Assembly (NCBI RefSeq): GCF_000725345.1
Contig: NZ_CP008852.1
Location: 2,199,693 to 2,263,692, forward strand
Length of the DNA: 64,000 bases
Direction: 5' to 3'
Source: Pelosinus sp. UFO1
GTDB lineage: Bacteria; Bacillota; Negativicutes; DSM-13327
The notes beneath the pieces were generated by a model that made no database searches, was not told the origin of the DNA, and saw only the letters and a list, made by a program, of their open reading frames with translations. The position numbers and the translations under genes are program-made. Of this stretch, positions 1 to 64,000 are shown piece after piece. Every line of letters begins with the position of its first letter. Within the stretch, counting starts at the first letter, position 1.

Positions 1-134
1 TTGACGTATGTAGAATATTTTTTCATAATATAATAGTGTTTCATGAGAATATATAGTATGATATGAATATAATGGGTTTTACAATAAGCATATTTATAAA
101 TCTTAATGAAGAAAATATAAATACGTGCTATTTT

Positions 135-165
135 AGAGTGATGCTCTTTCATCACTCTTTCTTTA
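135..165 (+). terminator. Rho-independent terminator of an upstream gene
   Basis: A 9-bp stem (135-143 with 150-158) with a 6-nt loop is followed by a T-rich run. It probably ends a transcript that began left of the window. Nothing else recognisable lies in the first 200 bases. Confidence 0.6.
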
Positions 166-215
166 TTTGCAGGAAATAAAGAAAAATTAAGGAATATACA
201 TAAGAGGTGAGATTG

Positions 216-1523
216 GTGGTATATAGCGGTATTATTGCAAAAGTTATGCCAAATAGTATTGCTGAAGAAGTAGGATTAGAATCTGGAGATCGTTTGCTTG
301 CCGTAGATGGAGAAAACATTCGAGATATCATTGATTTAAGCTTTGCTTTAGCAGATGACTGTGTAGAAATTTTAGTTGAGAAGAAGAACGGTGAACAGGA
401 AATTCTTGAAATAGAGAAAGAGTATGATGAAGATTTAGGTATTGAATTTGAAAGCGCTGTTTTTGACGGTGTTCGTCGATGTGCTAATAAATGTATCTTT
501 TGTTTTGTAGATCAGATGGCACCAGGTATGAGGGAAAGTCTATATGTCAAAGACGATGATTATCGATTATCATTTTTGTACGGAAACTTTGTAACATTAA
601 CAAATCTTGGCCCACAAGATATTAAGAGAATACGTCAGCTTCATTTGTCACCTTTATACATATCAGTGCATACTACAAATGGTCTTCTTCGTGAGAAAAT
701 GTTAAATAATAAAAATGCAGGAAACATCATGACACAACTACGTACACTAATTGATAGTGGCGTTGAAATGCATACACAGATCGTATTGTGTCCAGACATA
801 AACGATGGGGACGAACTAGAAAAAACAATAAATGATTTATATGCATTGCATCCTAATGTATTGTCTATGGCAATTGTCCCTGTTGGCTTAAGTCGTTATC
901 GGGATGCATGTTATACATTGCAGGGATTTACCCCTGAGAAGGCTCATGCAGTTGTCGATAAAATAACTCAATGGCAAAAAAAATGCCGTGATAAAAGTGG
1001 TACCTCCTTTGTATATTTATCGGATGAATTTTATCTTACAGCTGATTTGCCAATTCCAGCCTATGAGATGTATGATAATTTCCCTCAACTTGAAAATGGA
1101 ATCGGTCTCGTTCGGAATTTCCTTGCTGAATGGCAGGAAGAACCACTTAAAATGCAAGGGTATACTGAGCCTCATTATTTAGATGTAGTTTGTGGCATAT
1201 CTGCAAAAAAAGTATTAGGGCCTTTGTTAGAAAATTTAGAAATACCCAATTTGACGATTCGAGTGCTGTCCGTAGAAAATGTTTTCTTTGGTACGGATAT
1301 AACGGTAAGTGGCTTATTAACTGGACAAGATATTTGTAGCACCTTAGATGAAGTTGGAGGAGTTAGAACTGGGGTTATAGTACCTGGATCAGCTCTAAAA
1401 AAAGGGGAAACAATATTTTTGGATAATACGACATGTGACGAATTAGAAATAAATTTAGGAGTACCTGTACGCGCCGCTTATAGTGCTACGGATTTAAGAC
1501 AGTTATTACAAGCGTGGAGGTAA
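216..1523 (+). CDS. DUF512 family PDZ/radical-SAM-like Fe-S protein
   Basis: About 435 residues. Residues 1-65 look like a PDZ domain (motif LESGDRLLAVDG). Then comes a C-x3-C-x2-C cluster at about residues 89-96 (CANKCIFC), as in NifB/MoaA-related Fe-S oxidoreductases, and the C-terminal part matches the DUF512 family (COG1625). No substrate is established for the family. GTG at 216 is preferred because GAGGTGA at 204-210 lies just upstream; TTG at 213 is also possible. The stop is 4 bp before cobO. In related Firmicutes this gene commonly sits before der, so the der-plsY context is normal. Family assignment is firm; the biochemical role is unknown. Confidence 0.85.
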   Translation: MVYSGIIAKVMPNSIAEEVGLESGDRLLAVDGENIRDIIDLSFALADDCVEILVEKKNGEQEILEIEKEYDEDLGIEFESAVFDGVRRCANKCIFCFVDQMAPGMRESLYVKDDDYRLSFLYGNFVTLTNLGPQDIKRIRQLHLSPLYISVHTTNGLLREKMLNNKNAGNIMTQLRTLIDSGVEMHTQIVLCPDINDGDELEKTINDLYALHPNVLSMAIVPVGLSRYRDACYTLQGFTPEKAHAVVDKITQWQKKCRDKSGTSFVYLSDEFYLTADLPIPAYEMYDNFPQLENGIGLVRNFLAEWQEEPLKMQGYTEPHYLDVVCGISAKKVLGPLLENLEIPNLTIRVLSVENVFFGTDITVSGLLTGQDICSTLDEVGGVRTGVIVPGSALKKGETIFLDNTTCDELEINLGVPVRAAYSATDLRQLLQAWR

Positions 1524-1527
1524 ATTC

Positions 1528-2064
1528 ATGACTAATTTGGGATTGATTCAAGTATATACTGGCAATGGCAAGGGGAAAACTACTGCTAGCTTAGGTTTAG
1601 CATTTAGAGCATGTGGACATGGTTTAAAAGTATGTATGATCCAATTTATGAAAAATAGTACAGAGTATGGTGAAGTAAAAATCAGTAACTATTTACCTGG
1701 GTTTAAATTAATTCAAGTTGGGCGCAATGATTTCGTAGATTTGGAAAATCCAGAGGATATTGATAAAAAATTAGCACAGGATGGATGGGAGGTAGCAAAG
1801 TCAATCCTAATGTCTAGTGAGTTTGATATTATTATTCTTGATGAAATTAATGTAGCCATGGCTTGTAAATTACTCAATGTGAACAAAGTTATCGATTTCT
1901 TAACAAGAGATTGTGACTCATTAGAAAAACGTCCAGAAATAATATTAACTGGTAGATACGCTCCACCGGAAATTATTGCCGTTGCCCATCTAGTAACTGA
2001 GATGCAAGAAATTCGACACAATTATTCCGAGGGAATAGAAGCGCGTCAAGGAATCGAATTTTAA
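1528..2064 (+). CDS. cobO: Corrinoid adenosyltransferase, CobO/BtuR type
   Basis: 178 residues, the usual size for CobO/BtuR. The P-loop GNGKGKTT at residues 12-19 and the following ASLGLAFRACGHG segment are characteristic; IILDEINVA near residue 110 is the Walker-B-like strand. The enzyme transfers the adenosyl group of ATP to cob(I)alamin or cobinamide in the cytoplasm, giving adenosylcobalamin. It follows the DUF512 gene by 4 bp and precedes der, so it is probably co-transcribed. A second, unrelated PduO-type enzyme for the same reaction lies at 18575. Confidence 0.93.
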   Translation: MTNLGLIQVYTGNGKGKTTASLGLAFRACGHGLKVCMIQFMKNSTEYGEVKISNYLPGFKLIQVGRNDFVDLENPEDIDKKLAQDGWEVAKSILMSSEFDIIILDEINVAMACKLLNVNKVIDFLTRDCDSLEKRPEIILTGRYAPPEIIAVAHLVTEMQEIRHNYSEGIEARQGIEF

Positions 2065-2104
2065 ATTTTTGAATAAGAATATAACAAGTATAGGAGATAA
2101 ATAT

Positions 2105-3427
2105 ATGAGCAAACCAATTCTAGCCATAGTTGGGCGACCTAATGTTGGTAAATCCACTTTATTTAATTATATAGGACAAAAAAGAGTGTCAATCGTTGAG
2201 GATATCCCTGGCGTTACTCGTGATCGTATTTACTTAGATGCTGAGTGGCTTGGTCGTGAATTTACTATGATTGATACAGGTGGTATTGAAATAGAGTCTA
2301 GCGACAAAATTTTGACTGCTATGAGATATCAGGCAAAATTAGCAATTGACGAAGCAGATGCCATTTTATTCATTGTAGATGGTAAGGTAGGTTTAACCTC
2401 TGCCGACGAAGAGGTCGCTATTATTTTGCGTAATACGCGTAAACCTGTTATATTGGCCGTTAATAAAGTTGATAATATGAACAAGGCAAATGAAATTTAT
2501 GAATTTTATAATTTAGGTCTTGGTGACCCCATTGCAATTTCTGCGGCAAATGCCTTAAATATTGGTGATTTGCTCGATGAGATTGTTAAACGTTTACCAA
2601 ATGAAGAAATTCAAGAAGAAGATAATGAGAAAATTAGAGTTGCGGTGATTGGCCGCCCTAATGTAGGAAAATCTTCTTTAGTGAATCGACTAGTTGGTGA
2701 AGAACGGGTTATTGTAAGTGATGTAGCAGGCACTACTCGTGATGCTATTGATACTCACTTTACGAAAGATGATACATCCTTTGTGTTAATAGATACTGCT
2801 GGAATGCGACGCAAGGCTAAGGTTGAGCTTCCCGTTGAACGCTATAGCGTTATGCGAGCATTACGGGCTGTAGACCGTTCAGATGTAGTTTTGATCGTTA
2901 TTGATGCAGTAGATGGAGTTACAGAACAGGATAAAAAAATAGCAGGTTATGCTCACGATGCAGGTAAAGCCTCTGTTATCGTTGTAAATAAGTGGGACTT
3001 ATTAGAGAAAGATGGGAAAACTTCTTTACGGTATACAGAAACGATTCGTACTGAATTAGCCTTTATGCAGTATGCGCCAGTTCTTTTTATCTCAGCCCTT
3101 ACTAACCAACGGGTACCACGGGTAACCGAATTAATAAAATTCGTAGCAGAACAGCATACCATGCGTGTAGCTACCAGCGTCTTAAATCAAGTTGTAGAAG
3201 ATGCAGTATCTATTAATCCACCACCCTCACAATATGGTAGGCGCCTAAAAATTTACTTTACTACGCAGCCGAATGTTAAACCACCTACTTTTGTTTTCTT
3301 CGTAAATGAACCAGATATTATGCATTTTTCCTACTTGCGTTTTTTAGAAAATAGATTAAGAGAAAGTTTTGGCTTCGAAGGAACCCCTTTAAAGCTAGTC
3401 GTTCGTGGACGTAAAGAAGAAGAATAA
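2105..3427 (+). CDS. der: Ribosome-assembly GTPase Der (EngA)
   Basis: About 440 residues with two tandem GTPase domains. The first has GRPNVGKST at residues 10-18, a DTGG switch and NKVD; the second has GRPNVGKSS near 183-191, DTAGMRR and NKWD. A C-terminal KH-like domain completes the architecture. Der assists 50S subunit maturation. ATG 2105 is chosen over an upstream in-frame ATG at 2069 because AGGAGA (2092-2097) precedes it and MSKPILAIVGRPNVGK is the family's normal start. plsY follows closely. Confidence 0.97.
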   Translation: MSKPILAIVGRPNVGKSTLFNYIGQKRVSIVEDIPGVTRDRIYLDAEWLGREFTMIDTGGIEIESSDKILTAMRYQAKLAIDEADAILFIVDGKVGLTSADEEVAIILRNTRKPVILAVNKVDNMNKANEIYEFYNLGLGDPIAISAANALNIGDLLDEIVKRLPNEEIQEEDNEKIRVAVIGRPNVGKSSLVNRLVGEERVIVSDVAGTTRDAIDTHFTKDDTSFVLIDTAGMRRKAKVELPVERYSVMRALRAVDRSDVVLIVIDAVDGVTEQDKKIAGYAHDAGKASVIVVNKWDLLEKDGKTSLRYTETIRTELAFMQYAPVLFISALTNQRVPRVTELIKFVAEQHTMRVATSVLNQVVEDAVSINPPPSQYGRRLKIYFTTQPNVKPPTFVFFVNEPDIMHFSYLRFLENRLRESFGFEGTPLKLVVRGRKEEE

Positions 3428-3448
3428 TAAATAGGAGAAATAGTGATA

Positions 3449-4063
3449 ATGGATTATTTACTCATCGCTATACTCGGGTATTTGATCGGCTCTATTCCTA
3501 ATGGTCTACTTATTGGGAAAAAGCTATATAATGTAGACTTACGTCAATTCGGTAGTAAAAATATTGGAGCAACGAATGCCTTTCGTACCCTGGGATTATG
3601 GCCTGCTTTATGGGTATTTCTTACTGATGCATTAAAAGGGGTTATTGCAGTTTATTTAGGTAGCATTTTGGTAGGTACGCCGACAGCGTTATTAACAGGC
3701 GGAATTGCTGCTATCGTTGGCCATAACTGGTCAATATTATTGAATTTTACAGGTGGGCGTGGCGTTGCTACTGGTTTAGGTGTCATCGCTGTCTTAGTAC
3801 CTAAAATTACAGTAGTGATTTTCCTACTATGGGCTATTATTGTTTATATTACTCGTTATGTATCTCTTGCTTCGATTGTTTCAGCAGTGCTGGTACCTAT
3901 TTTAATGTGGTTTTCTGGTGAACAAATTGAATTTTTTTATTTTGGTATTATTGCTGCCTTATTTGTTGTTGGTAGGCACAAAACTAACATTGAAAGATTA
4001 CTGAAGGGCACAGAGTTGAAAATAAAAGTAGGAAACAGATTAGTTGATTCAAAAGAAAAATAA
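3449..4063 (+). CDS. plsY: Acyl-phosphate:glycerol-3-phosphate acyltransferase
   Basis: About 204 residues, highly hydrophobic, with five or more membrane segments. PlsY-type motifs are visible: GSKNIGATNAFR near residue 35, GHNWSI and the glycine-rich TGGRGVATG near residue 95. It acylates glycerol-3-phosphate with acyl-phosphate at the membrane, the first step of phospholipid synthesis; the acyl-phosphate comes from PlsX, encoded at 36665. ATG 3449 is likely; GTG 3443 is very close to the AGGAGA site at 3433. A strong terminator follows. Confidence 0.95.
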   Translation: MDYLLIAILGYLIGSIPNGLLIGKKLYNVDLRQFGSKNIGATNAFRTLGLWPALWVFLTDALKGVIAVYLGSILVGTPTALLTGGIAAIVGHNWSILLNFTGGRGVATGLGVIAVLVPKITVVIFLLWAIIVYITRYVSLASIVSAVLVPILMWFSGEQIEFFYFGIIAALFVVGRHKTNIERLLKGTELKIKVGNRLVDSKEK

Positions 4064-4080
4064 ATATCAAGTTGAAAAGA

Positions 4081-4112
4081 AAAAGACTTGGCATGTGCCA
4101 AGTCTTTTCTTA
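4081..4112 (+). terminator. Strong intrinsic terminator after plsY
   Basis: A perfect 13-bp inverted repeat (4081-4093 with 4096-4108) is followed by TTTTCTT. It separates the der-plsY unit from spoIVA. Confidence 0.85.
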
Positions 4113-4162
4113 TTTTGTAATATTATTGCTGGCATGTCATATATTTATAATGATTAAATTGC

Positions 4163-4191
4163 CAGTATTTCATTACTTTTTAAAATACTAT
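4163..4191 (+). promoter_or_regulatory. Candidate sigma-E promoter of spoIVA
   Basis: CAGTATT (4163-4169), a 14-bp spacer and AATACTAT (4184-4191) resemble the sigma-E elements remembered as KMATATT and CATACANT. spoIVA is a mother-cell gene in Bacillus subtilis. The match is imperfect and other sites in this AT-rich gap are possible. Confidence 0.3.
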
Positions 4192-4297
4192 TTAATATCG
4201 TTTAATTATCATTTTTTCTTCAGGGGAGGGATGGATGCGAGTGTAGAACATACGCGAGTATTTTTCATAAAGCGCAGTTGTGGGGAGGGAAAGGTAA

Positions 4298-5776
4298 ATG
4301 GAAAAATTCGATTTATTTCGAGATATTGCCGAACGTACTGGTGGTGATATTTATATTGGTGTCGTAGGTCCAGTACGTACAGGGAAATCAACGTTTATTA
4401 AACGATTTATGGAAACAATGGTATTACCTAATATGATTGATCCCTATGAAAAAGAAAGAGCTAAAGATGAATTACCACAAAGTGCGGCCGGCAAAACAAT
4501 TATGACTACAGAACCCAAGTTTATTCCAAATGAAGCTGTAGAAATTAATGTTAAAGACAACATTAATGTAAGAGTTAGAATGGTTGATTGTGTAGGCTAC
4601 ACTGTTGACGGTGCATTAGGTTATGAAGAAGAAGATGGCCCCCGTATGGTGCTTACACCTTGGTTTGATCATGAGATTCCTTTCCAAGAGGCAGCAGAGG
4701 TAGGCACAAAAAAAGTAATTGATGAACATTCAACAATTGGTCTTGTGATTACTACTGATGGTAGTGTAACAGATTTACCAAGAGAAAAATATTTGCCTGC
4801 TGAAGAACGAGTCATTAATGAACTGAAAGAGCTGGAAAAACCATTTTTAATTATATTAAACACCTGCCGACCAGCGGCAAAGGAAACACGTGAATTAGTT
4901 GCCAAACTCGAAAACACCTACGACGTACCAGTTGTTCCTGTTGATTGTATTCAACTAAGCCAGGATGATATATATGCTATCTTGCAAGAAGTATTGTATG
5001 AATTTCCAGTTAAAGAAGTTAATATTTCTTTACCAAAATGGATTGAAGAACTGGAGAATGAGCATTGGCTTAGAGAAAAATTTGATGATGCAGTACAAGA
5101 GGTTATCCAATATGTAAGAAGACTAAGAGATATTGACAGGGCTATTGATGATTTGTCAGGCTATGATTTTATTGCTGATGTAATATTACATGATATGGAT
5201 CTAGGAAACGGGATAGCGGTAATAGAAATTACTGCTCGTAATGATTTATTTTATCAAGTATTAGAAGAATTGACAGGTTTTACGATTTCTGGTGAGCATC
5301 ACTTACTGCGTCTAATGCAAGACCTATCAGTTGCTAAACGTGAATATGATAAAATTGCCAGTGCATTAGAGCAAGTTAAATTGACTGGTTATGGCATTGT
5401 GTCACCACAATTGGATGAAATGGTGTTGGAAGAACCGGAGATTATTAGAACAGGGAATCGTTTTGGCGTAAGACTAAAAGCAGCAGCACCTTCTTTACAT
5501 ATTATTAGAACCGATGTACAGGCCGAAATATCACCAATTATCGGCAGTGAAAAACAAAGCGAAGAATTAGTTCAATATCTTATGAGAGAATTTGAAGGGG
5601 AACCAGAAAAAATATGGCGCACAAATCTATTTGGCAAATCACTTAATGCTTTAGTTCGAGAAGGTATCCAAAATAAACTATCAGGCATGCCAGAAAATAC
5701 GCAAGTAAAATTACGAGATACTTTACAAAAGGTTGTCAATGATGGTAGTGGCGGTTTAATTTGTATTATCTTTTAA
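4298..5776 (+). CDS. spoIVA: Stage IV sporulation protein A, coat-basement ATPase
   Basis: 492 residues, the family's length. The N-terminus has the typical SpoIVA opening with Walker A GPVRTGKST at residues 24-32; a conserved C-terminus ends in GGLICIIF. SpoIVA hydrolyses ATP to polymerise on the forespore outer membrane. It forms the platform for coat assembly, anchored by the small peptide SpoVM; a spoVM candidate lies at 19176. ATG 4298 follows GGGGAGGGAAAGG. The gene stands alone between two terminators, as expected for a sporulation-specific unit. Confidence 0.97.
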   Translation: MEKFDLFRDIAERTGGDIYIGVVGPVRTGKSTFIKRFMETMVLPNMIDPYEKERAKDELPQSAAGKTIMTTEPKFIPNEAVEINVKDNINVRVRMVDCVGYTVDGALGYEEEDGPRMVLTPWFDHEIPFQEAAEVGTKKVIDEHSTIGLVITTDGSVTDLPREKYLPAEERVINELKELEKPFLIILNTCRPAAKETRELVAKLENTYDVPVVPVDCIQLSQDDIYAILQEVLYEFPVKEVNISLPKWIEELENEHWLREKFDDAVQEVIQYVRRLRDIDRAIDDLSGYDFIADVILHDMDLGNGIAVIEITARNDLFYQVLEELTGFTISGEHHLLRLMQDLSVAKREYDKIASALEQVKLTGYGIVSPQLDEMVLEEPEIIRTGNRFGVRLKAAAPSLHIIRTDVQAEISPIIGSEKQSEELVQYLMREFEGEPEKIWRTNLFGKSLNALVREGIQNKLSGMPENTQVKLRDTLQKVVNDGSGGLICIIF

Positions 5777-5898
5777 ACTTTAGTAAGAAAGCTAAGATCA
5801 GATGAGTAATTAACTTCATTTGAGTCTTAGGATAAGGTAATTTATTACCATTTTTATCTATTTTTAACTAATAAAGAAAAATATGTATTTTAAATCAA

Positions 5899-5938
5899 TA
5901 AAAAATGATCAATCTGTACAGATTGATCATTTTTTTTA
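5899..5938 (+). terminator. Intrinsic terminator after spoIVA
   Basis: A near-perfect palindrome centred at 5917/5918 gives a long stem with a run of eight T residues on its 3' side. It lies about 125 bp beyond the spoIVA stop. Confidence 0.8.
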
Positions 5939-5948
5939 TGAATTATAC

Positions 5949-5994
5949 TTGTTTTTTGTAGTACATTAATGCTATACTGTCTACTGAGAGTAGA
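5949..5994 (+). promoter_or_regulatory. Promoter of the ACT-hom-thrB operon
   Basis: TTGTTT (5949-5954), an 18-bp spacer and an extended -10 TGCTATACT (5970-5978) fit a housekeeping promoter. A 6-bp hairpin (5980-5985 with 5989-5994) would lie at the very 5' end of the transcript. No riboswitch or T-box motif is visible before the first start. Confidence 0.55.
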
Positions 5995-6032
5995 TTATTA
6001 TCCGTATACGTAATACTTGAGGGGGTAAGACA

Positions 6033-6479
6033 GTGATTGGACAAAAATCCGTGTTTTTTTTAGTTCGGGAAGAAATATTACCAGAAGCAATAAAGAAAAC
6101 AATCAAAGTAAAAGATATGCTCAAACGTGGTGAAGCACGTACTATTAATGAAGCTGTGGAAAAAATGGAATTAAGCCGCAGCGCTTATTATAAATATAAA
6201 GATTATGTATTTCCTTTTTATGAAGCAAGCAAAGAGAAAATAGTTACATTAGCATTATTGCTTGAACACAAACAAGGCGTTTTATCAAGAGTGTTAAACA
6301 CTATAGCTAATGAACGTGGTAGTGTATTGACGATTAACCAAGGGATACCTCTCCAAGGTGTAGCCAATGCTACCATTTCAATTGAAACCGCTGAATTAGT
6401 CATTGATTTAGAAGCTTTATTGGATAAAGTTAGAATGGTCGAGGGCGTTAAGCGATTAGAAGTGTTAGGCCAAGCTTAA
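6033..6479 (+). CDS. ACT domain-containing protein, UPF0735/PheB type
   Basis: 148 residues. Residues 30-60 look like a helix-turn-helix segment (INEAVEKMELSRSAYYKYKD). Residues 68-146 form an ACT domain (LALLLEHKQGVLSRVLNTIA), the module that binds amino acids as effectors. The family (UPF0735; PheB in Bacillus) usually precedes hom or other amino-acid genes, and hom starts 14 bp downstream. A regulatory role in threonine/homoserine supply is plausible but unproven. The GTG start follows GAGGGGGTAAG. Confidence 0.85.
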   Translation: MIGQKSVFFLVREEILPEAIKKTIKVKDMLKRGEARTINEAVEKMELSRSAYYKYKDYVFPFYEASKEKIVTLALLLEHKQGVLSRVLNTIANERGSVLTINQGIPLQGVANATISIETAELVIDLEALLDKVRMVEGVKRLEVLGQA

Positions 6480-6492
6480 TAAGGAGGAAAAC

Positions 6493-7788
6493 ATGAATAA
6501 TATGATTACTATTGGCTTACTTGGTATGGGTACAGTAGGGGCAAGTGTCGTCAAAATACTGAATAACAATACCAATGATATTCTACAAAAAGTTGGCGTT
6601 CCTGTAAAGATAAAAAAAATCATGGTTCGTCAGCTTGATAAAGTTAGAAGTATCGATGTGGATGCAGAATTCACTACAGATATTGATGATATCATTAATG
6701 ATAAAGAAATTGATATCATCGTTGAAGTGATGGGTGGGATAATTCCAGCCAAGGATTATATTATAAAAGCTCTGGCAGCAGGCAAGCATGTAGTAACTGC
6801 TAATAAAGATGTTGTCGCTAAATATGGGCAAGAAATATTCGAAGTTGCCGAAAAAAGTAAAGTTGATTTCTTATTTGAAGCCAGTGTTGCTGGAGGTATT
6901 CCGATAATTCGTCCCCTTAAACAATGTTTGGCAGCAAATAGAATTAGTGAAGTTATGGGAATTATTAATGGCACAACTAACTTTATGCTCACTAAAATGA
7001 CAAACGAAGGTTTGGATTTTGATAGTGTATTAGCCGAAGCGCAAGCAAAAGGATATGCCGAAGCCGATCCTACTGCTGATGTAGGTGGATTTGATGCTGC
7101 TCGTAAAATTGCGATATTAGCTTCTATTGCTTTTGGTAGCAGAGTTTCAATTGACGACGTTTATGTGGAGGGTATAACTACTATCTCCACGGAAGATATA
7201 AATTATGCAAAAGAACTGGGATATGTAATTAAATTACTCGCCATCGCTAAAGATGATGAACGTGGTATTGATGTTCGTGTGCATCCAGCCTTCATTCCAT
7301 CTAAGCATCCATTAGCTTCAGTACATGATGTTTTTAATGCTATCTATATTAAAGGTGATGCTGTCGGCGAAACTATGTTTTATGGAAGAGGGGCTGGAGG
7401 AATGCCTACAGCTAGTGCTGTAGTTGCCGATATTATTGATGTAGCTCGTAATATTATTCATAATGCAAATAGCCGTATACTTTGTACTTGTTATACACAG
7501 AAAAGTTTTTGTCCTGTACAAAATACAGAATCCCCATATTATATTAGATTATTAGTAGCAGATAAACCTGGTGTTTTGGCTGCTATTGCGGGTGCCTTTG
7601 GTGCGCAGCAAGTCAGTTTGCATTCAGTCATTCAAAAGCGTAAAGTAAATACTTCTTCAGAACTAGTATTAATTACGTATCAAGTTTCTGATGCGAATCT
7701 ACGTCTGGCTATTAACACAATTATGGGCATGTCAGTAGTTAATAAAGTAAGTAGTGTAATACGAGTAGAAGCAGAAAATTTTGCATAG
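6493..7788 (+). CDS. hom: Homoserine dehydrogenase with ACT domain
   Basis: 431 residues. The Rossmann motif GLLGMGTVG is at residues 8-16, GGTNYI-like substrate motifs appear as INGTTNFMLTKM, and the catalytic region contains EADPTADVGGFDAARK. Residues 350-427 form an ACT domain (VADKPGVLAAIAGAFG). It reduces aspartate semialdehyde to homoserine. The ACT domain probably gives feedback control by threonine. AGGAGG lies just before ATG, and thrB follows by 28 bp. Confidence 0.96.
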   Translation: MNNMITIGLLGMGTVGASVVKILNNNTNDILQKVGVPVKIKKIMVRQLDKVRSIDVDAEFTTDIDDIINDKEIDIIVEVMGGIIPAKDYIIKALAAGKHVVTANKDVVAKYGQEIFEVAEKSKVDFLFEASVAGGIPIIRPLKQCLAANRISEVMGIINGTTNFMLTKMTNEGLDFDSVLAEAQAKGYAEADPTADVGGFDAARKIAILASIAFGSRVSIDDVYVEGITTISTEDINYAKELGYVIKLLAIAKDDERGIDVRVHPAFIPSKHPLASVHDVFNAIYIKGDAVGETMFYGRGAGGMPTASAVVADIIDVARNIIHNANSRILCTCYTQKSFCPVQNTESPYYIRLLVADKPGVLAAIAGAFGAQQVSLHSVIQKRKVNTSSELVLITYQVSDANLRLAINTIMGMSVVNKVSSVIRVEAENFA

Positions 7789-7816
7789 TGTCTGATAATA
7801 TGATAGGAGATAGGAT

Positions 7817-8728
7817 ATGGAAATTACTGTAAAAGTTCGTGTGCCAGGAACAACTGCCAATTGTGGGCCTGGTTTTGATGCAGTAGGCATAGCCTGTACT
7901 GTTTATAATGAATTAGAATTATCTTTAAGTGAAAAAGGAACGATAAGGATTGAAATAGTAGGTGAGGGAAAAGACAGTATTCCTAGTGGTAAAGATAATA
8001 TTATTTGTCAGGCAGTACAAACAGTATTAGACCGAGTTGGGAAATCTTATGAAGGCATTTATCTTAAATTGTATAATAATATTCCTTTAGCCCGTGGATT
8101 AGGAAGTAGCGCTGCTGCTATTGTGGCTGGACTTTTTGCCGCAAATGCGGCAACTGGAAATATATTAACTAAAGAGGAAATCTTTCATATGGCGACTGAA
8201 ATAGAAGGTCATCCTGATAATGTTGCACCGGCAATATTCGGTGGTATTACCATTAGTGTAATGCAAGACAATCACCCTTCCTATTTGCGCTTTATTCCTG
8301 GAAAAAGCCTTAATATGGTAGTAGCAATTCCTGAGTTTAATTTGTCTACCCACAAAGCACGTCAAGTTTTACCTACATCCATAGATATTAAAGATGCTGT
8401 TTTTAATATTAGTCGTGTCGCTTTATTAATTGGTGCCCTATGTAAAGGCGAATTTCGTCATTTACGACATGCACTAGAAGATAAAATTCATCAACCTTAT
8501 AGGCAACATCTCATACCGGGCATGCAACAAGTATTTAATGCTGCTATCGCAAAGGGAGCCTATGGCGCGGCTATTAGTGGTGCTGGGCCATGTCTAATCG
8601 CATTTTCTGAATCTAATTGTGATGATATTGGTATCGCCATGGTAGAGGCTTTTGCTAACAATAAGATAAATGCCAACTATGTGGTACTCAATATTGATCC
8701 TGACGGTGCAAAAGTAATTACAGAATGA
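7817..8728 (+). CDS. thrB: Homoserine kinase
   Basis: 303 residues of the GHMP kinase family. The ATP-binding motif [12 protein letters not shown] is at residues 90-101; an N-terminal substrate motif [15 protein letters not shown] and a C-terminal [14 protein letters not shown] are present. It phosphorylates homoserine for threonine synthesis. It completes the hom-thrB pair; thrC is not in the window. AGGAGATAGG precedes ATG 7817. The tRNA-Pro promoter begins 3 bp after the stop. Confidence 0.95.
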
Positions 8729-8731
8729 TTC

Positions 8732-8760
8732 TTGACAGAACGTTTTAAAAAAGGTAGAAT
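8732..8760 (+). promoter_or_regulatory. Promoter of tRNA-Pro
   Basis: A perfect -35 TTGACA (8732-8737), a 17-bp spacer and -10 TAGAAT (8755-8760) end 13 bases before the mature tRNA. This is typical spacing for a stand-alone tRNA gene. Confidence 0.75.
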
Positions 8761-8773
8761 AGATTTTGTTAGT

Positions 8774-8850
8774 CGGGGCGTAGCGCAGTTTGGTAGCGCA
8801 TTAGACTGGGGGTCTAAGGGTCGCAGGTTCAAATCCTGTCGCTCCGACCA
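8774..8850 (+). tRNA. tRNA-Pro (anticodon GGG)
   Basis: 77 nt including an encoded CCA. The acceptor arm CGGGGCG pairs with CGCTCCG (one G-U). The anticodon stem TTAGA/TCTAA encloses loop CTGGGGG, giving anticodon GGG. The T arm GCAGG-TTCAAAT-CCTGT is regular. C at position 1 is typical for bacterial proline tRNAs. Confidence 0.95.
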
Positions 8851-8863
8851 TTTTATCATTAAT

Positions 8864-8899
8864 GCTATTGACATTTTGTCAATAGCTTTTTTATTTTTT
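8864..8899 (+). terminator. Terminator of tRNA-Pro
   Basis: A 10-bp stem (8864-8873 with 8877-8886) with a 3-nt loop is followed by a T-rich tract starting 14 bases beyond the tRNA end. Confidence 0.85.
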
Positions 8900-8941
8900 G
8901 AGAAACATCAAATTCTTAATGATATTCAATGTAGCTCTATC

Positions 8942-8985
8942 AAATATGAGAACGGAAACGTTAGCTTCTGCTCTCATATTTTTTA
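8942..8985 (+). terminator. Second terminator-like hairpin with inner GAAA tetraloop
   Basis: A 10-bp outer stem (8942-8951 with 8972-8981) encloses a small inner hairpin AACG-GAAA-CGTT and is followed by a T run. It is the second of three stacked hairpins after tRNA-Pro. It may be a backup terminator. Confidence 0.45.
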
Positions 8986-9012
8986 TATGTTGGTATTACG
9001 TACCAACATATA
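8984..9012. repeat. Perfect 12-bp inverted repeat
   Basis: The arms at 8984-8995 and 9001-9012 are perfectly complementary around a 5-nt spacer. No T run follows, so it is not an ordinary terminator. It could be an RNA stem at a transcript 3' end or a protein-binding palindrome. Confidence 0.5.
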
Positions 9013-9140
9013 AGTCTATTAGCAAAAGATGAGGATAACCTAAAAAGTTACCGAAGCTGTTGTAGATTTGTAATATTATCCTGTACACTGCCTATAGAAA
9101 AGTACATATACTGAATTATTTTAAAAATAAGAAGTGACTT

Positions 9141-9227
9141 ATGAATAACAAGAAAGAAAATGAATCTATGTGGTGCAATCACCCCATTGTAATTTTTACT
9201 GGAATATTAGCACTATACTGTCAGTAA
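9141..9227 (+). CDS. Possible 28-residue peptide, unknown
   Basis: ATG 9141 opens a 28-codon frame ending in TAA. The second half is hydrophobic (HPIVIFTGILALYC), which could form one short membrane segment. The upstream GAAGTG is only a weak ribosome site, and no family is recognised. A terminator follows at 9258, which supports a transcript here, but the frame may be chance. Confidence 0.2.
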   Translation: MNNKKENESMWCNHPIVIFTGILALYCQ

Positions 9228-9257
9228 TTCAATTATAGTATTATTTAATTTATAGGT

Positions 9258-9303
9258 AAATAACCCACTAGGCCTCTTACGTGCCAGGTGGGTTATTTTC
9301 TTA
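9258..9303 (+). terminator. Terminator before the purine operon promoter
   Basis: An 11-bp perfect stem (9258-9268 with 9288-9298), with extra pairing inside, ends in TTTTCTT. It insulates the downstream promoter. Confidence 0.7.
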
Positions 9304-9379
9304 TATTGATTTTAAATATTGATGCTTACAATCAAAATCCGAACGATATAAACAAAAAACGACTAAAAGTTTGTTTTTA

Positions 9380-9408
9380 TTGACAGTAATATTACAGACT
9401 GTTACAAT
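9380..9408 (+). promoter_or_regulatory. Consensus promoter of the purine hydroxylase operon
   Basis: TTGACA (9380-9385), an exactly 17-bp spacer and TACAAT (9403-9408). The spacer contains the palindrome GTAATATTAC (9386-9395), which could also be an operator. Initiation would fall just before the purine aptamer. Confidence 0.8.
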
Positions 9409-9428
9409 AAATGCGTTAAGTAAATATA

Positions 9429-9497
9429 TTTCGTATAATTTTGGAGATATGGTCCAAAAGTTTCTACTGGCAACCGTTAAATTGCCTGTCTACGAGT
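9429..9497 (+). promoter_or_regulatory. Purine riboswitch aptamer, guanine-like variant
   Basis: The purine-aptamer layout is clear: TATAAT in J1/2, loop 2 GATATGG between TTTTGGA and TCCAAAA (P2), GTTTCTAC in J2/3, a P3 hairpin with loop CCGTTAAA, then CTACGAG closing P1 (TTCGTA with TACGAG). The residue equivalent to position 74 is C, as in guanine/hypoxanthine sensors rather than adenine sensors. Two oddities: the base before C74 is T instead of the usual A, and loop 3 has one extra T, with a T-T mismatch in P3. It lies between a consensus promoter and a molybdenum hydroxylase/purine permease operon. Confidence 0.88.
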
Positions 9498-9552
9498 GAA
9501 AGTGTACCTAAGGCTATACGGTGTATCGCTTACTATTTGCGTTTGCATATCC

Positions 9553-9668
9553 CTAATAACCATTGGACACAAGTGTTTTTAAACACTAACCGATAGGATA
9601 ATCCTTGGCGGGAAGGTTTCGCTCATTTTTCTATAAAGCGAACTTTCTTACTAGGGTTATTTTTTTTG
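9553..9668 (+). terminator. Riboswitch expression platform with long terminator hairpin
   Basis: A small hairpin (9572-9578 with 9581-9587) is followed by a long hairpin. In that long hairpin, ATAATCCT (9598-9605) pairs with AGGGTTAT (9653-9660) and inner segments around GTTTCGCT and AGCGAA also pair, with eight T residues after it. AATAACC at 9555-9561 can pair with GGTTATT at the terminator's 3' strand, so a competing antiterminator is possible. The switching scheme is inferred. Confidence 0.65.
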
Positions 9669-9717
9669 TCTAATACTTATTCCTTTATATACATTTTAAG
9701 CTTTGGGAGGTAGATGA

Positions 9718-10515
9718 ATGTTTACATTACTTAATTTGGTACAACCAGATACTATAGAGGCGGCATATAAAGCACTAGTTGAAAAAAGAAATAACATTGT
9801 TTTAGGTGGCTGTGCTTTTTTAAGAATGGGTTCGCAAAGAATTGGTACTGCAGTAGATCTTTCAAGACTTAATTTAAATTATATTGTAGAGCAAAATGAA
9901 TATGTCGAAGTAGGTGCAACAACAACATTTAGAGATATTGAAACAAATCCTCTTTTAAATCGGTATTTTAATGGAGTATTGCCAGAAGCCTTAAGCCAAA
10001 TAATAGGAATCCAATTTAGGAATACCGTTATGATTGGAGCAACCGTTTATTCCAAATATGGTTTTTCCGATTTACTAACTGCATTGCTAGCTTTAGATAC
10101 AGAAATAGAATTATACAAAGGTGGAAGAATGTCTCTAAAATCTTTCTTAGAGAATTCTTTTGAAAAAGATATATTGACAAGGATATTTATAAAAAAGAAT
10201 GAAAGAAAAGCCAATTATCAGCATTTGAGAAATTCCTGTAGTGATTATCCCATATTAAATGTTGCTGTTTCCAAATTAAATGATCAATGGAAAATCGTTG
10301 TAGGTGCTAGGCCACAACGAGCTATAATTGTTCAAAAGGCTTCTGAAGAAGTGGCGAATTTAGAGCTGAATAGTAAGAACATAGATAGGGTAGCTACTAT
10401 GGCTTCAAACGAAATTACTTTTGGAACTAATATGAGGGGTACAGCTGACTACCGAAAATCCATATGTAAAGTATTAGTAAAAAGAGCCATAATGGAGGTA
10501 TTGCAATGCAAATAG
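9718..10515 (+). CDS. Molybdenum hydroxylase FAD-binding subunit (XdhB/CoxM type)
   Basis: 265 residues, somewhat short for the family. The N-terminal FAD motif reads IVLGGCAFLRMG (about residues 27-38), and FRNTVMIGATVYSKYGFSDLL (near 100-120) corresponds to the second flavin loop, with TIGGNI reduced to MIGAT. This medium subunit passes electrons from the Fe-S clusters to FAD. GGGAGG precedes ATG 9718. It overlaps the 2Fe-2S subunit gene by 10 bp, so translation is probably coupled. Purine as substrate is inferred from the riboswitch and the permease. Confidence 0.88.
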   Translation: MFTLLNLVQPDTIEAAYKALVEKRNNIVLGGCAFLRMGSQRIGTAVDLSRLNLNYIVEQNEYVEVGATTTFRDIETNPLLNRYFNGVLPEALSQIIGIQFRNTVMIGATVYSKYGFSDLLTALLALDTEIELYKGGRMSLKSFLENSFEKDILTRIFIKKNERKANYQHLRNSCSDYPILNVAVSKLNDQWKIVVGARPQRAIIVQKASEEVANLELNSKNIDRVATMASNEITFGTNMRGTADYRKSICKVLVKRAIMEVLQCK

Positions 10516-10955
10516 AGGTTATTGTCAATTTGAAAAAAATCAAGATGGAAGTAGATGCTAATGAGTTCTTAGCTGATACATTAAGAAAATATGGAATATT
10601 AAGTGTCAGAAAAGGTTGTGATACAACCTGTTGTGGGCTTTGTACCGTATGGATAGATGATAAACCTACCTTGTCTTGTACCACACTCTCTTTTAGAGCG
10701 AATGGGAGAAAAATTACTACTATAGAAGGCGTTCATAAAGAGGCTAATGAATTTGCCCAGATACTTGTTGCAGAAGGTGCAGAGCAATGTGGCTTCTGTA
10801 GTCCCGGTTTTATTATGACTGTACTTGCGATGAAAAATGAGCTTACTAATCCAACTGAAGAAACGATAGTACATTATTTAACGGGTAACTTGTGTAGGTG
10901 TACAGGATATATGGGACAACTCAGAGCTATCAAGACCTATTTGGGGGTACTGTAA
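10506..10955 (+). CDS. Molybdenum hydroxylase 2Fe-2S subunit
   Basis: 149 residues with two Fe-S domains. The plant-ferredoxin-like cluster uses C-x4-C-G-x-C plus a later Cys (GCDTTCCGLC, PTLSC) around residues 38-60. The second, helical domain has CGFC and CRCTGY. There is one extra Cys beside the first motif. The subunit transfers electrons from the molybdenum centre to FAD. ATG 10506 lies inside the end of the FAD subunit gene, and the stop is directly followed by the large subunit ATG at 10957. Confidence 0.92.
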   Translation: MQIEVIVNLKKIKMEVDANEFLADTLRKYGILSVRKGCDTTCCGLCTVWIDDKPTLSCTTLSFRANGRKITTIEGVHKEANEFAQILVAEGAEQCGFCSPGFIMTVLAMKNELTNPTEETIVHYLTGNLCRCTGYMGQLRAIKTYLGVL

Positions 10956-10956
10956 G

Positions 10957-13245
10957 ATGAAGACCGTTGGTAAAGGTATTTCTAAGATTGATGGAATGAG
11001 TATTGCTACAGGTAAACCTGTCTATACAGAAGATTTGGCAATGGCCAATTGTTTGGTGGTAAAGCTGCTTAGAAGTCCCCATGCATTTGCAAGAATAAAC
11101 TCCATTGATACCACTATTGCAGAAAAGTTAGAAGGCGTTGAATGCATTCTAACATATAAGGATGTTCCTAAACAAAGATTTTCACTAGCTGGACAATCCT
11201 ACCCTGAACCTTCACCTTACGATCGACTAATCCTAGAAGAAGTAGTCAGATATATAGGAGACGAGGTCGCCATTATTGCAGCTGTAGATGAAAAGACAGC
11301 ATTAAAGGCTATGTCCTTGATAAAGGTTAAATATGAACTATTTGATCCTGTTTTAGATTTTGAAAAGGCTATAGGACATGCTTCAATCGTTCATGCTGAA
11401 AATGATGTTCACTGCAATTTTGATATTGGTATGAAAAAGGATTTGAATATTGTCTCCTCGCATAAGGTCGAAGTAGGAAATATAGATGAAGAAATAAAAA
11501 AATGTGACATAGTTGTTGAAGAAACTTATTATACTCAGGCAAATGCTCACGCAATGATGGAAACCTATCGGGCTTCTAGTTATTTAGATCACACGGGGAG
11601 ACTTGTAATCGTAAGTTCAACACAAATCCCTTTCCATGTCAGACGTCAGTTAGCAAAAGCTTTACAAATACCTGCTAGTAAAATAAGAGTTATTAAACCA
11701 AGAATTGGTGGAGGATTTGGCGGTAAGCAAACTTCAGCTGTTGAAATATTTACAGCGATTGTTACTCTGAAAACAGGAAAACCAGCAATTATTATATATG
11801 ACAGAAAAGAAACCTTTAGTTGCACTACCAGTCGTCATGCAATGAGACTATCGGTTAGATTGGGAGCCGATAGTAATGGGTATATCCGAGTTGTAGATAT
11901 TCAAGGTTTATCTGATACAGGAGCTTATGGAGAACACGCTTCTACGGTTTTTTCGGTAGTAGGGGATAAAACTCTTCCCTTATATAATAAAACAACGGCT
12001 GTTCGTTTTACGGGTAATGTTGTGTATACCAATAAAATGCCCGCTGGAGCATTTCGAGGCTATGGAGCTACGCAAGGTGCTTATGCATTAGAGTCAACAG
12101 TTAATTTACTAGCAGAAAAACTAGCTATGGATCCGACCGAAATTCGATTAATGAATTTAATAAAAGAAGGTGAAACATGCCTAACATATAACGGTAAACT
12201 GCTGGGAAGCTCCACATTACACAAGTGCATAGAAAAGGGTAAAGAGTTAATAGGCTGGAAAGAAAGATACCCTGCGCAACAAATTGACAAAAACAGAGTA
12301 AGGGCTATTGGTATGGCAGTTACTATGCAGGGATCAGGTATAGCTGGTATTGATACTGCATCAGCAGAAATACGACTTAACGACGACGGCAACTTTACCC
12401 TTCTCATCGGCTCTACAGATATGGGAACGGGCAGCGATACGATTTTGGCGCAAATGGCTGCCGAGATTTTAGAGATTCCCATAGAAAATATTATCGTTAA
12501 CGCTGCCGATACAGACATTTCTCCCTACGATCCAGGCTCGTATGCTTCAAGTACAACTTATGTTACAGGGATGGCTGTGGTACAAGCAGCGCAAGATTTA
12601 AAAAGGCAAATTATTGAAAGCGGTGCAAAGTTTCTAGAAGTTTCATCAGAGGAAGTAGAATTTGATGGAGAAACTATAAGTATGATCAAAGGAGAGGGAT
12701 CCGTTAGGCTTGAAAAACTAGCTGAATTTTTAGTTTTAGGAACGGGTAAACATCAACTAGTAGGTAATGCAACCTATGGAAGCCCCGTTTCGCCGCCACC
12801 ATTTATTGCTGGTTTTGCCGAAGTAGAGGTTGATAAAGAAACTGGAAAGATAGACTTAATAGATTTTGTAGCCGTGGTAGATTGTGGAACTGTTATAAAC
12901 CCCAAGTTAGCAAGGATTCAAGTAGAGGGCGGTATAGTTCAGGGCATTGGTATGGCACTCTATGAAGATGTGAAATTTGGGGATAAAGGAAAGCTACTGA
13001 CAAATACATTTATGCAGTACAAAATCCCCTGTAGAAAAGATATTGGAAATGTACAAGTTGCTTTTGAAGAAAGTTTTGAAAAGACAGGACCTTTTGGCGC
13101 AAAATCTATAGGTGAAGTAGTTATTAATACACCTGCACCAGCAATTGCACATGCAGTTTATAATGCAGTTGGTGTTAGGGTAACATCACTTCCAATTACT
13201 CCTGAAAAAGTATTTATGGGAATGCAGAATAGAATAAATTTCTAG
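10957..13245 (+). CDS. Molybdopterin-binding subunit, xanthine dehydrogenase family
   Basis: 762 residues, the usual size of the large subunit. Visible motifs are GGGFGGK (251-257), AGAFRGYGATQ with the active-site Arg (about 367), DMGTGSDT (near 488) and the catalytic Glu in GAKSIGE (720). It hydroxylates a heteroaromatic substrate at the Mo centre. The guanine-like riboswitch and NCS2 permease suggest hypoxanthine/xanthine or another purine, but nicotinate or related substrates cannot be excluded from sequence. No maturation gene (XdhC/YqeB-type) or cofactor gene lies nearby. Whether the enzyme carries selenium cannot be seen here. Confidence 0.9.
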   Translation: MKTVGKGISKIDGMSIATGKPVYTEDLAMANCLVVKLLRSPHAFARINSIDTTIAEKLEGVECILTYKDVPKQRFSLAGQSYPEPSPYDRLILEEVVRYIGDEVAIIAAVDEKTALKAMSLIKVKYELFDPVLDFEKAIGHASIVHAENDVHCNFDIGMKKDLNIVSSHKVEVGNIDEEIKKCDIVVEETYYTQANAHAMMETYRASSYLDHTGRLVIVSSTQIPFHVRRQLAKALQIPASKIRVIKPRIGGGFGGKQTSAVEIFTAIVTLKTGKPAIIIYDRKETFSCTTSRHAMRLSVRLGADSNGYIRVVDIQGLSDTGAYGEHASTVFSVVGDKTLPLYNKTTAVRFTGNVVYTNKMPAGAFRGYGATQGAYALESTVNLLAEKLAMDPTEIRLMNLIKEGETCLTYNGKLLGSSTLHKCIEKGKELIGWKERYPAQQIDKNRVRAIGMAVTMQGSGIAGIDTASAEIRLNDDGNFTLLIGSTDMGTGSDTILAQMAAEILEIPIENIIVNAADTDISPYDPGSYASSTTYVTGMAVVQAAQDLKRQIIESGAKFLEVSSEEVEFDGETISMIKGEGSVRLEKLAEFLVLGTGKHQLVGNATYGSPVSPPPFIAGFAEVEVDKETGKIDLIDFVAVVDCGTVINPKLARIQVEGGIVQGIGMALYEDVKFGDKGKLLTNTFMQYKIPCRKDIGNVQVAFEESFEKTGPFGAKSIGEVVINTPAPAIAHAVYNAVGVRVTSLPITPEKVFMGMQNRINF

Positions 13246-13314
13246 TTAAACGTGTTTATTTAAAGGTCATTACTTTATATATAAACTTAAAATAAAAAAT
13301 AGGAGATTGGACAA

Positions 13315-14685
13315 TTGGAAAACAAAAAAAACATTCATCCAGTAGACGAACTTATGCCTAAAGGGCAGTTATTTACTTACGGGCTACAACATGTAATGGC
13401 TATGTATGCTGGTTGTGTTGCTGTTCCTTTGATAATCGCCAATGCACTAAAATTAACCTCGGAACAATTGATTATTTTGATTAATTCCGATTTGTTTGTC
13501 GCAGGTATAGCAACGATTATTCAATCCTTGGGGCTATTAAATATGGGTATTAAAAGCCCCATAGTGCAAGGTGTTTCCTTTGCGGCTGTAGCACCAATGG
13601 TTTTGGTTGGGCAAAACGCTGGTGGACAAGTTCCCGGATTATTAGCGATTTTTGGTGCAACCATAGCTGCAGGTGTTATCAGCTATGCTATAAGTCCACT
13701 ATTTAGCCGGCTTATTCGTTTTTTTCCACCAGTAGTAACTGGTTCTATTATTACTTTGATTGGCATTTCATTATTACCAGTTGCCATACGGTGGGCAGGG
13801 GGGGGCATCCCTGGTACGCCTAATTTTGGTAGTATTCAATCCATTGGAATGGCATTTGCAGTATTAATGCTGGTTATTATACTATATCGGTACTTAAAAG
13901 GATTTTATAGTAACATAGCTGTACTGCTCGGATTAGTCATCGGTACTATAATTGCTATACCTTTGGGTATGGTTGATTTTTCTAAAGTTGAAAACGCGGC
14001 TTGGATTGGCTTGGTTCAGCCTTTTTACTTTGGTTGGCCTACATTTGATTTAGCTGGAATTGTTGCTCTGGTTATTGCAATGTTGGTTATTATGACAGAA
14101 ACAACAGGCGATTTTATTGCCGTTGGCGAAATTATTGGTAAGCCAGTAACTCAGCAGGATTTGACTAGAGGATTACGGGCAGACTCTTTTTCTACCATGC
14201 TTGGTGGTATCATGAATACGTTTCCTCACTCAGCCTTTGCCCAAAATGTTGGCCTTGTCAGCCTAACTAGAATTAAGAGCCGATATGTTGTTGTTGCCGC
14301 TGGAATGATTCTTGTTACATTAGGACTATTTCCTAAGGCTGCTGCTGTCGTCGCCTGCATCCCTACACCAGTACTTGGTGGTGCTGGAATTGCAATGTTT
14401 GGAATGGTTGCCGCAAGTGGCATTCGGGCTCTTACTGCCGTAAAATTTGAAGGTACACATAATGCCATGATTGTGGCAATAAGCATTGGAGTCGGATTAA
14501 TACCTCTAGCAGTGCCAAGTTTTTATCAAAACTTCCCTAAATGGGCTCAGGTAATTTTGCATAGCGGAATAACATCTGGTAGTATTTTAGCAATTGGTTT
14601 AAACTACTTCTTTAATGAATTAGGTAACAATACACAAAGTCCTAATGTTGTTACTACAAGATATGCACAAACGAAGAATGTTTAA
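13315..14685 (+). CDS. NCS2 uracil/xanthine permease
   Basis: 456 residues, strongly hydrophobic, consistent with the 14-segment UraA fold. Family signatures include QHVMAMYAG at the N-terminus, a GIKSPIVQG loop, MTETTGDF with the conserved acidic residue (near 258) and GGAGIAMFGMVAASGIR. It imports a nucleobase with protons. Its place as last gene of the riboswitch-led operon points to a purine such as xanthine or hypoxanthine. The TTG start 13315 follows AGGAG at 13301. Confidence 0.92.
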   Translation: MENKKNIHPVDELMPKGQLFTYGLQHVMAMYAGCVAVPLIIANALKLTSEQLIILINSDLFVAGIATIIQSLGLLNMGIKSPIVQGVSFAAVAPMVLVGQNAGGQVPGLLAIFGATIAAGVISYAISPLFSRLIRFFPPVVTGSIITLIGISLLPVAIRWAGGGIPGTPNFGSIQSIGMAFAVLMLVIILYRYLKGFYSNIAVLLGLVIGTIIAIPLGMVDFSKVENAAWIGLVQPFYFGWPTFDLAGIVALVIAMLVIMTETTGDFIAVGEIIGKPVTQQDLTRGLRADSFSTMLGGIMNTFPHSAFAQNVGLVSLTRIKSRYVVVAAGMILVTLGLFPKAAAVVACIPTPVLGGAGIAMFGMVAASGIRALTAVKFEGTHNAMIVAISIGVGLIPLAVPSFYQNFPKWAQVILHSGITSGSILAIGLNYFFNELGNNTQSPNVVTTRYAQTKNV

Positions 14686-14699
14686 TTAAGTCTATAAAG

Positions 14700-14751
14700 A
14701 AAAACCTCCACATTACGTTCGTTAGAAGTGTGTAATGTGGAGGTTTTTTTG
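14700..14751 (+). terminator. Terminator of the purine operon
   Basis: A perfect 17-bp stem (14700-14716 with 14732-14748) with a 15-nt loop and seven T residues ends the operon. Confidence 0.9.
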
Positions 14752-14799
14752 TCTCTATTAAAAATAAATCAAATATAGATATTAGGATAGGAAAAATAA

Positions 14800-14844
14800 T
14801 GAATTCAGAGTATATAAAAGAGGAATTTTATTGCTATAAATAGA
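14800..14844 (+). other. 14-codon mini-ORF repeating the start of the next gene
   Basis: ATG 14800 opens MNSEYIKEEFYCYK and stops. The first 11 bases after the initiator base match the start of the aminotransferase gene at 14887 (TGAATTCAGAG). An AGGATAGGA ribosome-site-like sequence precedes it. It may be a leader peptide or the trace of a small duplication of the gene's start. Confidence 0.3.
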
Positions 14845-14886
14845 AAACAATACCAAGGAGAATATTTTCTTTTTGGAGGTGTCTGT

Positions 14887-16140
14887 GTGAATTCAGAGCA
14901 CATAATTAGTGAAACAATCGAAAATTATGAACAATATATTAATCCAGCGATGGCCAAGTTGTTCCGTTATATGGGTCTGTCAACAGTGGAATGGAAAGCT
15001 GAAGGCAATATAATATATGATATTGATGGTAAAGAATATATTGACTGCCTAGGTGGCTATGGAGTATTTAGTTTAGGTCATCGCCATCCTAAAGTTGTTG
15101 AGGCAGTAAAAAAACAACTTGATTTTATGCCCTTGTCTAGTAAAGTATTATTTAATAAGCCTATGGCTGATTTGTCTGCCTTACTAGCAGAAATTACACC
15201 AGGAGAGTTACAGTATAGCTTTATAGGAAATAGTGGTACTGAAGCGGTTGAAGGAGCACTGAAACTTGCGCGAATTCATACTGGAAGATCTAGAATAATC
15301 TCTACTACTAATTCTTTTCATGGTAAAACATTGGGATCACTTAGTGCCACTGGAAGGGATTTATTTCGCGATCCATTTAAACCATTATTGGATGGTTTTG
15401 AACATATCCCTTTTAATGATTTAGAAGCAGTCAAACAAGTCATGAGTCATGATGTTGCTGCTGTTATTGTGGAGCCAATTCAAGGTGAAGGGGGAATTAT
15501 CGTTCCTTCCGATGATTATTTGCCTGCCCTTCGCAAACTTTGTGACGAATACGGAGCTTTGCTCATTTGCGATGAAGTCCAGACGGGTTTAGGACGAACG
15601 GGCAAAATGTTTGCCAGCGATCATTATAATGTAATACCCGATATTTTAACAACTGCTAAAGCCCTTGGTGGTGGCATTATGCCCATCGGTGCATTTACAG
15701 CAAAACCAGATATTTGGGAAAAATATATAACTAGTCCTTTTTTACATACTTCCACCTTTGGCGGCAACCCTCTAGCATGTGTCGCTGCAATAGCAGCAAT
15801 TCATGTCTTGCGCGATGAAGATATTATCAACAAGTCTGCGACCACTGGCGCGTACTTTCTCGCTAAATTAAAGAGCCTGCAGCAAACTTATCCTGATGTT
15901 ATTAAAGATGTACGGGGCAAGGGTCTTATGATTGGCATTGAATTAACAAAAGAAGGAATTGGTGGTTTACTAATTTCAGAACTTGTTAACAAAGGTGTTT
16001 TAGCAGCGTATACGCTTAATAATCCAAAAGTAATACGTATGGAACCACCATTAATTATTACAAAGGAATTAATTGATCTTGTACTTAAAGTTCTACACGA
16101 TGCAGTAGAAATGGCTCATGATATGATTGAAGATTTGTAG
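14887..16140 (+). CDS. Class III aminotransferase, putrescine aminotransferase-like
   Basis: 417 residues. The PLP lysine lies in TTAKALGGG (K258), and the cofactor-binding Asp is in ICDEVQTG (about D229). Runs such as YIDCLGGYGVFSLGHRHP, FLHTSTFGGNPLAC and LNNPKVIRMEPPL closely resemble Escherichia coli putrescine aminotransferase (PatA/YgjG), making that closer than acetylornithine or GABA aminotransferases. It would move the amino group of a diamine to 2-oxoglutarate. The GTG start 14887 follows TTTGGAGG. It seems to head a unit with the next two genes. The substrate is inferred. Confidence 0.85.
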   Translation: MNSEHIISETIENYEQYINPAMAKLFRYMGLSTVEWKAEGNIIYDIDGKEYIDCLGGYGVFSLGHRHPKVVEAVKKQLDFMPLSSKVLFNKPMADLSALLAEITPGELQYSFIGNSGTEAVEGALKLARIHTGRSRIISTTNSFHGKTLGSLSATGRDLFRDPFKPLLDGFEHIPFNDLEAVKQVMSHDVAAVIVEPIQGEGGIIVPSDDYLPALRKLCDEYGALLICDEVQTGLGRTGKMFASDHYNVIPDILTTAKALGGGIMPIGAFTAKPDIWEKYITSPFLHTSTFGGNPLACVAAIAAIHVLRDEDIINKSATTGAYFLAKLKSLQQTYPDVIKDVRGKGLMIGIELTKEGIGGLLISELVNKGVLAAYTLNNPKVIRMEPPLIITKELIDLVLKVLHDAVEMAHDMIEDL

Positions 16141-16151
16141 GAGGATTTATA

Positions 16152-16595
16152 ATGCCATATGTTGAGGTAATGATTTCAGTTAGTTGTGATCGGGCGAAAA
16201 TTTATCCGATCTTAAAGGATATGGAGAAGTATCCTGATTTCATGAATGATTTAGTTAGTGTTGAAGTACTAGAACGTACGGGTAATACTACGGTTACTAA
16301 GTGGGTATCTAATGTTGATGGACGAGTTATTAAATGGACAGAATTAGATACTTTTGATGATGAAAATATGCATATTTCCTATAAACAAGTAGAAGGTGAT
16401 CTAAAGAAAATGGAAGGGGAATGGTTGTTAACCCCTAATAGCGAAGGTACGGAAATTAAGCTAACTGTAGATTTTGAATTTGGTATTCCTATGATATCAG
16501 GTCTATTAAATCCAATCCTAAAGAAAAAGGTCCGTGACAATAGTATAAATATGCTTAAAGCTGTCAAAGAGAAAGTGGAAACTAATATATTGTAG
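16152..16595 (+). CDS. SRPBCC/START-like domain protein
   Basis: 147 residues with a single polyketide-cyclase/COQ10-like fold: an N-terminal strand VEVMISVSCDRAKIYPILKDMEKYPDF, a central WTELDTF, and a terminal amphipathic helix (NSINMLKAVKEKVE). Such domains bind a hydrophobic ligand, and no ligand or reaction can be assigned. ATG 16152 follows GGAGGATTT and is 11 bp after the aminotransferase stop; htpX begins 19 bp downstream. Co-transcription with an aminotransferase and a membrane protease gives no clear functional hint. Confidence 0.75.
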   Translation: MPYVEVMISVSCDRAKIYPILKDMEKYPDFMNDLVSVEVLERTGNTTVTKWVSNVDGRVIKWTELDTFDDENMHISYKQVEGDLKKMEGEWLLTPNSEGTEIKLTVDFEFGIPMISGLLNPILKKKVRDNSINMLKAVKEKVETNIL

Positions 16596-16614
16596 ATGTA
16601 TGTGAGGTGCAAAT

Positions 16615-17484
16615 TTGAATACAGTAAGGACGGCAGTTCTATTAGCTGCTCTAACAGGATTATTATTAGCGGTAGGTGCCTTCTTCGGTGGAACGAAGGG
16701 TATGACAATTATGTTCGTAGTGTCTCTGCTGATGAATTTTGTTAATTACTGGTTTAGTGATAAAATAGTTCTTAGTATGTATGGTGCAAGAGAAGTTCCC
16801 CCCCAAGGTGCCGTTGATTTAATTAAGATGGTTTCTGGCTTAGCAAAAAAAGCTAAGCTTCCGATGCCCAAAGTATATATTATTGATACTGATGTGCCGA
16901 ATGCTTTTGCAACTGGACGCAATCCTAAGCATGCTGCTGTAGCAGTAACTACAGGTATCATGCGAGTACTTAAAGATGAAGAACTTGAGGGTGTAATTGC
17001 TCATGAGTTAGCCCATATTAAAAATCATGACACTCTCGTTAGTACGATAGTAGCCACTGTCGCTGGTGTCATTACTATGATTGCCAATATTGCTCAATGG
17101 ACGGCATTCTTAGGTTTGGAAAATCATGATGATGAAGAAAGTTTTGGGGTTACAAGTATTGTAGAATTTATTTTTTTAGTATTATTAGCTCCTATTGCTG
17201 CAACTCTAATTCAATTAGGAATTTCACGTGCAAGAGAATTTCAGGCAGATAAAATAGGTAGTTCAATTTCCGGAAATCCGATATCCCTTGCTAATGCCTT
17301 AGAAAAAATTGAATATTACGCGAAAGATAAAGTAATGTTAGAAGCAACTCCAGCTACATCTCATATGTTTATTGTTAATCCGTTTAGTGGTGCTGGTATT
17401 TGGATGATGAGGTTATTTAGTACTCACCCTACTACTAGTGACAGGGTTATTAAATTAAAAGAGTTAGCCAAAAATGTACGTTAA
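16615..17484 (+). CDS. htpX: Membrane zinc metalloprotease HtpX (M48)
   Basis: 289 residues. Two N-terminal membrane helices (residues 5-25 and 30-46) are followed by the zinc motif HELAH (H130, E131, H134) with the third ligand Glu in SRAREFQAD (about E208). Two more helices flank residues 140-205. HtpX degrades misfolded membrane proteins. The TTG start 16615 follows GAGGTGC. A terminator follows directly. Confidence 0.93.
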   Translation: MNTVRTAVLLAALTGLLLAVGAFFGGTKGMTIMFVVSLLMNFVNYWFSDKIVLSMYGAREVPPQGAVDLIKMVSGLAKKAKLPMPKVYIIDTDVPNAFATGRNPKHAAVAVTTGIMRVLKDEELEGVIAHELAHIKNHDTLVSTIVATVAGVITMIANIAQWTAFLGLENHDDEESFGVTSIVEFIFLVLLAPIAATLIQLGISRAREFQADKIGSSISGNPISLANALEKIEYYAKDKVMLEATPATSHMFIVNPFSGAGIWMMRLFSTHPTTSDRVIKLKELAKNVR

Positions 17485-17485
17485 G

Positions 17486-17520
17486 AAAAAAGCCTCTGAA
17501 ATAATGTTCAGAGGCTTTTA
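17486..17520 (+). terminator. Terminator after htpX
   Basis: A stem (17488-17500 with 17507-17519) around a 6-nt loop begins two bases after the htpX stop. The T tail is short. Confidence 0.7.
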
Positions 17521-17606
17521 AAAAAAAAAGCTATTTCATATTTTTATGCTCAATTACTGGGTATGACGACTAATTGTACTATACTATATAAAAGGGTTGA
17601 TGATTC

Positions 17607-18119
17607 ATGCAAAAACAAAATGTAATCTCATTTAAGGGGGTTACGCCTACCATAAATGATAATGTATTTTTAGCAAGTGGTGCATATATTATTGGTAATG
17701 TTACAATTGCTTCTCATGCAAATATATGGTTTAACACTGTTATACGTGGGGATGTTCATCCTATAAGTATCGGCGAATATACAAATATACAAGATAACTG
17801 TACCATACATGTTATGCATAACCAAGATACTGTAGTAGGTGATTATGTTACTGTTGGGCATGGTGTTATTTTGCATGCATGTCATATAGGAAGCAATTGC
17901 CTTATTGGCATGGGGGCAACTATATTGAGCTATACAGAAATTGGTGAGAACTGTATTATCGGGGCAGGATCTCTGATAACAGAACACAAAAAAATCCCCC
18001 CTAATTCTTTGGTGATGGGGTCGCCAGGTAAAGTGATACGTACAGTCACAGAGGAAGAAATTAAAATAATTAGACAGTCTGCCCTTACCTATTACGAAGA
18101 ATCACTATATTATCGTTGA
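17607..18119 (+). CDS. Gamma-carbonic-anhydrase-like hexapeptide protein
   Basis: 170 residues made almost wholly of left-handed beta-helix hexapeptide repeats (for example IGNVTI, IGEYTN, IGSNCL, IGENCI) with a C-terminal helix (EEEIKIIRQSALTYYEES). His residues in IHVMH and GHGVILHACHIG are placed as zinc ligands of the YrdA/PaaY/CaiE group. Catalytic activity varies within the group, so carbonic anhydrase activity is only a possibility. ATG 17607 is preceded by AAAGGG. It is 13 bp upstream of ndk. Confidence 0.85.
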   Translation: MQKQNVISFKGVTPTINDNVFLASGAYIIGNVTIASHANIWFNTVIRGDVHPISIGEYTNIQDNCTIHVMHNQDTVVGDYVTVGHGVILHACHIGSNCLIGMGATILSYTEIGENCIIGAGSLITEHKKIPPNSLVMGSPGKVIRTVTEEEIKIIRQSALTYYEESLYYR

Positions 18120-18132
18120 AGGGATGAGAGAC

Positions 18133-18549
18133 ATGGAAAAAACTTTGATTTTATTAAAACCCGATGCAGTTGTTAAAGGGGTCTGTGGACAAATTATTGA
18201 TCGATTTGAAAAACGAGGTTTTAAAATTATTGGCTTAAAAATGTTGCAATTATCGAAAGAATTAGCTGAGACTCATTACCAAGACCATCGGAATAAGCCT
18301 TTTTTTCAAGAGCTAGTTACTTTTATTATCTCTGGACCACTGATTGCTATGGTTATATCTGGTGAAAAATCCATTAAAGCAACGCGGACTATGATGGGGT
18401 TAACAAACCCAGCGGATGCAGCACCAGGGACTATCCGTGGGGATTTTGCTCTAAATGTTAGAAATAATATAATTCACGGATCTGATAGTTTAGAAAGTGC
18501 CGAAAAAGAAATCCGAACTTTTTTTACTGACAGTGAACTCATTTCTTAA
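18133..18549 (+). CDS. ndk: Nucleoside diphosphate kinase
   Basis: About 138 residues. The opening MEKTLILLKPDAV and the catalytic His in NNIIHGSDS (about H115) are diagnostic, and the substrate motif TNPADAAPGTIRGDF is intact. It transfers the terminal phosphate from ATP to other nucleoside diphosphates. ATG 18133 is preferred to the in-frame ATG 18124, which overlaps the ribosome site AAGGG; the chosen start matches the family. Confidence 0.95.
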   Translation: MEKTLILLKPDAVVKGVCGQIIDRFEKRGFKIIGLKMLQLSKELAETHYQDHRNKPFFQELVTFIISGPLIAMVISGEKSIKATRTMMGLTNPADAAPGTIRGDFALNVRNNIIHGSDSLESAEKEIRTFFTDSELIS

Positions 18550-18574
18550 TCCTTATAATAACTAGGAGGTTTTT

Positions 18575-19078
18575 ATGAAAGTTTATACTAAAACAGGCGA
18601 TAAAGGAACTACAGGCTTATTAACAGGTGAACGTATTGATAAAGATAGTCTTAGAGTTGAAGCATATGGCACAGTTGATGAAATTAACTCTGCATTAGGA
18701 TTAGCTAGGGTTTCATGCAGTAAATCGTCTAGTAAGGATATTATCTTTAGTGTACAGAAAACCTTAATGCTGGTAATGGCTGAGTTAGCTAGTATTAATG
18801 CTGGTACCCATTATATTAACGAGGAACATGTGAAACAATTGGAACAATTTATTGATACAATTGATGCTCAATTACCTCCTTTAAATGAATTTATAATACC
18901 AGGTGGTAACGCAGGTGCTGCTGCTTTGGATTTGGCAAGAACAACTGCTAGAAGAGGGGAACGACAAGTTATTCGCCTATCTAAGCAAGAAATAGTTAGT
19001 GAAAAAGTGTTAGTCCTGTTAAATCGATTATCTGATCTGTGTTTTATGCTTGCTCGTTTGGAGCTTGCTCAAGATTAG
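18575..19078 (+). CDS. pduO: Cob(I)alamin adenosyltransferase, PduO type
   Basis: 167 residues. The N-terminal KVYTKTGDKGTTGL loop binds ATP, and the helical bundle carries YGTVDEINSALGLAR and the conserved TARRGERQ and LNRLSDLCFMLAR. It makes adenosylcobalamin from cob(I)alamin but is unrelated in fold to CobO (1528). AGGAGG precedes ATG 18575. The symbol follows the family name; no pdu genes are in the window. Confidence 0.93.
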   Translation: MKVYTKTGDKGTTGLLTGERIDKDSLRVEAYGTVDEINSALGLARVSCSKSSSKDIIFSVQKTLMLVMAELASINAGTHYINEEHVKQLEQFIDTIDAQLPPLNEFIIPGGNAGAAALDLARTTARRGERQVIRLSKQEIVSEKVLVLLNRLSDLCFMLARLELAQD

Positions 19079-19118
19079 CATCGCAAGAAAGTATAATACA
19101 CCATTACTACTATAACAG

Positions 19119-19126
19119 CATACACT
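19119..19126 (+). promoter_or_regulatory. Sigma-E-like -10 element upstream of spoVM candidate
   Basis: CATACACT matches the remembered sigma-E -10 pattern CATACANT exactly and lies 50 bp before the GTG of the SpoVM candidate. No good -35 element is seen at the expected distance, so support is partial. Confidence 0.35.
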
Positions 19127-19175
19127 ATAAATGTATAAACTGTGTATCATGTTAAGTAATAAGGGGGAGAACGCG

Positions 19176-19256
19176 GTGAAACCTTTAAAAATTTATGTTA
19201 TGGCAATACCTAAGCCACTGCGTAAAATCATGCAATTGTTTTGCAAAAGCTCTTGA
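19176..19256 (+). CDS. spoVM: SpoVM-like 26-residue spore morphogenesis peptide
   Basis: GTG 19176 opens a 26-codon frame (MKPLKIYVMAIPKPLRKIM, then QLFCKSS), exactly the length of Bacillus subtilis SpoVM. Aligned with SpoVM as I recall it (MKFYTIKLPKFLGG...), it keeps the Tyr, the (I/L)-P-K turn, the following Leu and an amphipathic cationic helix. GGGGGAGA sits 5-6 bases before the start, and a stem-loop follows the stop. SpoVM inserts in the convex forespore membrane and anchors SpoIVA, encoded at 4298. The frame is too short for most gene finders. Confidence 0.72.
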   Translation: MKPLKIYVMAIPKPLRKIMQLFCKSS

Positions 19257-19267
19257 ATTGAGTAATG

Positions 19268-19300
19268 ATAACCGCCTATTATGGGCGGTTATTAATTTTT
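19268..19300 (+). terminator. Terminator after the spoVM candidate
   Basis: A 9-bp perfect stem (19268-19276 with 19284-19292) is followed by TAATTTTT, 11 bases after the small gene's stop. Confidence 0.7.
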
Positions 19301-19411
19301 AAGGATAAATAAATTGAAAAGAAGGAAAGTTCAGTATTGGCAGAGAATTGTAAAAATAAGTTATATTAATTAGTGTAGGAGAATGACTAAATTAATATAG
19401 GGGGAATTAAA

Positions 19412-21496
19412 TTGAAGGAATACAGAAGTGATAAACTTAGAAATGTGGGGATTGTAGCCCATGGTGGTGCTGGTAAGACAAGTCTCGCGGAATCCTTATT
19501 ATTTAATTCAGGAGCAACAACCCGTATAGGTCGTGTGGACGATGGAACGACAATGACAGATTTTGAGCCAGAAGAAATTAAACGAAAAGTAACAATTAGC
19601 GCAGCGTTAGCCCCATGTGAATGGCGAGAGCATAAAATCAATTTTATTGATACTCCCGGATATGCTGATTTTATTGGTGAAGTAAAGGGTGCTTTAAGAG
19701 CTGTTGACAGTGCATTAGTTGTGTTATGTGCAGCATCGGGTGTTGAGGTAGAAACGGAAAAAACATGGAATTATGCAAATGAATTGCATTTACCACGAAT
19801 TGCCTTTATTAACAAGATGGATCGGGAAAACGCTGATTTTTATAGCGTCATTCAAGAAATGAAAGATAAATTTGGTCCTATGGTCTTGCCTATTCAGCTT
19901 CCAATTGGTGCTGAGGACAGCTTTAACGGCATTGTCGATTTAGTAAAAATGAGAGCTTTTATCCCCTCAAATAAACAAAATACACAAATAGTAGAAGCTG
20001 ATATCCCTGATAATTTGCAAGAGAAAGCTTTCGAATTTAGGCAAAAATTAATTGAAGTCGCAGCCGAATCAGATGATGATCTCTTGACCAAATACTTAGA
20101 AGGTGATGAACTATCTGAAGATGAAATAAAGGTTGGCTTATATAAAGGCATTAACCAATCAGTAATTTTTCCTGTTATGTGTGGTTCAGCTTATAAAAAT
20201 ATCGGTGTTCAACAAGTAATGAATACGATAGTCGACTATTTAGCCTCCCCAGCAACAAGCAAAGTCTTAGGAATGCATCCAGTTTCTAAAGAAATTTTAG
20301 AGCGGAAAACAGTAGATGCATTTTCTGGAATTGTATTTAAAACTACTGCAGATCCTTTTGTTGGACGTCTCAGTTATATCAGAGTACTATCAGGGATGAT
20401 GAAGCCTGACAGTGTAATCTACAATTCATCGAAAGAAAAAATGGAGAGAATTGGGAATCTTTTTACCCTACGTGGCAAGCACCAAGAAGCGTTACCTGTT
20501 ATACATGCAGGTGACATTGCTGTTGTAGCTAAATTACAGGAAACAGTAACAGGTGACTCTCTATGCGAGAAAGAAAAACCTATTATTTTTGAATCAATAT
20601 CGTATCCTAAGCCTATGTTTACAATGTGTATTGAAGCTAAAAATAAGGGTGATGAAGATAAAATCGGAAATGCACTAAATCGTCTTATGGATGAAGATCA
20701 AACCTTTAAAGTCATAAAGAATACAGAAACAAAGCAATTGTTAATTAGTGGTATGGGGGAATTGCATACAGATATTATGGCGGAACGAATGAAACGTAAA
20801 TTTGGTGTAGATGTAATTATATCAAATCCTAAAGTACCATATCGTGAAACAATTCGTGGGACGGTTAAAGTAGAAGGGAAACACAAAAAGCAAAGTGGCG
20901 GTCATGGACAGTACGGTCACGTGTGGTTGCAATTAGATCCGCTGCCCCTAGGTAATAATTTTGAATTTGTTGATTCAATTTTTGGTGGTTCCGTGCCACG
21001 TCAATATATCCCTGCTGTTGAAAAAGGCGTGCGAGAAGCCCTAACAGGCGGTGTTTTAGGCGGTTTTCCAATGGTAGATGTAAAAGTAACACTCTATGAT
21101 GGCTCATATCATAATGTTGATTCTTCAGAAATGGCCTTCAAAATTGCCAGTATTATGGCCTTACGTAAAGGAGCATTACAAGCAAAACCAGCATTATTAG
21201 AACCAATTTGCAATGTGAGTATAAATGTACCAGACTCTTTTATGGGAGATGTAATTGCTGACTTGAACGGCAAGCGGGGCCGAATACAAGGAATGGAACC
21301 TGCCAATCAAGGGGTTGGCATTATAAAAGCTCAAGTTCCTATGTCTGAAATGTTTAGGTATGCTATCGATTTACGTTCTATTACACAAGGACGCGGATTT
21401 TTTGACTTAAACTTCTCTCATTATGAGGAAGTGCCTCCACGTATTGCAGAGATGATAATTGCTTCTAGTAAGAAAGAGAAAATTGAAGAACATTGA
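19412..21496 (+). CDS. Elongation factor G-like GTPase (EF-G paralogue)
   Basis: 694 residues with the five-domain EF-G layout. G1 reads AHGGAGKTS (residues 16-24) instead of the AHIDAGKTT of canonical EF-G; DTPGYADF and NKMD are intact. The C-terminal domain IV motif GGHGQYGHV is present. This matches the 'EF-G-like/FusA2' group common in Clostridia and Negativicutes. No rpsL-rpsG-tuf genes flank it, which also argues for the paralogue. Its role is unclear. The TTG start 19412 follows AGGGGG. The gene stands alone with a terminator behind it. Confidence 0.88.
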   Translation: MKEYRSDKLRNVGIVAHGGAGKTSLAESLLFNSGATTRIGRVDDGTTMTDFEPEEIKRKVTISAALAPCEWREHKINFIDTPGYADFIGEVKGALRAVDSALVVLCAASGVEVETEKTWNYANELHLPRIAFINKMDRENADFYSVIQEMKDKFGPMVLPIQLPIGAEDSFNGIVDLVKMRAFIPSNKQNTQIVEADIPDNLQEKAFEFRQKLIEVAAESDDDLLTKYLEGDELSEDEIKVGLYKGINQSVIFPVMCGSAYKNIGVQQVMNTIVDYLASPATSKVLGMHPVSKEILERKTVDAFSGIVFKTTADPFVGRLSYIRVLSGMMKPDSVIYNSSKEKMERIGNLFTLRGKHQEALPVIHAGDIAVVAKLQETVTGDSLCEKEKPIIFESISYPKPMFTMCIEAKNKGDEDKIGNALNRLMDEDQTFKVIKNTETKQLLISGMGELHTDIMAERMKRKFGVDVIISNPKVPYRETIRGTVKVEGKHKKQSGGHGQYGHVWLQLDPLPLGNNFEFVDSIFGGSVPRQYIPAVEKGVREALTGGVLGGFPMVDVKVTLYDGSYHNVDSSEMAFKIASIMALRKGALQAKPALLEPICNVSINVPDSFMGDVIADLNGKRGRIQGMEPANQGVGIIKAQVPMSEMFRYAIDLRSITQGRGFFDLNFSHYEEVPPRIAEMIIASSKKEKIEEH

Positions 21497-21505
21497 TTTT
21501 TTAGT

Positions 21506-21538
21506 AACAGGCCTTTATAAGGCCTGTTATTTCTATTA
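21506..21538 (+). terminator. Terminator after the EF-G-like gene
   Basis: A 10-bp perfect stem (21506-21515 with 21519-21528) with a 3-nt loop and a T-rich tail. Confidence 0.8.
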
Positions 21539-21660
21539 ATTCAAATAATCTCATGTCGCTATTTGACAGAAAAAAACATTTCTAAATTAAAGGAATTTTA
21601 CAAATATTTAGTTAATAGTATGTATTGGTAAACTGAAAACATAAAGGGGGATTCTTTTAA

Positions 21661-22704
21661 ATGAAAAAAGTGGTTAAATTTTTGGCAACCCTAATGGCAT
21701 TGACTATGATGATGTCACTGCTAGCAGGCTGCAGCCAAAAAGCCCCAGCAGCAACATCGGAACAGAAAGTAGAGAAATTTAAAATTGGTCTATCCCTACC
21801 AACTCAGAGAGAGGAACGATGGGTAAGAGATAAGGAAACTATGGAAGCTGAAGCAAAAAAAATAGGTGTTGATCTAGAGGTGCAAGTTTCTGATAATGAC
21901 TCAGCAAAACAAGTTTCTCAATGTGAAAATCTAATTACCAAAGGTGTTAAAATTTTGATTGTAGGTCCTCATGATAGCAAAGCAGCGGCTGCTATCGTCG
22001 AAAAAGCTCATGCTGCTGGTGTAAAAGTTATCTCTTATGATCGATTAATTTTGGATTCCGACGTTGATCTTTATGTATCTTTTGATAATTTTAAAGTCGG
22101 CGAAATTCAAGGTAAATATATAACCGAGAAAGTCGGCAAAGGCAATTATGTCGTTCTTTCTGGAGACCCTGCTGATAATAATGCCAAACTATTTAAGGAA
22201 GGTGCGATGAAGTATATTAAACCTTTAGCTGATAAAGGTGATGTTAAAATTGTATTAGAACAAGCCGTGAAAGATTGGAAACCAGATGAAGCTATGAAAC
22301 ACATGGAAAATGTGCTAACTGCTCAGAAAAATGATATTCAAGCAGTTCTCGCTCCTAATGACGGAACAGCAGGTGGAGCTATACAAGCAATGGCCGCTCA
22401 AGGCTTAGCTGGAAAGATTCCTGTCACTGGGCAGGACTCTGAATTAGCTGCAGCTAGAAGAATTCTTGAAGGAACTCAATCGATGACAGTCTTTAAAGAT
22501 ACTAGAGAACTTGGAAAAGCTGCTATCGCAGCAGCGCTAAAGATGGCAAAAGGTGAAAATCCAGGTGCTAATGGTAAGGTTAATAACGTTAAATTAGATG
22601 TCCCTTCCATTCTTGTAGAATCGGTAGTTGTTGATAAAACAAACTTAGATAAAGTATTAATCGATAGTGGATATTTAAAGAAAGAAGATGTATATAAAAA
22701 ATAG
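21661..22704 (+). CDS. xylF: Sugar ABC transporter binding lipoprotein, XylF type
   Basis: 347 residues. A lipoprotein signal ends in LLAGC (Cys 24), so the mature protein is membrane-anchored. The rest is a periplasmic-binding-protein-like sugar receptor with XylF features: IGLSLPTQREERWVRD, YDRLILDSDVDLYVSFDN, SGDPADNNAKLF and TGQDSELAAARRI. D-xylose is the likely ligand by family, but no xylose catabolic genes lie in the window, so another sugar is possible. TTGACA at 21563 has no good -10 partner. The gene leads xylFGH. Confidence 0.88.
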   Translation: MKKVVKFLATLMALTMMMSLLAGCSQKAPAATSEQKVEKFKIGLSLPTQREERWVRDKETMEAEAKKIGVDLEVQVSDNDSAKQVSQCENLITKGVKILIVGPHDSKAAAAIVEKAHAAGVKVISYDRLILDSDVDLYVSFDNFKVGEIQGKYITEKVGKGNYVVLSGDPADNNAKLFKEGAMKYIKPLADKGDVKIVLEQAVKDWKPDEAMKHMENVLTAQKNDIQAVLAPNDGTAGGAIQAMAAQGLAGKIPVTGQDSELAAARRILEGTQSMTVFKDTRELGKAAIAAALKMAKGENPGANGKVNNVKLDVPSILVESVVVDKTNLDKVLIDSGYLKKEDVYKK

Positions 22705-22720
22705 TATAAATAACTAAATT

Positions 22721-22762
22721 GATTTTAGAGGAACAGGGAGATTTAACTGTTCCTCTAAAATC
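22721..22762 (+). repeat. Intercistronic stem-loop between xylF and xylG
   Basis: A perfect 16-bp stem (22721-22736 with 22747-22762) with a 10-nt loop lies 17 bp after the xylF stop and 17 bp before the xylG start. No T run follows, so it is not an ordinary terminator. It probably protects or limits message so that the binding protein is made in excess over the membrane components. Confidence 0.7.
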
Positions 22763-22779
22763 ATTAAGGTGGTATATAA

Positions 22780-24297
22780 ATGAGTGAGTACATTCTTGAA
22801 ATGATAAATATAACAAAAGAGTTTCCTGGCGTCAAAGCGCTAGATAACGTTACATTTCGGGTAAAGAAAGGAGAAATCCACGCTCTTGTAGGAGAAAATG
22901 GTGCAGGTAAGTCTACTTTAATGAAAGTGTTGAGTGGAGTATATCCTTATGGCACATATAGTGGAGATATCGTATTGCAAGGTATGGTGCAGGAGTTCAG
23001 CAAGATTAAAGATAGCGAAAAAAAAGGGATTGCTATTATTTATCAAGAACTCGCCTTGGTAAAACAGATGAATATATGTGAAAATATCTTTTTAGGTAAT
23101 GAATTTAAAAATAATGGATTTATTGACTGGGATAAGTCCTTTCACGAAACAGAAAAAATTCTACAAGAAGTTCGGTTGGATATCAATCCTTCCACTAAAG
23201 TTTTAAATTTAGGGATTGGTCAACAACAATTAGTCGAAATTGCTAAAGCCATATCAAAACAAGCCGATATTTTAATTTTAGATGAACCAACAGCAGCACT
23301 TACAGAAACAGAATCTGAAAATCTTTTAAATATCCTCGTTGAATTAAAGGAAAAAGGGGTAACTTGTATCTATATTTCCCACAAGCTCAATGAGGTGCTA
23401 AAAATTGCTGATACGATCACCGTTCTAAGAGATGGAAAAACTATTTGTACCGAATATGCGAAAGACATGAATGAAAATAAAATCATCTCACGGATGGTTG
23501 GACGAGAATTGACCCAACGTTTTCCCTATCAACAGCATACTCCAGGCGAAGTAGTTATAGAGGTTGAAAATTGGATGGTACATAGTCCAGAGATTTCTGA
23601 GAAAATTATTATTAATAACGTCAACTTTAAAGCGCATAAAGGGGAAATTGTAGGCATTTCGGGATTAATGGGAGCAGGTAGAACAGAACTTGCTATGAGC
23701 ATTTTTGGATGTTATGGAAGTAAAAACTCCGGAATAATTAAAATCGACGGGAAAAAGGTTACTATAAATAATGCAAAAGAGGCTATAAAAAATGGCATAT
23801 GTTATCTGTCAGAAGACAGAAAGCAGTATGGCCTTGTATTAATGATGGATGTCAAAAAAAATATTTCCCTATCCAGTTTGGATAAGATTTCTAATTTCAA
23901 TATTCTTAATGATAATGAAGAAATTAGAATGAGTGAAAAATATGTAGATGAGTTACATGTTAAAACTCCTTCGATAGAACAAAAGGTCGGAAATCTTAGC
24001 GGTGGAAATCAGCAAAAAATTGTCTTGGGAAAATGGTTGATGGCTGGGCCTAAGGTGCTAATATTAGATGAACCCACTAGGGGGATAGATGTTGGTGCAA
24101 AATTCGAAATATATAATATTATGAATAGTTTGGTCAAACAAGGTGTAAGTATTATTATGATCTCTTCAGAGTTACCTGAAATTTTGGGTATGAGCGATAG
24201 AATCATTATTATGCATGAAGGAAAAATTCGCGGTGAATTATTGCGGGAAGAAGCAACACAAGAAAAGATAATATTTTACGCAACTGGAGGAATCTAA
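22780..24297 (+). CDS. xylG: Sugar ABC transporter ATP-binding protein, XylG type
   Basis: 505 residues with two ABC domains, as in carbohydrate importers of the XylG/RbsA/MglA group. Walker A of the first is GENGAGKST (38-46) with signature LGIGQQQLVEIAKA and Walker B ILILDEPTAALT. The second half has degenerate GLMGAGRTE, signature NLSGGNQQKIVLGKW and LILDEPTRGIDVGAK. It energises transport at the inner membrane face. The stop is 2 bp before xylH. Confidence 0.93.
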   Translation: MSEYILEMINITKEFPGVKALDNVTFRVKKGEIHALVGENGAGKSTLMKVLSGVYPYGTYSGDIVLQGMVQEFSKIKDSEKKGIAIIYQELALVKQMNICENIFLGNEFKNNGFIDWDKSFHETEKILQEVRLDINPSTKVLNLGIGQQQLVEIAKAISKQADILILDEPTAALTETESENLLNILVELKEKGVTCIYISHKLNEVLKIADTITVLRDGKTICTEYAKDMNENKIISRMVGRELTQRFPYQQHTPGEVVIEVENWMVHSPEISEKIIINNVNFKAHKGEIVGISGLMGAGRTELAMSIFGCYGSKNSGIIKIDGKKVTINNAKEAIKNGICYLSEDRKQYGLVLMMDVKKNISLSSLDKISNFNILNDNEEIRMSEKYVDELHVKTPSIEQKVGNLSGGNQQKIVLGKWLMAGPKVLILDEPTRGIDVGAKFEIYNIMNSLVKQGVSIIMISSELPEILGMSDRIIIMHEGKIRGELLREEATQEKIIFYATGGI

Positions 24298-24299
24298 TT

Positions 24300-25523
24300 A
24301 TGGGAGAAACAAGTAAGGTAGACGCTCGTACTAATAATATCCAACGCACAAATTCGTTTAAAGAAATTTTAGTAGGATCTATTAAAAACAACATCAGACA
24401 ATATACAATGGGCATTGCTTTGTTAACGATATGGCTGATATTTACAATATTGACAGATGGTATTTTTATTACTTCAAGAAATCTATCTAATCTTTTTTTG
24501 CAATCTTGTACAATAGCAATTCTAGCTTCGGGCATGGTATTGGTCATGGTAGCAGGCCATATTGATTTATCCGTTGGGTCGATTGCTGGCTTTCTTGGAG
24601 CTGTTGCAGCCGTATTAATGGTAAAAATGAATGTAGATACTGTACCAGCAATATTGATTACACTATTAATAGGTTTACTAATAGGTTTATGGCAGGGATA
24701 CTGGATTGCGTATAGAGGAGTTCCCGCTTTTATAGTAACTCTAGCTAGTATGATGGCTTTTAAGGGGGCAATTATCGGTGTTACTAGCGGAGCCTCCATC
24801 GGTCCGATGAATACTGATTTCAAAGCAATCGGCCAAGGTTATGTGCCTAAATTGTTTTTTCAAGATCTTTCACTTAATGATACGAGTGCATTTATAAGCG
24901 TTGGGCTAATCTTATTGTTCATTCTTTTTGAGTTTAGGAGAAGACAGGTGCGTATTAGATATGGTTTTCAGGTATTACCTATGCCATTACAAATTACTAG
25001 AATAGTACTCATTTCCTTGGCCATGGGTTTAGTACTTTCTATTATGGTTGGATATAGAGGCATCCCCTATGCAATCATATTGCTTATAGGTATTGTCGCT
25101 TTATTTAGCTTTATTGCAGAGAAAACAACATTTGGTAGACATGTATATGCAATCGGTGGTAATAAAGAGGCAGCTAGGTTATCTGGAATCAATATTAATA
25201 AAACAAACTTAATGATTTTTGTTATTATGGGAGTGTTAACCGCTGTTGCCGGCATCGTATTTACAGCACGACTTAATGCTGCCACTACAGCTGCGGGGAA
25301 TTTATTTGAGCTTGATGCGATTGCTGCAGCGGTAATCGGTGGTACCAGTACATTAGGTGGTGAAGGAACTATACTTGGTGCTATCATAGGAGCATTAGTT
25401 ATGGCTAGCCTTGATAATGGCATGAGTTTGATGAACTTGGACATTACCTTTCAATATGTAATTAAAGGGTTAATCCTTTTGTTAGCAGTATGGGTTGACA
25501 TTGCGACGCGCAAAAGAAGCTAA
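24300..25523 (+). CDS. xylH: Sugar ABC transporter permease, XylH type
   Basis: 407 residues, about ten membrane segments and the BPD_transp_2 fold: GMVLVMVAGHIDLSVGSIAGF, GVPAFIVTLASMMAFKG, GRHVYAIGGNKEAARLSGI and a C-terminal GGEGTILGAIIGALVM. The first 35 residues are cytoplasmic and basic. The length of about 400, with a long central loop (RRRQVRIRYGF), fits XylH better than RbsC. It completes the transporter. Confidence 0.92.
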   Translation: MGETSKVDARTNNIQRTNSFKEILVGSIKNNIRQYTMGIALLTIWLIFTILTDGIFITSRNLSNLFLQSCTIAILASGMVLVMVAGHIDLSVGSIAGFLGAVAAVLMVKMNVDTVPAILITLLIGLLIGLWQGYWIAYRGVPAFIVTLASMMAFKGAIIGVTSGASIGPMNTDFKAIGQGYVPKLFFQDLSLNDTSAFISVGLILLFILFEFRRRQVRIRYGFQVLPMPLQITRIVLISLAMGLVLSIMVGYRGIPYAIILLIGIVALFSFIAEKTTFGRHVYAIGGNKEAARLSGININKTNLMIFVIMGVLTAVAGIVFTARLNAATTAAGNLFELDAIAAAVIGGTSTLGGEGTILGAIIGALVMASLDNGMSLMNLDITFQYVIKGLILLLAVWVDIATRKRS

Positions 25524-25549
25524 TCATTATTAAAGAAGAGCTGCCTAAT

Positions 25550-25584
25550 AAAAATAGCACCCAGTAAAATACTGAATGCTATTT
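25550..25584. terminator. Possible hairpin between xylH and tRNA-Gln
   Basis: Paired segments AAATAGCA...CAGT and ACTG...TGCTATTT form a stem with small internal loops between the two convergent transcripts. T runs are poor on both sides, so termination is uncertain. Confidence 0.35.
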
Positions 25585-25630
25585 ATAATATGTATACAAT
25601 TTTTTCTAAATTAGTGATTTTATGCTATAA

Positions 25631-25706
25631 TGGCAGGGGCAGCTGGACTCGAACCAACGGATGCGGGAGTCAAAGTCCCGTGCCTTACCAACTTGGCTAT
25701 GCCCCT
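25631..25706 (-). tRNA. tRNA-Gln (anticodon TTG)
   Basis: 76 nt with encoded CCA on the minus strand. The acceptor arm AGGGGCA pairs with TGCCCCT; the anticodon stem CGGGA/TCCCG surrounds loop CTTTGAC, giving anticodon TTG. The D arm begins ATAGCCAAG, typical of glutamine tRNAs. It is convergent with xylFGH. Confidence 0.95.
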
Positions 25707-25757
25707 AAGATTAATGACTAATCGTCTAAACATCAATTTTTATCCCAACGAGAATTA

Positions 25758-25786
25758 ATTATACCGATTCAGTATAATTATGTCAA
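25758..25786 (-). promoter_or_regulatory. Full-consensus promoter of tRNA-Gln
   Basis: On the minus strand, TTGACA (25781-25786), a 17-bp spacer and TATAAT (25758-25763) match the housekeeping consensus at every position, about 50 bp upstream of the tRNA. Confidence 0.85.
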
Positions 25787-25810
25787 GACAAATTATAGGA
25801 GAATGATAGT

Positions 25811-26503
25811 TTGAAAACAATCAAATTAATGATACTTTTTATTATTTGCAGTAGTATCTTTTTTATTCTACCAAGTACTACCCAAGCAGAATCTTTGATA
25901 CTATCACAAGGTATGTCAGGTAATTCCGTGCATATACTCCAATCCAAGCTTAAAGAATTTGGGTTTTATTTTGGCGAAATCAATGAAATTTTTGATGCAA
26001 ATACTTGGAGTGCTGTTATCAAATTCCAACGTGCTTGTAATCTTCCTGCTGATGGGATAGTGGGTGAGCAAACTTCTATTGCATTACATCAATTTAAGTA
26101 TGGAGATGTTAGCAGTCGAGGTCAAAATTTAAGAAAACAGGCTATAGATATAGGAATCTTTGCAAAAAGGTTTTATGATATTCCCTATGTTTGGGCTGGT
26201 TCCTCTCCTAGTGGATTTGATTGTTCAGGATTTATATATTATATTTTTAACGAATTTGGGATTCTTATACCTCGTATGGCAGATGAACAATTTGAAATTG
26301 GTTTGGCTATCAATCAATCGGATTTACAAACTGGGGATATCGTTTTTTTTAGTACATATGAGCCGGGTCCATCCCACGTTGGAATTTATATTGGGAATGG
26401 TCAATTTATTCACGCGAGTTCTGCCGCAGGAAAAGTGACAATAACCGATTTGTCTAAGCCTTATTACCAATCAAGGTATCTTGGAGCACGAAGAATTATT
26501 TAA
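25811..26503 (+). CDS. Exported NlpC/P60 peptidoglycan hydrolase with PG-binding domain
   Basis: 230 residues. A signal peptide ends near TTQAES (residue 26). Residues 30-95 form a PG_binding_1 domain (GNSVHILQSKLKEFGFYFGEI, DGIVGEQT). The C-terminal NlpC/P60 domain has catalytic Cys 138 in GFDCSGF, His 189 in PSHVGIYIG and His 201 in FIHASS. It would cleave peptide stems of peptidoglycan outside the membrane; a role in spore or vegetative wall cannot be told apart. The TTG start 25811 follows AGGAGAATG. It is a single gene between a divergent tRNA and a bidirectional terminator. Confidence 0.9.
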   Translation: MKTIKLMILFIICSSIFFILPSTTQAESLILSQGMSGNSVHILQSKLKEFGFYFGEINEIFDANTWSAVIKFQRACNLPADGIVGEQTSIALHQFKYGDVSSRGQNLRKQAIDIGIFAKRFYDIPYVWAGSSPSGFDCSGFIYYIFNEFGILIPRMADEQFEIGLAINQSDLQTGDIVFFSTYEPGPSHVGIYIGNGQFIHASSAAGKVTITDLSKPYYQSRYLGARRII

Positions 26504-26535
26504 ACGCGTACATATGTGAGCCTACATTTGAGGGG

Positions 26536-26587
26536 AAAAAGGAAGAAAACCATCCGTTTAAGTTGATGGTTTTCTTCCTTTTTTATT
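26536..26587. terminator. Bidirectional terminator
   Basis: A perfect 19-bp stem (26536-26554 with 26565-26583) has T runs on both strands. It serves the hydrolase gene on the plus strand and the DUF4127 gene on the minus strand. Confidence 0.85.
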
Positions 26588-28273
26588 CTAAGGTGCTATA
26601 TATGCTAATGACAAGGTTGGCTGTGCCCATATTTCAAATGTACGTTGCCAAGGTAAATAAGTTTGTAACTCTAAATCCGTTATGATAATTTCTTGTGTTC
26701 CTTGGGTACTATTAATTGTAATAGGTTTATTGAATAATCCTTCTCGGAATAAATGAACACCTTTACTAATCATCATTCTTTGAATTTTATAATTGGTTTG
26801 GTAATATGCAGTTCCTAAATTATAAGGATCAATATGTAATCGTTGTAGTTCTTTATTAATATATGGATTAATTTCTTTTTGATAATACAGATCATCTAAA
26901 AAACGTGCCGTCAAAAATTCTAAATTTTCTTTGTAAAGGCCCATTGTATTAGACAGAGAAGTCGGCTTACTTACTGCTTTAGAAAAAATACAGGCTTGTG
27001 TAACAGCAGTTCCAATTGAGTTACTTGTAGTATTCCAACCTGCATAAGCAATAAGTTTAGGAATAGCAACATCCTGTTTTATTAATGTAGGTAGCAGCGT
27101 TTCTGAGATATTGAAATTCTCTGTTAAATCGACTAAAGCCACCTTGTATCCTTGATCTAGGAGCTTTTTAACTTCCTTAGCTGCTGGAATAAGATCGGAT
27201 TTGGTATTCTGATTACCAATATGCACATACAAAACAAAATCTGCTTCGGCAGTGTTCTGAACTTCTATTGCACCAGCAATTTTTAATTTCTCCTGTACTG
27301 TTTTAGCTACTGTATGAGGCATAAAAGGCATTGTTATTTGACCTGCATCAGCAGTAGAATATGTAACAAAAACCTTTGGATGTTCATTAGAAAACTCCAT
27401 TACAATATGCCCTAATAAAGTTAATGCTACCTCATCTGTACCGCGAGTAATAAATACTTTGTTTGCTGATAAAGGCGTTTGCAGCAATTGGTACTGTAAT
27501 TGCTGTTTATTTATGTTCGGAATTCCAAAAGGTTGTCCATCGTCTTGTCCAACGACTAAACCAGCGAGTACTCCACTTTCTACCATATCCATTAGTGTTT
27601 TATTTAGCTTAGAATTATTTTCATACATAGCTGTATATCGATTTATGATAGTATCTGGTATTTGCTTCTCTACTGAACGTATTTTTTTTATATCTTCCGC
27701 ATTTTCAAATGTATAAACTTGATCCTTTAGTACAGAATATTTTAGCATATCTTTTTGAAAAATAATATTTTCCTTATTATCTGCAATCAATAAGCGAGGA
27801 ATAATACTAAAAACATACATTTTCAATTGAGGATTTTCCTGATGGACCCTTGTAAGTAAATGTAATACTTCTTTTGTATCATCAGTTGTACCACTGGAAA
27901 GACGTGATGCTAATAGGCCTCCATGAATAAGCATATCTGTTGAAATAATTGCCGCATCAGCTTGTTTACTTACTTGAGTTAGCCAAATTCGGAGTTCTTG
28001 CTTATTTGCCAGGCTTTTGTAGTTATCCAGTAATTCTGGTTCTGGGATCAATAGTTTGATACCAGCCATGTGAGCTAATTGTTCAACAAATTGCGTACAA
28101 GGAGGACGACTATCTAGAGGAAGCAAAATTACAGTTAACCAGTAGTTTGTATTTGTGGTTATTGTAGTTGGTGCCGCGTGATACATTTTCCCATAAGACA
28201 TATACAAACTTATACCAACCACAGCACAAATAATTATTGATAGCAAAGATAATTTTATTATACCTTTAGACAT
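26588..28273 (-). CDS. DUF4127 family membrane-anchored protein
   Basis: 561 residues. A single N-terminal membrane segment (residues 7-27) is followed by a long extracytoplasmic region with the DUF4127 hallmarks PLDSRPPCTQF (near 52), DMLIHGGLLASR, VVGQDDGQPFG and YAGWNTTSNSIG. The family occurs in Bacillota and has no assigned reaction. The fold may resemble a hydrolase/transferase, but I cannot show it. It overlaps no neighbour and runs opposite to the rsmD unit. Confidence 0.82.
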   Translation of the reverse strand: MSKGIIKLSLLSIIICAVVGISLYMSYGKMYHAAPTTITTNTNYWLTVILLPLDSRPPCTQFVEQLAHMAGIKLLIPEPELLDNYKSLANKQELRIWLTQVSKQADAAIISTDMLIHGGLLASRLSSGTTDDTKEVLHLLTRVHQENPQLKMYVFSIIPRLLIADNKENIIFQKDMLKYSVLKDQVYTFENAEDIKKIRSVEKQIPDTIINRYTAMYENNSKLNKTLMDMVESGVLAGLVVGQDDGQPFGIPNINKQQLQYQLLQTPLSANKVFITRGTDEVALTLLGHIVMEFSNEHPKVFVTYSTADAGQITMPFMPHTVAKTVQEKLKIAGAIEVQNTAEADFVLYVHIGNQNTKSDLIPAAKEVKKLLDQGYKVALVDLTENFNISETLLPTLIKQDVAIPKLIAYAGWNTTSNSIGTAVTQACIFSKAVSKPTSLSNTMGLYKENLEFLTARFLDDLYYQKEINPYINKELQRLHIDPYNLGTAYYQTNYKIQRMMISKGVHLFREGLFNKPITINSTQGTQEIIITDLELQTYLPWQRTFEIWAQPTLSLAYIAP

Positions 28274-28376
28274 AAGGCACCCCTTTATAGTATTATAGAA
28301 ATAATAATATCATATCTTTTGCTAATCATACAAAAAACATGATATTATATAACTTATAGAAAAAGTAATATAATGT

Positions 28377-28404
28377 TTGTATCATAAAAAATATGTAGTA
28401 TACT
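28377..28404 (+). promoter_or_regulatory. Candidate promoter of rsmD-coaD
   Basis: TTGTAT (28377-28382), a 16-bp spacer and TATACT (28399-28404) lie 45 bp before the rsmD start in the divergent gap with DUF4127. Confidence 0.45.
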
Positions 28405-28448
28405 ATAAAAATATGTTAAAATAAAACATGTTATTACAGGGGATTGGT

Positions 28449-29006
28449 ATGAGAATAATTACAGGAAGTGCCAAAGGTACACAATTAAAAGCACCACGCG
28501 GCCTAGCAACGAGACCAACTGCCGATAGAGTTAAAGAATCAGTTTTTAATATTCTAGGCGATATTGTTATTGATGCTCATGTCTTAGATATTTTTGCTGG
28601 AACTGGGAATCTAGGATTAGAAGCATTAAGTCGCGGAGCAACTACAGCAGTATTTATTGACAACAGCACGGAAAGTATAGATATCATCAAAGCGAATGCG
28701 GAGCGTACGAAACTAAATGCCCATACTGAGATCTACAAAAATGATGTAATAAGAGCTTTAGATAAATTTGTACAAAATTGCCGTTCTTTTGATTTAATAT
28801 TTTGTGACCCACCATATAATCAAGGACTGGTTCAAATTGTATTAGACAGGATTGAAAATCATTCCCTGCTAAAGCCGAAAGGTATTCTCGTGATAGAACA
28901 TTCTAAACATGAAACAATAACAGATGATTGGAATAACTTACAACTTAGGCGTGTTGAACGATATGGGGAAACATTGGTTAGCTTTTTACTATATAATACC
29001 AATTAG
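28449..29006 (+). CDS. rsmD: 16S rRNA (guanine966-N2)-methyltransferase
   Basis: About 185 residues. The opening MRIITGSAKGTQLKAPRG, the SAM-binding VLDIFAGTGNLGLEALSRGA and the catalytic motif FCDPPYNQG are those of RsmD (YlbH in Bacillus). It methylates G966 of 16S rRNA in the small subunit. ATG 28449 is preferred to an in-frame ATG at 28428 because CAGGGGATT lies between them. coaD follows by 14 bp, the widely conserved pair. Confidence 0.95.
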   Translation: MRIITGSAKGTQLKAPRGLATRPTADRVKESVFNILGDIVIDAHVLDIFAGTGNLGLEALSRGATTAVFIDNSTESIDIIKANAERTKLNAHTEIYKNDVIRALDKFVQNCRSFDLIFCDPPYNQGLVQIVLDRIENHSLLKPKGILVIEHSKHETITDDWNNLQLRRVERYGETLVSFLLYNTN

Positions 29007-29020
29007 CAGGAGGTTACATA

Positions 29021-29503
29021 GTGCGAATAGCAATTTGTCCCGGAAGTTTTGATCCAGTTACAAATGGTCACATTGATATTTTCGAACGAGCCAGCAAACT
29101 ATTTGACGTATTAATTGTTGCAGTATTTCATAATCCGAATAAGCAACCCCTTTTTGATATGGCTGAAAGGGTGGAACTATTAACATTAACGACTAAACAC
29201 ATTCCAAATATACGTATTGACTCCTTTTCTGGCTTGCTTAATGAATATGCCCATCAGCAAAGTTCCAATATAATTGTTAGGGGTTTACGTGCACTAAGTG
29301 ACTTTGAATATGAGTTTCAGCGTGCGTTATTAATAAAAAAAATTGACCCTACGCTAGAAACAGTCTTTATTATGACTAGTAGTGAGTATTCCTTTATAAG
29401 TTCAAGTGGAATAAAAGAATTAGCTAATTTTGGTGGAAGTATCGCAGGATTGGTGCCTGAAGGCGTAGAACATAGAATTAGTAAGCGCATAAAGAAAAAA
29501 TAA
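29021..29503 (+). CDS. coaD: Phosphopantetheine adenylyltransferase
   Basis: 160 residues. The nucleotidyltransferase motif GSFDPVTNGHIDI starts at residue 8, and the C-terminal ISSSGIKELA loop and RGLRALSDFEYE are CoaD-specific. It adenylates 4'-phosphopantetheine in coenzyme A synthesis. GTG 29021 follows AGGAGG. CoA supply links functionally to the acyl-carrier-protein genes further on. Confidence 0.96.
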   Translation: MRIAICPGSFDPVTNGHIDIFERASKLFDVLIVAVFHNPNKQPLFDMAERVELLTLTTKHIPNIRIDSFSGLLNEYAHQQSSNIIVRGLRALSDFEYEFQRALLIKKIDPTLETVFIMTSSEYSFISSSGIKELANFGGSIAGLVPEGVEHRISKRIKKK

Positions 29504-29593
29504 TTATATAAACGTATTAAATCTTGCGTAATTGTAAGCATAAGTTTAATACGAAATATATAGTTAAGTAATACCAAATGGGGAGAGGTATTT

Positions 29594-30046
29594 ATGACTA
29601 TTGAAGGAATCTTAGATGAATTAGAAAGTTTATTGATTGATGCTGCACGCGTACCATTTACAAATAAACGAGTGCTAGAAGAGGATGATGTAGCAAGGCT
29701 ACTTGATGAATTAAGGGAAGCATTGCCTGGTACTATTTCTGAGGCTAGTAAAATTATGCAAGAAAAACAACGAATTTTAGAGGAAGCCCAAAAGGAAGCA
29801 CATAATATTATCGAGAAAGCGAAAAGCTATACTATTAAATTAACAGATGAAAATGTGATTACAAAACAAGCTCAAGATTATAGCGCTGAAATTGTTACTC
29901 AAGCACAAAAACAAGCCTGTGATTTAGAAAATGATGCGATTGCTTATGCGGACGATGTATTTAAACATCTTTCAGGAAACCTAGAAAAAGCATTAGAAGT
30001 AGTTCGCCAAGGTCATAATGAACTTCATCAGTCAAGAAAAAAATAA
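29594..30046 (+). CDS. Coiled-coil protein downstream of coaD, unknown
   Basis: 150 residues, almost all helix. Residues 1-45 are acidic (EGILDELESLLIDAARVPFTNKRVLEEDD in part). Residues 46-110 form a continuous heptad-like coiled coil (EASKIMQEKQRILEEAQKEAHNIIEKAK) resembling ATP-synthase b-subunit or DivIVA stalks. No signal or membrane segment is present. Proteins of this shape often follow coaD in Negativicutes, which is a recollection rather than a test. GGGGAGAGG precedes ATG. Function unknown. Confidence 0.7.
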   Translation: MTIEGILDELESLLIDAARVPFTNKRVLEEDDVARLLDELREALPGTISEASKIMQEKQRILEEAQKEAHNIIEKAKSYTIKLTDENVITKQAQDYSAEIVTQAQKQACDLENDAIAYADDVFKHLSGNLEKALEVVRQGHNELHQSRKK

Positions 30047-30070
30047 GGAGCATATGCTCCTTATTTTTTT
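30038..30070. terminator. Palindromic bidirectional terminator
   Basis: A palindrome centred at 30053/30054, with A and T runs on either side, overlaps the stop codon of the coiled-coil gene. It can also end the convergent ylbJ transcript. Confidence 0.8.
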
Positions 30071-30111
30071 ATGATCAAAACTCATAAAAATTTGTTTATT
30101 AGTAGATGCTA

Positions 30112-31407
30112 TTATGGCTTATGTTTATGCCCAATGTGTTTAATAAACCCGAGATCTTTACTTACATATTGGCATAACTCTTTGACAATATGTATGGCGA
30201 TAGATAGAGCAATCATAATACTTAATAATATTAATATTTGATAACTAACTTGCTCTATTCTTGTTAAGAAGGAAACAGCTATAGCCGAGCTAGTCGGGAT
30301 AAGCATTACAGGAACAGTAAATAATTGAGTTATGCTACTAAAGGGCGATACCATTAATATGATTGTAAGTATCGAAGCGAGTAAGGCATGAAGAATTCTA
30401 GCCACCATATATGGCACCATTCTTATACCCGATTCTATAACGATACTAGCCACTTGGCCGTGAACAGAAAGGCCACTCCAAGCAATGATTGCACTTGCCA
30501 CTACTACTTTTTCAATTAGCGGTCCATCAGCCTGACTCGCTGCTAACGTACCTAAATCAATTTCGAATAATCCACTAACTAAAGCTGGTGCTAGATTTGT
30601 AGTAAATCCAATTATCCCCAAAAGCACTGCAAAAGCGTTACTTAAAAGAGCCGTTACTCCAATAGCCGATAAAATTTGTAGAAATACAGAGAACAGAATA
30701 ATAAACCCACCAATAAGTAAAATTGTATTCATAGAATTCTTTACAGAATCACCAAGCAATTCCGCTATAGATCGTTTATCCTCTTGTTTCGCAGCATATA
30801 AAGCACGGAATGCCCTGAGTATAATGTTTCCTGTTGCCACTTGTGTCTCATTCTTATAATTATCTCGACCACGACCATGGAAACGAAAGATAATACCTAC
30901 AAGAAAACTTGATAGGTAATGAGCCAATGCGATAATTACACCTAATTCTGGCATACCAAACATCCCAACAGCAACAGCACCAAACATAAAGAGGGGGTCT
31001 GCCGTATTTGTAAAGGACAGCAATCTTTCCGCTTCAACACCAGTACATAGTTTATTCTTGCGGAACTTACATGTTATTACAGCATCCATAGGATATCCTG
31101 AAGCTAATCCCATTGATAAGGCAAATGCTCCTATTCCCGGAACATTAAAAATGGGCCTCATTAATGGTTCCAGCAAGACGCCGATAAAATGAACTACGCC
31201 TAATCCCATGAGAATTTCTGACAAAATAAAAAAAGGCAACAAAGAAGGAAAAACTACATTCCACCATAAATTAAGGCCCATAATAGCTGAATCAAATGCA
31301 TCTTTAGGATAGTTAACCATAGAAATAGTAATAAATACTGCACTAAATGCCATAAAATATGCTAGTAGCCGGGAGTGATAACGTTTACCTCTGCCGAAAA
31401 TTCTCAT
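30112..31407 (-). CDS. ylbJ: Sporulation integral membrane protein YlbJ
   Basis: 431 residues with about eight to ten membrane helices. WWNVVFPSLLPFFILSEILMG, GLASGYPMDAVITCKFRKN, LSFTNTADPLFMFGAVAVGMFG and SGLFEIDLGTLA mark the YlbJ/SpoIIM-like nucleoside-transporter-gate family. YlbJ is made in the mother cell and needed for heat-resistant spores in Bacillus. GAGGAGATATT precedes ATG. The ylb gene order is kept, but this gene is inverted relative to its neighbours. Confidence 0.93.
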   Translation of the reverse strand: MRIFGRGKRYHSRLLAYFMAFSAVFITISMVNYPKDAFDSAIMGLNLWWNVVFPSLLPFFILSEILMGLGVVHFIGVLLEPLMRPIFNVPGIGAFALSMGLASGYPMDAVITCKFRKNKLCTGVEAERLLSFTNTADPLFMFGAVAVGMFGMPELGVIIALAHYLSSFLVGIIFRFHGRGRDNYKNETQVATGNIILRAFRALYAAKQEDKRSIAELLGDSVKNSMNTILLIGGFIILFSVFLQILSAIGVTALLSNAFAVLLGIIGFTTNLAPALVSGLFEIDLGTLAASQADGPLIEKVVVASAIIAWSGLSVHGQVASIVIESGIRMVPYMVARILHALLASILTIILMVSPFSSITQLFTVPVMLIPTSSAIAVSFLTRIEQVSYQILILLSIMIALSIAIHIVKELCQYVSKDLGFIKHIGHKHKP

Positions 31408-31576
31408 ATAATATCTCCTCTCCTATAAGGCAGTCTCTAATATATATTGGGAGATAGAGCGTAATATAACTATATAAAATATAGAATTAATAAAATAATA
31501 GATGAATATTATTGTTACTCTAGGTGTAGTTCTTACACATACTATTAATACTTTGTATATTTTAGGGGGTGATCTT

Positions 31577-32401
31577 ATTAGACCCAAAGTTGGTATAGTT
31601 TTAGGATCAGGTGGTTTAAGGGGGTTAGCACATGTTGGCGTACTCAAGGTATTGGAGAGGGAAAATATCCCAATTGATTATATTGCAGGTTGTAGCATTG
31701 GTAGTTTAATTGGCGCTTTATATTGTTCCGGCCAGACCCCAGAAACAATATTGCGATTAGCTAAACATTTAAAACCTCGGAATTGGTTAGATTTTATGAT
31801 TTCTAAGATGGGGGTAATTTCCGGCGATAAGGTATTAGAGATTATACACTTACTAACTAAAGGAAAAAGCTTTTCAGAATTAAAAATACCATTAGCTATC
31901 GTAGCGACAGAAATAAAACAAGGCAAAGAAATCATTTTTACTGAAGGAAATGTAGCGATAGCCGTAAGAGCGAGTATTTCTGTCCCCGGATTCTTTGTAC
32001 CTTTTAGTGTAGCAGATATGTTATTAGTTGATGGGGCGGTATTAAATCCGACACCAATTGATGTAGTGAGAAAAATGGGGGCTAATATTGTAATTGCAGT
32101 TGACCTATCCCATGCAGGAATGGTTTGTAATATTACAACAATATTTGATGTTATTATGCAATCATTTGATATTATGGAGCGAGAATTATTTAAATACCGA
32201 CAACACAATTGGGATATACTGATACGACCAGATATTGCCCATATACAACCAAGTTCTTTTGATAATATGGACGAAAGCGTTCTTTTAGGGGAACAAGCAG
32301 CAGAGAGTATGCTCTTAGATATCAAACGTTTATTGAATGAACCTATAGTGGAATATAACGAGCTGGATAACGAAAATCCCATGCACCTACCTTCCAACTA
32401 G
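31577..32401 (+). CDS. Patatin-like phospholipase (RssA/YlbK family), apparent ATT start
   Basis: About 275 residues. The patatin signature is complete: oxyanion loop GSGGLRGLAHVG near the N-terminus, nucleophile GCSIG, and catalytic Asp in LLVDGAVLNPTP. It would hydrolyse acyl esters in the cytoplasm or at the membrane; the substrate is unknown. The best ribosome site AGGGGGTGAT (31564-31573) sits correctly before ATT 31577, and homologues begin close to this point. In-frame ATG 31502 and TTG 31553 have no good site and would add non-homologous residues. Its 3' end overlaps tmcAL by 59 bp, tail to tail. Confidence 0.85.
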   Translation: MRPKVGIVLGSGGLRGLAHVGVLKVLERENIPIDYIAGCSIGSLIGALYCSGQTPETILRLAKHLKPRNWLDFMISKMGVISGDKVLEIIHLLTKGKSFSELKIPLAIVATEIKQGKEIIFTEGNVAIAVRASISVPGFFVPFSVADMLLVDGAVLNPTPIDVVRKMGANIVIAVDLSHAGMVCNITTIFDVIMQSFDIMERELFKYRQHNWDILIRPDIAHIQPSSFDNMDESVLLGEQAAESMLLDIKRLLNEPIVEYNELDNENPMHLPSN

Positions 32402-33590
32402 AAGAGGGCATTCCTAATGCATACATATCACTAGATATAGTATCAACAGATAGCATTTGTTGGAGTGAAGTAAGAGGTTCAGTATCACGTTGTTTGCTGC
32501 TCAGATAATGTGTGGTTTTGGTTATAAGAGGAATAGAACTAGATTGATTTAGTTCCTTTAATAATAAACGTCCATTTTGATTAAATGCCAATATACGGGC
32601 ATAGAGTGGACCTTGTTCGTCAAAATCTTGTAATTGGTTTTTTGTAGTTCCTAACAAAGCATGAATAATAATACGTTGCAATCTTGTATAGGTATAGCGT
32701 TTACTTTTCAGCATAGAAAATAAATGTTTAATATCTCCTGCTAAAAGCGAACAATCACGGATTTTGTAATGTAGCCCTTCTGATACGCTAGGCAATTGTT
32801 CTAACCGTTTTAAACTAGTTGTCCTCAAGTTAGCTAATATAATAATAGCCAAATCAGATAAAGTTACTGGACCACGTCCTTCTTCCAAGATATTATAAAG
32901 AATTTGTAACGTAGTTGCAGGGACAGCCATTTTTAATTCGTCTGTAATATTCATACAATCGGTTAGCACTTGCCGAATGGCAGTGGCACTAGCAAAAGGT
33001 GTAGTAATACTGGTATCATTGTATTTTGATTGTTGTCTAGTTACTGCAATAGGAACGAGATTTGGTGCGAATTTTTCGATAGCACGGAGGTATTCTACCG
33101 CTAAAATATTGTTAGAAGAGGTTATAATTTCAGGAGAAATAGAATGCTGTTTTTCTAAAGCCTGTCCGAGAGCAGCCGCGTAAGTGTTTCCTGCTTTCAG
33201 GTTTACATGCATATCATTAACGGTTACAAAATCATTCGTTGCCATGGCAATTGTTTTTAGCAAAGTTAGATCGGCATGCTCCGCTCCAAAACAAATATGA
33301 CTGACAAGCCCTAGTGATTGTAAAAGGCGCACACCTCCAGCTGCAAAATACTGGGCACTACGCACTGTAAAAACAGTAGGCAACTCAATAATAAGATCAA
33401 CGCCACCACGAATTGCCATTTCCGCTCTTGTCCATTTATCAAAAATTGCTGGTTCGCCTCTTTGTACAAAGTTACCACTCATAACGCCTATAACAAAGGG
33501 ACAACCTGATATCTTTTTAGCGGCATTTATATGCCATTTATGACCATTATGAAAAGGATTATATTCAACAATAACGCCAACTGCTTGCAT
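32343..33590 (-). CDS. tmcAL: tRNA(Met) cytidine acetate ligase (YlbM/UPF0348)
   Basis: About 415 residues. The N-terminus carries the nucleotidyltransferase motif VEYNPFHNGHKWHI, MSGNFVQRGEP and WTRAEMAIRGGVDLIIELP, all typical of TmcAL. It activates acetate with ATP and makes N4-acetylcytidine at the wobble base of elongator tRNA-Met. ATG 33590 is the likely start, but no ribosome site has good spacing; GTG 33605 lies directly after GGAG. The acetate kinase gene stands divergently next door. Confidence 0.9.
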   Translation of the reverse strand: MQAVGVIVEYNPFHNGHKWHINAAKKISGCPFVIGVMSGNFVQRGEPAIFDKWTRAEMAIRGGVDLIIELPTVFTVRSAQYFAAGGVRLLQSLGLVSHICFGAEHADLTLLKTIAMATNDFVTVNDMHVNLKAGNTYAAALGQALEKQHSISPEIITSSNNILAVEYLRAIEKFAPNLVPIAVTRQQSKYNDTSITTPFASATAIRQVLTDCMNITDELKMAVPATTLQILYNILEEGRGPVTLSDLAIIILANLRTTSLKRLEQLPSVSEGLHYKIRDCSLLAGDIKHLFSMLKSKRYTYTRLQRIIIHALLGTTKNQLQDFDEQGPLYARILAFNQNGRLLLKELNQSSSIPLITKTTHYLSSKQRDTEPLTSLQQMLSVDTISSDMYALGMPSSSWKVGAWDFRYPARYIPL

Positions 33591-33864
33591 CTTTTTTAAG
33601 GTCACTCCATTTTTATAAATTTGTTCTCTACATTATTTTACCCAATATACTGATTAAATTTTACCTAAGAATAATATCAAAGTAACTTATTGGTAATTGT
33701 TTCAGTAATTTATTTTAAAATCCTGCCAATACTACAAGTATATTATTTTTTTAAATAACTTTATCCAAAATAAAAAGGAAAAAGTAGTACTATGTCGAAA
33801 AGTAAATAGCTGTACAGTCGTATAGAGAAAAATAAGAAGAGAAAAATACGAGGAGGATCTTAAT

Positions 33865-35061
33865 ATGAAAGTTTTAGTAGTAAATTGCGGAAGCTCTTCT
33901 ATCAAATATCAGTTATTTGAGATGGATAACGAGCTAGTATTGGCAAAGGGTTTGGTGGAACGTATTGGCCTAGAGGGGTCTATTTTGACTCATCAACCTA
34001 CCGGAAAAGAAAAAAAAGTTATCAATGCTAACATTACAAATCACGTTATCGGTATTAGTTTAGTGTTAGAAGCATTAACTGATGCTAATTATGGTGTTAT
34101 TTCCAACATGAATGAAATTGATGCGATTGGTCATCGTGGTATTCATGGCGGTGAAAAGTTCTCAGATTCCGTACTTATAAATGAAGATGTAATCAAAGCA
34201 ATTGAAGAATGCAATGACATGGCACCACTTCATAATCCGCCTAGCATCTCTGGTATTAATGCATGCAGCGAGTTAATGCCAAATGTACCACAGGTAATCG
34301 TCTTTGATACTGCCTTCCATCAAACTATGCCAAAACATGCTTTCATGTATGGATTGCCTTATGAAGCTTATGAAAAGTATGGTATTAGACGTTATGGCTT
34401 CCACGGGACTTCCCATAAATATGTATCTCAACGAGTTGCTGATTTAATGGGAAAAGACTTTAATGATCTAAAAATTATCACTTGTCATTTAGGTAATGGT
34501 TCCAGCGTTGCCGCGATAAAGAATGGTAAATGTATTGATACCAGCATGGGATTCACACCACTAGAAGGATTACTTATGGGTACTCGTTGTGGTAATATTG
34601 ACCCAGCTATTATTCCTTTTCTAATGAAAAAAGAAAATATGACTATGGATCAAATTGATAACTACATTAACAAAAAATCCGGTGTTTTAGGAGTTTCTGG
34701 AATTTCCAGCGATTTTAGAGATATTGAAAAGGCTGCTGAAAGCGGAAATGACCGTGCTCAGTTAGCATTAGATATGTTTACATATGAAGTTGTTAAATTT
34801 GTTGGTAGTTATGCTGCTGCAATGAATGGTGTAGACGCTATTGTATTTACTGCTGGAGTCGGTGAAAATTCCATTGAAATGCGTGAACATATTTCATCTG
34901 GTTTGGAATATTTAGGTACAAAAGTAGATAAAGAGAAAAATAATATCCGTGGGAAGGAAAGAGAATTTAGCGTAGATGGCTCCAAAGTTAAATTATTTGT
35001 CATCCCAACTAACGAAGAATTAGTAATTGCTAGAGATACTAAAACTATCTGCACTAAATAG
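33865..35061 (+). CDS. ackA: Acetate kinase
   Basis: 398 residues. The N-terminal [47 protein letters not shown] and the C-terminal [10 protein letters not shown] are AckA signatures. It interconverts acetyl phosphate plus ADP and acetate plus ATP, the energy-yielding step of fermentation. CGAGGAGG precedes ATG 33865. pta is not adjacent. The 274-bp gap upstream (33591-33864) is AT-rich with no clear consensus promoter that I can name. Confidence 0.96.
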
Positions 35062-35088
35062 TTTTAACTATATTTCGTATTACTTTAA

Positions 35089-35116
35089 AGACTTGGTGTA
35101 AACCAAGCCTTTTCTT
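35089..35116 (+). terminator. Terminator after ackA
   Basis: A stem with one mismatch (35089-35097 with 35102-35110) is followed by TTTTCTT, directly before the next promoter. Confidence 0.6.
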
Positions 35117-35117
35117 G

Positions 35118-35146
35118 TTGACAAAATATAGAGGGGTAGCTATAAT
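35118..35146 (+). promoter_or_regulatory. Full-consensus promoter of yceD-rpmF
   Basis: TTGACA (35118-35123), a 17-bp spacer and TATAAT (35141-35146) match the housekeeping consensus perfectly, 22 bp before the yceD start. Confidence 0.88.
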
Positions 35147-35167
35147 TAATGAAGGTCGAGGTGGAAA

Positions 35168-35674
35168 ATGATGATAATTAATGTCTTACAAGCTAAAAAA
35201 ACAATTGGTAACCGGCAAACATTTGAGTTTATCACTTCTGCTGAAAAAATAGCTATCGAGGGTGAGACCCCCTGGATGGATAGTATTATAAAAGTTGAAG
35301 GCGAATTGATAAATAATGGGCGAGTAATAGCTGTTAAAGGTATTATTTCTGCCACTGCTAAACATCAATGTAGTTGTTGTTTAGAGGATTTCACTATTGA
35401 TATGGAAATTCCTTTCTCCGATAATTTTCAGGAAAATAGTGATGAACCAGCTGATAGTGAAGATGATTTAGCTTATTATACTGGTGATGAAATTGACATT
35501 ACTGATTTAATTCGTGAAAGTATGATCTTAGCTGAGCCTTTGAAGATCGTATGTAGTAATAATTGCCGTGGATTATGTCCTCACTGTGGTATTAATCTTA
35601 ATACTACTCAATGTAATTGTCAGGACAAGCTAATTGATCCAAGGCTTGCAGTATTGCAACAGCTTTTAAAGTGA
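35168..35674 (+). CDS. yceD: YceD family protein (DUF177/YlbN)
   Basis: 168 residues. A central Cys motif HQCSCCLEDF (near 74) and a C-terminal pair CSNNCRGLCPHCGINLN (near 140) look like metal-binding sites; the middle is very acidic. The family nearly always precedes rpmF and is linked to 23S rRNA or ribosome maturation in bacteria and plastids. GAGGTGGAAA precedes ATG 35168. rpmF follows after 83 bp. Confidence 0.92.
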   Translation: MMIINVLQAKKTIGNRQTFEFITSAEKIAIEGETPWMDSIIKVEGELINNGRVIAVKGIISATAKHQCSCCLEDFTIDMEIPFSDNFQENSDEPADSEDDLAYYTGDEIDITDLIRESMILAEPLKIVCSNNCRGLCPHCGINLNTTQCNCQDKLIDPRLAVLQQLLK

Positions 35675-35757
35675 AATTATGAATCAAGTATTGATAGTAA
35701 AATGGTTTGATTTTTTCAATAGCCATCTTGAAACCCTGTTAAGGAGGTGTGTAATAA

Positions 35758-35940
35758 ATGGCAGTACCTAAGCGTAAAATGTCCAAAGCCCGTCGTGATA
35801 AACGTCGTGCAAATTGGAAATTAATCGTTCCTGGCTTTGTAGCATGTCCACAATGTCACGAATTGAAAATGCCTCATAGAGTATGTCCTGAATGTGGTCA
35901 TTACAATGGTAAGGTAGTTATAAAAGCAAAAGCAGAATAA
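35758..35940 (+). CDS. rpmF: Ribosomal protein L32
   Basis: 60 residues. MAVPKRKMSKARRDKRRANWKL is cut short here, but the full opening is typical L32, with zinc pairs C-x2-C at residues 28-31 and 41-44 (CPQC, CPEC). AAGGAGGTG precedes ATG. It is the zinc-binding form of L32. Confidence 0.97.
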   Translation: MAVPKRKMSKARRDKRRANWKLIVPGFVACPQCHELKMPHRVCPECGHYNGKVVIKAKAE

Positions 35941-35950
35941 GATCTTACTT

Positions 35951-36000
35951 AGTGAGCAAGATAAGAGTTAATTGAACTTTTTTCTTGCTCACTGTTTTTT
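35951..36000 (+). terminator. Terminator after rpmF
   Basis: A perfect 11-bp stem (35951-35961 with 35983-35993) and a run of six T residues close the yceD-rpmF unit. Confidence 0.85.
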
Positions 36001-36001
36001 C

Positions 36002-36058
36002 TTGCTTTTTTAATAGTAACTGATTATAATAGTAACTGATTATAGTAGTAGCTACTAA
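36002..36058 (+). promoter_or_regulatory. fapR operon promoter with three FapR-box-like repeats
   Basis: TTGCTT (36002-36007), a 17-bp spacer and TATAAT (36025-36030) form a promoter. Overlying it are ATAGTAACTGATTATAA (36013-36029), a near-identical copy at 36029-36045, and ATAGTA-N5-TACTAA (36042-36058). The last matches 11 of 12 half-site bases of the FapR palindrome as I recall it (TTAGTA-N5-TACTAA). The -10 lies across the first two copies, so bound FapR would block polymerase. The consensus is from memory. Confidence 0.65.
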
Positions 36059-36092
36059 ATTCATCGTAATGAAAACAAAACTAGGTGATATG

Positions 36093-36650
36093 ATGGCGCG
36101 AATTCATAAGAAACTACGACAAGAAATGCTCAAAGAAAAAATAGAATCTAATCCTTTTCTTACTGATGGAGAGTTAGCAGTATTACTAAACGTGAGTATT
36201 CAAACATTACGTTTAGATCGTTTAGAATTAGGAATACCCGAGTTACGGGAACGCACAAAGCAAATGGCCGAAAATGCGCAAGATAAATTGAAAGCAATTG
36301 CCAGTAGTGAAATGATTGGTGAGTTGATCGATTTAGAATTAGATAAGCAAGGAATTTCAATCTTACATATTACACCTGAAATGGTTTTTGAAAAAACACA
36401 AATTGCTCGTGGGCATTATGTTTTCTCACAAGCAAATTCTTTAGCCCTTGCCGTTATAGATGCTCCAACAGCATTGACTGGTGTAGCAAATGTTAAGTAT
36501 AAAATGCCTATTCACGTGGGTGAAAAATTAATCGCTAAAGCTGAAGTAATACGAAAAAGAGGAAATAAATCCTTCATTTGGGTTAAAACTAGAAACGAAA
36601 AACAAGAAGTGTTTCGCGCTAAATTTATTATGGTATCATTAGAACCATGA
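36093..36650 (+). CDS. fapR: Fatty-acid synthesis repressor FapR
   Basis: About 185 residues. An N-terminal helix-turn-helix ([39 protein letters not shown] in two parts) precedes a hot-dog domain (residues 90-185) that in known FapR binds malonyl-CoA/malonyl-ACP. It represses fatty-acid and phospholipid genes until malonyl-CoA rises. AGGTGA (36083-36088) supports ATG 36093 over ATG 36069. It heads the operon, as in Bacillus (fapR-plsX), with likely self-repression from the boxes upstream. Confidence 0.93.
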
Positions 36651-36664
36651 AAGGAAGACCGTTA

Positions 36665-37690
36665 ATGAAAGTTGCCGTTGATGCCATGGGTAGCGATTAT
36701 GCACCAGAAGAAATCGTATTAGGAGCAATACAAGCTGCTAACGAGTATCAATGTGAAATTGTTTTGGTTGGAGATCAAACTAAAATCCAAGAAGTATTGG
36801 ACAAAGTAAATAATTGGGATAAGCAGAGAATTAGCATTCATCATGCCAGCGAAACAATTGAAATGCATGAACACCCAGGAGCAGCTGTTCGTAAGAAAAA
36901 AGATGCCTCCATTGTTGTGGCTACACGTTTAGTAAAAGAAGGGCTTTGTAATGCCGTTGTATCTGCAGGCAGTACTGGTGCCGCTGTAGCTGCTGCTTTA
37001 TTTGGTCTTGGTCGTATTCCAGGCGTTGAGCGTCCAACGATTGCTACTCCAATTCCTAATCTCACTGGAACGACTGTTTTATTAGATTCTGGTGCAAACG
37101 TAGATGGTAAGCCAAAACATTTAGTACAAAGTGCAATTATGGGATCTATTTATGCACAATATATTTTGGATATAAAAACTCCTCGTGTGGGTTTGTTAAA
37201 TATAGGTGAAGAAGAGACAAAGGGAAATGAGCAAGCCTTGGCTACCTATCCCTTGCTAAAACAATTACAAACCGTAAACTTTATTGGCAATGTGGAAGGC
37301 CGAGATATTCCGAAGGGTACCGTTGATGTTGTAGTTTGTGATGGTTTTGTCGGTAATGTAGTGTTAAAATTCGGCGAAGGTCTAAGCAGTGTTATCATGC
37401 AATTGATAAAAGAGACTATTAAAAATAGCGGTATTTTAACCAAATTAGCATCGTTAATGATTTTACCTGCATTAAAAAACTTAAAACAGAAACTTGATTA
37501 TGCGGAATATGGTGGAGCACCGCTCTTAGGAGTTAATGGATGTTTTATTATTTGTCACGGCAGTTCTAAAGCAAAAGCTATTAAAAATGCCATCCGCGTC
37601 GCTAATGAATTTACACAAAACAAAGTTGTTGAACATATCGGCGAAAATATTGCACAGGAAGGAGTTGTTACTAGTGCAAGTGAAGAATAA
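36665..37690 (+). CDS. plsX: Phosphate acyltransferase PlsX
   Basis: About 342 residues. MKVAVDAMGSDYAPEEIVLGA, SAGSTGAAVAA, LLDSGANVDGKP and GEEETKGNE are family motifs. PlsX makes acyl-phosphate from acyl-ACP for PlsY (gene at 3449). ATG 36665 has AAGGA at 36651-36655; an in-frame ATG 36647 overlapping the fapR stop is less likely. The 3' end overlaps fabH by 17 bp. Confidence 0.96.
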   Translation: MKVAVDAMGSDYAPEEIVLGAIQAANEYQCEIVLVGDQTKIQEVLDKVNNWDKQRISIHHASETIEMHEHPGAAVRKKKDASIVVATRLVKEGLCNAVVSAGSTGAAVAAALFGLGRIPGVERPTIATPIPNLTGTTVLLDSGANVDGKPKHLVQSAIMGSIYAQYILDIKTPRVGLLNIGEEETKGNEQALATYPLLKQLQTVNFIGNVEGRDIPKGTVDVVVCDGFVGNVVLKFGEGLSSVIMQLIKETIKNSGILTKLASLMILPALKNLKQKLDYAEYGGAPLLGVNGCFIICHGSSKAKAIKNAIRVANEFTQNKVVEHIGENIAQEGVVTSASEE

Positions 37691-38690
37691 AGGTGTAGGT
37701 ATTATTGGTGTTGGTAGCTACGTTCCCGAAAAAACACTAACTAACAAGGATTTAGAGAGCATAGTAGAAACATCCGATGAATGGATTGTTAGTCGGACAG
37801 GGATAAAAGAACGCCATATCGTTGCACCAGGTGTTGCTACATCTGACTTAGCAGCTTATGCTGCTGAAAGGGCATTATTAGATGCTGGGGTGTCCGCAGA
37901 TGAAATTGATTTAATTATTGTTGCTACAGCTACTCCTGATATGCTATTTCCCTCTACTGCATGTCTAGTGCAAGATAAAATCAAGGCTAGTAAAGCAGCT
38001 GCATTTGATTTATCTGCAGGATGCTCTGGTTTCGCATATGGTCTAGTGACTGGTAGTCAATTTATTCAGACTGGGCTATATAATAAGATTCTGGTTATTG
38101 GGGCAGAAACTCTTTCTACAATTCTTGATTGGAACGACCGTAATACTTGTGTGTTATTTGGTGATGGTGCTGGCGCCGTTGTTTTAGGTGAAGTGCCAGC
38201 AGGGTATGGTATTTTAGGTATTGATCTTGGTGCCGATGGTTCAGGTGGAGAATTTTTGAAAATACCAGGTGGTGGTTCACGAGTACCAGCAACAAGTGAA
38301 AGCGTTAGCCAGCGACTACATTATCTGCAAATGAGTGGTAATGATGTCTTTAAGTTTGCAGTTAAAGTCATGGGGGAATCTGCAGTAAAAGCCTTAGATA
38401 ATTCTGGATTGTCTTCTGCTGATGTAGATTGTTTAATTCCTCATCAAGCGAACATACGAATTATTCAATCTGCTGCAAAACGTTTAAAATTGCCAATGGA
38501 GAAAGTAATAGTAAATGTTGATAAGTATGGAAATACTTCTGCTGCCTCTATTCCTATTGCTTTAAATGAGGCATTGCAGGATAATAAGCTTAAGAATGAT
38601 GATGTAGTCGTATTTGTCGGCTTTGGTGCTGGACTTACGTGGGCATCTTGTGTCATAAAATGGTACAAGGAGGACAAAACAGTTGTTTAA
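37674..38690 (+). CDS. fabH: 3-oxoacyl-ACP synthase III
   Basis: About 338 residues. The catalytic triad is visible: Cys in DLSAGCSGFAYGL, His in IPHQANIRI and Asn in KYGNTSAAS. It condenses acetyl-CoA with malonyl-ACP to start chains. GTG 37674 is chosen because GGAAGGAG lies 10 bases upstream inside plsX; GTG 37680 is an alternative. The stop overlaps the fabK start by 8 bp. Confidence 0.96.
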   Translation: MQVKNKGVGIIGVGSYVPEKTLTNKDLESIVETSDEWIVSRTGIKERHIVAPGVATSDLAAYAAERALLDAGVSADEIDLIIVATATPDMLFPSTACLVQDKIKASKAAAFDLSAGCSGFAYGLVTGSQFIQTGLYNKILVIGAETLSTILDWNDRNTCVLFGDGAGAVVLGEVPAGYGILGIDLGADGSGGEFLKIPGGGSRVPATSESVSQRLHYLQMSGNDVFKFAVKVMGESAVKALDNSGLSSADVDCLIPHQANIRIIQSAAKRLKLPMEKVIVNVDKYGNTSAASIPIALNEALQDNKLKNDDVVVFVGFGAGLTWASCVIKWYKEDKTVV

Positions 38691-39624
38691 AAGTAAACTT
38701 TGTCAATTATTGAATATAAAGTATCCCATATTACAGGGTGGTATGGCTTGGGTAGCTACAGCTGAACTTGCAGCTGCTGTTTCAAATGCAGGTGGTCTAG
38801 GTATTATTGGAGCTGGCCATATGCCCCCAGATGTTCTTCGTTCAGAGATACAAAAAACAAAAGCTTTGACCAATAAGGTTTTTGGTGTTAATATCATGCT
38901 TATGTCTCCATTTGTAAAAGAAGTAATGCAAGTGGTTATTGATGAACGAGTGCCTGTCATTACCACAGGTGCTGGCAATCCTGGCGAGTACATACCCGCA
39001 TTAAAGGAAATTGGCAGTAAAGTGATTCCTGTAGTAGCATCAGTAGCACTCGCCAAACGATTAGAACGAACTGGCGTTGATGCGATCATTGCTGAAGGTC
39101 AGGAAAGCGGTGGTCATGTTGGCGAAATTAGTACGATGTCTTTAATACCTCAAATTGTTGATGCTGTAGAAATACCTGTTATTGCCGCAGGTGGAATTGC
39201 TGACAGTCGTGGTGTAGTTGCAGCAATGGCATTAGGGGCCCAAGGTGTGCAAATAGGTACACGTTTTGTTGCATCACTAGAGTGTATTGCTCATGCAAAT
39301 TATAAAAATGCTATCTTAAAAGCAAAAGATCGATCAACCATCGTAACTGGAATTGCCACTGGACATCCAGTACGGGTACTTACCAATAAATTTACTCGTG
39401 AATACCACGCAATGGAAAAAAACGGCTCATCTCCTGAAGAACTGGAGCAGTTGGGTGCAGGGAAGCTTCGCATTGCAGCCCGTGAAGGTGACGTAGATTA
39501 TGGTTCTGTCATGATAGGGCAGATTGCAGGCATGATTACGGACATTAAATCTGTAGAAGATATTATTCAGGATATAGTTAAAGGCATACCAAACATAGTG
39601 TCTGGTTTATCTGAAAACGTTTAA
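38683..39624 (+). CDS. fabK: Enoyl-ACP reductase II (FabK)
   Basis: 313 residues of the FMN-dependent NPD fold. YPILQGGMAWVA, GGLGIIGAG, AEGQESGGHVG and the FMN phosphate loops AAGGIAD and QIGTRF match FabK of Streptococcus and Clostridia. It performs the final reduction of each elongation cycle and replaces FabI, which is absent. The TTG start 38683 follows AAGGAGG. A paralogue lies at 41700. Confidence 0.93.
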   Translation: MFKSKLCQLLNIKYPILQGGMAWVATAELAAAVSNAGGLGIIGAGHMPPDVLRSEIQKTKALTNKVFGVNIMLMSPFVKEVMQVVIDERVPVITTGAGNPGEYIPALKEIGSKVIPVVASVALAKRLERTGVDAIIAEGQESGGHVGEISTMSLIPQIVDAVEIPVIAAGGIADSRGVVAAMALGAQGVQIGTRFVASLECIAHANYKNAILKAKDRSTIVTGIATGHPVRVLTNKFTREYHAMEKNGSSPEELEQLGAGKLRIAAREGDVDYGSVMIGQIAGMITDIKSVEDIIQDIVKGIPNIVSGLSENV

Positions 39625-39648
39625 CTATAGCAAAGGGAAGGTATTTAT

Positions 39649-40593
39649 ATGAAAAAAATAGCTTTTGTTTTTCCTGGTCAAGGATCACAGTCTATAGGTA
39701 TGGGAAAAGAGTTATATGAGCGTTTTCCTGTAGCCAAAGCAGTATTTGATGCAGCAGACGAAGCATTAGGTTTTTCTATTACTAATATGTGTTTTAATGG
39801 TCCTGAAGATGAATTGCGAAAAACCGTTAATACACAACCAGCAATACTAACTGTTAGTATTGCACTATATCAAGTATTAAAAGAAAATGGTCTTACCCCT
39901 AACATTGTAGCTGGTCATAGTCTAGGCGAATATTCAGCTTTGGTAGCAGCTGGTGCATTGTCTTTTAGCGATGCTGTCCAACTAGTCCGCAAGCGTGGAT
40001 TATTCATGCAAGAAGCAGTGCCGCTAGGTGAAGGCAGTATGGCTGCTATATTAGGTAGTGAACGTCAATTGGTTGTTGAGATTTGTGAGAAAGCGCAAGC
40101 AGAATTCGGTTCTGTACAAGCTGTAAATTTTAATTGTCCTGGTCAAATTGTTATTGCAGGAAAAACATTAGCAGTTGAAAAAGCTACCGAAATGCTTAAG
40201 GCAGCTGGTGCTAAGCGCGCAGTAATATTACCAGTTAGTGCTCCATTCCATAGCACGTTAATGAAACCTGCTGCTGAAAAATTAGCTGTTGAATTGAGTA
40301 AAATAACGATCAATGATGCTAGCATACCAGTTGTTGCTAACATTAATGGCCAAGCAATTACCAATAGACAAGAAATTGAAGTTTCTTTAGTCAAACAAGC
40401 GGATCACCCTGTAGAATGGGAAGATTGTGTTGCCGAAATTATAAACTTTGGTGCTACTACTTTTGTAGAAGTTGGTCCAGGTAAAGTACTATCATCTTTT
40501 ACAAAGAAGATTGCTAAAGAAATTGACAATTTAAATGTGGAAGATAGTAGTAGCTTAGAAAAAACCCTTGATTATTTCAAGGAGGTTCGTTAA
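39649..40593 (+). CDS. fabD: Malonyl-CoA:ACP transacylase
   Basis: 314 residues. FPGQGSQSIGMGKELY at the start, nucleophile Ser in GHSLGEYSAL (near 90) and catalytic His in PVSAPFHSTLM (near 200) are standard. It loads malonyl groups on acyl carrier protein. AGGGAAGG precedes ATG 39649. fabG begins 2 bp after the stop. Confidence 0.97.
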   Translation: MKKIAFVFPGQGSQSIGMGKELYERFPVAKAVFDAADEALGFSITNMCFNGPEDELRKTVNTQPAILTVSIALYQVLKENGLTPNIVAGHSLGEYSALVAAGALSFSDAVQLVRKRGLFMQEAVPLGEGSMAAILGSERQLVVEICEKAQAEFGSVQAVNFNCPGQIVIAGKTLAVEKATEMLKAAGAKRAVILPVSAPFHSTLMKPAAEKLAVELSKITINDASIPVVANINGQAITNRQEIEVSLVKQADHPVEWEDCVAEIINFGATTFVEVGPGKVLSSFTKKIAKEIDNLNVEDSSSLEKTLDYFKEVR

Positions 40594-40594
40594 A

Positions 40595-41338
40595 ATGCAT
40601 TTAGATGGTAAAGTTGCAATTATTACTGGCGCATCAAGAGGGATTGGTCGTTCTGTAGCAATCCAATTAGCCAAATCCGGAGCTAAAGTAGTAATTAACT
40701 ATGCTGGTAATACAGCCGCAGCTGAAGAGGTTAAGAATATAATTGTGGCTGCTGGTGGTCAAGCTATTGTTTGCCAGGCAGATGTTGGCAATATGGAAGC
40801 TGTAGATGCAATGATTAAAGAAACGATCGATACTTTCGGCAAAGTTGATATTTTAGTCAATAATGCGGGAATTACTCGTGATAACCTTTTAATGCGTATG
40901 AAGGAAGACGACTGGGATGCTGTCATGAATATTAATTTAAAAGGTGTCTTCGTTTGCACTAAGATAGTTTCTCGTATTATGATGAAGCAAAAATCTGGCA
41001 AAATTATCAACATGACTTCTGTTGTAGGTTTAATGGGAAATGCTGGTCAAGCAAATTATGCAGCGGCTAAAGCAGGCGTTATCGGATTCACTAAATCTAT
41101 GGCCAAAGAATTGGCATCTAGAGGAATTACAGTTAATGCAATTGCTCCAGGATTTATTAACACCGATATGACTGCCGTTTTATCTGAGCAAGTAAAAGAA
41201 GGTTTAACGGAAAAAATACCTGTAGGAAGATTAGGCAATCCTGAAGATGTTGCAGCTGCTGTAGTATTCTTAGCTTCTGACTCGGCAAACTATATTACGG
41301 GTCAAACTTTGAATGTCGATGGTGGTATGGTAATGTAA
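40595..41338 (+). CDS. fabG: 3-oxoacyl-ACP reductase
   Basis: 247 residues of the SDR fold: cofactor motif TGASRGIGRS near residue 12, NNAGITRDN near 86, catalytic Ser-Tyr-Lys (MTSVVG, YAAAKAG) and a C-terminal GQTLNVDGGMVM. It reduces 3-oxoacyl-ACP with NADPH. AAGGAGG (40579-40585) directs translation to ATG 40595. Confidence 0.97.
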   Translation: MHLDGKVAIITGASRGIGRSVAIQLAKSGAKVVINYAGNTAAAEEVKNIIVAAGGQAIVCQADVGNMEAVDAMIKETIDTFGKVDILVNNAGITRDNLLMRMKEDDWDAVMNINLKGVFVCTKIVSRIMMKQKSGKIINMTSVVGLMGNAGQANYAAAKAGVIGFTKSMAKELASRGITVNAIAPGFINTDMTAVLSEQVKEGLTEKIPVGRLGNPEDVAAAVVFLASDSANYITGQTLNVDGGMVM

Positions 41339-41368
41339 ACAAACGCCTTTTGAAAGGAGGTGAATATC

Positions 41369-41605
41369 GTGACAACATTTGACAAAGTAAAACAGATATC
41401 AGTAGAACAACTTGGAGTTGATGAAGCTGATGTTACTATGGACTCTACGTTTATTGATGATTTGGGTGCTGACTCCCTTGATATCGTTGAGTTAATTATG
41501 GCATTTGAAGAGGAATTCAACATTGAAATTCCTGATGAAATAGCTGAAAAAATTAAAGCTGTAAAAGACGCTGTAGACTACATAGAGAAAGAAAAACAAG
41601 GTTAA
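41369..41605 (+). CDS. acpP: Acyl carrier protein
   Basis: 78 residues, strongly acidic. The phosphopantetheine Ser is in [12 protein letters not shown] (Ser 36). GTG 41369 is preferred because AAAGGAGGTGA ends 5-6 bases upstream; an in-frame GTG at 41360 lies inside that site. It carries the growing acyl chain for every enzyme of the operon. Confidence 0.97.
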
Positions 41606-41624
41606 TTTTTTGTAGTAAAAGAAG

Positions 41625-41664
41625 AAGTCCCGTGAAATAATGATTTTTCGCGGGACTTTCTTAA
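41625..41664 (+). terminator. Hairpin between acpP and the second NPD gene
   Basis: A 13-bp stem with one G-U (41625-41637 with 41646-41658) is followed by a weak T-containing tail. It may be a partial terminator or mRNA stabiliser that raises acpP message above downstream genes. Confidence 0.55.
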
Positions 41665-41699
41665 AAAGACAATGTCCTAGCGAATGGAGGAGTTATAAC

Positions 41700-42647
41700 T
41701 TGAAACTTCCAGAACTGAAAATAGGTAATTTAGTGGCAAAAGTGCCAATTATACAAGGTGGAATGGCAATCCGAATTTCCACTGCTCGTTTAGCAGCAGC
41801 CGTAGGTGAAGCTGGTGGTATTGGATTGATTGCTGCTTCCGGTATGAGCTTTGATGAATTGCGTAAAGAAATTCGCTTAGCGCGATCACTTACGACTGGA
41901 ATTATTGGAATCAATGCAATGGTAGCAGCAAGGGAATTTGCTGGACTCGTAAAAACAGCAATAGAAGAAGGTATTGATTTAGTAGTTGCTGGTGCTGGAT
42001 TCTCTCGTGATATGTTTGGTCTGGGGAAAGAATCGGGCACACCGATTGTGCCAATTGTTTCTTCTGCAAAATTAGCTAGAATTTCGGAATCACTTGGAGC
42101 TTCTGCCGTAATTGTAGAAGGTAAAGAAGCCGGTGGACATTTAGGTACTGATAAACCCTTACATTTTTTACTTCCTGATATTAAGAATGCAGTGAAAATT
42201 CCAGTGATTGGTGCTGGTGGTATTATTAACGGTAGGGATATTGTTGATACACTAAGACTCGGTGCTGATGGTGTGCAAATGGGAACTCGATTTGCAGCCA
42301 GTGAGGAATCAAATGCTGCACCTGCCTTAAAAGAATTTTATTTAAAGGCTAAGCATGAAGATATTGTTTTAATTAATAGTCCAGTAGGACTACCTGGTCG
42401 TGCTATAAAAAATCCATTTGCTGAGAAAATTATTGGAAGTACTGCACCTGTTCCTGAAAGTTGTGATGCATGTTTAAAACATTGTGCAAAAAACTTTTGC
42501 ATTATCAAAGCGTTAATTCGCGCTCAACAGGGTGATGTAGAAACTGGATTAGTATTTACTGGTGAGTACATTCATAAAATAGATGAAATACTACCTGTTA
42601 AAGAAATTTTCAATAGACTTCTTGCAGAGGTCGAGGTTATAAATTAA
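41700..42647 (+). CDS. FabK-like/nitronate-monooxygenase-family flavoprotein with Cys cluster
   Basis: About 315 residues. The NPD/FMN fold is clear (VPIIQGGMAIRIS, VEGKEAGGHLGTD, GAGGIINGRD, QMGTRF). Unlike FabK, the C-terminal part holds CDACLKHCAKNFC (near residue 260), a possible Fe-S or zinc site. Such proteins lie in fab operons of some Clostridia. It could be an alternative enoyl-ACP reductase or another acyl-modifying flavoenzyme; activity is unknown. The TTG start 41700 follows GGAGGAG. Confidence 0.82.
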   Translation: MKLPELKIGNLVAKVPIIQGGMAIRISTARLAAAVGEAGGIGLIAASGMSFDELRKEIRLARSLTTGIIGINAMVAAREFAGLVKTAIEEGIDLVVAGAGFSRDMFGLGKESGTPIVPIVSSAKLARISESLGASAVIVEGKEAGGHLGTDKPLHFLLPDIKNAVKIPVIGAGGIINGRDIVDTLRLGADGVQMGTRFAASEESNAAPALKEFYLKAKHEDIVLINSPVGLPGRAIKNPFAEKIIGSTAPVPESCDACLKHCAKNFCIIKALIRAQQGDVETGLVFTGEYIHKIDEILPVKEIFNRLLAEVEVIN

Positions 42648-42663
42648 CGTGAGGTGATTCCTT

Positions 42664-43905
42664 TTGAAAAAACGAGTTGTAATAACAGGGTTAGGTGCAG
42701 TTACACCTATTGGAATTGGTAAGGAAAAATTTTGGCAAGCACTTTTAGAAGGTAAATCTGGAATTGGTAAGATCACTCGTTTTGACGCAAGTGAATATAC
42801 TACACAGATTGCTGGGGAAGTTAAAGATTTTGATCCAGCACAATATATAGATAAAAAAGAAGCAAAACGTATGGACAGATTTACTCAGTTTGCAGTAGCT
42901 GCTAGTAAAATGGCTTTTGATGATTCCGGTATTGACTTACAATCAGAAGATCTTACTCGAATTGGTACTATGATTGGTACTGGTATTGGCGGAATGGATA
43001 CTTTGAATGAACAATACAAAAATTTGTTTGATAAAGGGCCAAGCCGTATTAGTCCATTTTTTATACCAATGATGATTGGTAACATGGCCGCCGGACAAAC
43101 ATCTATCACTTTTGGCTTACAAGGTCCATGTAACTGTGTGACTACAGCTTGTGCAACAGGTACAAATGCAATTGGTGATGCATTTAAAGTGATCCAACGT
43201 GGTGATGCAGATGTTATGGTTGCAGGCGGAACGGAAGCAGCTATTTCCCCTATTGCTGTAGCAGGTTTTTGTTCTATGAAAGCCTTGTCTACTCGTAACG
43301 ATGAACCAGAAAAAGCTTCACGTCCTTTTGATAAAGATCGCAATGGCTTTGTTATGGGAGAGGGTTCTGGCGTAGTAATCCTTGAGTCTTTAGAACATGC
43401 GTTAGCAAGAGGTGCACATATTTACGCAGAGATAATTGGTTATGGTTTTAATGCAGATGCTTACCATATTACCGCACCAGCCCCTGAAGGAGCACAAGCT
43501 GCTAAATGTATGGCTATGGCTCTTAAGGATGGAGATATAGAACCAGAAGCTGTTGATTATATCAATGCTCATGGAACTTCAACTCCTCTAAACGATAAGA
43601 ATGAAACATTAGCAATAAAATCATTATTTGGTGAGCATGCCTATAAATTGGCCGTTAGTTCTATTAAGTCTATGACTGGACATTTACTTGGAGCAGCAGG
43701 CGGAATTGAGTGTATTGCTACTGCCTTAACCATAGAAAATGGCCAAATTCCTCCTACTATTAATTGTGATGAACCTGATGAAGAACTAGATCTAGATTAT
43801 GTTCCTCATACATCTCGCAAGCAAGTGGTTAATGTCGCACTATCGAATTCCTTAGGGTTTGGTGGACATAATGCAACTATCTTATTAAAAAAATTCCAAA
43901 AGTAA
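42664..43905 (+). CDS. fabF: 3-oxoacyl-ACP synthase II
   Basis: 413 residues. The Cys-His-His triad is in [11 protein letters not shown] (near 164), [12 protein letters not shown] and [11 protein letters not shown]. It elongates acyl-ACP by two carbons. The TTG start 42664 follows GTGAGGTGATT. It is the last fatty-acid gene of the operon; fabZ and acc genes are absent from the window. Confidence 0.96.
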
Positions 43906-43911
43906 TATGAT

Positions 43912-44640
43912 ATGATTGAGATGCTTACAAAAAAAAGAATGGATTCTTTGGCCAAATTATCGGATCAATTGGGCGTACCATTTACCGATGTAAATTTATT
44001 GCACCAAGCTCTTACCCATACTTCTTATGCAAATGAATCAAAAAAAACAGTTATTTCTCATAACGAGCGACTAGAGTTTCTAGGTGATGCTGTATTAGAT
44101 TTGATTGTTAGTGAATATCTATTCCGCCAATTAAAGAACCTTCCAGAGGGTGAATTAACAAAAGCCCGAGCGGTAATCGTATGTGAGCCCACTTTGGCTC
44201 GCTGCGCTGCCGAGCTTGGTATTGGAGAATACTTGTTTCTCGGGAAGGGCGAAGCTGGTTCTGGTGGTCGTGAACGTGCTTCCATTTTAGCGGATGCTTT
44301 CGAGGCTGTAATTGGTGCTATCTACTTAGATAGTGGTTTTCTTAGTGTTTCTAATTTTGTTTTAAGGCAACTTAATGCCGATTTAAAGTTGGTTGAACGC
44401 GGTGAGTATGTGAAAGATTATAAAACTGTACTCCAGGAAGTTGTTCAGAAAAAAACGGATAGCAAAATTATCTATGAAATTATTTCGGAGAATGGTCCTG
44501 ACCATAACAAAATGTTTGAAATAATTGTCTTAGTGAATGGGGATTCTTTAGGTAATGGACTGGGGAAAAGTAAAAAAGAAGCTGAACAACACGCAGCGAA
44601 GCAAGCTTTAATGAAACTGGGAATTATAAATACTAACTAA
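43912..44640 (+). CDS. rnc: Ribonuclease III
   Basis: 242 residues. The catalytic signature HNERLEFLGDAVLDL is near residue 45, ADAFEAVIGAIYLD near 125, and a double-stranded-RNA-binding domain covers about 165-240 (GNGLGKSKKEAEQHAAKQAL). It processes rRNA and structured mRNA. ATG 43912 has no clear ribosome site; translation may be coupled to fabF, 6 bp upstream. The fab-rnc-smc order is common in Firmicutes. Confidence 0.95.
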   Translation: MIEMLTKKRMDSLAKLSDQLGVPFTDVNLLHQALTHTSYANESKKTVISHNERLEFLGDAVLDLIVSEYLFRQLKNLPEGELTKARAVIVCEPTLARCAAELGIGEYLFLGKGEAGSGGRERASILADAFEAVIGAIYLDSGFLSVSNFVLRQLNADLKLVERGEYVKDYKTVLQEVVQKKTDSKIIYEIISENGPDHNKMFEIIVLVNGDSLGNGLGKSKKEAEQHAAKQALMKLGIINTN

Positions 44641-44643
44641 TAT

Positions 44644-44668
44644 GGGCGACCGTTAGGTCGTCTTTATT
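44644..44668 (+). terminator. Weak terminator after rnc
   Basis: A 7-bp stem GGCGACC/GGTCGTC with a 4-nt loop is followed by TTTATT only a few bases after the rnc stop. Confidence 0.5.
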
Positions 44669-44738
44669 AATTAGCATTTATAATTAATACTAATCTACTA
44701 AACTTATCAGAGAGTTTTATAAAAATTAGGGAGGAATT

Positions 44739-45800
44739 ATGAAGCATTTTATTATTCCTGTATTTATTCCACACTTTGGATGTATCCATAGTTGTGTTTT
44801 TTGTAATCAACAAAAAATTACTGGCAGAAATACTCCTGTAAACTCTCAAGAAGTAGCAGATATCATTGATGAACATTTGGGTAGAATTACTGAAAAGCGA
44901 CACATTGAAGTGGCTTTTTATGGTGGAAGTTTTACGGCACTTACTATTGAAATACAATCAGAGTTGCTAAAACCTGCTTATATTGCACTAAAAGCAAAAA
45001 AAATTCATGGGATTCGCCTTTCTACTCGTCCAGATTGTATTACAAATGAGATTGTGCAGAACCTTATGCAATACGGAGTTTCAACTATCGAATTAGGGGT
45101 TCAATCACTTGATAATAAAGTATTAGAAGCAAGTGCTAGGGGACACAGTTGCAGCGATGTATTTGAAGCTGTTACGATTATTAAAAATATGGGATTATTT
45201 TGCGGGCTCCAATTAATGCCAGGTTTACCTCAAGAAGACTGGAAAAGTCTGATTCGTACTGCACAGGGCATAATAAAACTTGCCCCAGATTTTATAAGGA
45301 TTTACCCCACGCTAGTAATAGCCCATACACGTCTAGCTGATATGTACCATGAAGGAAGTTACAAAGCACTATCCTTAACCACTGGAATCACTTATGGAGC
45401 CTTTTTAAAATTACTTTTCGATCAGTATAAAATACCAGTCATTCGAACTGGTTTGCAAGCAACAGAGGAGTTAGATAAAAGCAGCGTAGTCCTAGCCGGT
45501 CCTTACCATCCTGCCTTTGGTGAAATGGTTGATTCTTATATCTTTTATGTTATGTTAGCCCATTTCGCAGAATTAGTACTTTTATTAAAGGAAAGTACCG
45601 ATGAAATTATTATTCATCATCATCCTCGTGATACGTCTAAAGTTAGAGGTGTGTCCAATAGTAATATGAAAAAATTCAAATCTACTTATAATGCTAAAAA
45701 TATTATTCTAAAGCAAGATGGCTTACATATTAATGAAGTAATCGTTGAGTACCAAGATATATATTATGTTATTAATAAAAAAATGTTATTTTATATTTAA
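44739..45800 (+). CDS. Elp3/oxygen-independent-coproporphyrinogen-like radical SAM protein
   Basis: 353 residues. The 4Fe-4S motif is C-x3-C-x2-C in GCIHSCVFCNQ (near residue 14), followed by EVAFYGGSFTA and GLPQEDW as in Elp3-like radical SAM enzymes. No acetyltransferase domain follows, unlike true Elp3. Members of this group often lie beside rnc-smc in Clostridia, and their substrate is not known. AGGGAGG precedes ATG. Confidence 0.83.
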   Translation: MKHFIIPVFIPHFGCIHSCVFCNQQKITGRNTPVNSQEVADIIDEHLGRITEKRHIEVAFYGGSFTALTIEIQSELLKPAYIALKAKKIHGIRLSTRPDCITNEIVQNLMQYGVSTIELGVQSLDNKVLEASARGHSCSDVFEAVTIIKNMGLFCGLQLMPGLPQEDWKSLIRTAQGIIKLAPDFIRIYPTLVIAHTRLADMYHEGSYKALSLTTGITYGAFLKLLFDQYKIPVIRTGLQATEELDKSSVVLAGPYHPAFGEMVDSYIFYVMLAHFAELVLLLKESTDEIIIHHHPRDTSKVRGVSNSNMKKFKSTYNAKNIILKQDGLHINEVIVEYQDIYYVINKKMLFYI

Positions 45801-45807
45801 TTCTAAA

Positions 45808-45835
45808 AAAGGAATTTAAAGGAAATCAATAGAAT
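45808..45835 (+). promoter_or_regulatory. Sigma-H promoter of spoVS
   Basis: AAAGGAATT (45808-45816), a 12-bp spacer and ATAGAAT (45829-45835) fit the sigma-H pattern RNAGGAWWW-N11/12-RNNGAAT at all fixed positions. spoVS is sigma-H-dependent in Bacillus subtilis. The site is 45 bp before the spoVS start. Confidence 0.65.
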
Positions 45836-45879
45836 ACTATATAGTGTAGTAAGTCCTGATCCCAAAAGGAGGTTAGCGA

Positions 45880-46140
45880 ATGGATGTGCTCAAAGTATCT
45901 GCACAATCAAATCCTAAATCTGTAGCAGGAGCCTTGGCTGCAGTGTTACGAGAAAGAGGTTCTGCCGAAGTACAGGCAGTAGGTGCCGGCGCCGTTAATC
46001 AAGCTATTAAAGCAGTTGCAATAGCTCGTGGGTTTGTAGCGCCGAATGGTATTAATTTAATTGCGATTCCTGCTTTTGCCGAAATTGTTATTGATGGTGA
46101 ACAACGTACTGCGATCCGTTTTATTGTGGAGCCCAGATAG
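45880..46140 (+). CDS. spoVS: Stage V sporulation protein S
   Basis: 86 residues, the exact family size. MDVLKVSAQSNPKSVAGALA and VGAGAVNQAIKAVAIARGFV are the conserved Alba-like core. SpoVS affects septation and spore coat assembly. AAAGGAGG precedes ATG. It is a single-gene unit with its own promoter and terminator. Confidence 0.97.
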   Translation: MDVLKVSAQSNPKSVAGALAAVLRERGSAEVQAVGAGAVNQAIKAVAIARGFVAPNGINLIAIPAFAEIVIDGEQRTAIRFIVEPR

Positions 46141-46226
46141 AAACTTTACATTGCTAAGTTCCTAAATGTAGTCAGGAACTCCTAGTATTCTATTTAGAAT
46201 TAGAAATTAATAACTTTAATTTCGTA

Positions 46227-46262
46227 AAAAAACCTGTTTGCTATGCAAACAGGTTTTTTATT
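46227..46262 (+). terminator. Terminator after spoVS
   Basis: A perfect 15-bp stem with a 3-nt loop (46227-46259) includes A and T runs of six on its arms. Confidence 0.85.
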
Positions 46263-46364
46263 CAAGCATGTTGTATAAAGCTTTGACACATGGTAAAATT
46301 TTAAGGTTAGGGTTAATTGAAGAAATAATTAAATTAATAATAATTATATGTGTGGTGATTTAGT

Positions 46365-49300
46365 TTGTTATTGCGCAGGCTTGAAGCGTATGGATTTAAA
46401 TCTTTTGCTGACAAAACAGAAGTAGAATTCGGCCCTGGTATTACTGCTATTGTTGGTCCAAACGGCAGCGGTAAAAGTAATATCTCTGATGCGATTCGTT
46501 GGGTGCTTGGAGAGCAAAGTATACGTAATTTACGCGGGACTAAAATGGAAGATGTAATCTTTGCGGGTAGTTTAGGGCGTAGGCCTCTAGGGGCAGCTGA
46601 AGTCTCCGTAGTTTTTGACAATAGTGATGGAACATTGCCCTTAGATTTTAATGAAATAATTATCACTCGTCGCGTTTTTCGTTCTGGTGATAGTGAATAT
46701 TTCATTAATAAAGCAGCTTGCCGTTTAAAGGATATTTATGAATTACTAGCTGATACAGGTCTAGGCAGGGATGCTATGACTGTTATAGGACAAAATAAAG
46801 TGGATGAAGTCTTAAATAGTAAACCCGAAGAACGTCGTTTATTATTTGAGGAATCCGCTGGTATTTCCAAATATAAACAGCGAAAAAAAGAAGCATTACG
46901 CAAATTAGAAGATACTACGCAAAATCTGATTCGAGTTTCAGATATAACAAATGAGATTGAGGACCAACTTGTACCCTTAAAAGAAAGTGCTGAACGTACA
47001 AAACAATATAATACATTAAAAACAGAACTAACTTCCTGCCAAGTAACATTACTTTTGAATACATTAGAAAAATCAGAGAAAATGATAGAAAGTGCTAGCT
47101 TGCAGAAAGACCATTTAACAGTAGAAGAACTTACTATTAGTACTAATTTGAGTTTAAAAGAAACGGATAAAGAAAAGTTAACAACGGAACTCATACAAAC
47201 AGAAGAAAAACTTACCTTCTATACTACATCGATTAATCAAGCAGACACAGAATTAGAAAGACTTCACGGTAAAGTAGCCGTACTAGAAGAGCGAATTCTG
47301 CAAGGCAAACGTAATCAGGATCGAATAATAGATGAGCTAACTCGTATGGAAAAGCAGAAAAGTGAGCTAGAGAGAAAAAACAGCGAGATAAATGAAACTC
47401 TTTCTGAGAAGAAAAAACTGAATGAAAATCTGCAACAAATTTTAGTAGATAAGAATGTACTTTATCAAAATATAGTTACAACGTTAGAGCAAGCTGAAAA
47501 GCAGTTAGAAACTAGCAAAGAAAAAACACTTATTTTTTTGCAAGAGGTTATTGAAGAACGAAACCGACTCGCAACAATAAAAGATGATATTAAAAGAATT
47601 GATTTACGCCAAGATAACTTCGATCAAGAATATCAAAATTATAATATCCAGCTAAAACAAGCGGAAGAAGCATATAATAAGATCCTAACGGAAAACGAAG
47701 CAATAAAAACGAAAGTAAATGAATTGAATGAAGAGAATAAATCTTTATTAACCGCAAGAAAAGCCCTTGAAGAAAAGTTACAAACTATATTACAACAAGA
47801 AAAACTACTTACTACCCAAGTGAATGAATCGCACTCGCGCTTTAAAATACTATCGAGTATGCAAAATGAGTATGAAGGATTTTCTCGCGGTATTAAAAGT
47901 GTTTTGAAAAGTAAGGCCAGTTGGCATAGCGGTATTTGTGGTGCTGTTGCTCAAAATATAACCGTACCTGATAACTATATTACAGCTATCGAAATTGCAT
48001 TAGGTGGTGCCCTGCAATATATTATTACGGAGAATTCAGATACCGCCAAACAAGCAATGCAATTTTTAAAAAATGAACGACTAGGACGTGCTACTTTTCT
48101 GCCACTCAATACAATTAAACCTTTCAAACGTCGAGAATCTGATCTAACGATTGCGAAACTGCCCGGATCACTAGGATTTGCTGCAGATCTCGTACATTGT
48201 GAGCCTCGCTATCGTGAGGTAATTGAATTTCTATTAGGTCGTACTATTATTGCAGAGAATATTGATATTGCCCTTATCATTGCTAAAAAGTCTGACTTTT
48301 CCATAAAGATAGTTACACTGGACGGAGAAGTATTAAATCCTGGTGGTTCTATGACAGGTGGTAGTACCAATAAACGAGAATCTAGTTTTTTAGGCCGAAA
48401 TAATGAAATAGAAGCGATTAAGATAAATATAGAATCTATGACACAGGAACTAACTACAATCCAAGCTAAGGTAGTTACGCTACAAAATGATGCACTACAT
48501 ATTGATAGTAAGGTAACTTCACTTCAGAAAAATCGCCAGCTTATTGAAATTCGCGTAGCTGAGATTACTGTCCATACTGAAAAATTAATGTTTGAAAAAG
48601 AACGGCTTACCTCGTTATTGGCTACAATTGCAGACTCAAAAACTACCTGTATACAGGAAAAAACACAGTTAGTATTAGCGCTATCTCAAAGTGAAAAAGC
48701 AATTAATACACTTGAAGATCGTGATAATCAACACAAGGAATTTATTACGATTGGACAAAAGAAATGTAAGGAATTACAAGGTTCAAAAGAAATTTTACAA
48801 GCAAGTTTAACAGATATTAAAATTGACATTACAGCCCTGCAGCAAGAAATTACCGCTATTACTACAAATTATGAACAATATGAAGAATCGAAGGAACTGA
48901 TTAAGAGTCAGCTGCAAAACTTACTCGTAGAAAAGAGCAATATTACACAACAAATAGAATTAGCCAATCAAGAGCTAATAAGTAATTCAAATAAACATCA
49001 AGTCTTATCTGAAGAAAAGATCAATTATGAGCAGCATCATAAAACCCAATATGGAGTAAAACTTACGCTCTTAACAACATTACAGCATCTTGAAAAAGAG
49101 TTAAAAGAGTTAAGGCGCAAACATCATGAAATACAGACACGTCTACATGAAAGTGAGCTTTTAGCCACAAAGTATAACTACGAAATAACGCACTCCATGG
49201 AACAATTAGAACAACAGTTTTCCTTAACTATAGAACAAGCTAAGGAACTTTACCGTACTGAAAGTATTGATATAATTTCGAGTATGGTAAAAAAATTAGA

Positions 49301-49922
49301 AAATGAACTTATCTTATTAGGCCCAGTTAATCATGGAGCCGTCGAAGACTATGTTCGCTTACAAGAAAGATGTGATTTTCTACAAAAGCAGTACCAAGAC
49401 CTAACGCAAGCCAAAGAATATTTGGCCTCCATTATTACTGACATTGATAATACAATGTCAGCAAAGTTCTTACTCGCTTTTACAAAAATTAATGAACATT
49501 TTAGTAATATTTTTTCACGCTTATTCGGCGGTGGACAAGCTCAGTTAAACTTGGTGGATCCAGATAATATTTTGAGTACAGGTATTGAGATTATAGTACA
49601 GCCACCAGGTAAAAAGTTACAAAACCTAATACTATTATCAGGCGGGGAACGGGCTCTTACTGTTATTGCACTTCTATTTGCTTTTTTAGCGTATCGTCCG
49701 GCACCATTTATTGTAGTGGATGAAATCGATGCCCCTTTAGATGAAGCAAATATAGACCGCTTACGCGATTTTCTACGCGATTATGCAGAGCATACCCAAT
49801 TTATAGTTGTTACCCATCGTAAGGGAACTATGGAGGCTGCTAATATTATACATGGTGTTACTATGGAGCAATCAGGGATATCACGTTTAGTTTCAGTTAA
49901 ATTGATGGATAAAATAGGATAA
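46365..49922 (+). CDS. smc: Chromosome condensation protein SMC
   Basis: 1185 residues. Walker A GPNGSGKSN is at about 32-40; two long coiled coils (about 170-500 and 670-1020) flank a hinge with SGICGAVAQNI and GGALQYIITEN, and a C-terminal head has LLSGGERALTVIALLFAF and IVVDEIDAPLDEANI. It works with ScpAB to organise and segregate the chromosome. TTG 46365 follows GGTGATT and gives the usual opening LRRLEAYGFKSF. ftsY follows by 26 bp. Confidence 0.97.
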   Translation: MLLRRLEAYGFKSFADKTEVEFGPGITAIVGPNGSGKSNISDAIRWVLGEQSIRNLRGTKMEDVIFAGSLGRRPLGAAEVSVVFDNSDGTLPLDFNEIIITRRVFRSGDSEYFINKAACRLKDIYELLADTGLGRDAMTVIGQNKVDEVLNSKPEERRLLFEESAGISKYKQRKKEALRKLEDTTQNLIRVSDITNEIEDQLVPLKESAERTKQYNTLKTELTSCQVTLLLNTLEKSEKMIESASLQKDHLTVEELTISTNLSLKETDKEKLTTELIQTEEKLTFYTTSINQADTELERLHGKVAVLEERILQGKRNQDRIIDELTRMEKQKSELERKNSEINETLSEKKKLNENLQQILVDKNVLYQNIVTTLEQAEKQLETSKEKTLIFLQEVIEERNRLATIKDDIKRIDLRQDNFDQEYQNYNIQLKQAEEAYNKILTENEAIKTKVNELNEENKSLLTARKALEEKLQTILQQEKLLTTQVNESHSRFKILSSMQNEYEGFSRGIKSVLKSKASWHSGICGAVAQNITVPDNYITAIEIALGGALQYIITENSDTAKQAMQFLKNERLGRATFLPLNTIKPFKRRESDLTIAKLPGSLGFAADLVHCEPRYREVIEFLLGRTIIAENIDIALIIAKKSDFSIKIVTLDGEVLNPGGSMTGGSTNKRESSFLGRNNEIEAIKINIESMTQELTTIQAKVVTLQNDALHIDSKVTSLQKNRQLIEIRVAEITVHTEKLMFEKERLTSLLATIADSKTTCIQEKTQLVLALSQSEKAINTLEDRDNQHKEFITIGQKKCKELQGSKEILQASLTDIKIDITALQQEITAITTNYEQYEESKELIKSQLQNLLVEKSNITQQIELANQELISNSNKHQVLSEEKINYEQHHKTQYGVKLTLLTTLQHLEKELKELRRKHHEIQTRLHESELLATKYNYEITHSMEQLEQQFSLTIEQAKELYRTESIDIISSMVKKLENELILLGPVNHGAVEDYVRLQERCDFLQKQYQDLTQAKEYLASIITDIDNTMSAKFLLAFTKINEHFSNIFSRLFGGGQAQLNLVDPDNILSTGIEIIVQPPGKKLQNLILLSGGERALTVIALLFAFLAYRPAPFIVVDEIDAPLDEANIDRLRDFLRDYAEHTQFIVVTHRKGTMEAANIIHGVTMEQSGISRLVSVKLMDKIG

Positions 49923-49948
49923 TAATAAAAACGGAGGAATATTGAATT

Positions 49949-50866
49949 ATGGGCTTTTTTGATAAATTAAAAGCAGGTTTAGATAAAACCAGAAAAAATC
50001 TTACAGAAAAAATTGAGCAACTGGTCACTGGCTATGCCACAATCGATGACGAATTTCTTGATGATTTGGAAGCCATATTATTATCAGCAGATGTCGGTGT
50101 GCATACAACCAGTAAACTAATGGTTGATATAAAAAAAGGTATAAAAAATAAAGAAATTAATAGTCCAGAAGATTTAAAACCTTTTTTACAGAATAAAATT
50201 AGTGCTATGTTATCAGATGTTGTAATGGAAACAAATATGGCGACTAATCCACCTACCGTAATTGTAGTAGTTGGGGTGAATGGTGTGGGAAAAACTACTA
50301 CAATCGGTAAATTAGGTCAATACTATCGAGATCAAGGTTATAAAGTGATGTTGGCAGCGGCTGATACTTTTCGCGCGGCGGCCATTGATCAATTAGAAAT
50401 ATGGGGTACAAGAACAGGATCTGAAATCATTAAACATAAGGAAGGCTCTGATCCTGCAGCCGTAGCTTTTGATGCTGTACAATCGGCCAAAGCAAAAAAA
50501 ATGGACATAGTTATTATTGATACGGCTGGACGTCTTCATACCAAATCCAACTTAATGGAGGAATTGAAAAAAATAGGACGAGTCATTAGTCGCGAAATTC
50601 CCGATGCACCTCACGAAACATTGTTAGTACTGGATGCCACTACGGGACAAAATGCCATTAACCAAGCAAAATTATTTGGAGAAGCAATCCCATTGTCTGG
50701 TATTGTACTCACAAAGCTTGATGGTACAGCCAAAGGCGGCGTTGTTATCGCTATTAAAAATGAACTCAATTTACCTGTAAAATGGGTAGGGGTAGGGGAG
50801 ACAGCCAATGATTTACGTCCTTTCATACCTCAAGATTTTGTTCAAGCACTCTTCGCTGACAAGTAA
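49949..50866 (+). CDS. ftsY: Signal recognition particle receptor FtsY
   Basis: 305 residues. The short N-terminal region lacks the long acidic domain of enterobacterial FtsY. The NG GTPase has GVNGVGKTTTIGKL (near 107), DTFRAAA, DTAGRLH and TKLDGTAKGG. It receives SRP-ribosome complexes at the membrane. CGGAGG precedes ATG. It is next to smc and upstream of ffh, the usual order. Confidence 0.97.
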   Translation: MGFFDKLKAGLDKTRKNLTEKIEQLVTGYATIDDEFLDDLEAILLSADVGVHTTSKLMVDIKKGIKNKEINSPEDLKPFLQNKISAMLSDVVMETNMATNPPTVIVVVGVNGVGKTTTIGKLGQYYRDQGYKVMLAAADTFRAAAIDQLEIWGTRTGSEIIKHKEGSDPAAVAFDAVQSAKAKKMDIVIIDTAGRLHTKSNLMEELKKIGRVISREIPDAPHETLLVLDATTGQNAINQAKLFGEAIPLSGIVLTKLDGTAKGGVVIAIKNELNLPVKWVGVGETANDLRPFIPQDFVQALFADK

Positions 50867-50872
50867 AAACAC

Positions 50873-50901
50873 TTGACACTAAATAGAATTTGTTTTATAA
50901 T
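50873..50901 (+). promoter_or_regulatory. Full-consensus promoter of ylxM-ffh
   Basis: TTGACA (50873-50878), a 17-bp spacer and TATAAT (50896-50901), 6 bp after the ftsY stop codon. It gives the SRP and ribosomal genes a strong start independent of smc-ftsY. Confidence 0.88.
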
Positions 50902-50946
50902 ATGGGTGTAAAGCATTTTCCCTTGTCAGTAAAGAGGTGATTTTAA

Positions 50947-51306
50947 TTGTTAGATAAAGTTTTGCATATTATAGCGCTGTTCGATTTTTACGGTGCCTTA
51001 TTGACTGATAAACAACGTCTTTCTATGGAAATGCATTATCTCAATGATTTATCGCTGGCTGAGATCGCTGATGAACTGGGGGTAACTAGACAAGCAGTTC
51101 ATGATATATTAAAAAGGGCAGAACAAGTTCTTATTGATTATGAAGATAAATTGAAGTTTGTTGAGCGGCATCAACGTGAACAACAAACTATACAACATAT
51201 ATATCAATTGATAGGTGAATTGCCAAAAGAAATACGGCAATTGCCTAAGTTATATTTAGCAGTGCAAGAGTTGAATTGTTTGTTAGACTATTCAAAAGAG
51301 GTGTAG
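50947..51306 (+). CDS. ylxM: YlxM/p13-like helix-turn-helix protein
   Basis: 119 residues. A sigma-70 region-4-like helix-turn-helix is obvious (LTDKQRLSMEMHYLNDL, SLAEIADELGVTRQAVHDILKR). The family is known as an SRP-associated factor encoded before ffh in Firmicutes. The TTG start 50947 follows AAAGAGGTGATT. The stop is 1 bp before ffh, so coupling is likely. Confidence 0.93.
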   Translation: MLDKVLHIIALFDFYGALLTDKQRLSMEMHYLNDLSLAEIADELGVTRQAVHDILKRAEQVLIDYEDKLKFVERHQREQQTIQHIYQLIGELPKEIRQLPKLYLAVQELNCLLDYSKEV

Positions 51307-51307
51307 T

Positions 51308-52660
51308 ATGGTTTTTGAAGGGTTAGCCGATAAGTTACAAAATACTTTTAAAAAATTGCGTGGTAGAGGCAAATTATCAGAAGCTGATATTAACGATGCA
51401 ATGCGTGAAGTACGGATGGCGCTATTAGAAGCGGATGTTAACTTCAAAGTTGTAAAAGATTTTATTGCTAAGATAAAAGAGCAGGCTATTGGACAAGAGG
51501 TCATGCAAAGTCTTACACCAGCTCAATTCGTAGTGAAAATTGTAAATGATGAATTGACTGCTCTGATGGGTGGAACACAAAGTCGTATAACAGTTTCCTC
51601 TAGACCGCCAACTGTCATTATGTTAGTTGGGTTGCAAGGTGCTGGCAAGACAACTACAGCTGGTAAATTAGCTCATTTGCTTAAAAAGCAAAGTAAGCGT
51701 CCAATGTTAGTAGCTGCTGATATATATCGTCCTGCTGCTATAAAGCAGTTACAGGTTTTAGGTGGACAGCTCGATATACCCGTTTTTACTCTTGAAGATT
51801 CCAAAGATGCTGTTCTGATTGCCCAAAAGGCAATCGAATACGCTAATTCCTATGCTCGGGATACTGTCATTATTGATACTGCTGGTCGATTACACATTAA
51901 TGAAGACTTGATGCAGGAACTAAAATCAATAAAAACAACTGTTAAGCCACACGAAATACTTTTGGTTGTTGATGCAATGACAGGACAAGATTCTGTTACT
52001 GTAGCGGAATCTTTTAATAAAGATCTAGGCCTAGATGGGGTTATTTTAACAAAACTTGATGGGGATGCGCGCGGTGGTGCGGCCCTATCAATTAAAGCTG
52101 TTACTGGTTGTCCTATTAAATTTGCCGGTATGGGTGAAAAGCTTGATGCTCTTGAAGTATTTCATCCTGATCGAATGGCATCCCGTATTTTGGGCATGGG
52201 AGATGTGCTTAGCTTAATTGAAAAAGCTGGTGCTTCCATTGATTTGGAACAAGCCAAAGAAATGGAGAAAAAATTTCGTAAAGAAGATTTTAATCTAGAT
52301 GATTTCTTAACTCAATTACAGCAAGTACGTAAGTTAGGCCCCTTAGATCAAATCTTAGGCATGCTACCTGGCATGGGGGATTTAAAAAAATTAAAAGATG
52401 TAGAAATTGATGAAAAAGAATTAACACGTACGGAAGCCATTATACGTTCTATGACGAAAAAAGAGCGTCGAGATGCTTCTTTGATAAATGGCAGTCGTCG
52501 CAAACGTATTGCTATTGGTAGTGGAACTAGAGTACAAGATGTGAACAAATTACTCAAACAATTTGCAGAGGCAAAAAAAATGATGAAACGTTTTCAAGAT
52601 ATGCAAAAAGGCGGTAAAAAATCCTTTGGTGGTTTTAAATTGCCTTTCATGCAAAAATAG
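51308..52660 (+). CDS. ffh: Signal recognition particle protein Ffh
   Basis: 450 residues. The NG domain has GLQGAGKTTTAGKLA (near 107), DIYRPAA, DTAGRLHINE and TKLDGDARGGAAL; the Met-rich M domain (about 325-435) has LGMLPGMGDLKKL. It binds signal sequences and SRP RNA. No canonical SRP RNA gene is seen in the window. rpsP follows. Confidence 0.97.
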   Translation: MVFEGLADKLQNTFKKLRGRGKLSEADINDAMREVRMALLEADVNFKVVKDFIAKIKEQAIGQEVMQSLTPAQFVVKIVNDELTALMGGTQSRITVSSRPPTVIMLVGLQGAGKTTTAGKLAHLLKKQSKRPMLVAADIYRPAAIKQLQVLGGQLDIPVFTLEDSKDAVLIAQKAIEYANSYARDTVIIDTAGRLHINEDLMQELKSIKTTVKPHEILLVVDAMTGQDSVTVAESFNKDLGLDGVILTKLDGDARGGAALSIKAVTGCPIKFAGMGEKLDALEVFHPDRMASRILGMGDVLSLIEKAGASIDLEQAKEMEKKFRKEDFNLDDFLTQLQQVRKLGPLDQILGMLPGMGDLKKLKDVEIDEKELTRTEAIIRSMTKKERRDASLINGSRRKRIAIGSGTRVQDVNKLLKQFAEAKKMMKRFQDMQKGGKKSFGGFKLPFMQK

Positions 52661-52696
52661 TTTTAAAATGAGTATTCTATGAAGGAGGTGATTTTT

Positions 52697-52978
52697 GTGG
52701 CAGTAAAAATTCGTTTAATGCGTATGGGTGCGAAGAAAAACCCTTTCTACCGTGTGGTTGTGGCTGATTCCCGCGCTCCTCGTGATGGACGTTCTATCGA
52801 AACTTTAGGACATTATGATTCCACTGTTGAACCTGCAATTGTTAAAATTGATGAAGATAAAGCCATCAGTTGGATGCAAAAAGGTGCACAACCTACTGAT
52901 ACCGTTAAAGCTCTTTTCAGTAAGGCTGGTATCATGAAAAAATGGGATGAACTAAAGCGTACAAAGAAAGAGGCGTAA
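52697..52978 (+). CDS. rpsP: Ribosomal protein S16
   Basis: 93 residues. [20 protein letters not shown] is the normal S16 opening. GTG 52697 follows GAAGGAGGTGATT; an in-frame ATG at 52679 runs through that ribosome site and is rejected. It is followed by khpA after 6 bp. Confidence 0.97.
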
Positions 52979-52984
52979 TTAACT

Positions 52985-53212
52985 ATGAAAGATTTAGTTG
53001 GGGTTATCGCCAAAGCATTAGTTAAAAACCAGGAGCAAGTTAGTGTCACCGAATCCGTTGATGCTGACACCACTATTTATGAGTTGCATGTAGCCTCTGA
53101 AGATATGGGGAAAGTTATTGGCAAGCAAGGTCGTATTGCTAAAGCAATGCGGACGGTTGTCAAAGCAGCAGCTACTCGTGAAAACAAGAAAATAATGATA
53201 GAAATAATTTAG
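52985..53212 (+). CDS. khpA: KH-domain RNA-binding protein KhpA
   Basis: 75 residues with the KH loop GKVIGKQGRIAKAMRTVV. KhpA (YlqC) pairs with KhpB and binds RNA in Firmicutes. The stop lies inside a stem-loop (about 53209-53237), which may cap or protect this message. The next gene begins only after an RNA-like region. Confidence 0.95.
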   Translation: MKDLVGVIAKALVKNQEQVSVTESVDADTTIYELHVASEDMGKVIGKQGRIAKAMRTVVKAAATRENKKIMIEII

Positions 53213-53251
53213 TTCGTGTATAATTACACGACTAAATTATACAAACTATTA

Positions 53252-53340
53252 GAAAAGGTTCAGATGCAAGTCGCGCAGATAAGAAGAATGTAGTAACATA
53301 CATGTCCTTAGGAAGCGCTACATTGCAGATGGGCCTTTTC
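53252..53340 (+). ncRNA. Candidate structured RNA between khpA and ylqD, unknown class
   Basis: The ends GAAAAGG (53252-53258) and CCTTTTC (53334-53340) pair, extended by two G-U pairs and C-G, A-T. A tandem G-A/A-G mismatch (53263-53264 with 53328-53329) leads to TGCAA/TTGCA (53265-53269 with 53323-53327), then GCGC/GCGC (53273-53276 with 53315-53318), TAAG/CTTA and an apical ATGTA/TACAT hairpin. AATGTAG (53287-53293) can instead pair with CTACATT (53318-53324), a mutually exclusive fold. It ends about 10 nt before the ylqD ribosome site. No known riboswitch motif is recognised. Confidence 0.45.
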
Positions 53341-53366
53341 CAACAAAAATAGGAGAGTGGACAAAC

Positions 53367-53774
53367 ATGGATAGTATTACATTAAAGTGTCCAGTAACCA
53401 TTAAGGCTAAAGTTACAGAAGAACTCAAAAAGAATTTGGCAGCTGAAATTCAAGAAAACATACGCAAAGCAGATATTGAATTGCAACAAATTGAATTTCA
53501 TGCAAAACGTATGCTAAATGAACAAGCCATGGCAGATGCGCAAGGCCTTACTGCACTTCGCCAACAAATTGATGGTGAAACCCAAAAACGTCTTGAGTAC
53601 AAAAACCATATGACAGAAAAGCTAAAAGAAACAGCTCAATTGGAACTTGGTGCAGAAATTGCTCAAGGAACCTTAGAACAAATCGTTACAGTAAAAGTTG
53701 GCGATGATTTACATAAGTTTATGAATGCTGAAATTTTGCTAGAAGATGGCAAAGTTATCGCTTTTAGAAACTAA
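53367..53774 (+). CDS. ylqD: YlqD family protein
   Basis: 135 residues. A short N-terminal beta segment (DSITLKCPVTIKAKVTEELK) is followed by a long charged helix (residues 25-95, coiled-coil-like) and a C-terminal beta region (VTVKVGDDLHKFMNAEILLEDGKV in part). The family lies between khpA and rimM in many Firmicutes; its role is unknown. AGGAGAGTGG precedes ATG. The unusual RNA-like leader upstream may control it. Confidence 0.88.
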   Translation: MDSITLKCPVTIKAKVTEELKKNLAAEIQENIRKADIELQQIEFHAKRMLNEQAMADAQGLTALRQQIDGETQKRLEYKNHMTEKLKETAQLELGAEIAQGTLEQIVTVKVGDDLHKFMNAEILLEDGKVIAFRN

Positions 53775-53779
53775 TTATT

Positions 53780-54280
53780 ATGATGGATAATATGATTGTA
53801 ATTGGGAAAATTGGTGCCCCTCAAGGGGTGCGAGGTGAAGTTCGTGTTACACCCTTAACCGATTTTCCGGAGCGATTTCGTGAGCTAAAAACTGCATTAC
53901 TTGATGATGGAACTAGTTTGCCTATCGAAAGTGTAAGATATCATCAACAATTTGTGTTACTAAAATTCCGTGGAATGGATAATCGAAATGATATTGAACA
54001 TTTACGAGGGAAATTAATAAAAGTAGAACGTAAGGACTTGGTAGAATTACCAGCTGGCCATTATTATATCTTTGATATTGTTGGTCTAGAAGTATATACC
54101 GAGGAAGAAGAGTACCTAGGTAAGGTTACAGATGTTTTGGAGACAGGTAGCAATGATGTCTATATTGTTGAACAAAAGGATAAGCAACCTTTACTAATCC
54201 CAGCACTAAAAAGCGTAGTCTTACAAATTGACATTCCTAGTGGAAAAATGATTGTAAAATTACAGGAATGGGAAGAATAA
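53780..54280 (+). CDS. rimM: 16S rRNA processing protein RimM
   Basis: 166 residues. [26 protein letters not shown] at the N-terminus (quoted in part) and the PRC-barrel-like C-terminus ([25 protein letters not shown]) identify it. It aids 30S head assembly around S19. The start is ATG 53780 or 53783. The stop overlaps the trmD ATG in TAATG. Confidence 0.95.
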
Positions 54281-55026
54281 TGCGTATTGATGTTGTATCA
54301 TTATTTCCTGAAATGTTCACTGGTCCTTTGGGGCATAGTATTATAAAACGAGCACAAGAAGCTGACATTTTAAAGGTCAATGTGACAAATCCACGCGACT
54401 TTACTTTTGACAAACACAACATTGTTGATGACTATCCTTTTGGTGGTGGAGCTGGTATGGTAATGAAGCCAGAGCCTATTTTTCGAACTGTAGATAGTAT
54501 TATTGCAGCAAGCAATATTACAAATCGACGAGTTATTTTAATGTGCCCTGGCGGTTATCGACTTGATCAGGCAAAGGTTAAGGAATTAGCTAATTATGAC
54601 CAACTTATCTTATTATGTGGACATTATGAAGGCATCGATGAACGAGTTAGATTGCACTTAGTAGACGAAAGTATCTCCATCGGTGACTATGTACTAACAG
54701 GTGGCGAACTACCAGCTATGGTAATTGTTGATTCTGTTGCTCGTATGTTACCTGGAGTACTTGGCTCTAGTAGTTCAGCTCCAGAAGATTCTTTTTATAA
54801 TGGTTTGTTAGAATATCCTCAATATACACGACCAAGGGAATTTGAAGGTATGAAAGCACCAGACATATTATTATCTGGCGACCATGCCAAAATTAACCGC
54901 TGGCGCAATAAAGAAGCATTAAAAAATACTCTTGAGCGCCGACCAGATTTACTGAAAAATAAAGAGTTAAGCCCAGATGATGCTAAATTATTAGCAGAAA
55001 TTATAGCGGAGCAGACTGGAGACTAA
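54280..55026 (+). CDS. trmD: tRNA (guanine37-N1)-methyltransferase
   Basis: 248 residues. [30 protein letters not shown] and the knot region [28 protein letters not shown] are TrmD hallmarks. It methylates G37 next to the anticodon and prevents frameshifts. ATG 54280 overlaps the rimM stop by one base, so translation is coupled. An in-frame ATG at 54268 is less likely. Confidence 0.97.
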
Positions 55027-55027
55027 T

Positions 55028-55603
55028 ATGGCTTTACCAATTTATCTCGGCTTAGTACACCACCCTATTTACAATAAAAATAATGAAATTATCACTACGG
55101 CGATTACTAACTTTGATATTCACGATATTGCACGTACTTCCCGGACCTATGATATAAAACGATACTTTATTATTCATCCACACGAAAGCCAAACCATGTT
55201 AGCAAAGGAAATAATGAATTACTGGCAACATGGTTATGGTGGAGAATATAACCCGGACCGCCGTGAAGCATTTAGTGTATTAGATATTAAAGCAGATATT
55301 AAAAGTGCTGTAGAATATATTACTGAATGTGAAGGTAGCAAACCCCTGATTGTTACTACAGATGCTCGCACCTTCCCAAATACTATCTCATATAAAAACA
55401 TGAGAGATCAAATTGATCTTAGTGGCAGGCCTTGCCTCATTTTATTTGGGACTGGTTGGGGTATTGAAAAATCAGTAATGGAAGAATTTGATTATATTTT
55501 AGAACCAATTTATGGCCCTGGTGATTATAACCACTTGCCAGTACGAGCAGCTGTGGCTATTATTTTGGACCGGTTGTTAGGTGAAAAATGGTGGGAGTCA
55601 TAA
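55028..55603 (+). CDS. SPOUT-class RNA methyltransferase (COG4752 type)
   Basis: 191 residues. The C-terminal half carries a SPOUT-like SAM knot, CLILFGTGWGIEKSVMEEFDYILEPIYG and NHLPVRAAVAIILDRLLG, and the N-terminus reads PIYLGLVHHPIYNKN. The group occurs next to trmD in Negativicutes, Clostridia and Thermotogae. The modified base is unknown. It starts 1 bp after the trmD stop. Confidence 0.83.
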   Translation: MALPIYLGLVHHPIYNKNNEIITTAITNFDIHDIARTSRTYDIKRYFIIHPHESQTMLAKEIMNYWQHGYGGEYNPDRREAFSVLDIKADIKSAVEYITECEGSKPLIVTTDARTFPNTISYKNMRDQIDLSGRPCLILFGTGWGIEKSVMEEFDYILEPIYGPGDYNHLPVRAAVAIILDRLLGEKWWES

Positions 55604-55629
55604 TAACATTCTGTAATCTCATAATCTAC

Positions 55630-55658
55630 TTGAGTTTATAGAATTGATATGTTATAAT
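55630..55658 (+). promoter_or_regulatory. Candidate promoter of rplS
   Basis: TTGAGT (55630-55635), a 17-bp spacer and TATAAT (55653-55658) stand in the 134-bp gap before rplS. Confidence 0.65.
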
Positions 55659-55664
55659 TTTTAA

Positions 55665-55735
55665 GGTGTAACGGACGGTCCACTGCACAATGTAAGAATG
55701 GATTGGCATGAACGTCTAGGATAAGGAGGAAATAT
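55665..55735 (+). promoter_or_regulatory. Possible L19 leader RNA
   Basis: The transcript from the promoter at 55653 would carry about 70 nt before rplS with complementary segments GACG/CGTC and GTCCA/TGGAT. L19 leaders that bind the product are known in Firmicutes. I cannot confirm the Rfam model by eye. Confidence 0.35.
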
Positions 55736-55737
55736 AT

Positions 55738-56079
55738 ATGAATATGATTCAAGCATTAGAACAAGAACAATTACGTCAGGATATCCCTGCATTTAAGCCA
55801 GGAGATACTGTACGCGTTCATGTAAAAGTTGTCGAGGGTACTCGTGAGCGTATCCAGGTGTTTGAAGGTGTTGTTATTGGTAGAAGTAATGGCGGAATTC
55901 GCGAAACATTTACTGTTAGACGTGTTTCTTACAACGTCGGTGTAGAACGTACATTCCCTGTGCATTCCCCACGTTTGGAAAAAATTGAAGTAGTACGTAA
56001 AGGTATCGTACGCCGTGCCAAATTATACTATCTGCGTAAACTTAAAGGTAAAGCAGCTCGTATTAGAGAAAGACGGTAA
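55738..56079 (+). CDS. rplS: Ribosomal protein L19
   Basis: 113 residues. [39 protein letters not shown] and [11 protein letters not shown] are standard L19. AAGGAGG precedes ATG 55738; ATG 55744 is an alternative. L19 sits at the 30S-50S interface. A terminator follows. Confidence 0.97.
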
Positions 56080-56085
56080 TTACTT

Positions 56086-56112
56086 AGGGACTGTTTTTTC
56101 AGTCCCTTTTCT
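56086..56112 (+). terminator. Terminator after rplS
   Basis: A 7-bp G/C-rich stem (56087-56093 with 56100-56106) with a T6 loop and TTTTCTT tail. Confidence 0.75.
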
Positions 56113-56135
56113 TCATTTGCGAAGGAGGTTTTACA

Positions 56136-56663
56136 GTGAGTAACACTAATTTAGGCGAAGAGGTAAAAGATTGGGTAGTCTCAATTCTTATTGCTGTCGT
56201 ATTAGCCTTTTTTATCCGATATTTTATTGTTGAACTCTATATGGTAGAGGGTCCATCTATGCGTCCCACCTTAGTGAATAGTGAGCGACTCGTAGTAAAT
56301 AAGTTTATCTATCGCTTCAAAAGCCCTGAAAAAGGTGATGTATTAGTATTTCGCTACCCCAAAGACCCTAGTCGTGATTTTATCAAGCGGGTTATTGCTG
56401 TAGCAGGAGATACTATTGAAATAAAAGAGGGCCGCGTATTTTTGAATGGTCAATTATTAAATGAAACCTATATTCTAGAAAAAACCCGTGGCTCCTATCC
56501 TTTGTCTACTGTACCTGAAGGGCATATCTTCGTTATGGGAGATAATCGTAACAATTCGGAAGACAGTCGTTTCCGAGATGTTGGTTTTGTGCCTCTAGAA
56601 ATGATTAAAGGTAAAGCGGTTATGATATTTTGGCCACTTGATCAATTAAAAACTCTCCCTTAA
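56136..56663 (+). CDS. lepB: Signal peptidase I
   Basis: 175 residues, the small Gram-positive type. One N-terminal membrane helix (13-33) is followed by catalytic Ser 41 in EGPSMRPTL and Lys 84 in DFIKRVIAVAGD; the C-terminal GDNRNNSEDSRFRDVG box is intact. It removes signal peptides outside the membrane. GTG 56136 follows GAAGGAGG. The SRP pathway genes lie 3-6 kb upstream. Confidence 0.95.
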   Translation: MSNTNLGEEVKDWVVSILIAVVLAFFIRYFIVELYMVEGPSMRPTLVNSERLVVNKFIYRFKSPEKGDVLVFRYPKDPSRDFIKRVIAVAGDTIEIKEGRVFLNGQLLNETYILEKTRGSYPLSTVPEGHIFVMGDNRNNSEDSRFRDVGFVPLEMIKGKAVMIFWPLDQLKTLP

Positions 56664-56695
56664 AGTAGAGAATAGCGTAATAGAGAGTGATAACA

Positions 56696-57565
56696 ATGGA
56701 TGATTTGAATATTAACTGGTTTCCTGGACATATGACAAAAGCTCTGCGGATGATCCAGGCAAATCTAAAATTAGTCGATGTAGTTATTGAATTACTGGAT
56801 GCCCGTATTCCCGTAAGTAGCGCAAATCCAGTCATTCATCAAATACTCGAAGGTAAGCCGCGAGTAGTAGCCTTAAATAAAATTGATTTGGCTGAACCAG
56901 AATATACCAAGCAGTGGATAGAATATTTCCACTCCCAAGGTTTACAAGTAGTTGCCTTAGATTCTATGACTGGAAAAGGTACTAAAGAATTAGTCAGCCA
57001 AGTAGAAAAGCTAGGTAGTCTAAAAGCTGCAAAATTAGTTTCAAAAGGTGTAAATGCTCGGGCAGTGCGAGCAATGATTTTAGGAATTCCTAATGTCGGT
57101 AAGTCATCTCTTATTAATCGTTTACTAGGAATGAAGGCTGTACGTACCGCTGATAAACCAGGTGTCACCCGGGGTAAACAATGGATTACGATTGGCAAAA
57201 ATTTAGAATTATTAGACACACCAGGTGTATTATGGCCAAAATTTGAAGACCCTGAAGTTGGATTTAGACTGGCTATGACTGGTGCAATCAATGATGATAT
57301 CTACGATATTGAAAAAGCGATGTCGAAAATGCTTCTATTTTTACGTGAAAATTATAGCCAACGTTTAATTGAACGATACAATTTGACTTCACCATTACCA
57401 GAAGATTCAACTGAACTACTAGGCCTTATTGGAGCACGTCGCGGTTGTCTACGTAGCGGTGGAGTCATTGATTATGAGAAGGCTCGGCGTATGATACTTA
57501 ATGAATTTCGTAACAGCAAATTAGGAGTATTTACTTTAGATCGGCCGAATAGTGAGCGCAAATAA
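56696..57565 (+). CDS. rbgA: Ribosome biogenesis GTPase RbgA (YlqF)
   Basis: About 289 residues. The circularly permuted GTPase order is visible: NKIDLA (G4) near residue 60 precedes GIPNVGKSSLINRL (G1) near 125 and DTPGVLWPK (G3). The opening INWFPGHMTKALR is typical. RbgA completes late 50S assembly. ATG 56696 is preferred; an upstream GTG 56687 is in frame. Confidence 0.95.
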   Translation: MDDLNINWFPGHMTKALRMIQANLKLVDVVIELLDARIPVSSANPVIHQILEGKPRVVALNKIDLAEPEYTKQWIEYFHSQGLQVVALDSMTGKGTKELVSQVEKLGSLKAAKLVSKGVNARAVRAMILGIPNVGKSSLINRLLGMKAVRTADKPGVTRGKQWITIGKNLELLDTPGVLWPKFEDPEVGFRLAMTGAINDDIYDIEKAMSKMLLFLRENYSQRLIERYNLTSPLPEDSTELLGLIGARRGCLRSGGVIDYEKARRMILNEFRNSKLGVFTLDRPNSERK

Positions 57566-57576
57566 TGAGTGAATGA

Positions 57577-57609
57577 AAAGGAGTGGTATCCAATACCATT
57601 TCTTTTTTT
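57577..57609 (+). terminator. Terminator after rbgA
   Basis: TGGTAT/ATACCA with weaker outer pairing is followed by TTTCTTTTTTT. Confidence 0.7.
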
Positions 57610-57708
57610 GTATTGTTATACCTTGGGAAAAAAACCAAAAAGGAATTAGCAATCTTAACGAGAATATTAATATAATTAATAGCAATACCTTTTGGAGGTA
57701 GCGAAATA

Positions 57709-58494
57709 GTGAATGTAGAACAAATGACGGTAGCACAAATTTCGAATATTCTAGAACAAAATAATGTATCACCTTCTATGATTAACAGTTTAAAACAAGA
57801 TCGGAGAGTTTCAATATCTCGTTTACTAGAAAAGTGGCAGAAAAACCAAGAGAAAACGTTACTAGAGCAACAGCGCATTCAAGGTCTTTATGAACAGGAA
57901 CGTAAACTAGTAAGTAAAGGCTATAACTTCATCGCAGGTGTTGATGAAGCAGGCCGTGGTCCTTTAGCAGGTCCATTAGTTGTCGGTGCTGTCATATTGC
58001 CAATTGGTTGCCATATACCACTCATCAACGACTCCAAAAAGCTATCTGCGAAGCAACGAGAAGAGTTGTATTACATAATAAAAGAAGTAGCTATTGGAGT
58101 ACAGCATAAAGTTATCGATATTGATATTATTGACAATTTGAATATTTATAAGGCAACTGTATTTGGCATGTATAGTGTTATTAACGAATTGCTGCCTCAG
58201 CCGCAATCTGTATTAATTGATGCTGTACCTTTACCTGATTTAGCAATGCATTCCTTATCGCTAATTGGTGGTGATGCCATAAGCGCCTCCATTGGAGCAG
58301 CGTCTATCATTGCTAAAGTAGAACGAGATAATCTCATGTTAGAGTTCGATAAGCAATTCCCTGAGTATGGTTTTGCTAAACATAAGGGTTATGGAACTCC
58401 TGAACATTTAAAGGCATTACAACAGTATGGGCCTTGTCCGATTCATCGAAAAAGTTTTGAACCTATTAAGTCTTGGGAGAAAACATGCTTATGA
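57709..58494 (+). CDS. rnhB: Ribonuclease HII
   Basis: 261 residues. An N-terminal extension of about 70 helical residues precedes the catalytic core AGVDEAGRGPLAGPLVVGAV (DEAGRG, near 77-82), INDSKKLSAKQRE and ASIIAKVERD. It removes ribonucleotides from DNA-RNA hybrids. GTG 57709 follows TTTGGAGG. The stop overlaps the ylqH ATG in ATGA. Confidence 0.96.
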   Translation: MNVEQMTVAQISNILEQNNVSPSMINSLKQDRRVSISRLLEKWQKNQEKTLLEQQRIQGLYEQERKLVSKGYNFIAGVDEAGRGPLAGPLVVGAVILPIGCHIPLINDSKKLSAKQREELYYIIKEVAIGVQHKVIDIDIIDNLNIYKATVFGMYSVINELLPQPQSVLIDAVPLPDLAMHSLSLIGGDAISASIGAASIIAKVERDNLMLEFDKQFPEYGFAKHKGYGTPEHLKALQQYGPCPIHRKSFEPIKSWEKTCL

Positions 58495-58775
58495 GTAATA
58501 AAGAAACAGAAAAACCCAAACAGGCCATTGCTTTAACTTATCAAAATACAAATGGCAATGCTCCCAAGGTAGTAGCAAAAGGCACTGGTTTTATTGCAGA
58601 AAGAATTATGTCTACTGCGAAGCAAAATTCGATTCCCGTATATCAAAATAAAACCTTAGCTAGTATGCTAATGGCAGTAGAGTTAGATAGAGAAATCCCG
58701 CCCGAGTTATATCAAGCGGTCGCAGAGGTCCTAGCATACATTTATTATATTGATAAAAAAATGAATAAATCCTAA
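58491..58775 (+). CDS. ylqH: FlhB C-terminal-domain-like protein YlqH
   Basis: About 94 residues and soluble. AIALTYQNTNGNAPKVVAKGTGFIAERI and NSIPVYQNKTLASMLMAVELDREIP (both quoted in part) resemble the cytoplasmic tail of the flagellar export switch FlhB, but there is no membrane domain and no NPTH cleavage site. The function is unknown, although the place after rnhB is conserved. ATG 58491 overlaps the rnhB stop by 4 bases. Confidence 0.88.
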   Translation: MSNKETEKPKQAIALTYQNTNGNAPKVVAKGTGFIAERIMSTAKQNSIPVYQNKTLASMLMAVELDREIPPELYQAVAEVLAYIYYIDKKMNKS

Positions 58776-58817
58776 CAAGGTACATTATTGAAAATGAGAA
58801 TATTATATTTCTTAAGA

Positions 58818-58849
58818 CAACATCAAAGTAGCAGGATGTTGTTTTTTTT
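58818..58849 (+). terminator. Terminator after ylqH
   Basis: CAACATC (58818-58824) pairs with GATGTTG (58835-58841), followed by eight T residues. Confidence 0.85.
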
Positions 58850-58878
58850 CGAGGAATATTGTATTGAGGTGTTTAATT

Positions 58879-59238
58879 GTGAATACGGTTCAGACAGGAG
58901 ATATTGGGGAACAGGCTGCTACAGATTATTTACTTCGAGCTGGATATGATATAATAGAACGAAAATATCGCAGTAAGATTGGCGAAGTAGATATTATTGC
59001 CAGAATTAAAAATACCATTGTCTTTATAGAAGTAAAGACGAGGCGTAATACTAACTATGGTTTTCCTGCAGAAGCTGTAACATATCGAAAGCAGAAAAAA
59101 ATAATTAATACTGCCCTTTGTTATCTTCAACAAATACATAAATCAAATATTTCTTGTCGTTTTGATGTAATCGAAGTCTTTTTAACAGAAAATAATAAAA
59201 TAACCTATAACCATATTACGAATGCATTTATTAAATAA
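58879..59238 (+). CDS. yraN: YraN family nuclease-fold protein (UPF0102)
   Basis: About 119 residues. GDIGEQAATDYLLRAGYDIIERKYR, GEVDIIARI and VFIEVKTRRN give the restriction-endonuclease-like core (Asp, Glu-x-Lys). The role is unproven, but the family is often linked to Holliday-junction or DNA-uptake functions. GTG 58879 follows TTGAGGTG. Its 3' end precedes ubiX by 16 bp. Confidence 0.92.
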   Translation: MNTVQTGDIGEQAATDYLLRAGYDIIERKYRSKIGEVDIIARIKNTIVFIEVKTRRNTNYGFPAEAVTYRKQKKIINTALCYLQQIHKSNISCRFDVIEVFLTENNKITYNHITNAFIK

Positions 59239-59254
59239 GGTGGGTAAATATAAT

Positions 59255-59812
59255 ATGCGAATTATAGTTGGCATTACCGGTGCAAGTGGCGGTATTTACG
59301 GTATTAGATTAATCGAAGTACTAAAAAAAGCAGGATGTGAAATTCATGCAGTAGTATCAGAACATGGTTGTCAGGTTCTAGAATATGAATGTGGTGTTAC
59401 GCAAGAGATGATCCGAGAAAAAGTGGATTTTTTGCATGATATAAAAAATATTGGTGCGTGTATTGCCAGCGGGTCTTTCAAAACAGATGCAATGATAGTT
59501 GTACCTTGCTCTATGCGAACAGTTGCTAGTATCGCTAATGGAATTGCAGACAATTTGCTAATACGTGCTGCTGATGTAATGCTAAAGGAAGGACGCAAAT
59601 TGATTCTTGTCCCTAGAGAAACACCTCTTAATGCTATACATTTAGCGAATATGCTCAAATTATCTCAATTGGGTGTTAGGATCGTACCTGCCAGCCCTGG
59701 ATTTTATCACCGGCCCACTACAATAAACGATCTAACTAATATGATGGTTGGCAAAATTTGTGATATCATTGATATTGACCATGATTTATTTCCTAGATGG
59801 CAAGGTGAATAA
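59255..59812 (+). CDS. ubiX: Flavin prenyltransferase UbiX
   Basis: 185 residues. IIVGITGASGGIYGIRLIEVLKKAG (quoted in part) is the FMN-binding start; VPCSMRTVASIANGIADNL and LVPRETPLNAIHLANMLKL are signature segments. It makes the prenylated FMN needed by UbiD-type decarboxylases; no ubiD gene is in the window, and in this anaerobe the partner may be a menaquinone or aromatic-acid decarboxylase. ATG 59255 follows AAGGTGGG. Transcription ends at the distant hairpin at 59999. Confidence 0.94.
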   Translation: MRIIVGITGASGGIYGIRLIEVLKKAGCEIHAVVSEHGCQVLEYECGVTQEMIREKVDFLHDIKNIGACIASGSFKTDAMIVVPCSMRTVASIANGIADNLLIRAADVMLKEGRKLILVPRETPLNAIHLANMLKLSQLGVRIVPASPGFYHRPTTINDLTNMMVGKICDIIDIDHDLFPRWQGE

Positions 59813-59998
59813 AATTACAGAGAAAACGAACTTTATCAGAAGATTTACTTTTAGGTGTATTTCTTTCGTCTGAATGGCCGAGCAAACAATTACATCATGT
59901 ATAAGATACTTAATATTTTGTTTAGTTTCATATCTTAATAGTTTTTCCTTAAAATCACCGAAGAGAATAATAGTGTCCTTTTTTGCAATTAATTAGTT

Positions 59999-60040
59999 AA
60001 TTGAGGTCAGTGAACATAAATTCACTAACCTCAATTTTTT
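59999..60040 (+). terminator. Plus-strand terminator downstream of ubiX
   Basis: TTGAGGT and AGTGAA pair with TTCACT and ACCTCAA (one mismatch), with six T residues after the stem. Confidence 0.75.
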
Positions 60041-60090
60041 ATGTCCTCCTATTACTATAATGGGTGCCTATCAATTAGGTAGTACATAAT

Positions 60091-60122
60091 AAAAAAAGAC
60101 TAACGAGGATATCCGTCAGCCT
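60091..60122 (-). terminator. Minus-strand terminator of the DUF3231-like gene
   Basis: On the minus strand, GGCTGACG pairs with CGTTAGTC (two G-U) around an inner GATATC, followed by seven T residues. Confidence 0.65.
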
Positions 60123-60262
60123 AAAAAAAGGGCCCGTAAAGATCTGCGTTGCAGCAAATATTGATCATTAGCAATCTTCGATTCCCACAAGCGTCACTCC
60201 TTCACCGTGTTCGATAAAGAAGATCTTATGGGGACTGACATCCGAGTAATTACCAGATTAAA

Positions 60263-60799
60263 TTAGTGCTCTACTTTTGAAATCCTAGGTAGCCATCCTC
60301 GGTGAAGCATTAGTTGTGATAAACGATAGCCCCACAGCAATCCGCTGTTCAATAACTTATTAATTCCGGCGACAATTTCAAGCTGATAAGATTGCTGCAA
60401 TGTTAAAAACAGGGCCAACTGGGACGTTCTTACTATGTTTCCAATGGCTATAGCAATTTCCATGTCTGTTAACCGAAGGTTTTTAGGATATTCCACTTTA
60501 TCATATAAAGGATGTGGAGGAAAGTTTACATCTGGGAGTTCCCCATCCCCGTCCCGCATAAGCTCTTCACATGTGTCAATTGCTGGAATGGTTTCTTCAT
60601 AGATAGCTTCCTTGATTAACTCCTTAAGCTCAGGATCCTGAGCTTGATTGTATAATGAACTGAGCATTGAGATGTTGTGCCTTGCTTGAAGTATTATCCC
60701 AAATAGACCAGCTGCCTCCATATAGTTTACCGGCTCCTTGTCAATCACTGATTGTACAAGTGTGCGTGTATATACCTTTACCTGATCTGTAATTTTCAA
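60263..60799 (-). CDS. DUF3231-like helical protein
   Basis: 178 residues from TTG 60799, which has AAAGGAGG 8 bases upstream. The protein is mostly helical: EAAGLFGIILQARHNISMLSSL, a charged middle (AQDPELKELIKEAIYEE), then a proline-rich link (DVNFPPHPLYDKVEYP) and a second helical repeat (AIAIGNIVRTSQLALFL). This spaced layout resembles DUF3231, a ferritin-like family of spore formers, but I assign it with moderate confidence. No signal or membrane segment is seen. It has its own terminator. Confidence 0.6.
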   Translation of the reverse strand: MKITDQVKVYTRTLVQSVIDKEPVNYMEAAGLFGIILQARHNISMLSSLYNQAQDPELKELIKEAIYEETIPAIDTCEELMRDGDGELPDVNFPPHPLYDKVEYPKNLRLTDMEIAIAIGNIVRTSQLALFLTLQQSYQLEIVAGINKLLNSGLLWGYRLSQLMLHRGWLPRISKVEH

Positions 60800-61005
60800 C
60801 GATAATTCCTCCTTTATAATTATACGCCCATAAGTAGTATGCCTTCCTCGGCTATTTTTAGTAGTAAACAAACATGTAATTATTATTTCGAAGACAACTT
60901 TCCTCTTGAGAGGTTTAATAGTATTCTTAAAAAACCATTATAGGGTATCGCTAGTGCACTGACTGCATTGGGAAATCCCATTATTTTGTATATGCCTTAC
61001 AATAC

Positions 61006-61896
61006 TTACATTTTATATAATCGTTTGTGGCATAAATCAACAAATGCCTGTAAAGCAGGTGATAACCATTTATCACGATGATAAGCTAACTGGGCCTGAA
61101 TATTAAAGATGGGCCCCTGCCAACTCAGGGCAATTAGACTACCGGATAGTAACTCTCTTGCCACTGCACGTTGTGATAAGAAGGTAATACCGAGGCCGTG
61201 GACGGCAAATTGGCGAATGACTTCTATACTACTAATCTCCAAAATGGAATGGGGAGTTATTTGATATTGCCGCAGCATGCCTTCAAATAGTAAACGATAG
61301 CTGCAACCTGGCTCAGTGAGCAGGAGTGCTTGCCCAGACAAATCTTTCGGCAGGACAGTGCCTGCATGGGATAGAGGATGTTCTGGGGACACCAAAAGAG
61401 ACATAGGTTCCGGAAATAATTGATAAACTATGAGATCGCGGTCTTGCAAGGGTTCATCAAGAAATAAAGCTATATCCAATGTCCCTTTACGTAAAGCATT
61501 TCGAAAATTTTGACAAGTATCGAAGCGAAGTTGCAAGTCCACTTGTGGATAAGTTTGACAATATTCTTTGACTAAAGCAGGAAGAATTTCTGCACATAAG
61601 GATTCAGGTGCACCGATCAATAATTGACCGTTTGGTGTATCCGGATTTTTTACTTCTGTTTCAGCCTGTTTGGCAATGTTTAACAAGGCAAGGGCATGAC
61701 GATATAATATTTTACCGGAAGTAGTTAGTTTAGCTTGGCGCCCTATTCGTTCAAATAAGCAAGTTTGTAATGACTCTTCCAAAACTTTAATTTGCCCGGT
61801 AATAGTGGATTGGGCGTAGCCGAGGTGCTGAGCAGCTGCGGTAAAGCTACCAGTATGAATAATAGTAACAAACGTTGTGAGGTTTTTTAAATCCAA
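61006..61896 (-). CDS. LysR family transcriptional regulator
   Basis: About 296 residues. The N-terminal helix-turn-helix is LTTFVTIIHTGSFTAAAQHLGYAQSTITGQIK (quoted in part), followed by a ligand-binding domain with GQLLIGAPESLCAEILPALV. TTG 61896 follows GGAGGA; an upstream ATG 61914 runs through that site. It is divergent from an APC permease, so it probably controls that gene in response to the transported compound. Its co-inducer is unknown. Confidence 0.92.
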   Translation of the reverse strand: MDLKNLTTFVTIIHTGSFTAAAQHLGYAQSTITGQIKVLEESLQTCLFERIGRQAKLTTSGKILYRHALALLNIAKQAETEVKNPDTPNGQLLIGAPESLCAEILPALVKEYCQTYPQVDLQLRFDTCQNFRNALRKGTLDIALFLDEPLQDRDLIVYQLFPEPMSLLVSPEHPLSHAGTVLPKDLSGQALLLTEPGCSYRLLFEGMLRQYQITPHSILEISSIEVIRQFAVHGLGITFLSQRAVARELLSGSLIALSWQGPIFNIQAQLAYHRDKWLSPALQAFVDLCHKRLYKM

Positions 61897-61934
61897 GACG
61901 ATTCCTCCATCCATCGGATTTTATAAAGTATTAC

Positions 61935-62000
61935 ATCGGAACTATCAATTTTACCGATATATAATTATATGCTATTATAACAGGTAATACAAATAGTTCC
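61935..62000 (+). promoter_or_regulatory. Divergent LysR/permease control region
   Basis: ATCGG (61935-61939) faces CCGAT (61954-61958), and GGAACTAT (61938-61945) faces ATAGTTCC (61993-62000). The plus-strand promoter may be TTTACC (61950-61955) with extended TGCTATTAT (-10 at 61973-61978), overlapping the first palindrome. These are likely regulator sites, by inference. Confidence 0.45.
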
Positions 62001-62027
62001 AAGGATTTAATAATGGGGGAGAACGAA

Positions 62028-63299
62028 ATGGAACAAAAATTTAAAAGAAATATTGGATGGTTACAGGGAAGTGCCATGACAATAGGTGCTGTGTTAGGGT
62101 CTGGGGTATTAGTATTGCCAAGTTTAGCCGCTAATATGGCTGGACCGGTCTCCTTAATAAGTTGGGGGCTGATGGGTGTATTGACTATTCCTCTAGTAAT
62201 TGTATTAGCAAAATTATCTACTTTGTACCCTAGTGCTGGAGGAATCGCCGCCTATGCCCGGCAAGCTTTTGGAGAAAGGGCAGGTCGTATTACAGGTTGC
62301 TTGTTCTTGGGGACCGTGCCATTTGGTGCACCCATTTGTGCGTTGATTGGTGCTTATTATTTAGGGCATTTCTTTCTATTAGATGCTGGTGGCGTTACTA
62401 TTATTGCCCTAGGCATGCTGATTATTGCAGTATTGGCTAATTATCGCGGCATACGTTTTTCGGGCAATGTGCAAGCATTAGTGGTTATAGGGATCGCAGC
62501 TGCTTTACTGGCCAGTATTATAGCTGCTTGGCCGATGGTGCGAAAAGAATCTTTTTATCCTTTTGCCCCCAATGGGTGGGTACCGGTGGGTACCGTAATG
62601 ACAGTCCTATTTTGGGCCTTCGTTGGATGGGAAATGATTTGCCATTTAGCAGAAGAGTTTGAGCACGCTAAGCGAGATATCAAACGAAGTTTGTGTATAT
62701 CCTTAGTAGTGGTAAATTTATTATATCTGGGTTTAGCCTATGTAACCATCGGTACAGGGGTGTACTTAGAACAGGAAAATTTGACCTCATTAACAGGGCT
62801 ATTAGAAAGTGGATGGGGCAGATTGGCGGGAAGTATTGTGGCATTATTAGGAGTAGCTGCCTGTTACGCTACTATTCATACTTACATGGCAGGATTCTCT
62901 CGGCTAGTATACTCGGAGGCGAGAGCAGGCAATTTTCCAAAATGGTTTGGCAGACTGCACGTGACTTATGGTACACCTTATCGTGTACTTATAGTATTAG
63001 GCCCCTTTTCTATGATGGTCTTATTAACAGGATTATTATTACAACTTGATATGAGTATATTAATCCAATTTCCAGGTTCAATATTTATAGCATTATATAT
63101 TATCGCTATGGCAGCAGGAATTAAGCTTTTACCACCTAAGAGCATAAGTTATTATTGTGCTTGGTTAGCCTGTATTGTGTGTATCATAATTTACCTTTTT
63201 AGTGGATGGATAGGCGTGTATCCGCCCCTGTTAGCTGGTGCGTCTTGGTTATTTAGCCGCCAGAGAATAAGAGTCAAGAATGGGGCGATTAGCGGATGA
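62028..63299 (+). CDS. APC family amino-acid permease/exporter, YjeH-like
   Basis: About 423 residues and about 12 membrane segments. IGWLQGSAMTIGAVLGSGVLVLP (quoted in part), the APC helix-1 motif, and YPSAGGIAAYARQAFGERAGRITGCLFL resemble the E. coli YjeH methionine/branched-chain amino-acid exporter; FWAFVGWEMICHLAEEFEHAKRDIKRS is also alike. Export of amino acids is therefore plausible but not shown. ATG 62028 follows GGGGGAG. It is controlled by the divergent LysR gene. A terminator follows at 63399. Confidence 0.85.
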   Translation: MEQKFKRNIGWLQGSAMTIGAVLGSGVLVLPSLAANMAGPVSLISWGLMGVLTIPLVIVLAKLSTLYPSAGGIAAYARQAFGERAGRITGCLFLGTVPFGAPICALIGAYYLGHFFLLDAGGVTIIALGMLIIAVLANYRGIRFSGNVQALVVIGIAAALLASIIAAWPMVRKESFYPFAPNGWVPVGTVMTVLFWAFVGWEMICHLAEEFEHAKRDIKRSLCISLVVVNLLYLGLAYVTIGTGVYLEQENLTSLTGLLESGWGRLAGSIVALLGVAACYATIHTYMAGFSRLVYSEARAGNFPKWFGRLHVTYGTPYRVLIVLGPFSMMVLLTGLLLQLDMSILIQFPGSIFIALYIIAMAAGIKLLPPKSISYYCAWLACIVCIIIYLFSGWIGVYPPLLAGASWLFSRQRIRVKNGAISG

Positions 63300-63398
63300 A
63301 GGTGGCAGACCTTCTACTATAAATATAAAGAGATTTTAAGCATAAATCTGGTTTTTATGTTATCCGATTTCCTTCACATTCAATCATTTCTTAATAAG

Positions 63399-63442
63399 AA
63401 AAACGCAGCCTACCTACTAGTGAAGTAAGGCTGTGTTTTTTT
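63399..63442 (+). terminator. Terminator after the permease
   Basis: AAAAACGCAGCCTAC pairs with GTAAGGCTGTGTTTTT (one bulge, one G-U), ending in seven T residues. Confidence 0.8.
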
Positions 63443-63501
63443 GTACAATTATTGTGAAAATTAAGCGTTAGTCTAATTATTAATTTTAGGATCATTTAAT
63501 G

Positions 63502-63546
63502 AATAAGTAATAAGGGGTAGTTATCTACTACCCCTTATTACTTATT
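63502..63546 (-). terminator. 19-bp terminator hairpin of the DUF1657 gene
   Basis: A perfect 19-bp stem (63502-63520 with 63528-63546) with a 7-nt loop overlaps the stop codon of the DUF1657 gene. Confidence 0.6.
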
Positions 63547-63751
63547 AGCCTTCTTGATTATTTAATTGATTTTGTTGAACAACCTCAAGGCGACTATTGA
63601 GCTGACTGATGTGTCGGTCCATATCTTGTGCCATTTGGGTAAACATTTGTTTAGAAGTTTGATCATCAGTGGATTGTTCAAAGGTAGCATATGTACCTTT
63701 AGCGGATTCTGCAGCAGCAACAGCTTTTTGCAAATCTTTTTGCACAGTCAT
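63545..63751 (-). CDS. DUF1657 domain protein, spore-associated
   Basis: 68 residues. MTVQKDLQKAVAAAESAKGTY (quoted in part) with a helical hairpin and a Q/N-rich end (VVQQNQLNNQEG) fits DUF1657, found in endospore formers and often near spoVA or DUF421 genes. AAGGAGG precedes ATG 63751. Its function is unknown; expression late in sporulation is an inference. No sigma-G or sigma-K promoter could be named with confidence. Confidence 0.85.
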   Translation of the reverse strand: MTVQKDLQKAVAAAESAKGTYATFEQSTDDQTSKQMFTQMAQDMDRHISQLNSRLEVVQQNQLNNQEG

Positions 63752-64000
63752 GAAATTACCTCCTTAAGATTTATTGTGAAAAATCAACCTTATAATATTG
63801 TGTGGAATGTACTTTTTTTATAACTGGAAATTAAAAATGACAGAGTAAGTGGAGTAAGCGCTGTATCTTTTGCTATATCATTTATCTTTGGCAAGGGAAA
63901 GGCGTCTAATCTTAACTAGGGAGAGAAGTATTATTGATAATAGTGAATTAATTAGATAACTTTCCAACGAATAGGTACTTTTTAAACCAATTTGAGGCAA

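What the first reader, a model, noticed from the sequence alone, without database searches (positions are those of the whole stretch)
9380..9717. Variant purine riboswitch in front of a molybdenum hydroxylase operon
The aptamer is recognisable with C at position 74, but the base normally A at position 73 is T, loop 3 has an extra T and P3 carries a mismatch. Guanine riboswitches usually govern synthesis and transport, not oxidation. The leader also has a long terminator and a possible antiterminator. The ligand could be altered (hypoxanthine, xanthine or another purine), or the switch could turn the operon on.
Basis: partly seen in the sequence, partly recalled or inferred. Interest (0 to 1): 0.65.

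Follow-up and report, generated by a model that had tools for sequence, protein, structure and literature searches.

The report
Guanine switch with decayed PRPP half
An RNA switch that most likely senses guanine sits in front of genes for a xanthine-dehydrogenase-like enzyme and a xanthine permease, and it descends from a known two-signal RNA switch whose second sensor appears to have decayed.

Summary
The aptamer is real (Rfam RF00167, 68.9 bits, cut-off 37). So are its odd bases: U at 73, a longer L3, a broken P3 pair. They do not point to a new ligand. U22, U47, U51 and C74 are kept. U73 also occurs before ordinary guanine genes (NCS2 permease, purE, guaA, guaB) in other Firmicutes and before xpt in this genome and other Negativicutes. 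Aptamers that fit published xanthine-II and guanine-II look different.

A model of the PRPP half matches at 49.8 bits (E 1e-12), but bases matching PRPP-contacting G48 and C75 are gone, and against a relative this half is 66% identical while the guanine half is 97%.

Folding shows an antiterminator (9494-9501/9617-9624) that excludes both P1 and the terminator, so guanine should switch the operon OFF. A guanine aptamer also precedes a homologous operon in a second family. The genome's purine-degradation cluster has none. I read it as a guanine-repressed xanthine-supply operon beside xpt-pbuX. No binding was tested.

The parts
9380..9408 (+). promoter, TTGACA-17-TACAAT with TG before the -10
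   Evidence: consensus scan, 11 of 12 matches; start of transcription near 9415 is inferred
9430..9496 (+). guanine aptamer core: P1 9430-9435/9491-9496, P2 9439-9445/9453-9459, J2/3 9460-9467, P3 9469-9473/9482-9486, L3 9474-9481, J3/1 UGUC 9487-9490 with U73 = 9489 and C74 = 9490
   Evidence: RF00167 68.9 bits over 9411-9512; pairs read
9494..9501 (+). 5' strand of the antiterminator (old P0 of the PRPP half), overlaps the 3' strand of P1
   Evidence: helix probability 0.94 in the RNA up to 9636; the same 8-bp helix can form in 24 of 24 related leaders, picked with a pattern that asks for its letters
9494..9624 (+). decayed PRPP (ykkC-type) half of a former guanine-PRPP tandem
   Evidence: own covariance model R1, 49.8 bits, E 1e-12 (locus L004); no Rfam ykkC match in the window
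9617..9624 (+). UUUCGCUC, 3' strand of the antiterminator and part of the terminator 5' arm
9599..9667 (+). intrinsic terminator: stem about 9599-9659, U tract to 9667
   Evidence: fold, -22.2 kcal/mol for 9597-9667
9718..10515 (+). XdhB-like FAD subunit
   Evidence: PF00941, PF03450; best NCBIfam 96.6 bits, below its cut-off of 350
10506..10955 (+). XdhC-like [2Fe-2S] subunit
   Evidence: NF043084 138.8 bits, cut-off 217
10957..13245 (+). XdhA-like molybdenum subunit
   Evidence: NF043082 670.1 bits, cut-off 780
13315..14685 (+). PbuX-family xanthine permease
   Evidence: TIGR03173 532.7 bits, cut-off 414.15

Best explanation
The leader is a guanine-responsive transcription-termination (OFF) riboswitch that descends from a guanine-PRPP tandem riboswitch. 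Without guanine, the 3' strand of P1 and the next bases (GAGUGAAA, 9494-9501) pair with UUUCGCUC (9617-9624). This is the old P0 helix of the PRPP half; it holds the 5' arm of the terminator, so the operon is read. When guanine binds, P1 forms, GAG is taken, UUUCGCU is freed and the terminator stops transcription. The PRPP half has lost bases that hold PRPP and now serves mainly as the antiterminator scaffold. The operon (xdh-like enzyme and xanthine permease) would supply xanthine to the xanthine phosphoribosyltransferase (xpt) route to GMP and is shut off, like xpt-pbuX, when guanine is plentiful. Shown by computation: the aptamer, the homology to the tandem, the mutually exclusive helices, the repeated link to xdh. 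Inferred: ligand identity, direction in the cell, enzyme substrate, physiological role.
For: RF00167 match and intact core. U73 or UGUC before xpt in the same genome and in families f148 and f161, and before a permease in f170. Tandem ancestry: Rfam ykkC matches (below cut-off) behind the guanine aptamer in 5 of 11 related loci; R1 model. Decay: for the same pair of genomes (own and G007), guanine half / PRPP half / terminator part identity is 97/66/79% for the xdh leader against 100/92/87% for the permease leader; G48 and C75 motifs lost in 3 of 3 xdh leaders. Switch: antiterminator probability 0.94 and P1 0.00 up to 9636, antiterminator 0.00 and terminator 0.69 from 9650. Link to xdh: RF00167 over cut-off directly upstream in 5 of 30 xdhB loci, in two families, with xdhA and pbuX following in the second family. 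Separate purine-degradation cluster without RF00167.
Against: No binding, transcription or expression data. Only 5 of 30 xdhB loci have the aptamer over cut-off; 25 do not, among them both genomes of the sister genus. The XdhA-like protein is below the equivalog cut-off, so its substrate is not known. The complete RNA prefers the terminator even without ligand, so the ON state must be kinetic. The xpt leaders' PRPP half also drifts (75% own against G007), so drift is not special to xdh. The antiterminator helix alone is reached by 955 of 20,000 shuffles.
Confidence: 0.7

Rival explanations
1. The aptamer has shifted to xanthine, hypoxanthine or another oxidised purine through U73 and the longer J3/1, and controls its own catabolic operon.
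For: The gene is xdh-like, an association published for xanthine-II (PMC9295807). J3/1 is longer than in guanine-I. The common guanine pocket discriminates only about 10-fold against hypoxanthine and xanthine (PMC9295807), so cross-response in cells is possible.
Against: U51 and C74 are kept; U73 goes with ordinary guanine genes in 25 of 26 readable cases, xdhB being the other; the aptamers that fit xanthine-II have G51 and CCAGGC; the same UGUC stands before xpt; predicted logic is OFF.
Confidence: 0.1
2. The tandem is still a two-input gate: the changed second half binds PRPP or another ligand and overrides guanine.
For: The ykkC-like junction (P0, P1, P2, P3) still forms in the predicted fold of the RNA up to 9636; R1 still matches at 49.8 bits; G96 and the flanking conserved stretch are kept.
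Against: Bases matching G48 and C75 are lost in 3 of 3 xdh leaders; L023 has lost the P2 hairpin; 66% identity against 92% for the permease leader of the same pair of genomes; in genus g317 the half is absent.
Confidence: 0.13
3. The leader is a dead relic that only attenuates.
For: Remnants without an intact aptamer are seen by eye before xdhB in L168, L178 and L188.
Against: The guanine half is 97% identical to that of L023 while the rest of the leader is 66-79%; promoter, antiterminator and terminator are intact.
Confidence: 0.05

Closest known systems
Guanine-PRPP tandem riboswitch (IMPLY gate), Sherlock et al. 2018, PMC5912903
   Same: guanine aptamer directly followed by a ykkC-type half and one terminator; P0 strand next to guanine P1
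   Different: PRPP-contacting bases lost; xdh and xanthine permease genes instead of purine synthesis or codA
Guanine-I riboswitch (RF00167, xpt type)
   Same: U22, U47, U51, C74, L2-L3 motifs; OFF logic with a terminator; before xpt and permeases in relatives
   Different: U73 with one extra base in J3/1, 54-72 pair lost, L3 longer by one, xdh-like genes
Guanine-II riboswitch, Hamal Dhakal et al. 2022, PMC9295807
   Same: U51 kept, same P3 sequence, one more base on the J2/3 side
   Different: J3/1 is UGUC, not CCAGGC; predicted OFF, not ON; not before a phosphoribosyltransferase
Xanthine-II riboswitch, PMC9295807
   Same: associated with purine-oxidation genes, xanthine dehydrogenase among them
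   Different: window has U51 not G51, no two-base J2/3 insertion, predicted OFF

Membership tests
Purine riboswitch RF00167 (guanine type) | score over the curated cut-off | tested here: met
   68.9 bits, cut-off 37
Purine riboswitch RF00167 (guanine type) | pocket U22, U47, U51, C74 and G-G/C-C loop contact | tested here: met
   read in the alignment
Purine riboswitch RF00167 (guanine type) | binds guanine | not testable with these tools
   needs in-line probing
Guanine-II | U51 kept | tested here: met
Guanine-II | one-base insertion in J2-3 | tested here: inconclusive
   U9468 is either an unpaired P3 base or an insertion
Guanine-II | long J3-1 insertion as in the two aptamers that fit it (CCAGGC) | tested here: not met
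   UGUC in the window; L136 and L143 have CCAGGC
Guanine-II | phosphoribosyltransferase gene, ON logic | tested here: not met
   xdh-like gene, OFF predicted by folding
Xanthine-II | U51G and two-base J2-3 insertion | tested here: not met
   U51 and GUUUCUACU; compare L130, L142, L144-L146
Adenine riboswitch | U74 | tested here: not met
   C74 = C9490
Guanine-PRPP tandem riboswitch | homologous ykkC-type half directly behind the guanine aptamer | tested here: met
   R1 49.8 bits, E 1e-12; but no Rfam ykkC match in the window
Guanine-PRPP tandem riboswitch | PRPP-contacting G48, C75 (and G96) present | tested here: not met
   G48 and C75 motifs lost, G96 kept (numbering by motif from PMC6031431)
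Guanine-PRPP tandem riboswitch | PRPP overrides guanine | not testable with these tools
   needs a transcription assay

The most novel reading that the evidence does not exclude
The second half is not dead but re-specialised: a new ykkC-type aptamer that has lost PRPP and senses another purine-pathway compound, so that the leader is a two-input gate weighing guanine against that compound for control of purine oxidation.
Probability: 0.1. Interest if true: 0.75.

Novelty: new variant of a known kind. Interest (0 to 1): 0.42.

Why it matters
It shows, in living relatives, what looks like a natural RNA logic gate falling back to one input: intact-looking guanine-PRPP leaders before the permease, partly changed ones before xpt, a decayed second half before xdh, and a compact guanine-only switch before xdh in another family. 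It also puts a purine-oxidising operon under guanine control, which would make sense if the enzyme feeds xanthine to xanthine phosphoribosyltransferase rather than burning purines. It warns that an unusual J3/1 base is not by itself a sign of a new ligand.

Tried and rejected
Altered ligand from U73: rejected as the main reading, because U73 recurs before ordinary guanine genes and 73 varies: 20 A, 5 U and 3 G among the 28 Negativicutes loci L194-L221 printed (one search found 33 matches; L011 and L013, both A73, were printed elsewhere, 3 got no locus and were not read), and A, G or U among Paenibacillaceae (39 of the 40 matches read). Sequencing error: rejected.

Guanine-II membership: considered seriously because P3 is identical; rejected on J3/1, direction and gene. 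The first batch of Paenibacillaceae loci, 20 chosen mostly by length, showed only A73 in the 18 that my pattern printed; the variants came from a second look.

Rfam alone did not show the PRPP half in the window (beside Purine, only chance-like matches such as mir-980). It appeared in sister leaders and then with the own model R1. R1 rests on 7 closely related sequences, so its E-values lean on this family. Of the 29 matches, three weak ones (second L199 match, L168, L209; E 0.1-0.21) were dropped; L178, L184 and L187 gave none.

I first thought that loss of G104/G105 in xpt leaders marked decay. Permease leaders that look intact also vary there, so I dropped that argument.

The antiterminator helix alone is not improbable: 955 of 20,000 shuffles reach 8 pairs. 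Its recurrence is better evidence, but the 24 leaders were found with a pattern that asks for its letters. In one search I set P2 in the wrong register; one search replaces it.

The strict U73 pattern over 398 phylum genomes hit only the own genome; it demands one sequence of L2 and J2/3 and misses others. A plasmid search found nothing. HMM scan of a 79-residue piece of the gene behind the guanine-II-like aptamer found no NCBIfam family; the longer frame gave Pfam Pribosyltran.

Full report
WHERE IT IS. The window lies in a single-contig 5.1 Mb Pelosinus genome (genus inferred from the named relatives). A published purine aptamer at 1401846-1401911 of Pelosinus sp. UFO1 (PMC4521916 Table 1; passages seen) falls inside one of the own-genome hits, 1401832-1401931, so the genome is almost certainly that strain.

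THE OBSERVATION. RF00167 matches 9411-9512 at 68.9 bits. J1/2 UAA, L2 with AUAUGG, J2/3 GUUUCUAC and C74 are standard. P3 is GGCAA/UUGCC with an 8-base L3 (CCGUUAAA).

THE ODD BASES ARE OLD AND SHARED. The genome has four RF00167 hits. L001, before an NCS2-type permease gene (read by eye), has A73. L002 and L003, before xpt, and the window have U73 (the L002 gene is xanthine phosphoribosyltransferase by HMM). Across 8 Pelosinus genomes, 14 of 22 aptamers have U73 and 8 have A73. UGUC also stands before xpt in families f148 and f161 and before a permease in f170 (genes read by eye). A scan of the genome-contig collection for the core with TCTA gave 48 stretches. By eye 29 are true U73; in the other 19 TCTA lies inside P3 or, in L052, the match is not clearly an aptamer. 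Of the 29, 26 have a readable first gene: 14 NCS2-type permeases (4 of them from Clostridioides difficile strains), 3 purE, 1 guaA, 1 guaB, 6 xpt and 1 xdhB-like, the last in Pelosinus (five checked by HMM, the others read by eye). U73 therefore goes mostly with ordinary guanine genes. In the 4FEO structure the listed ligand contacts are C74, U51, A21, U22, A52 and U75, not 73 (PMC13374515 passages).

COMPARISON WITH KNOWN VARIANTS. From PMC9295807 (parts 1-4 of 6 read): xanthine-II has U51G, a two-base J2-3 insertion and a J3-1 insertion; guanine-II keeps U51, with a one-base J2-3 insertion and the other variations; both are described as ON switches. Xanthine-II-like: L130, L142, L144, L145, L146, with GUUUCGACCA, GGCAACCGUAAAUUGCC (small changes in some) and CCAGGC; L130 precedes an amidohydrolase and L142 a Rieske oxygenase. 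Guanine-II-like: L136, L143, with GUUUCUACA, the same P3 and CCAGGC; L143 precedes a phosphoribosyltransferase-domain gene. The window (GUUUCUACU, GGCAACCGUUAAAUUGCC, UGUC) is neither. The xdh aptamers of genus g317 in L159 and L161 (GUUUCUACA, GGCAACCGUAAAUUGCC, GGC) lack only CCA in this stretch compared with the guanine-II-like ones. These look like a continuum of guanine aptamers. The guanine-II structure paper (PMC12445698) was not held; I saw only its citation and one paragraph about it in PMC13374515.

THE MISSED HALF. In sister leaders, Rfam's Guanidine-I (ykkC) model matches directly behind the guanine aptamer at 34-57 bits (below its cut-off of 63) in 5 of 11 loci scanned: L001, L003, L010, L011 and L013. 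This is the architecture of the guanine-PRPP tandem riboswitch (PMC5912903: outline, abstract, passages and sections 4, 6, 7 and 9), in which guanine turns genes off and PRPP overrides it. A covariance model from 7 such leaders (R1) matches the window leader (locus L004) at 49.8 bits, its relatives L024 at 61.9 and L023 at 40.1, and xpt leaders at 39.7-102.3. At the bases that hold PRPP (PMC6031431 passages; my numbering is by motif) the window keeps the GAAAG start, G96 and the AAGG end, but AAGUG (with G48) has become AUUG and ACACC (with C75) has become AACC. L024 has AAACC. L023 has also lost the P2 hairpin. For one and the same pair of genomes, own and G007, identity of guanine half, PRPP half and terminator part is 97, 66 and 79% in the xdh leader, 100, 75 and 90% in an xpt leader, and 100, 92 and 87% in the permease leader. 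L004 and L024 are close relatives (98, 92 and 100%) and say little. L045, from a named Pelosinus MAG, is identical to L023 over the compared leader and is not counted apart.

HOW IT WORKS. Folding of the growing RNA: up to 9636 the helix 9494-9501/9617-9624 has probability 0.94 and P1 0.00. From 9650 on this helix is at 0.00 and the terminator at 0.69. The helix uses part of the 3' strand of P1 (9494-9496) and of the 5' arm of the terminator, so P1 and antiterminator cannot coexist. Guanine binding favours P1 and so termination. Without ligand the complete RNA also prefers the terminator, so the ON state must be kinetic, as is usual for such switches (general knowledge). The pseudoknot and ligand energies are not in the model.

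HOW WIDE IS THE LINK TO XDH. XdhA orthologues occur in 3 of 8 Pelosinus genomes (100, 99 and 85% identity; the other homologues found have 38% or less), the same three that carry this aptamer; two of the five others are only 83-85% complete. In 200 genomes of the class, 75 have an xdhB homologue at E 1e-35. Of the 30 with a locus, the best-scoring ones and the window's own among them, 5 have an RF00167 match over cut-off directly upstream: the window, L165 and L186 in Pelosinus, and L184 and L187 in genus g317 of another family. By eye three more show remnants: L188 (P3 and J2/3), L168 (aptamer cut off inside J2/3 and fused to the end of the PRPP half) and L178 (end of the PRPP half and terminator). 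In g317 the PRPP half is gone and a compact terminator follows; XdhB there is 51% identical to the window's, and XdhA-like and PbuX-family genes follow. Both genomes of the sister genus carry the gene without an RF00167 match (L166, L167). I read this as an old tandem before xdh that has been worn down or lost several times; independent capture from xpt leaders is not excluded.

WHAT IT CONTROLS. The genes are XdhB-, XdhC- and XdhA-like subunits, all below NCBIfam's equivalog cut-offs, and a PbuX-family permease above its cut-off. The permease follows also in L222, L223, L224 and L227; no such gene was seen right behind xdhA in L225 and L226. Elsewhere the genome has a purine-degradation cluster (2.005-2.037 Mb) with an XdhA and a selenium-dependent XDH well over their cut-offs, adenine deaminase, SsnA, YgfK, YgeY, a dihydropyrimidinase-family enzyme, carbamate kinase and another PbuX. 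None of the four RF00167 hits lies there. So degradation has its own cluster without this switch. The guanine-controlled operon fits better with xpt-pbuX as a xanthine-supply route to GMP. This last step is inference.

LITERATURE. Open-licence full text only. Riboswitch with xanthine dehydrogenase and guanine riboswitch: one paper, PMC9295807. Pelosinus with riboswitch: three papers, of which I read passages of PMC4521916 only. Three of PRPP riboswitch, guanine aptamer, xpt, xanthine: two papers, seen in the listing only. In PMC5912903 the word xanthine does not occur in the main text. In these searches I found no report of a guanine or guanine-PRPP leader before xdh genes; subscription papers and supplements were not searched.

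VERDICT. A real, slightly unusual guanine riboswitch; ligand most likely guanine; direction most likely OFF; its PRPP partner decayed. New variant of a known kind, of moderate interest.

Noticed in passing
L155, L156, L157, L214 (xpt leaders of other Negativicutes): Guanine aptamer with UGUC followed by a ykkC-type half that keeps G48 and C75 motifs but has other letters where G104/G105 stand; permease leaders vary there too. Could be checked for PRPP or another ligand.
   Followed up: partly
G000:C1 2005000-2037000 (L228, L229): Purine-degradation cluster with selenium-dependent XDH, XdhA, SsnA, YgfK, YgeY, adenine deaminase and PbuX in the same genome.
   Followed up: partly
L002 1049-1132 (-): Sub-threshold c-di-GMP-II riboswitch match (38.2 bits, cut-off 53.5) upstream of the xpt leader.
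   Followed up: no
L159 and L161 against L136 and L143: The xdh aptamers of genus g317 differ from the guanine-II-like aptamers in J2/3 to J3/1 only by the lack of CCA; possible intermediates between guanine-I and guanine-II.
   Followed up: partly
L168, before xdhB in genome G567: A fusion of the start of a guanine aptamer with the end of the PRPP half and terminator, the middle missing.
   Followed up: no
window 8774-8847 (+) and 25634-25706 (-): Two tRNA genes.
   Followed up: no
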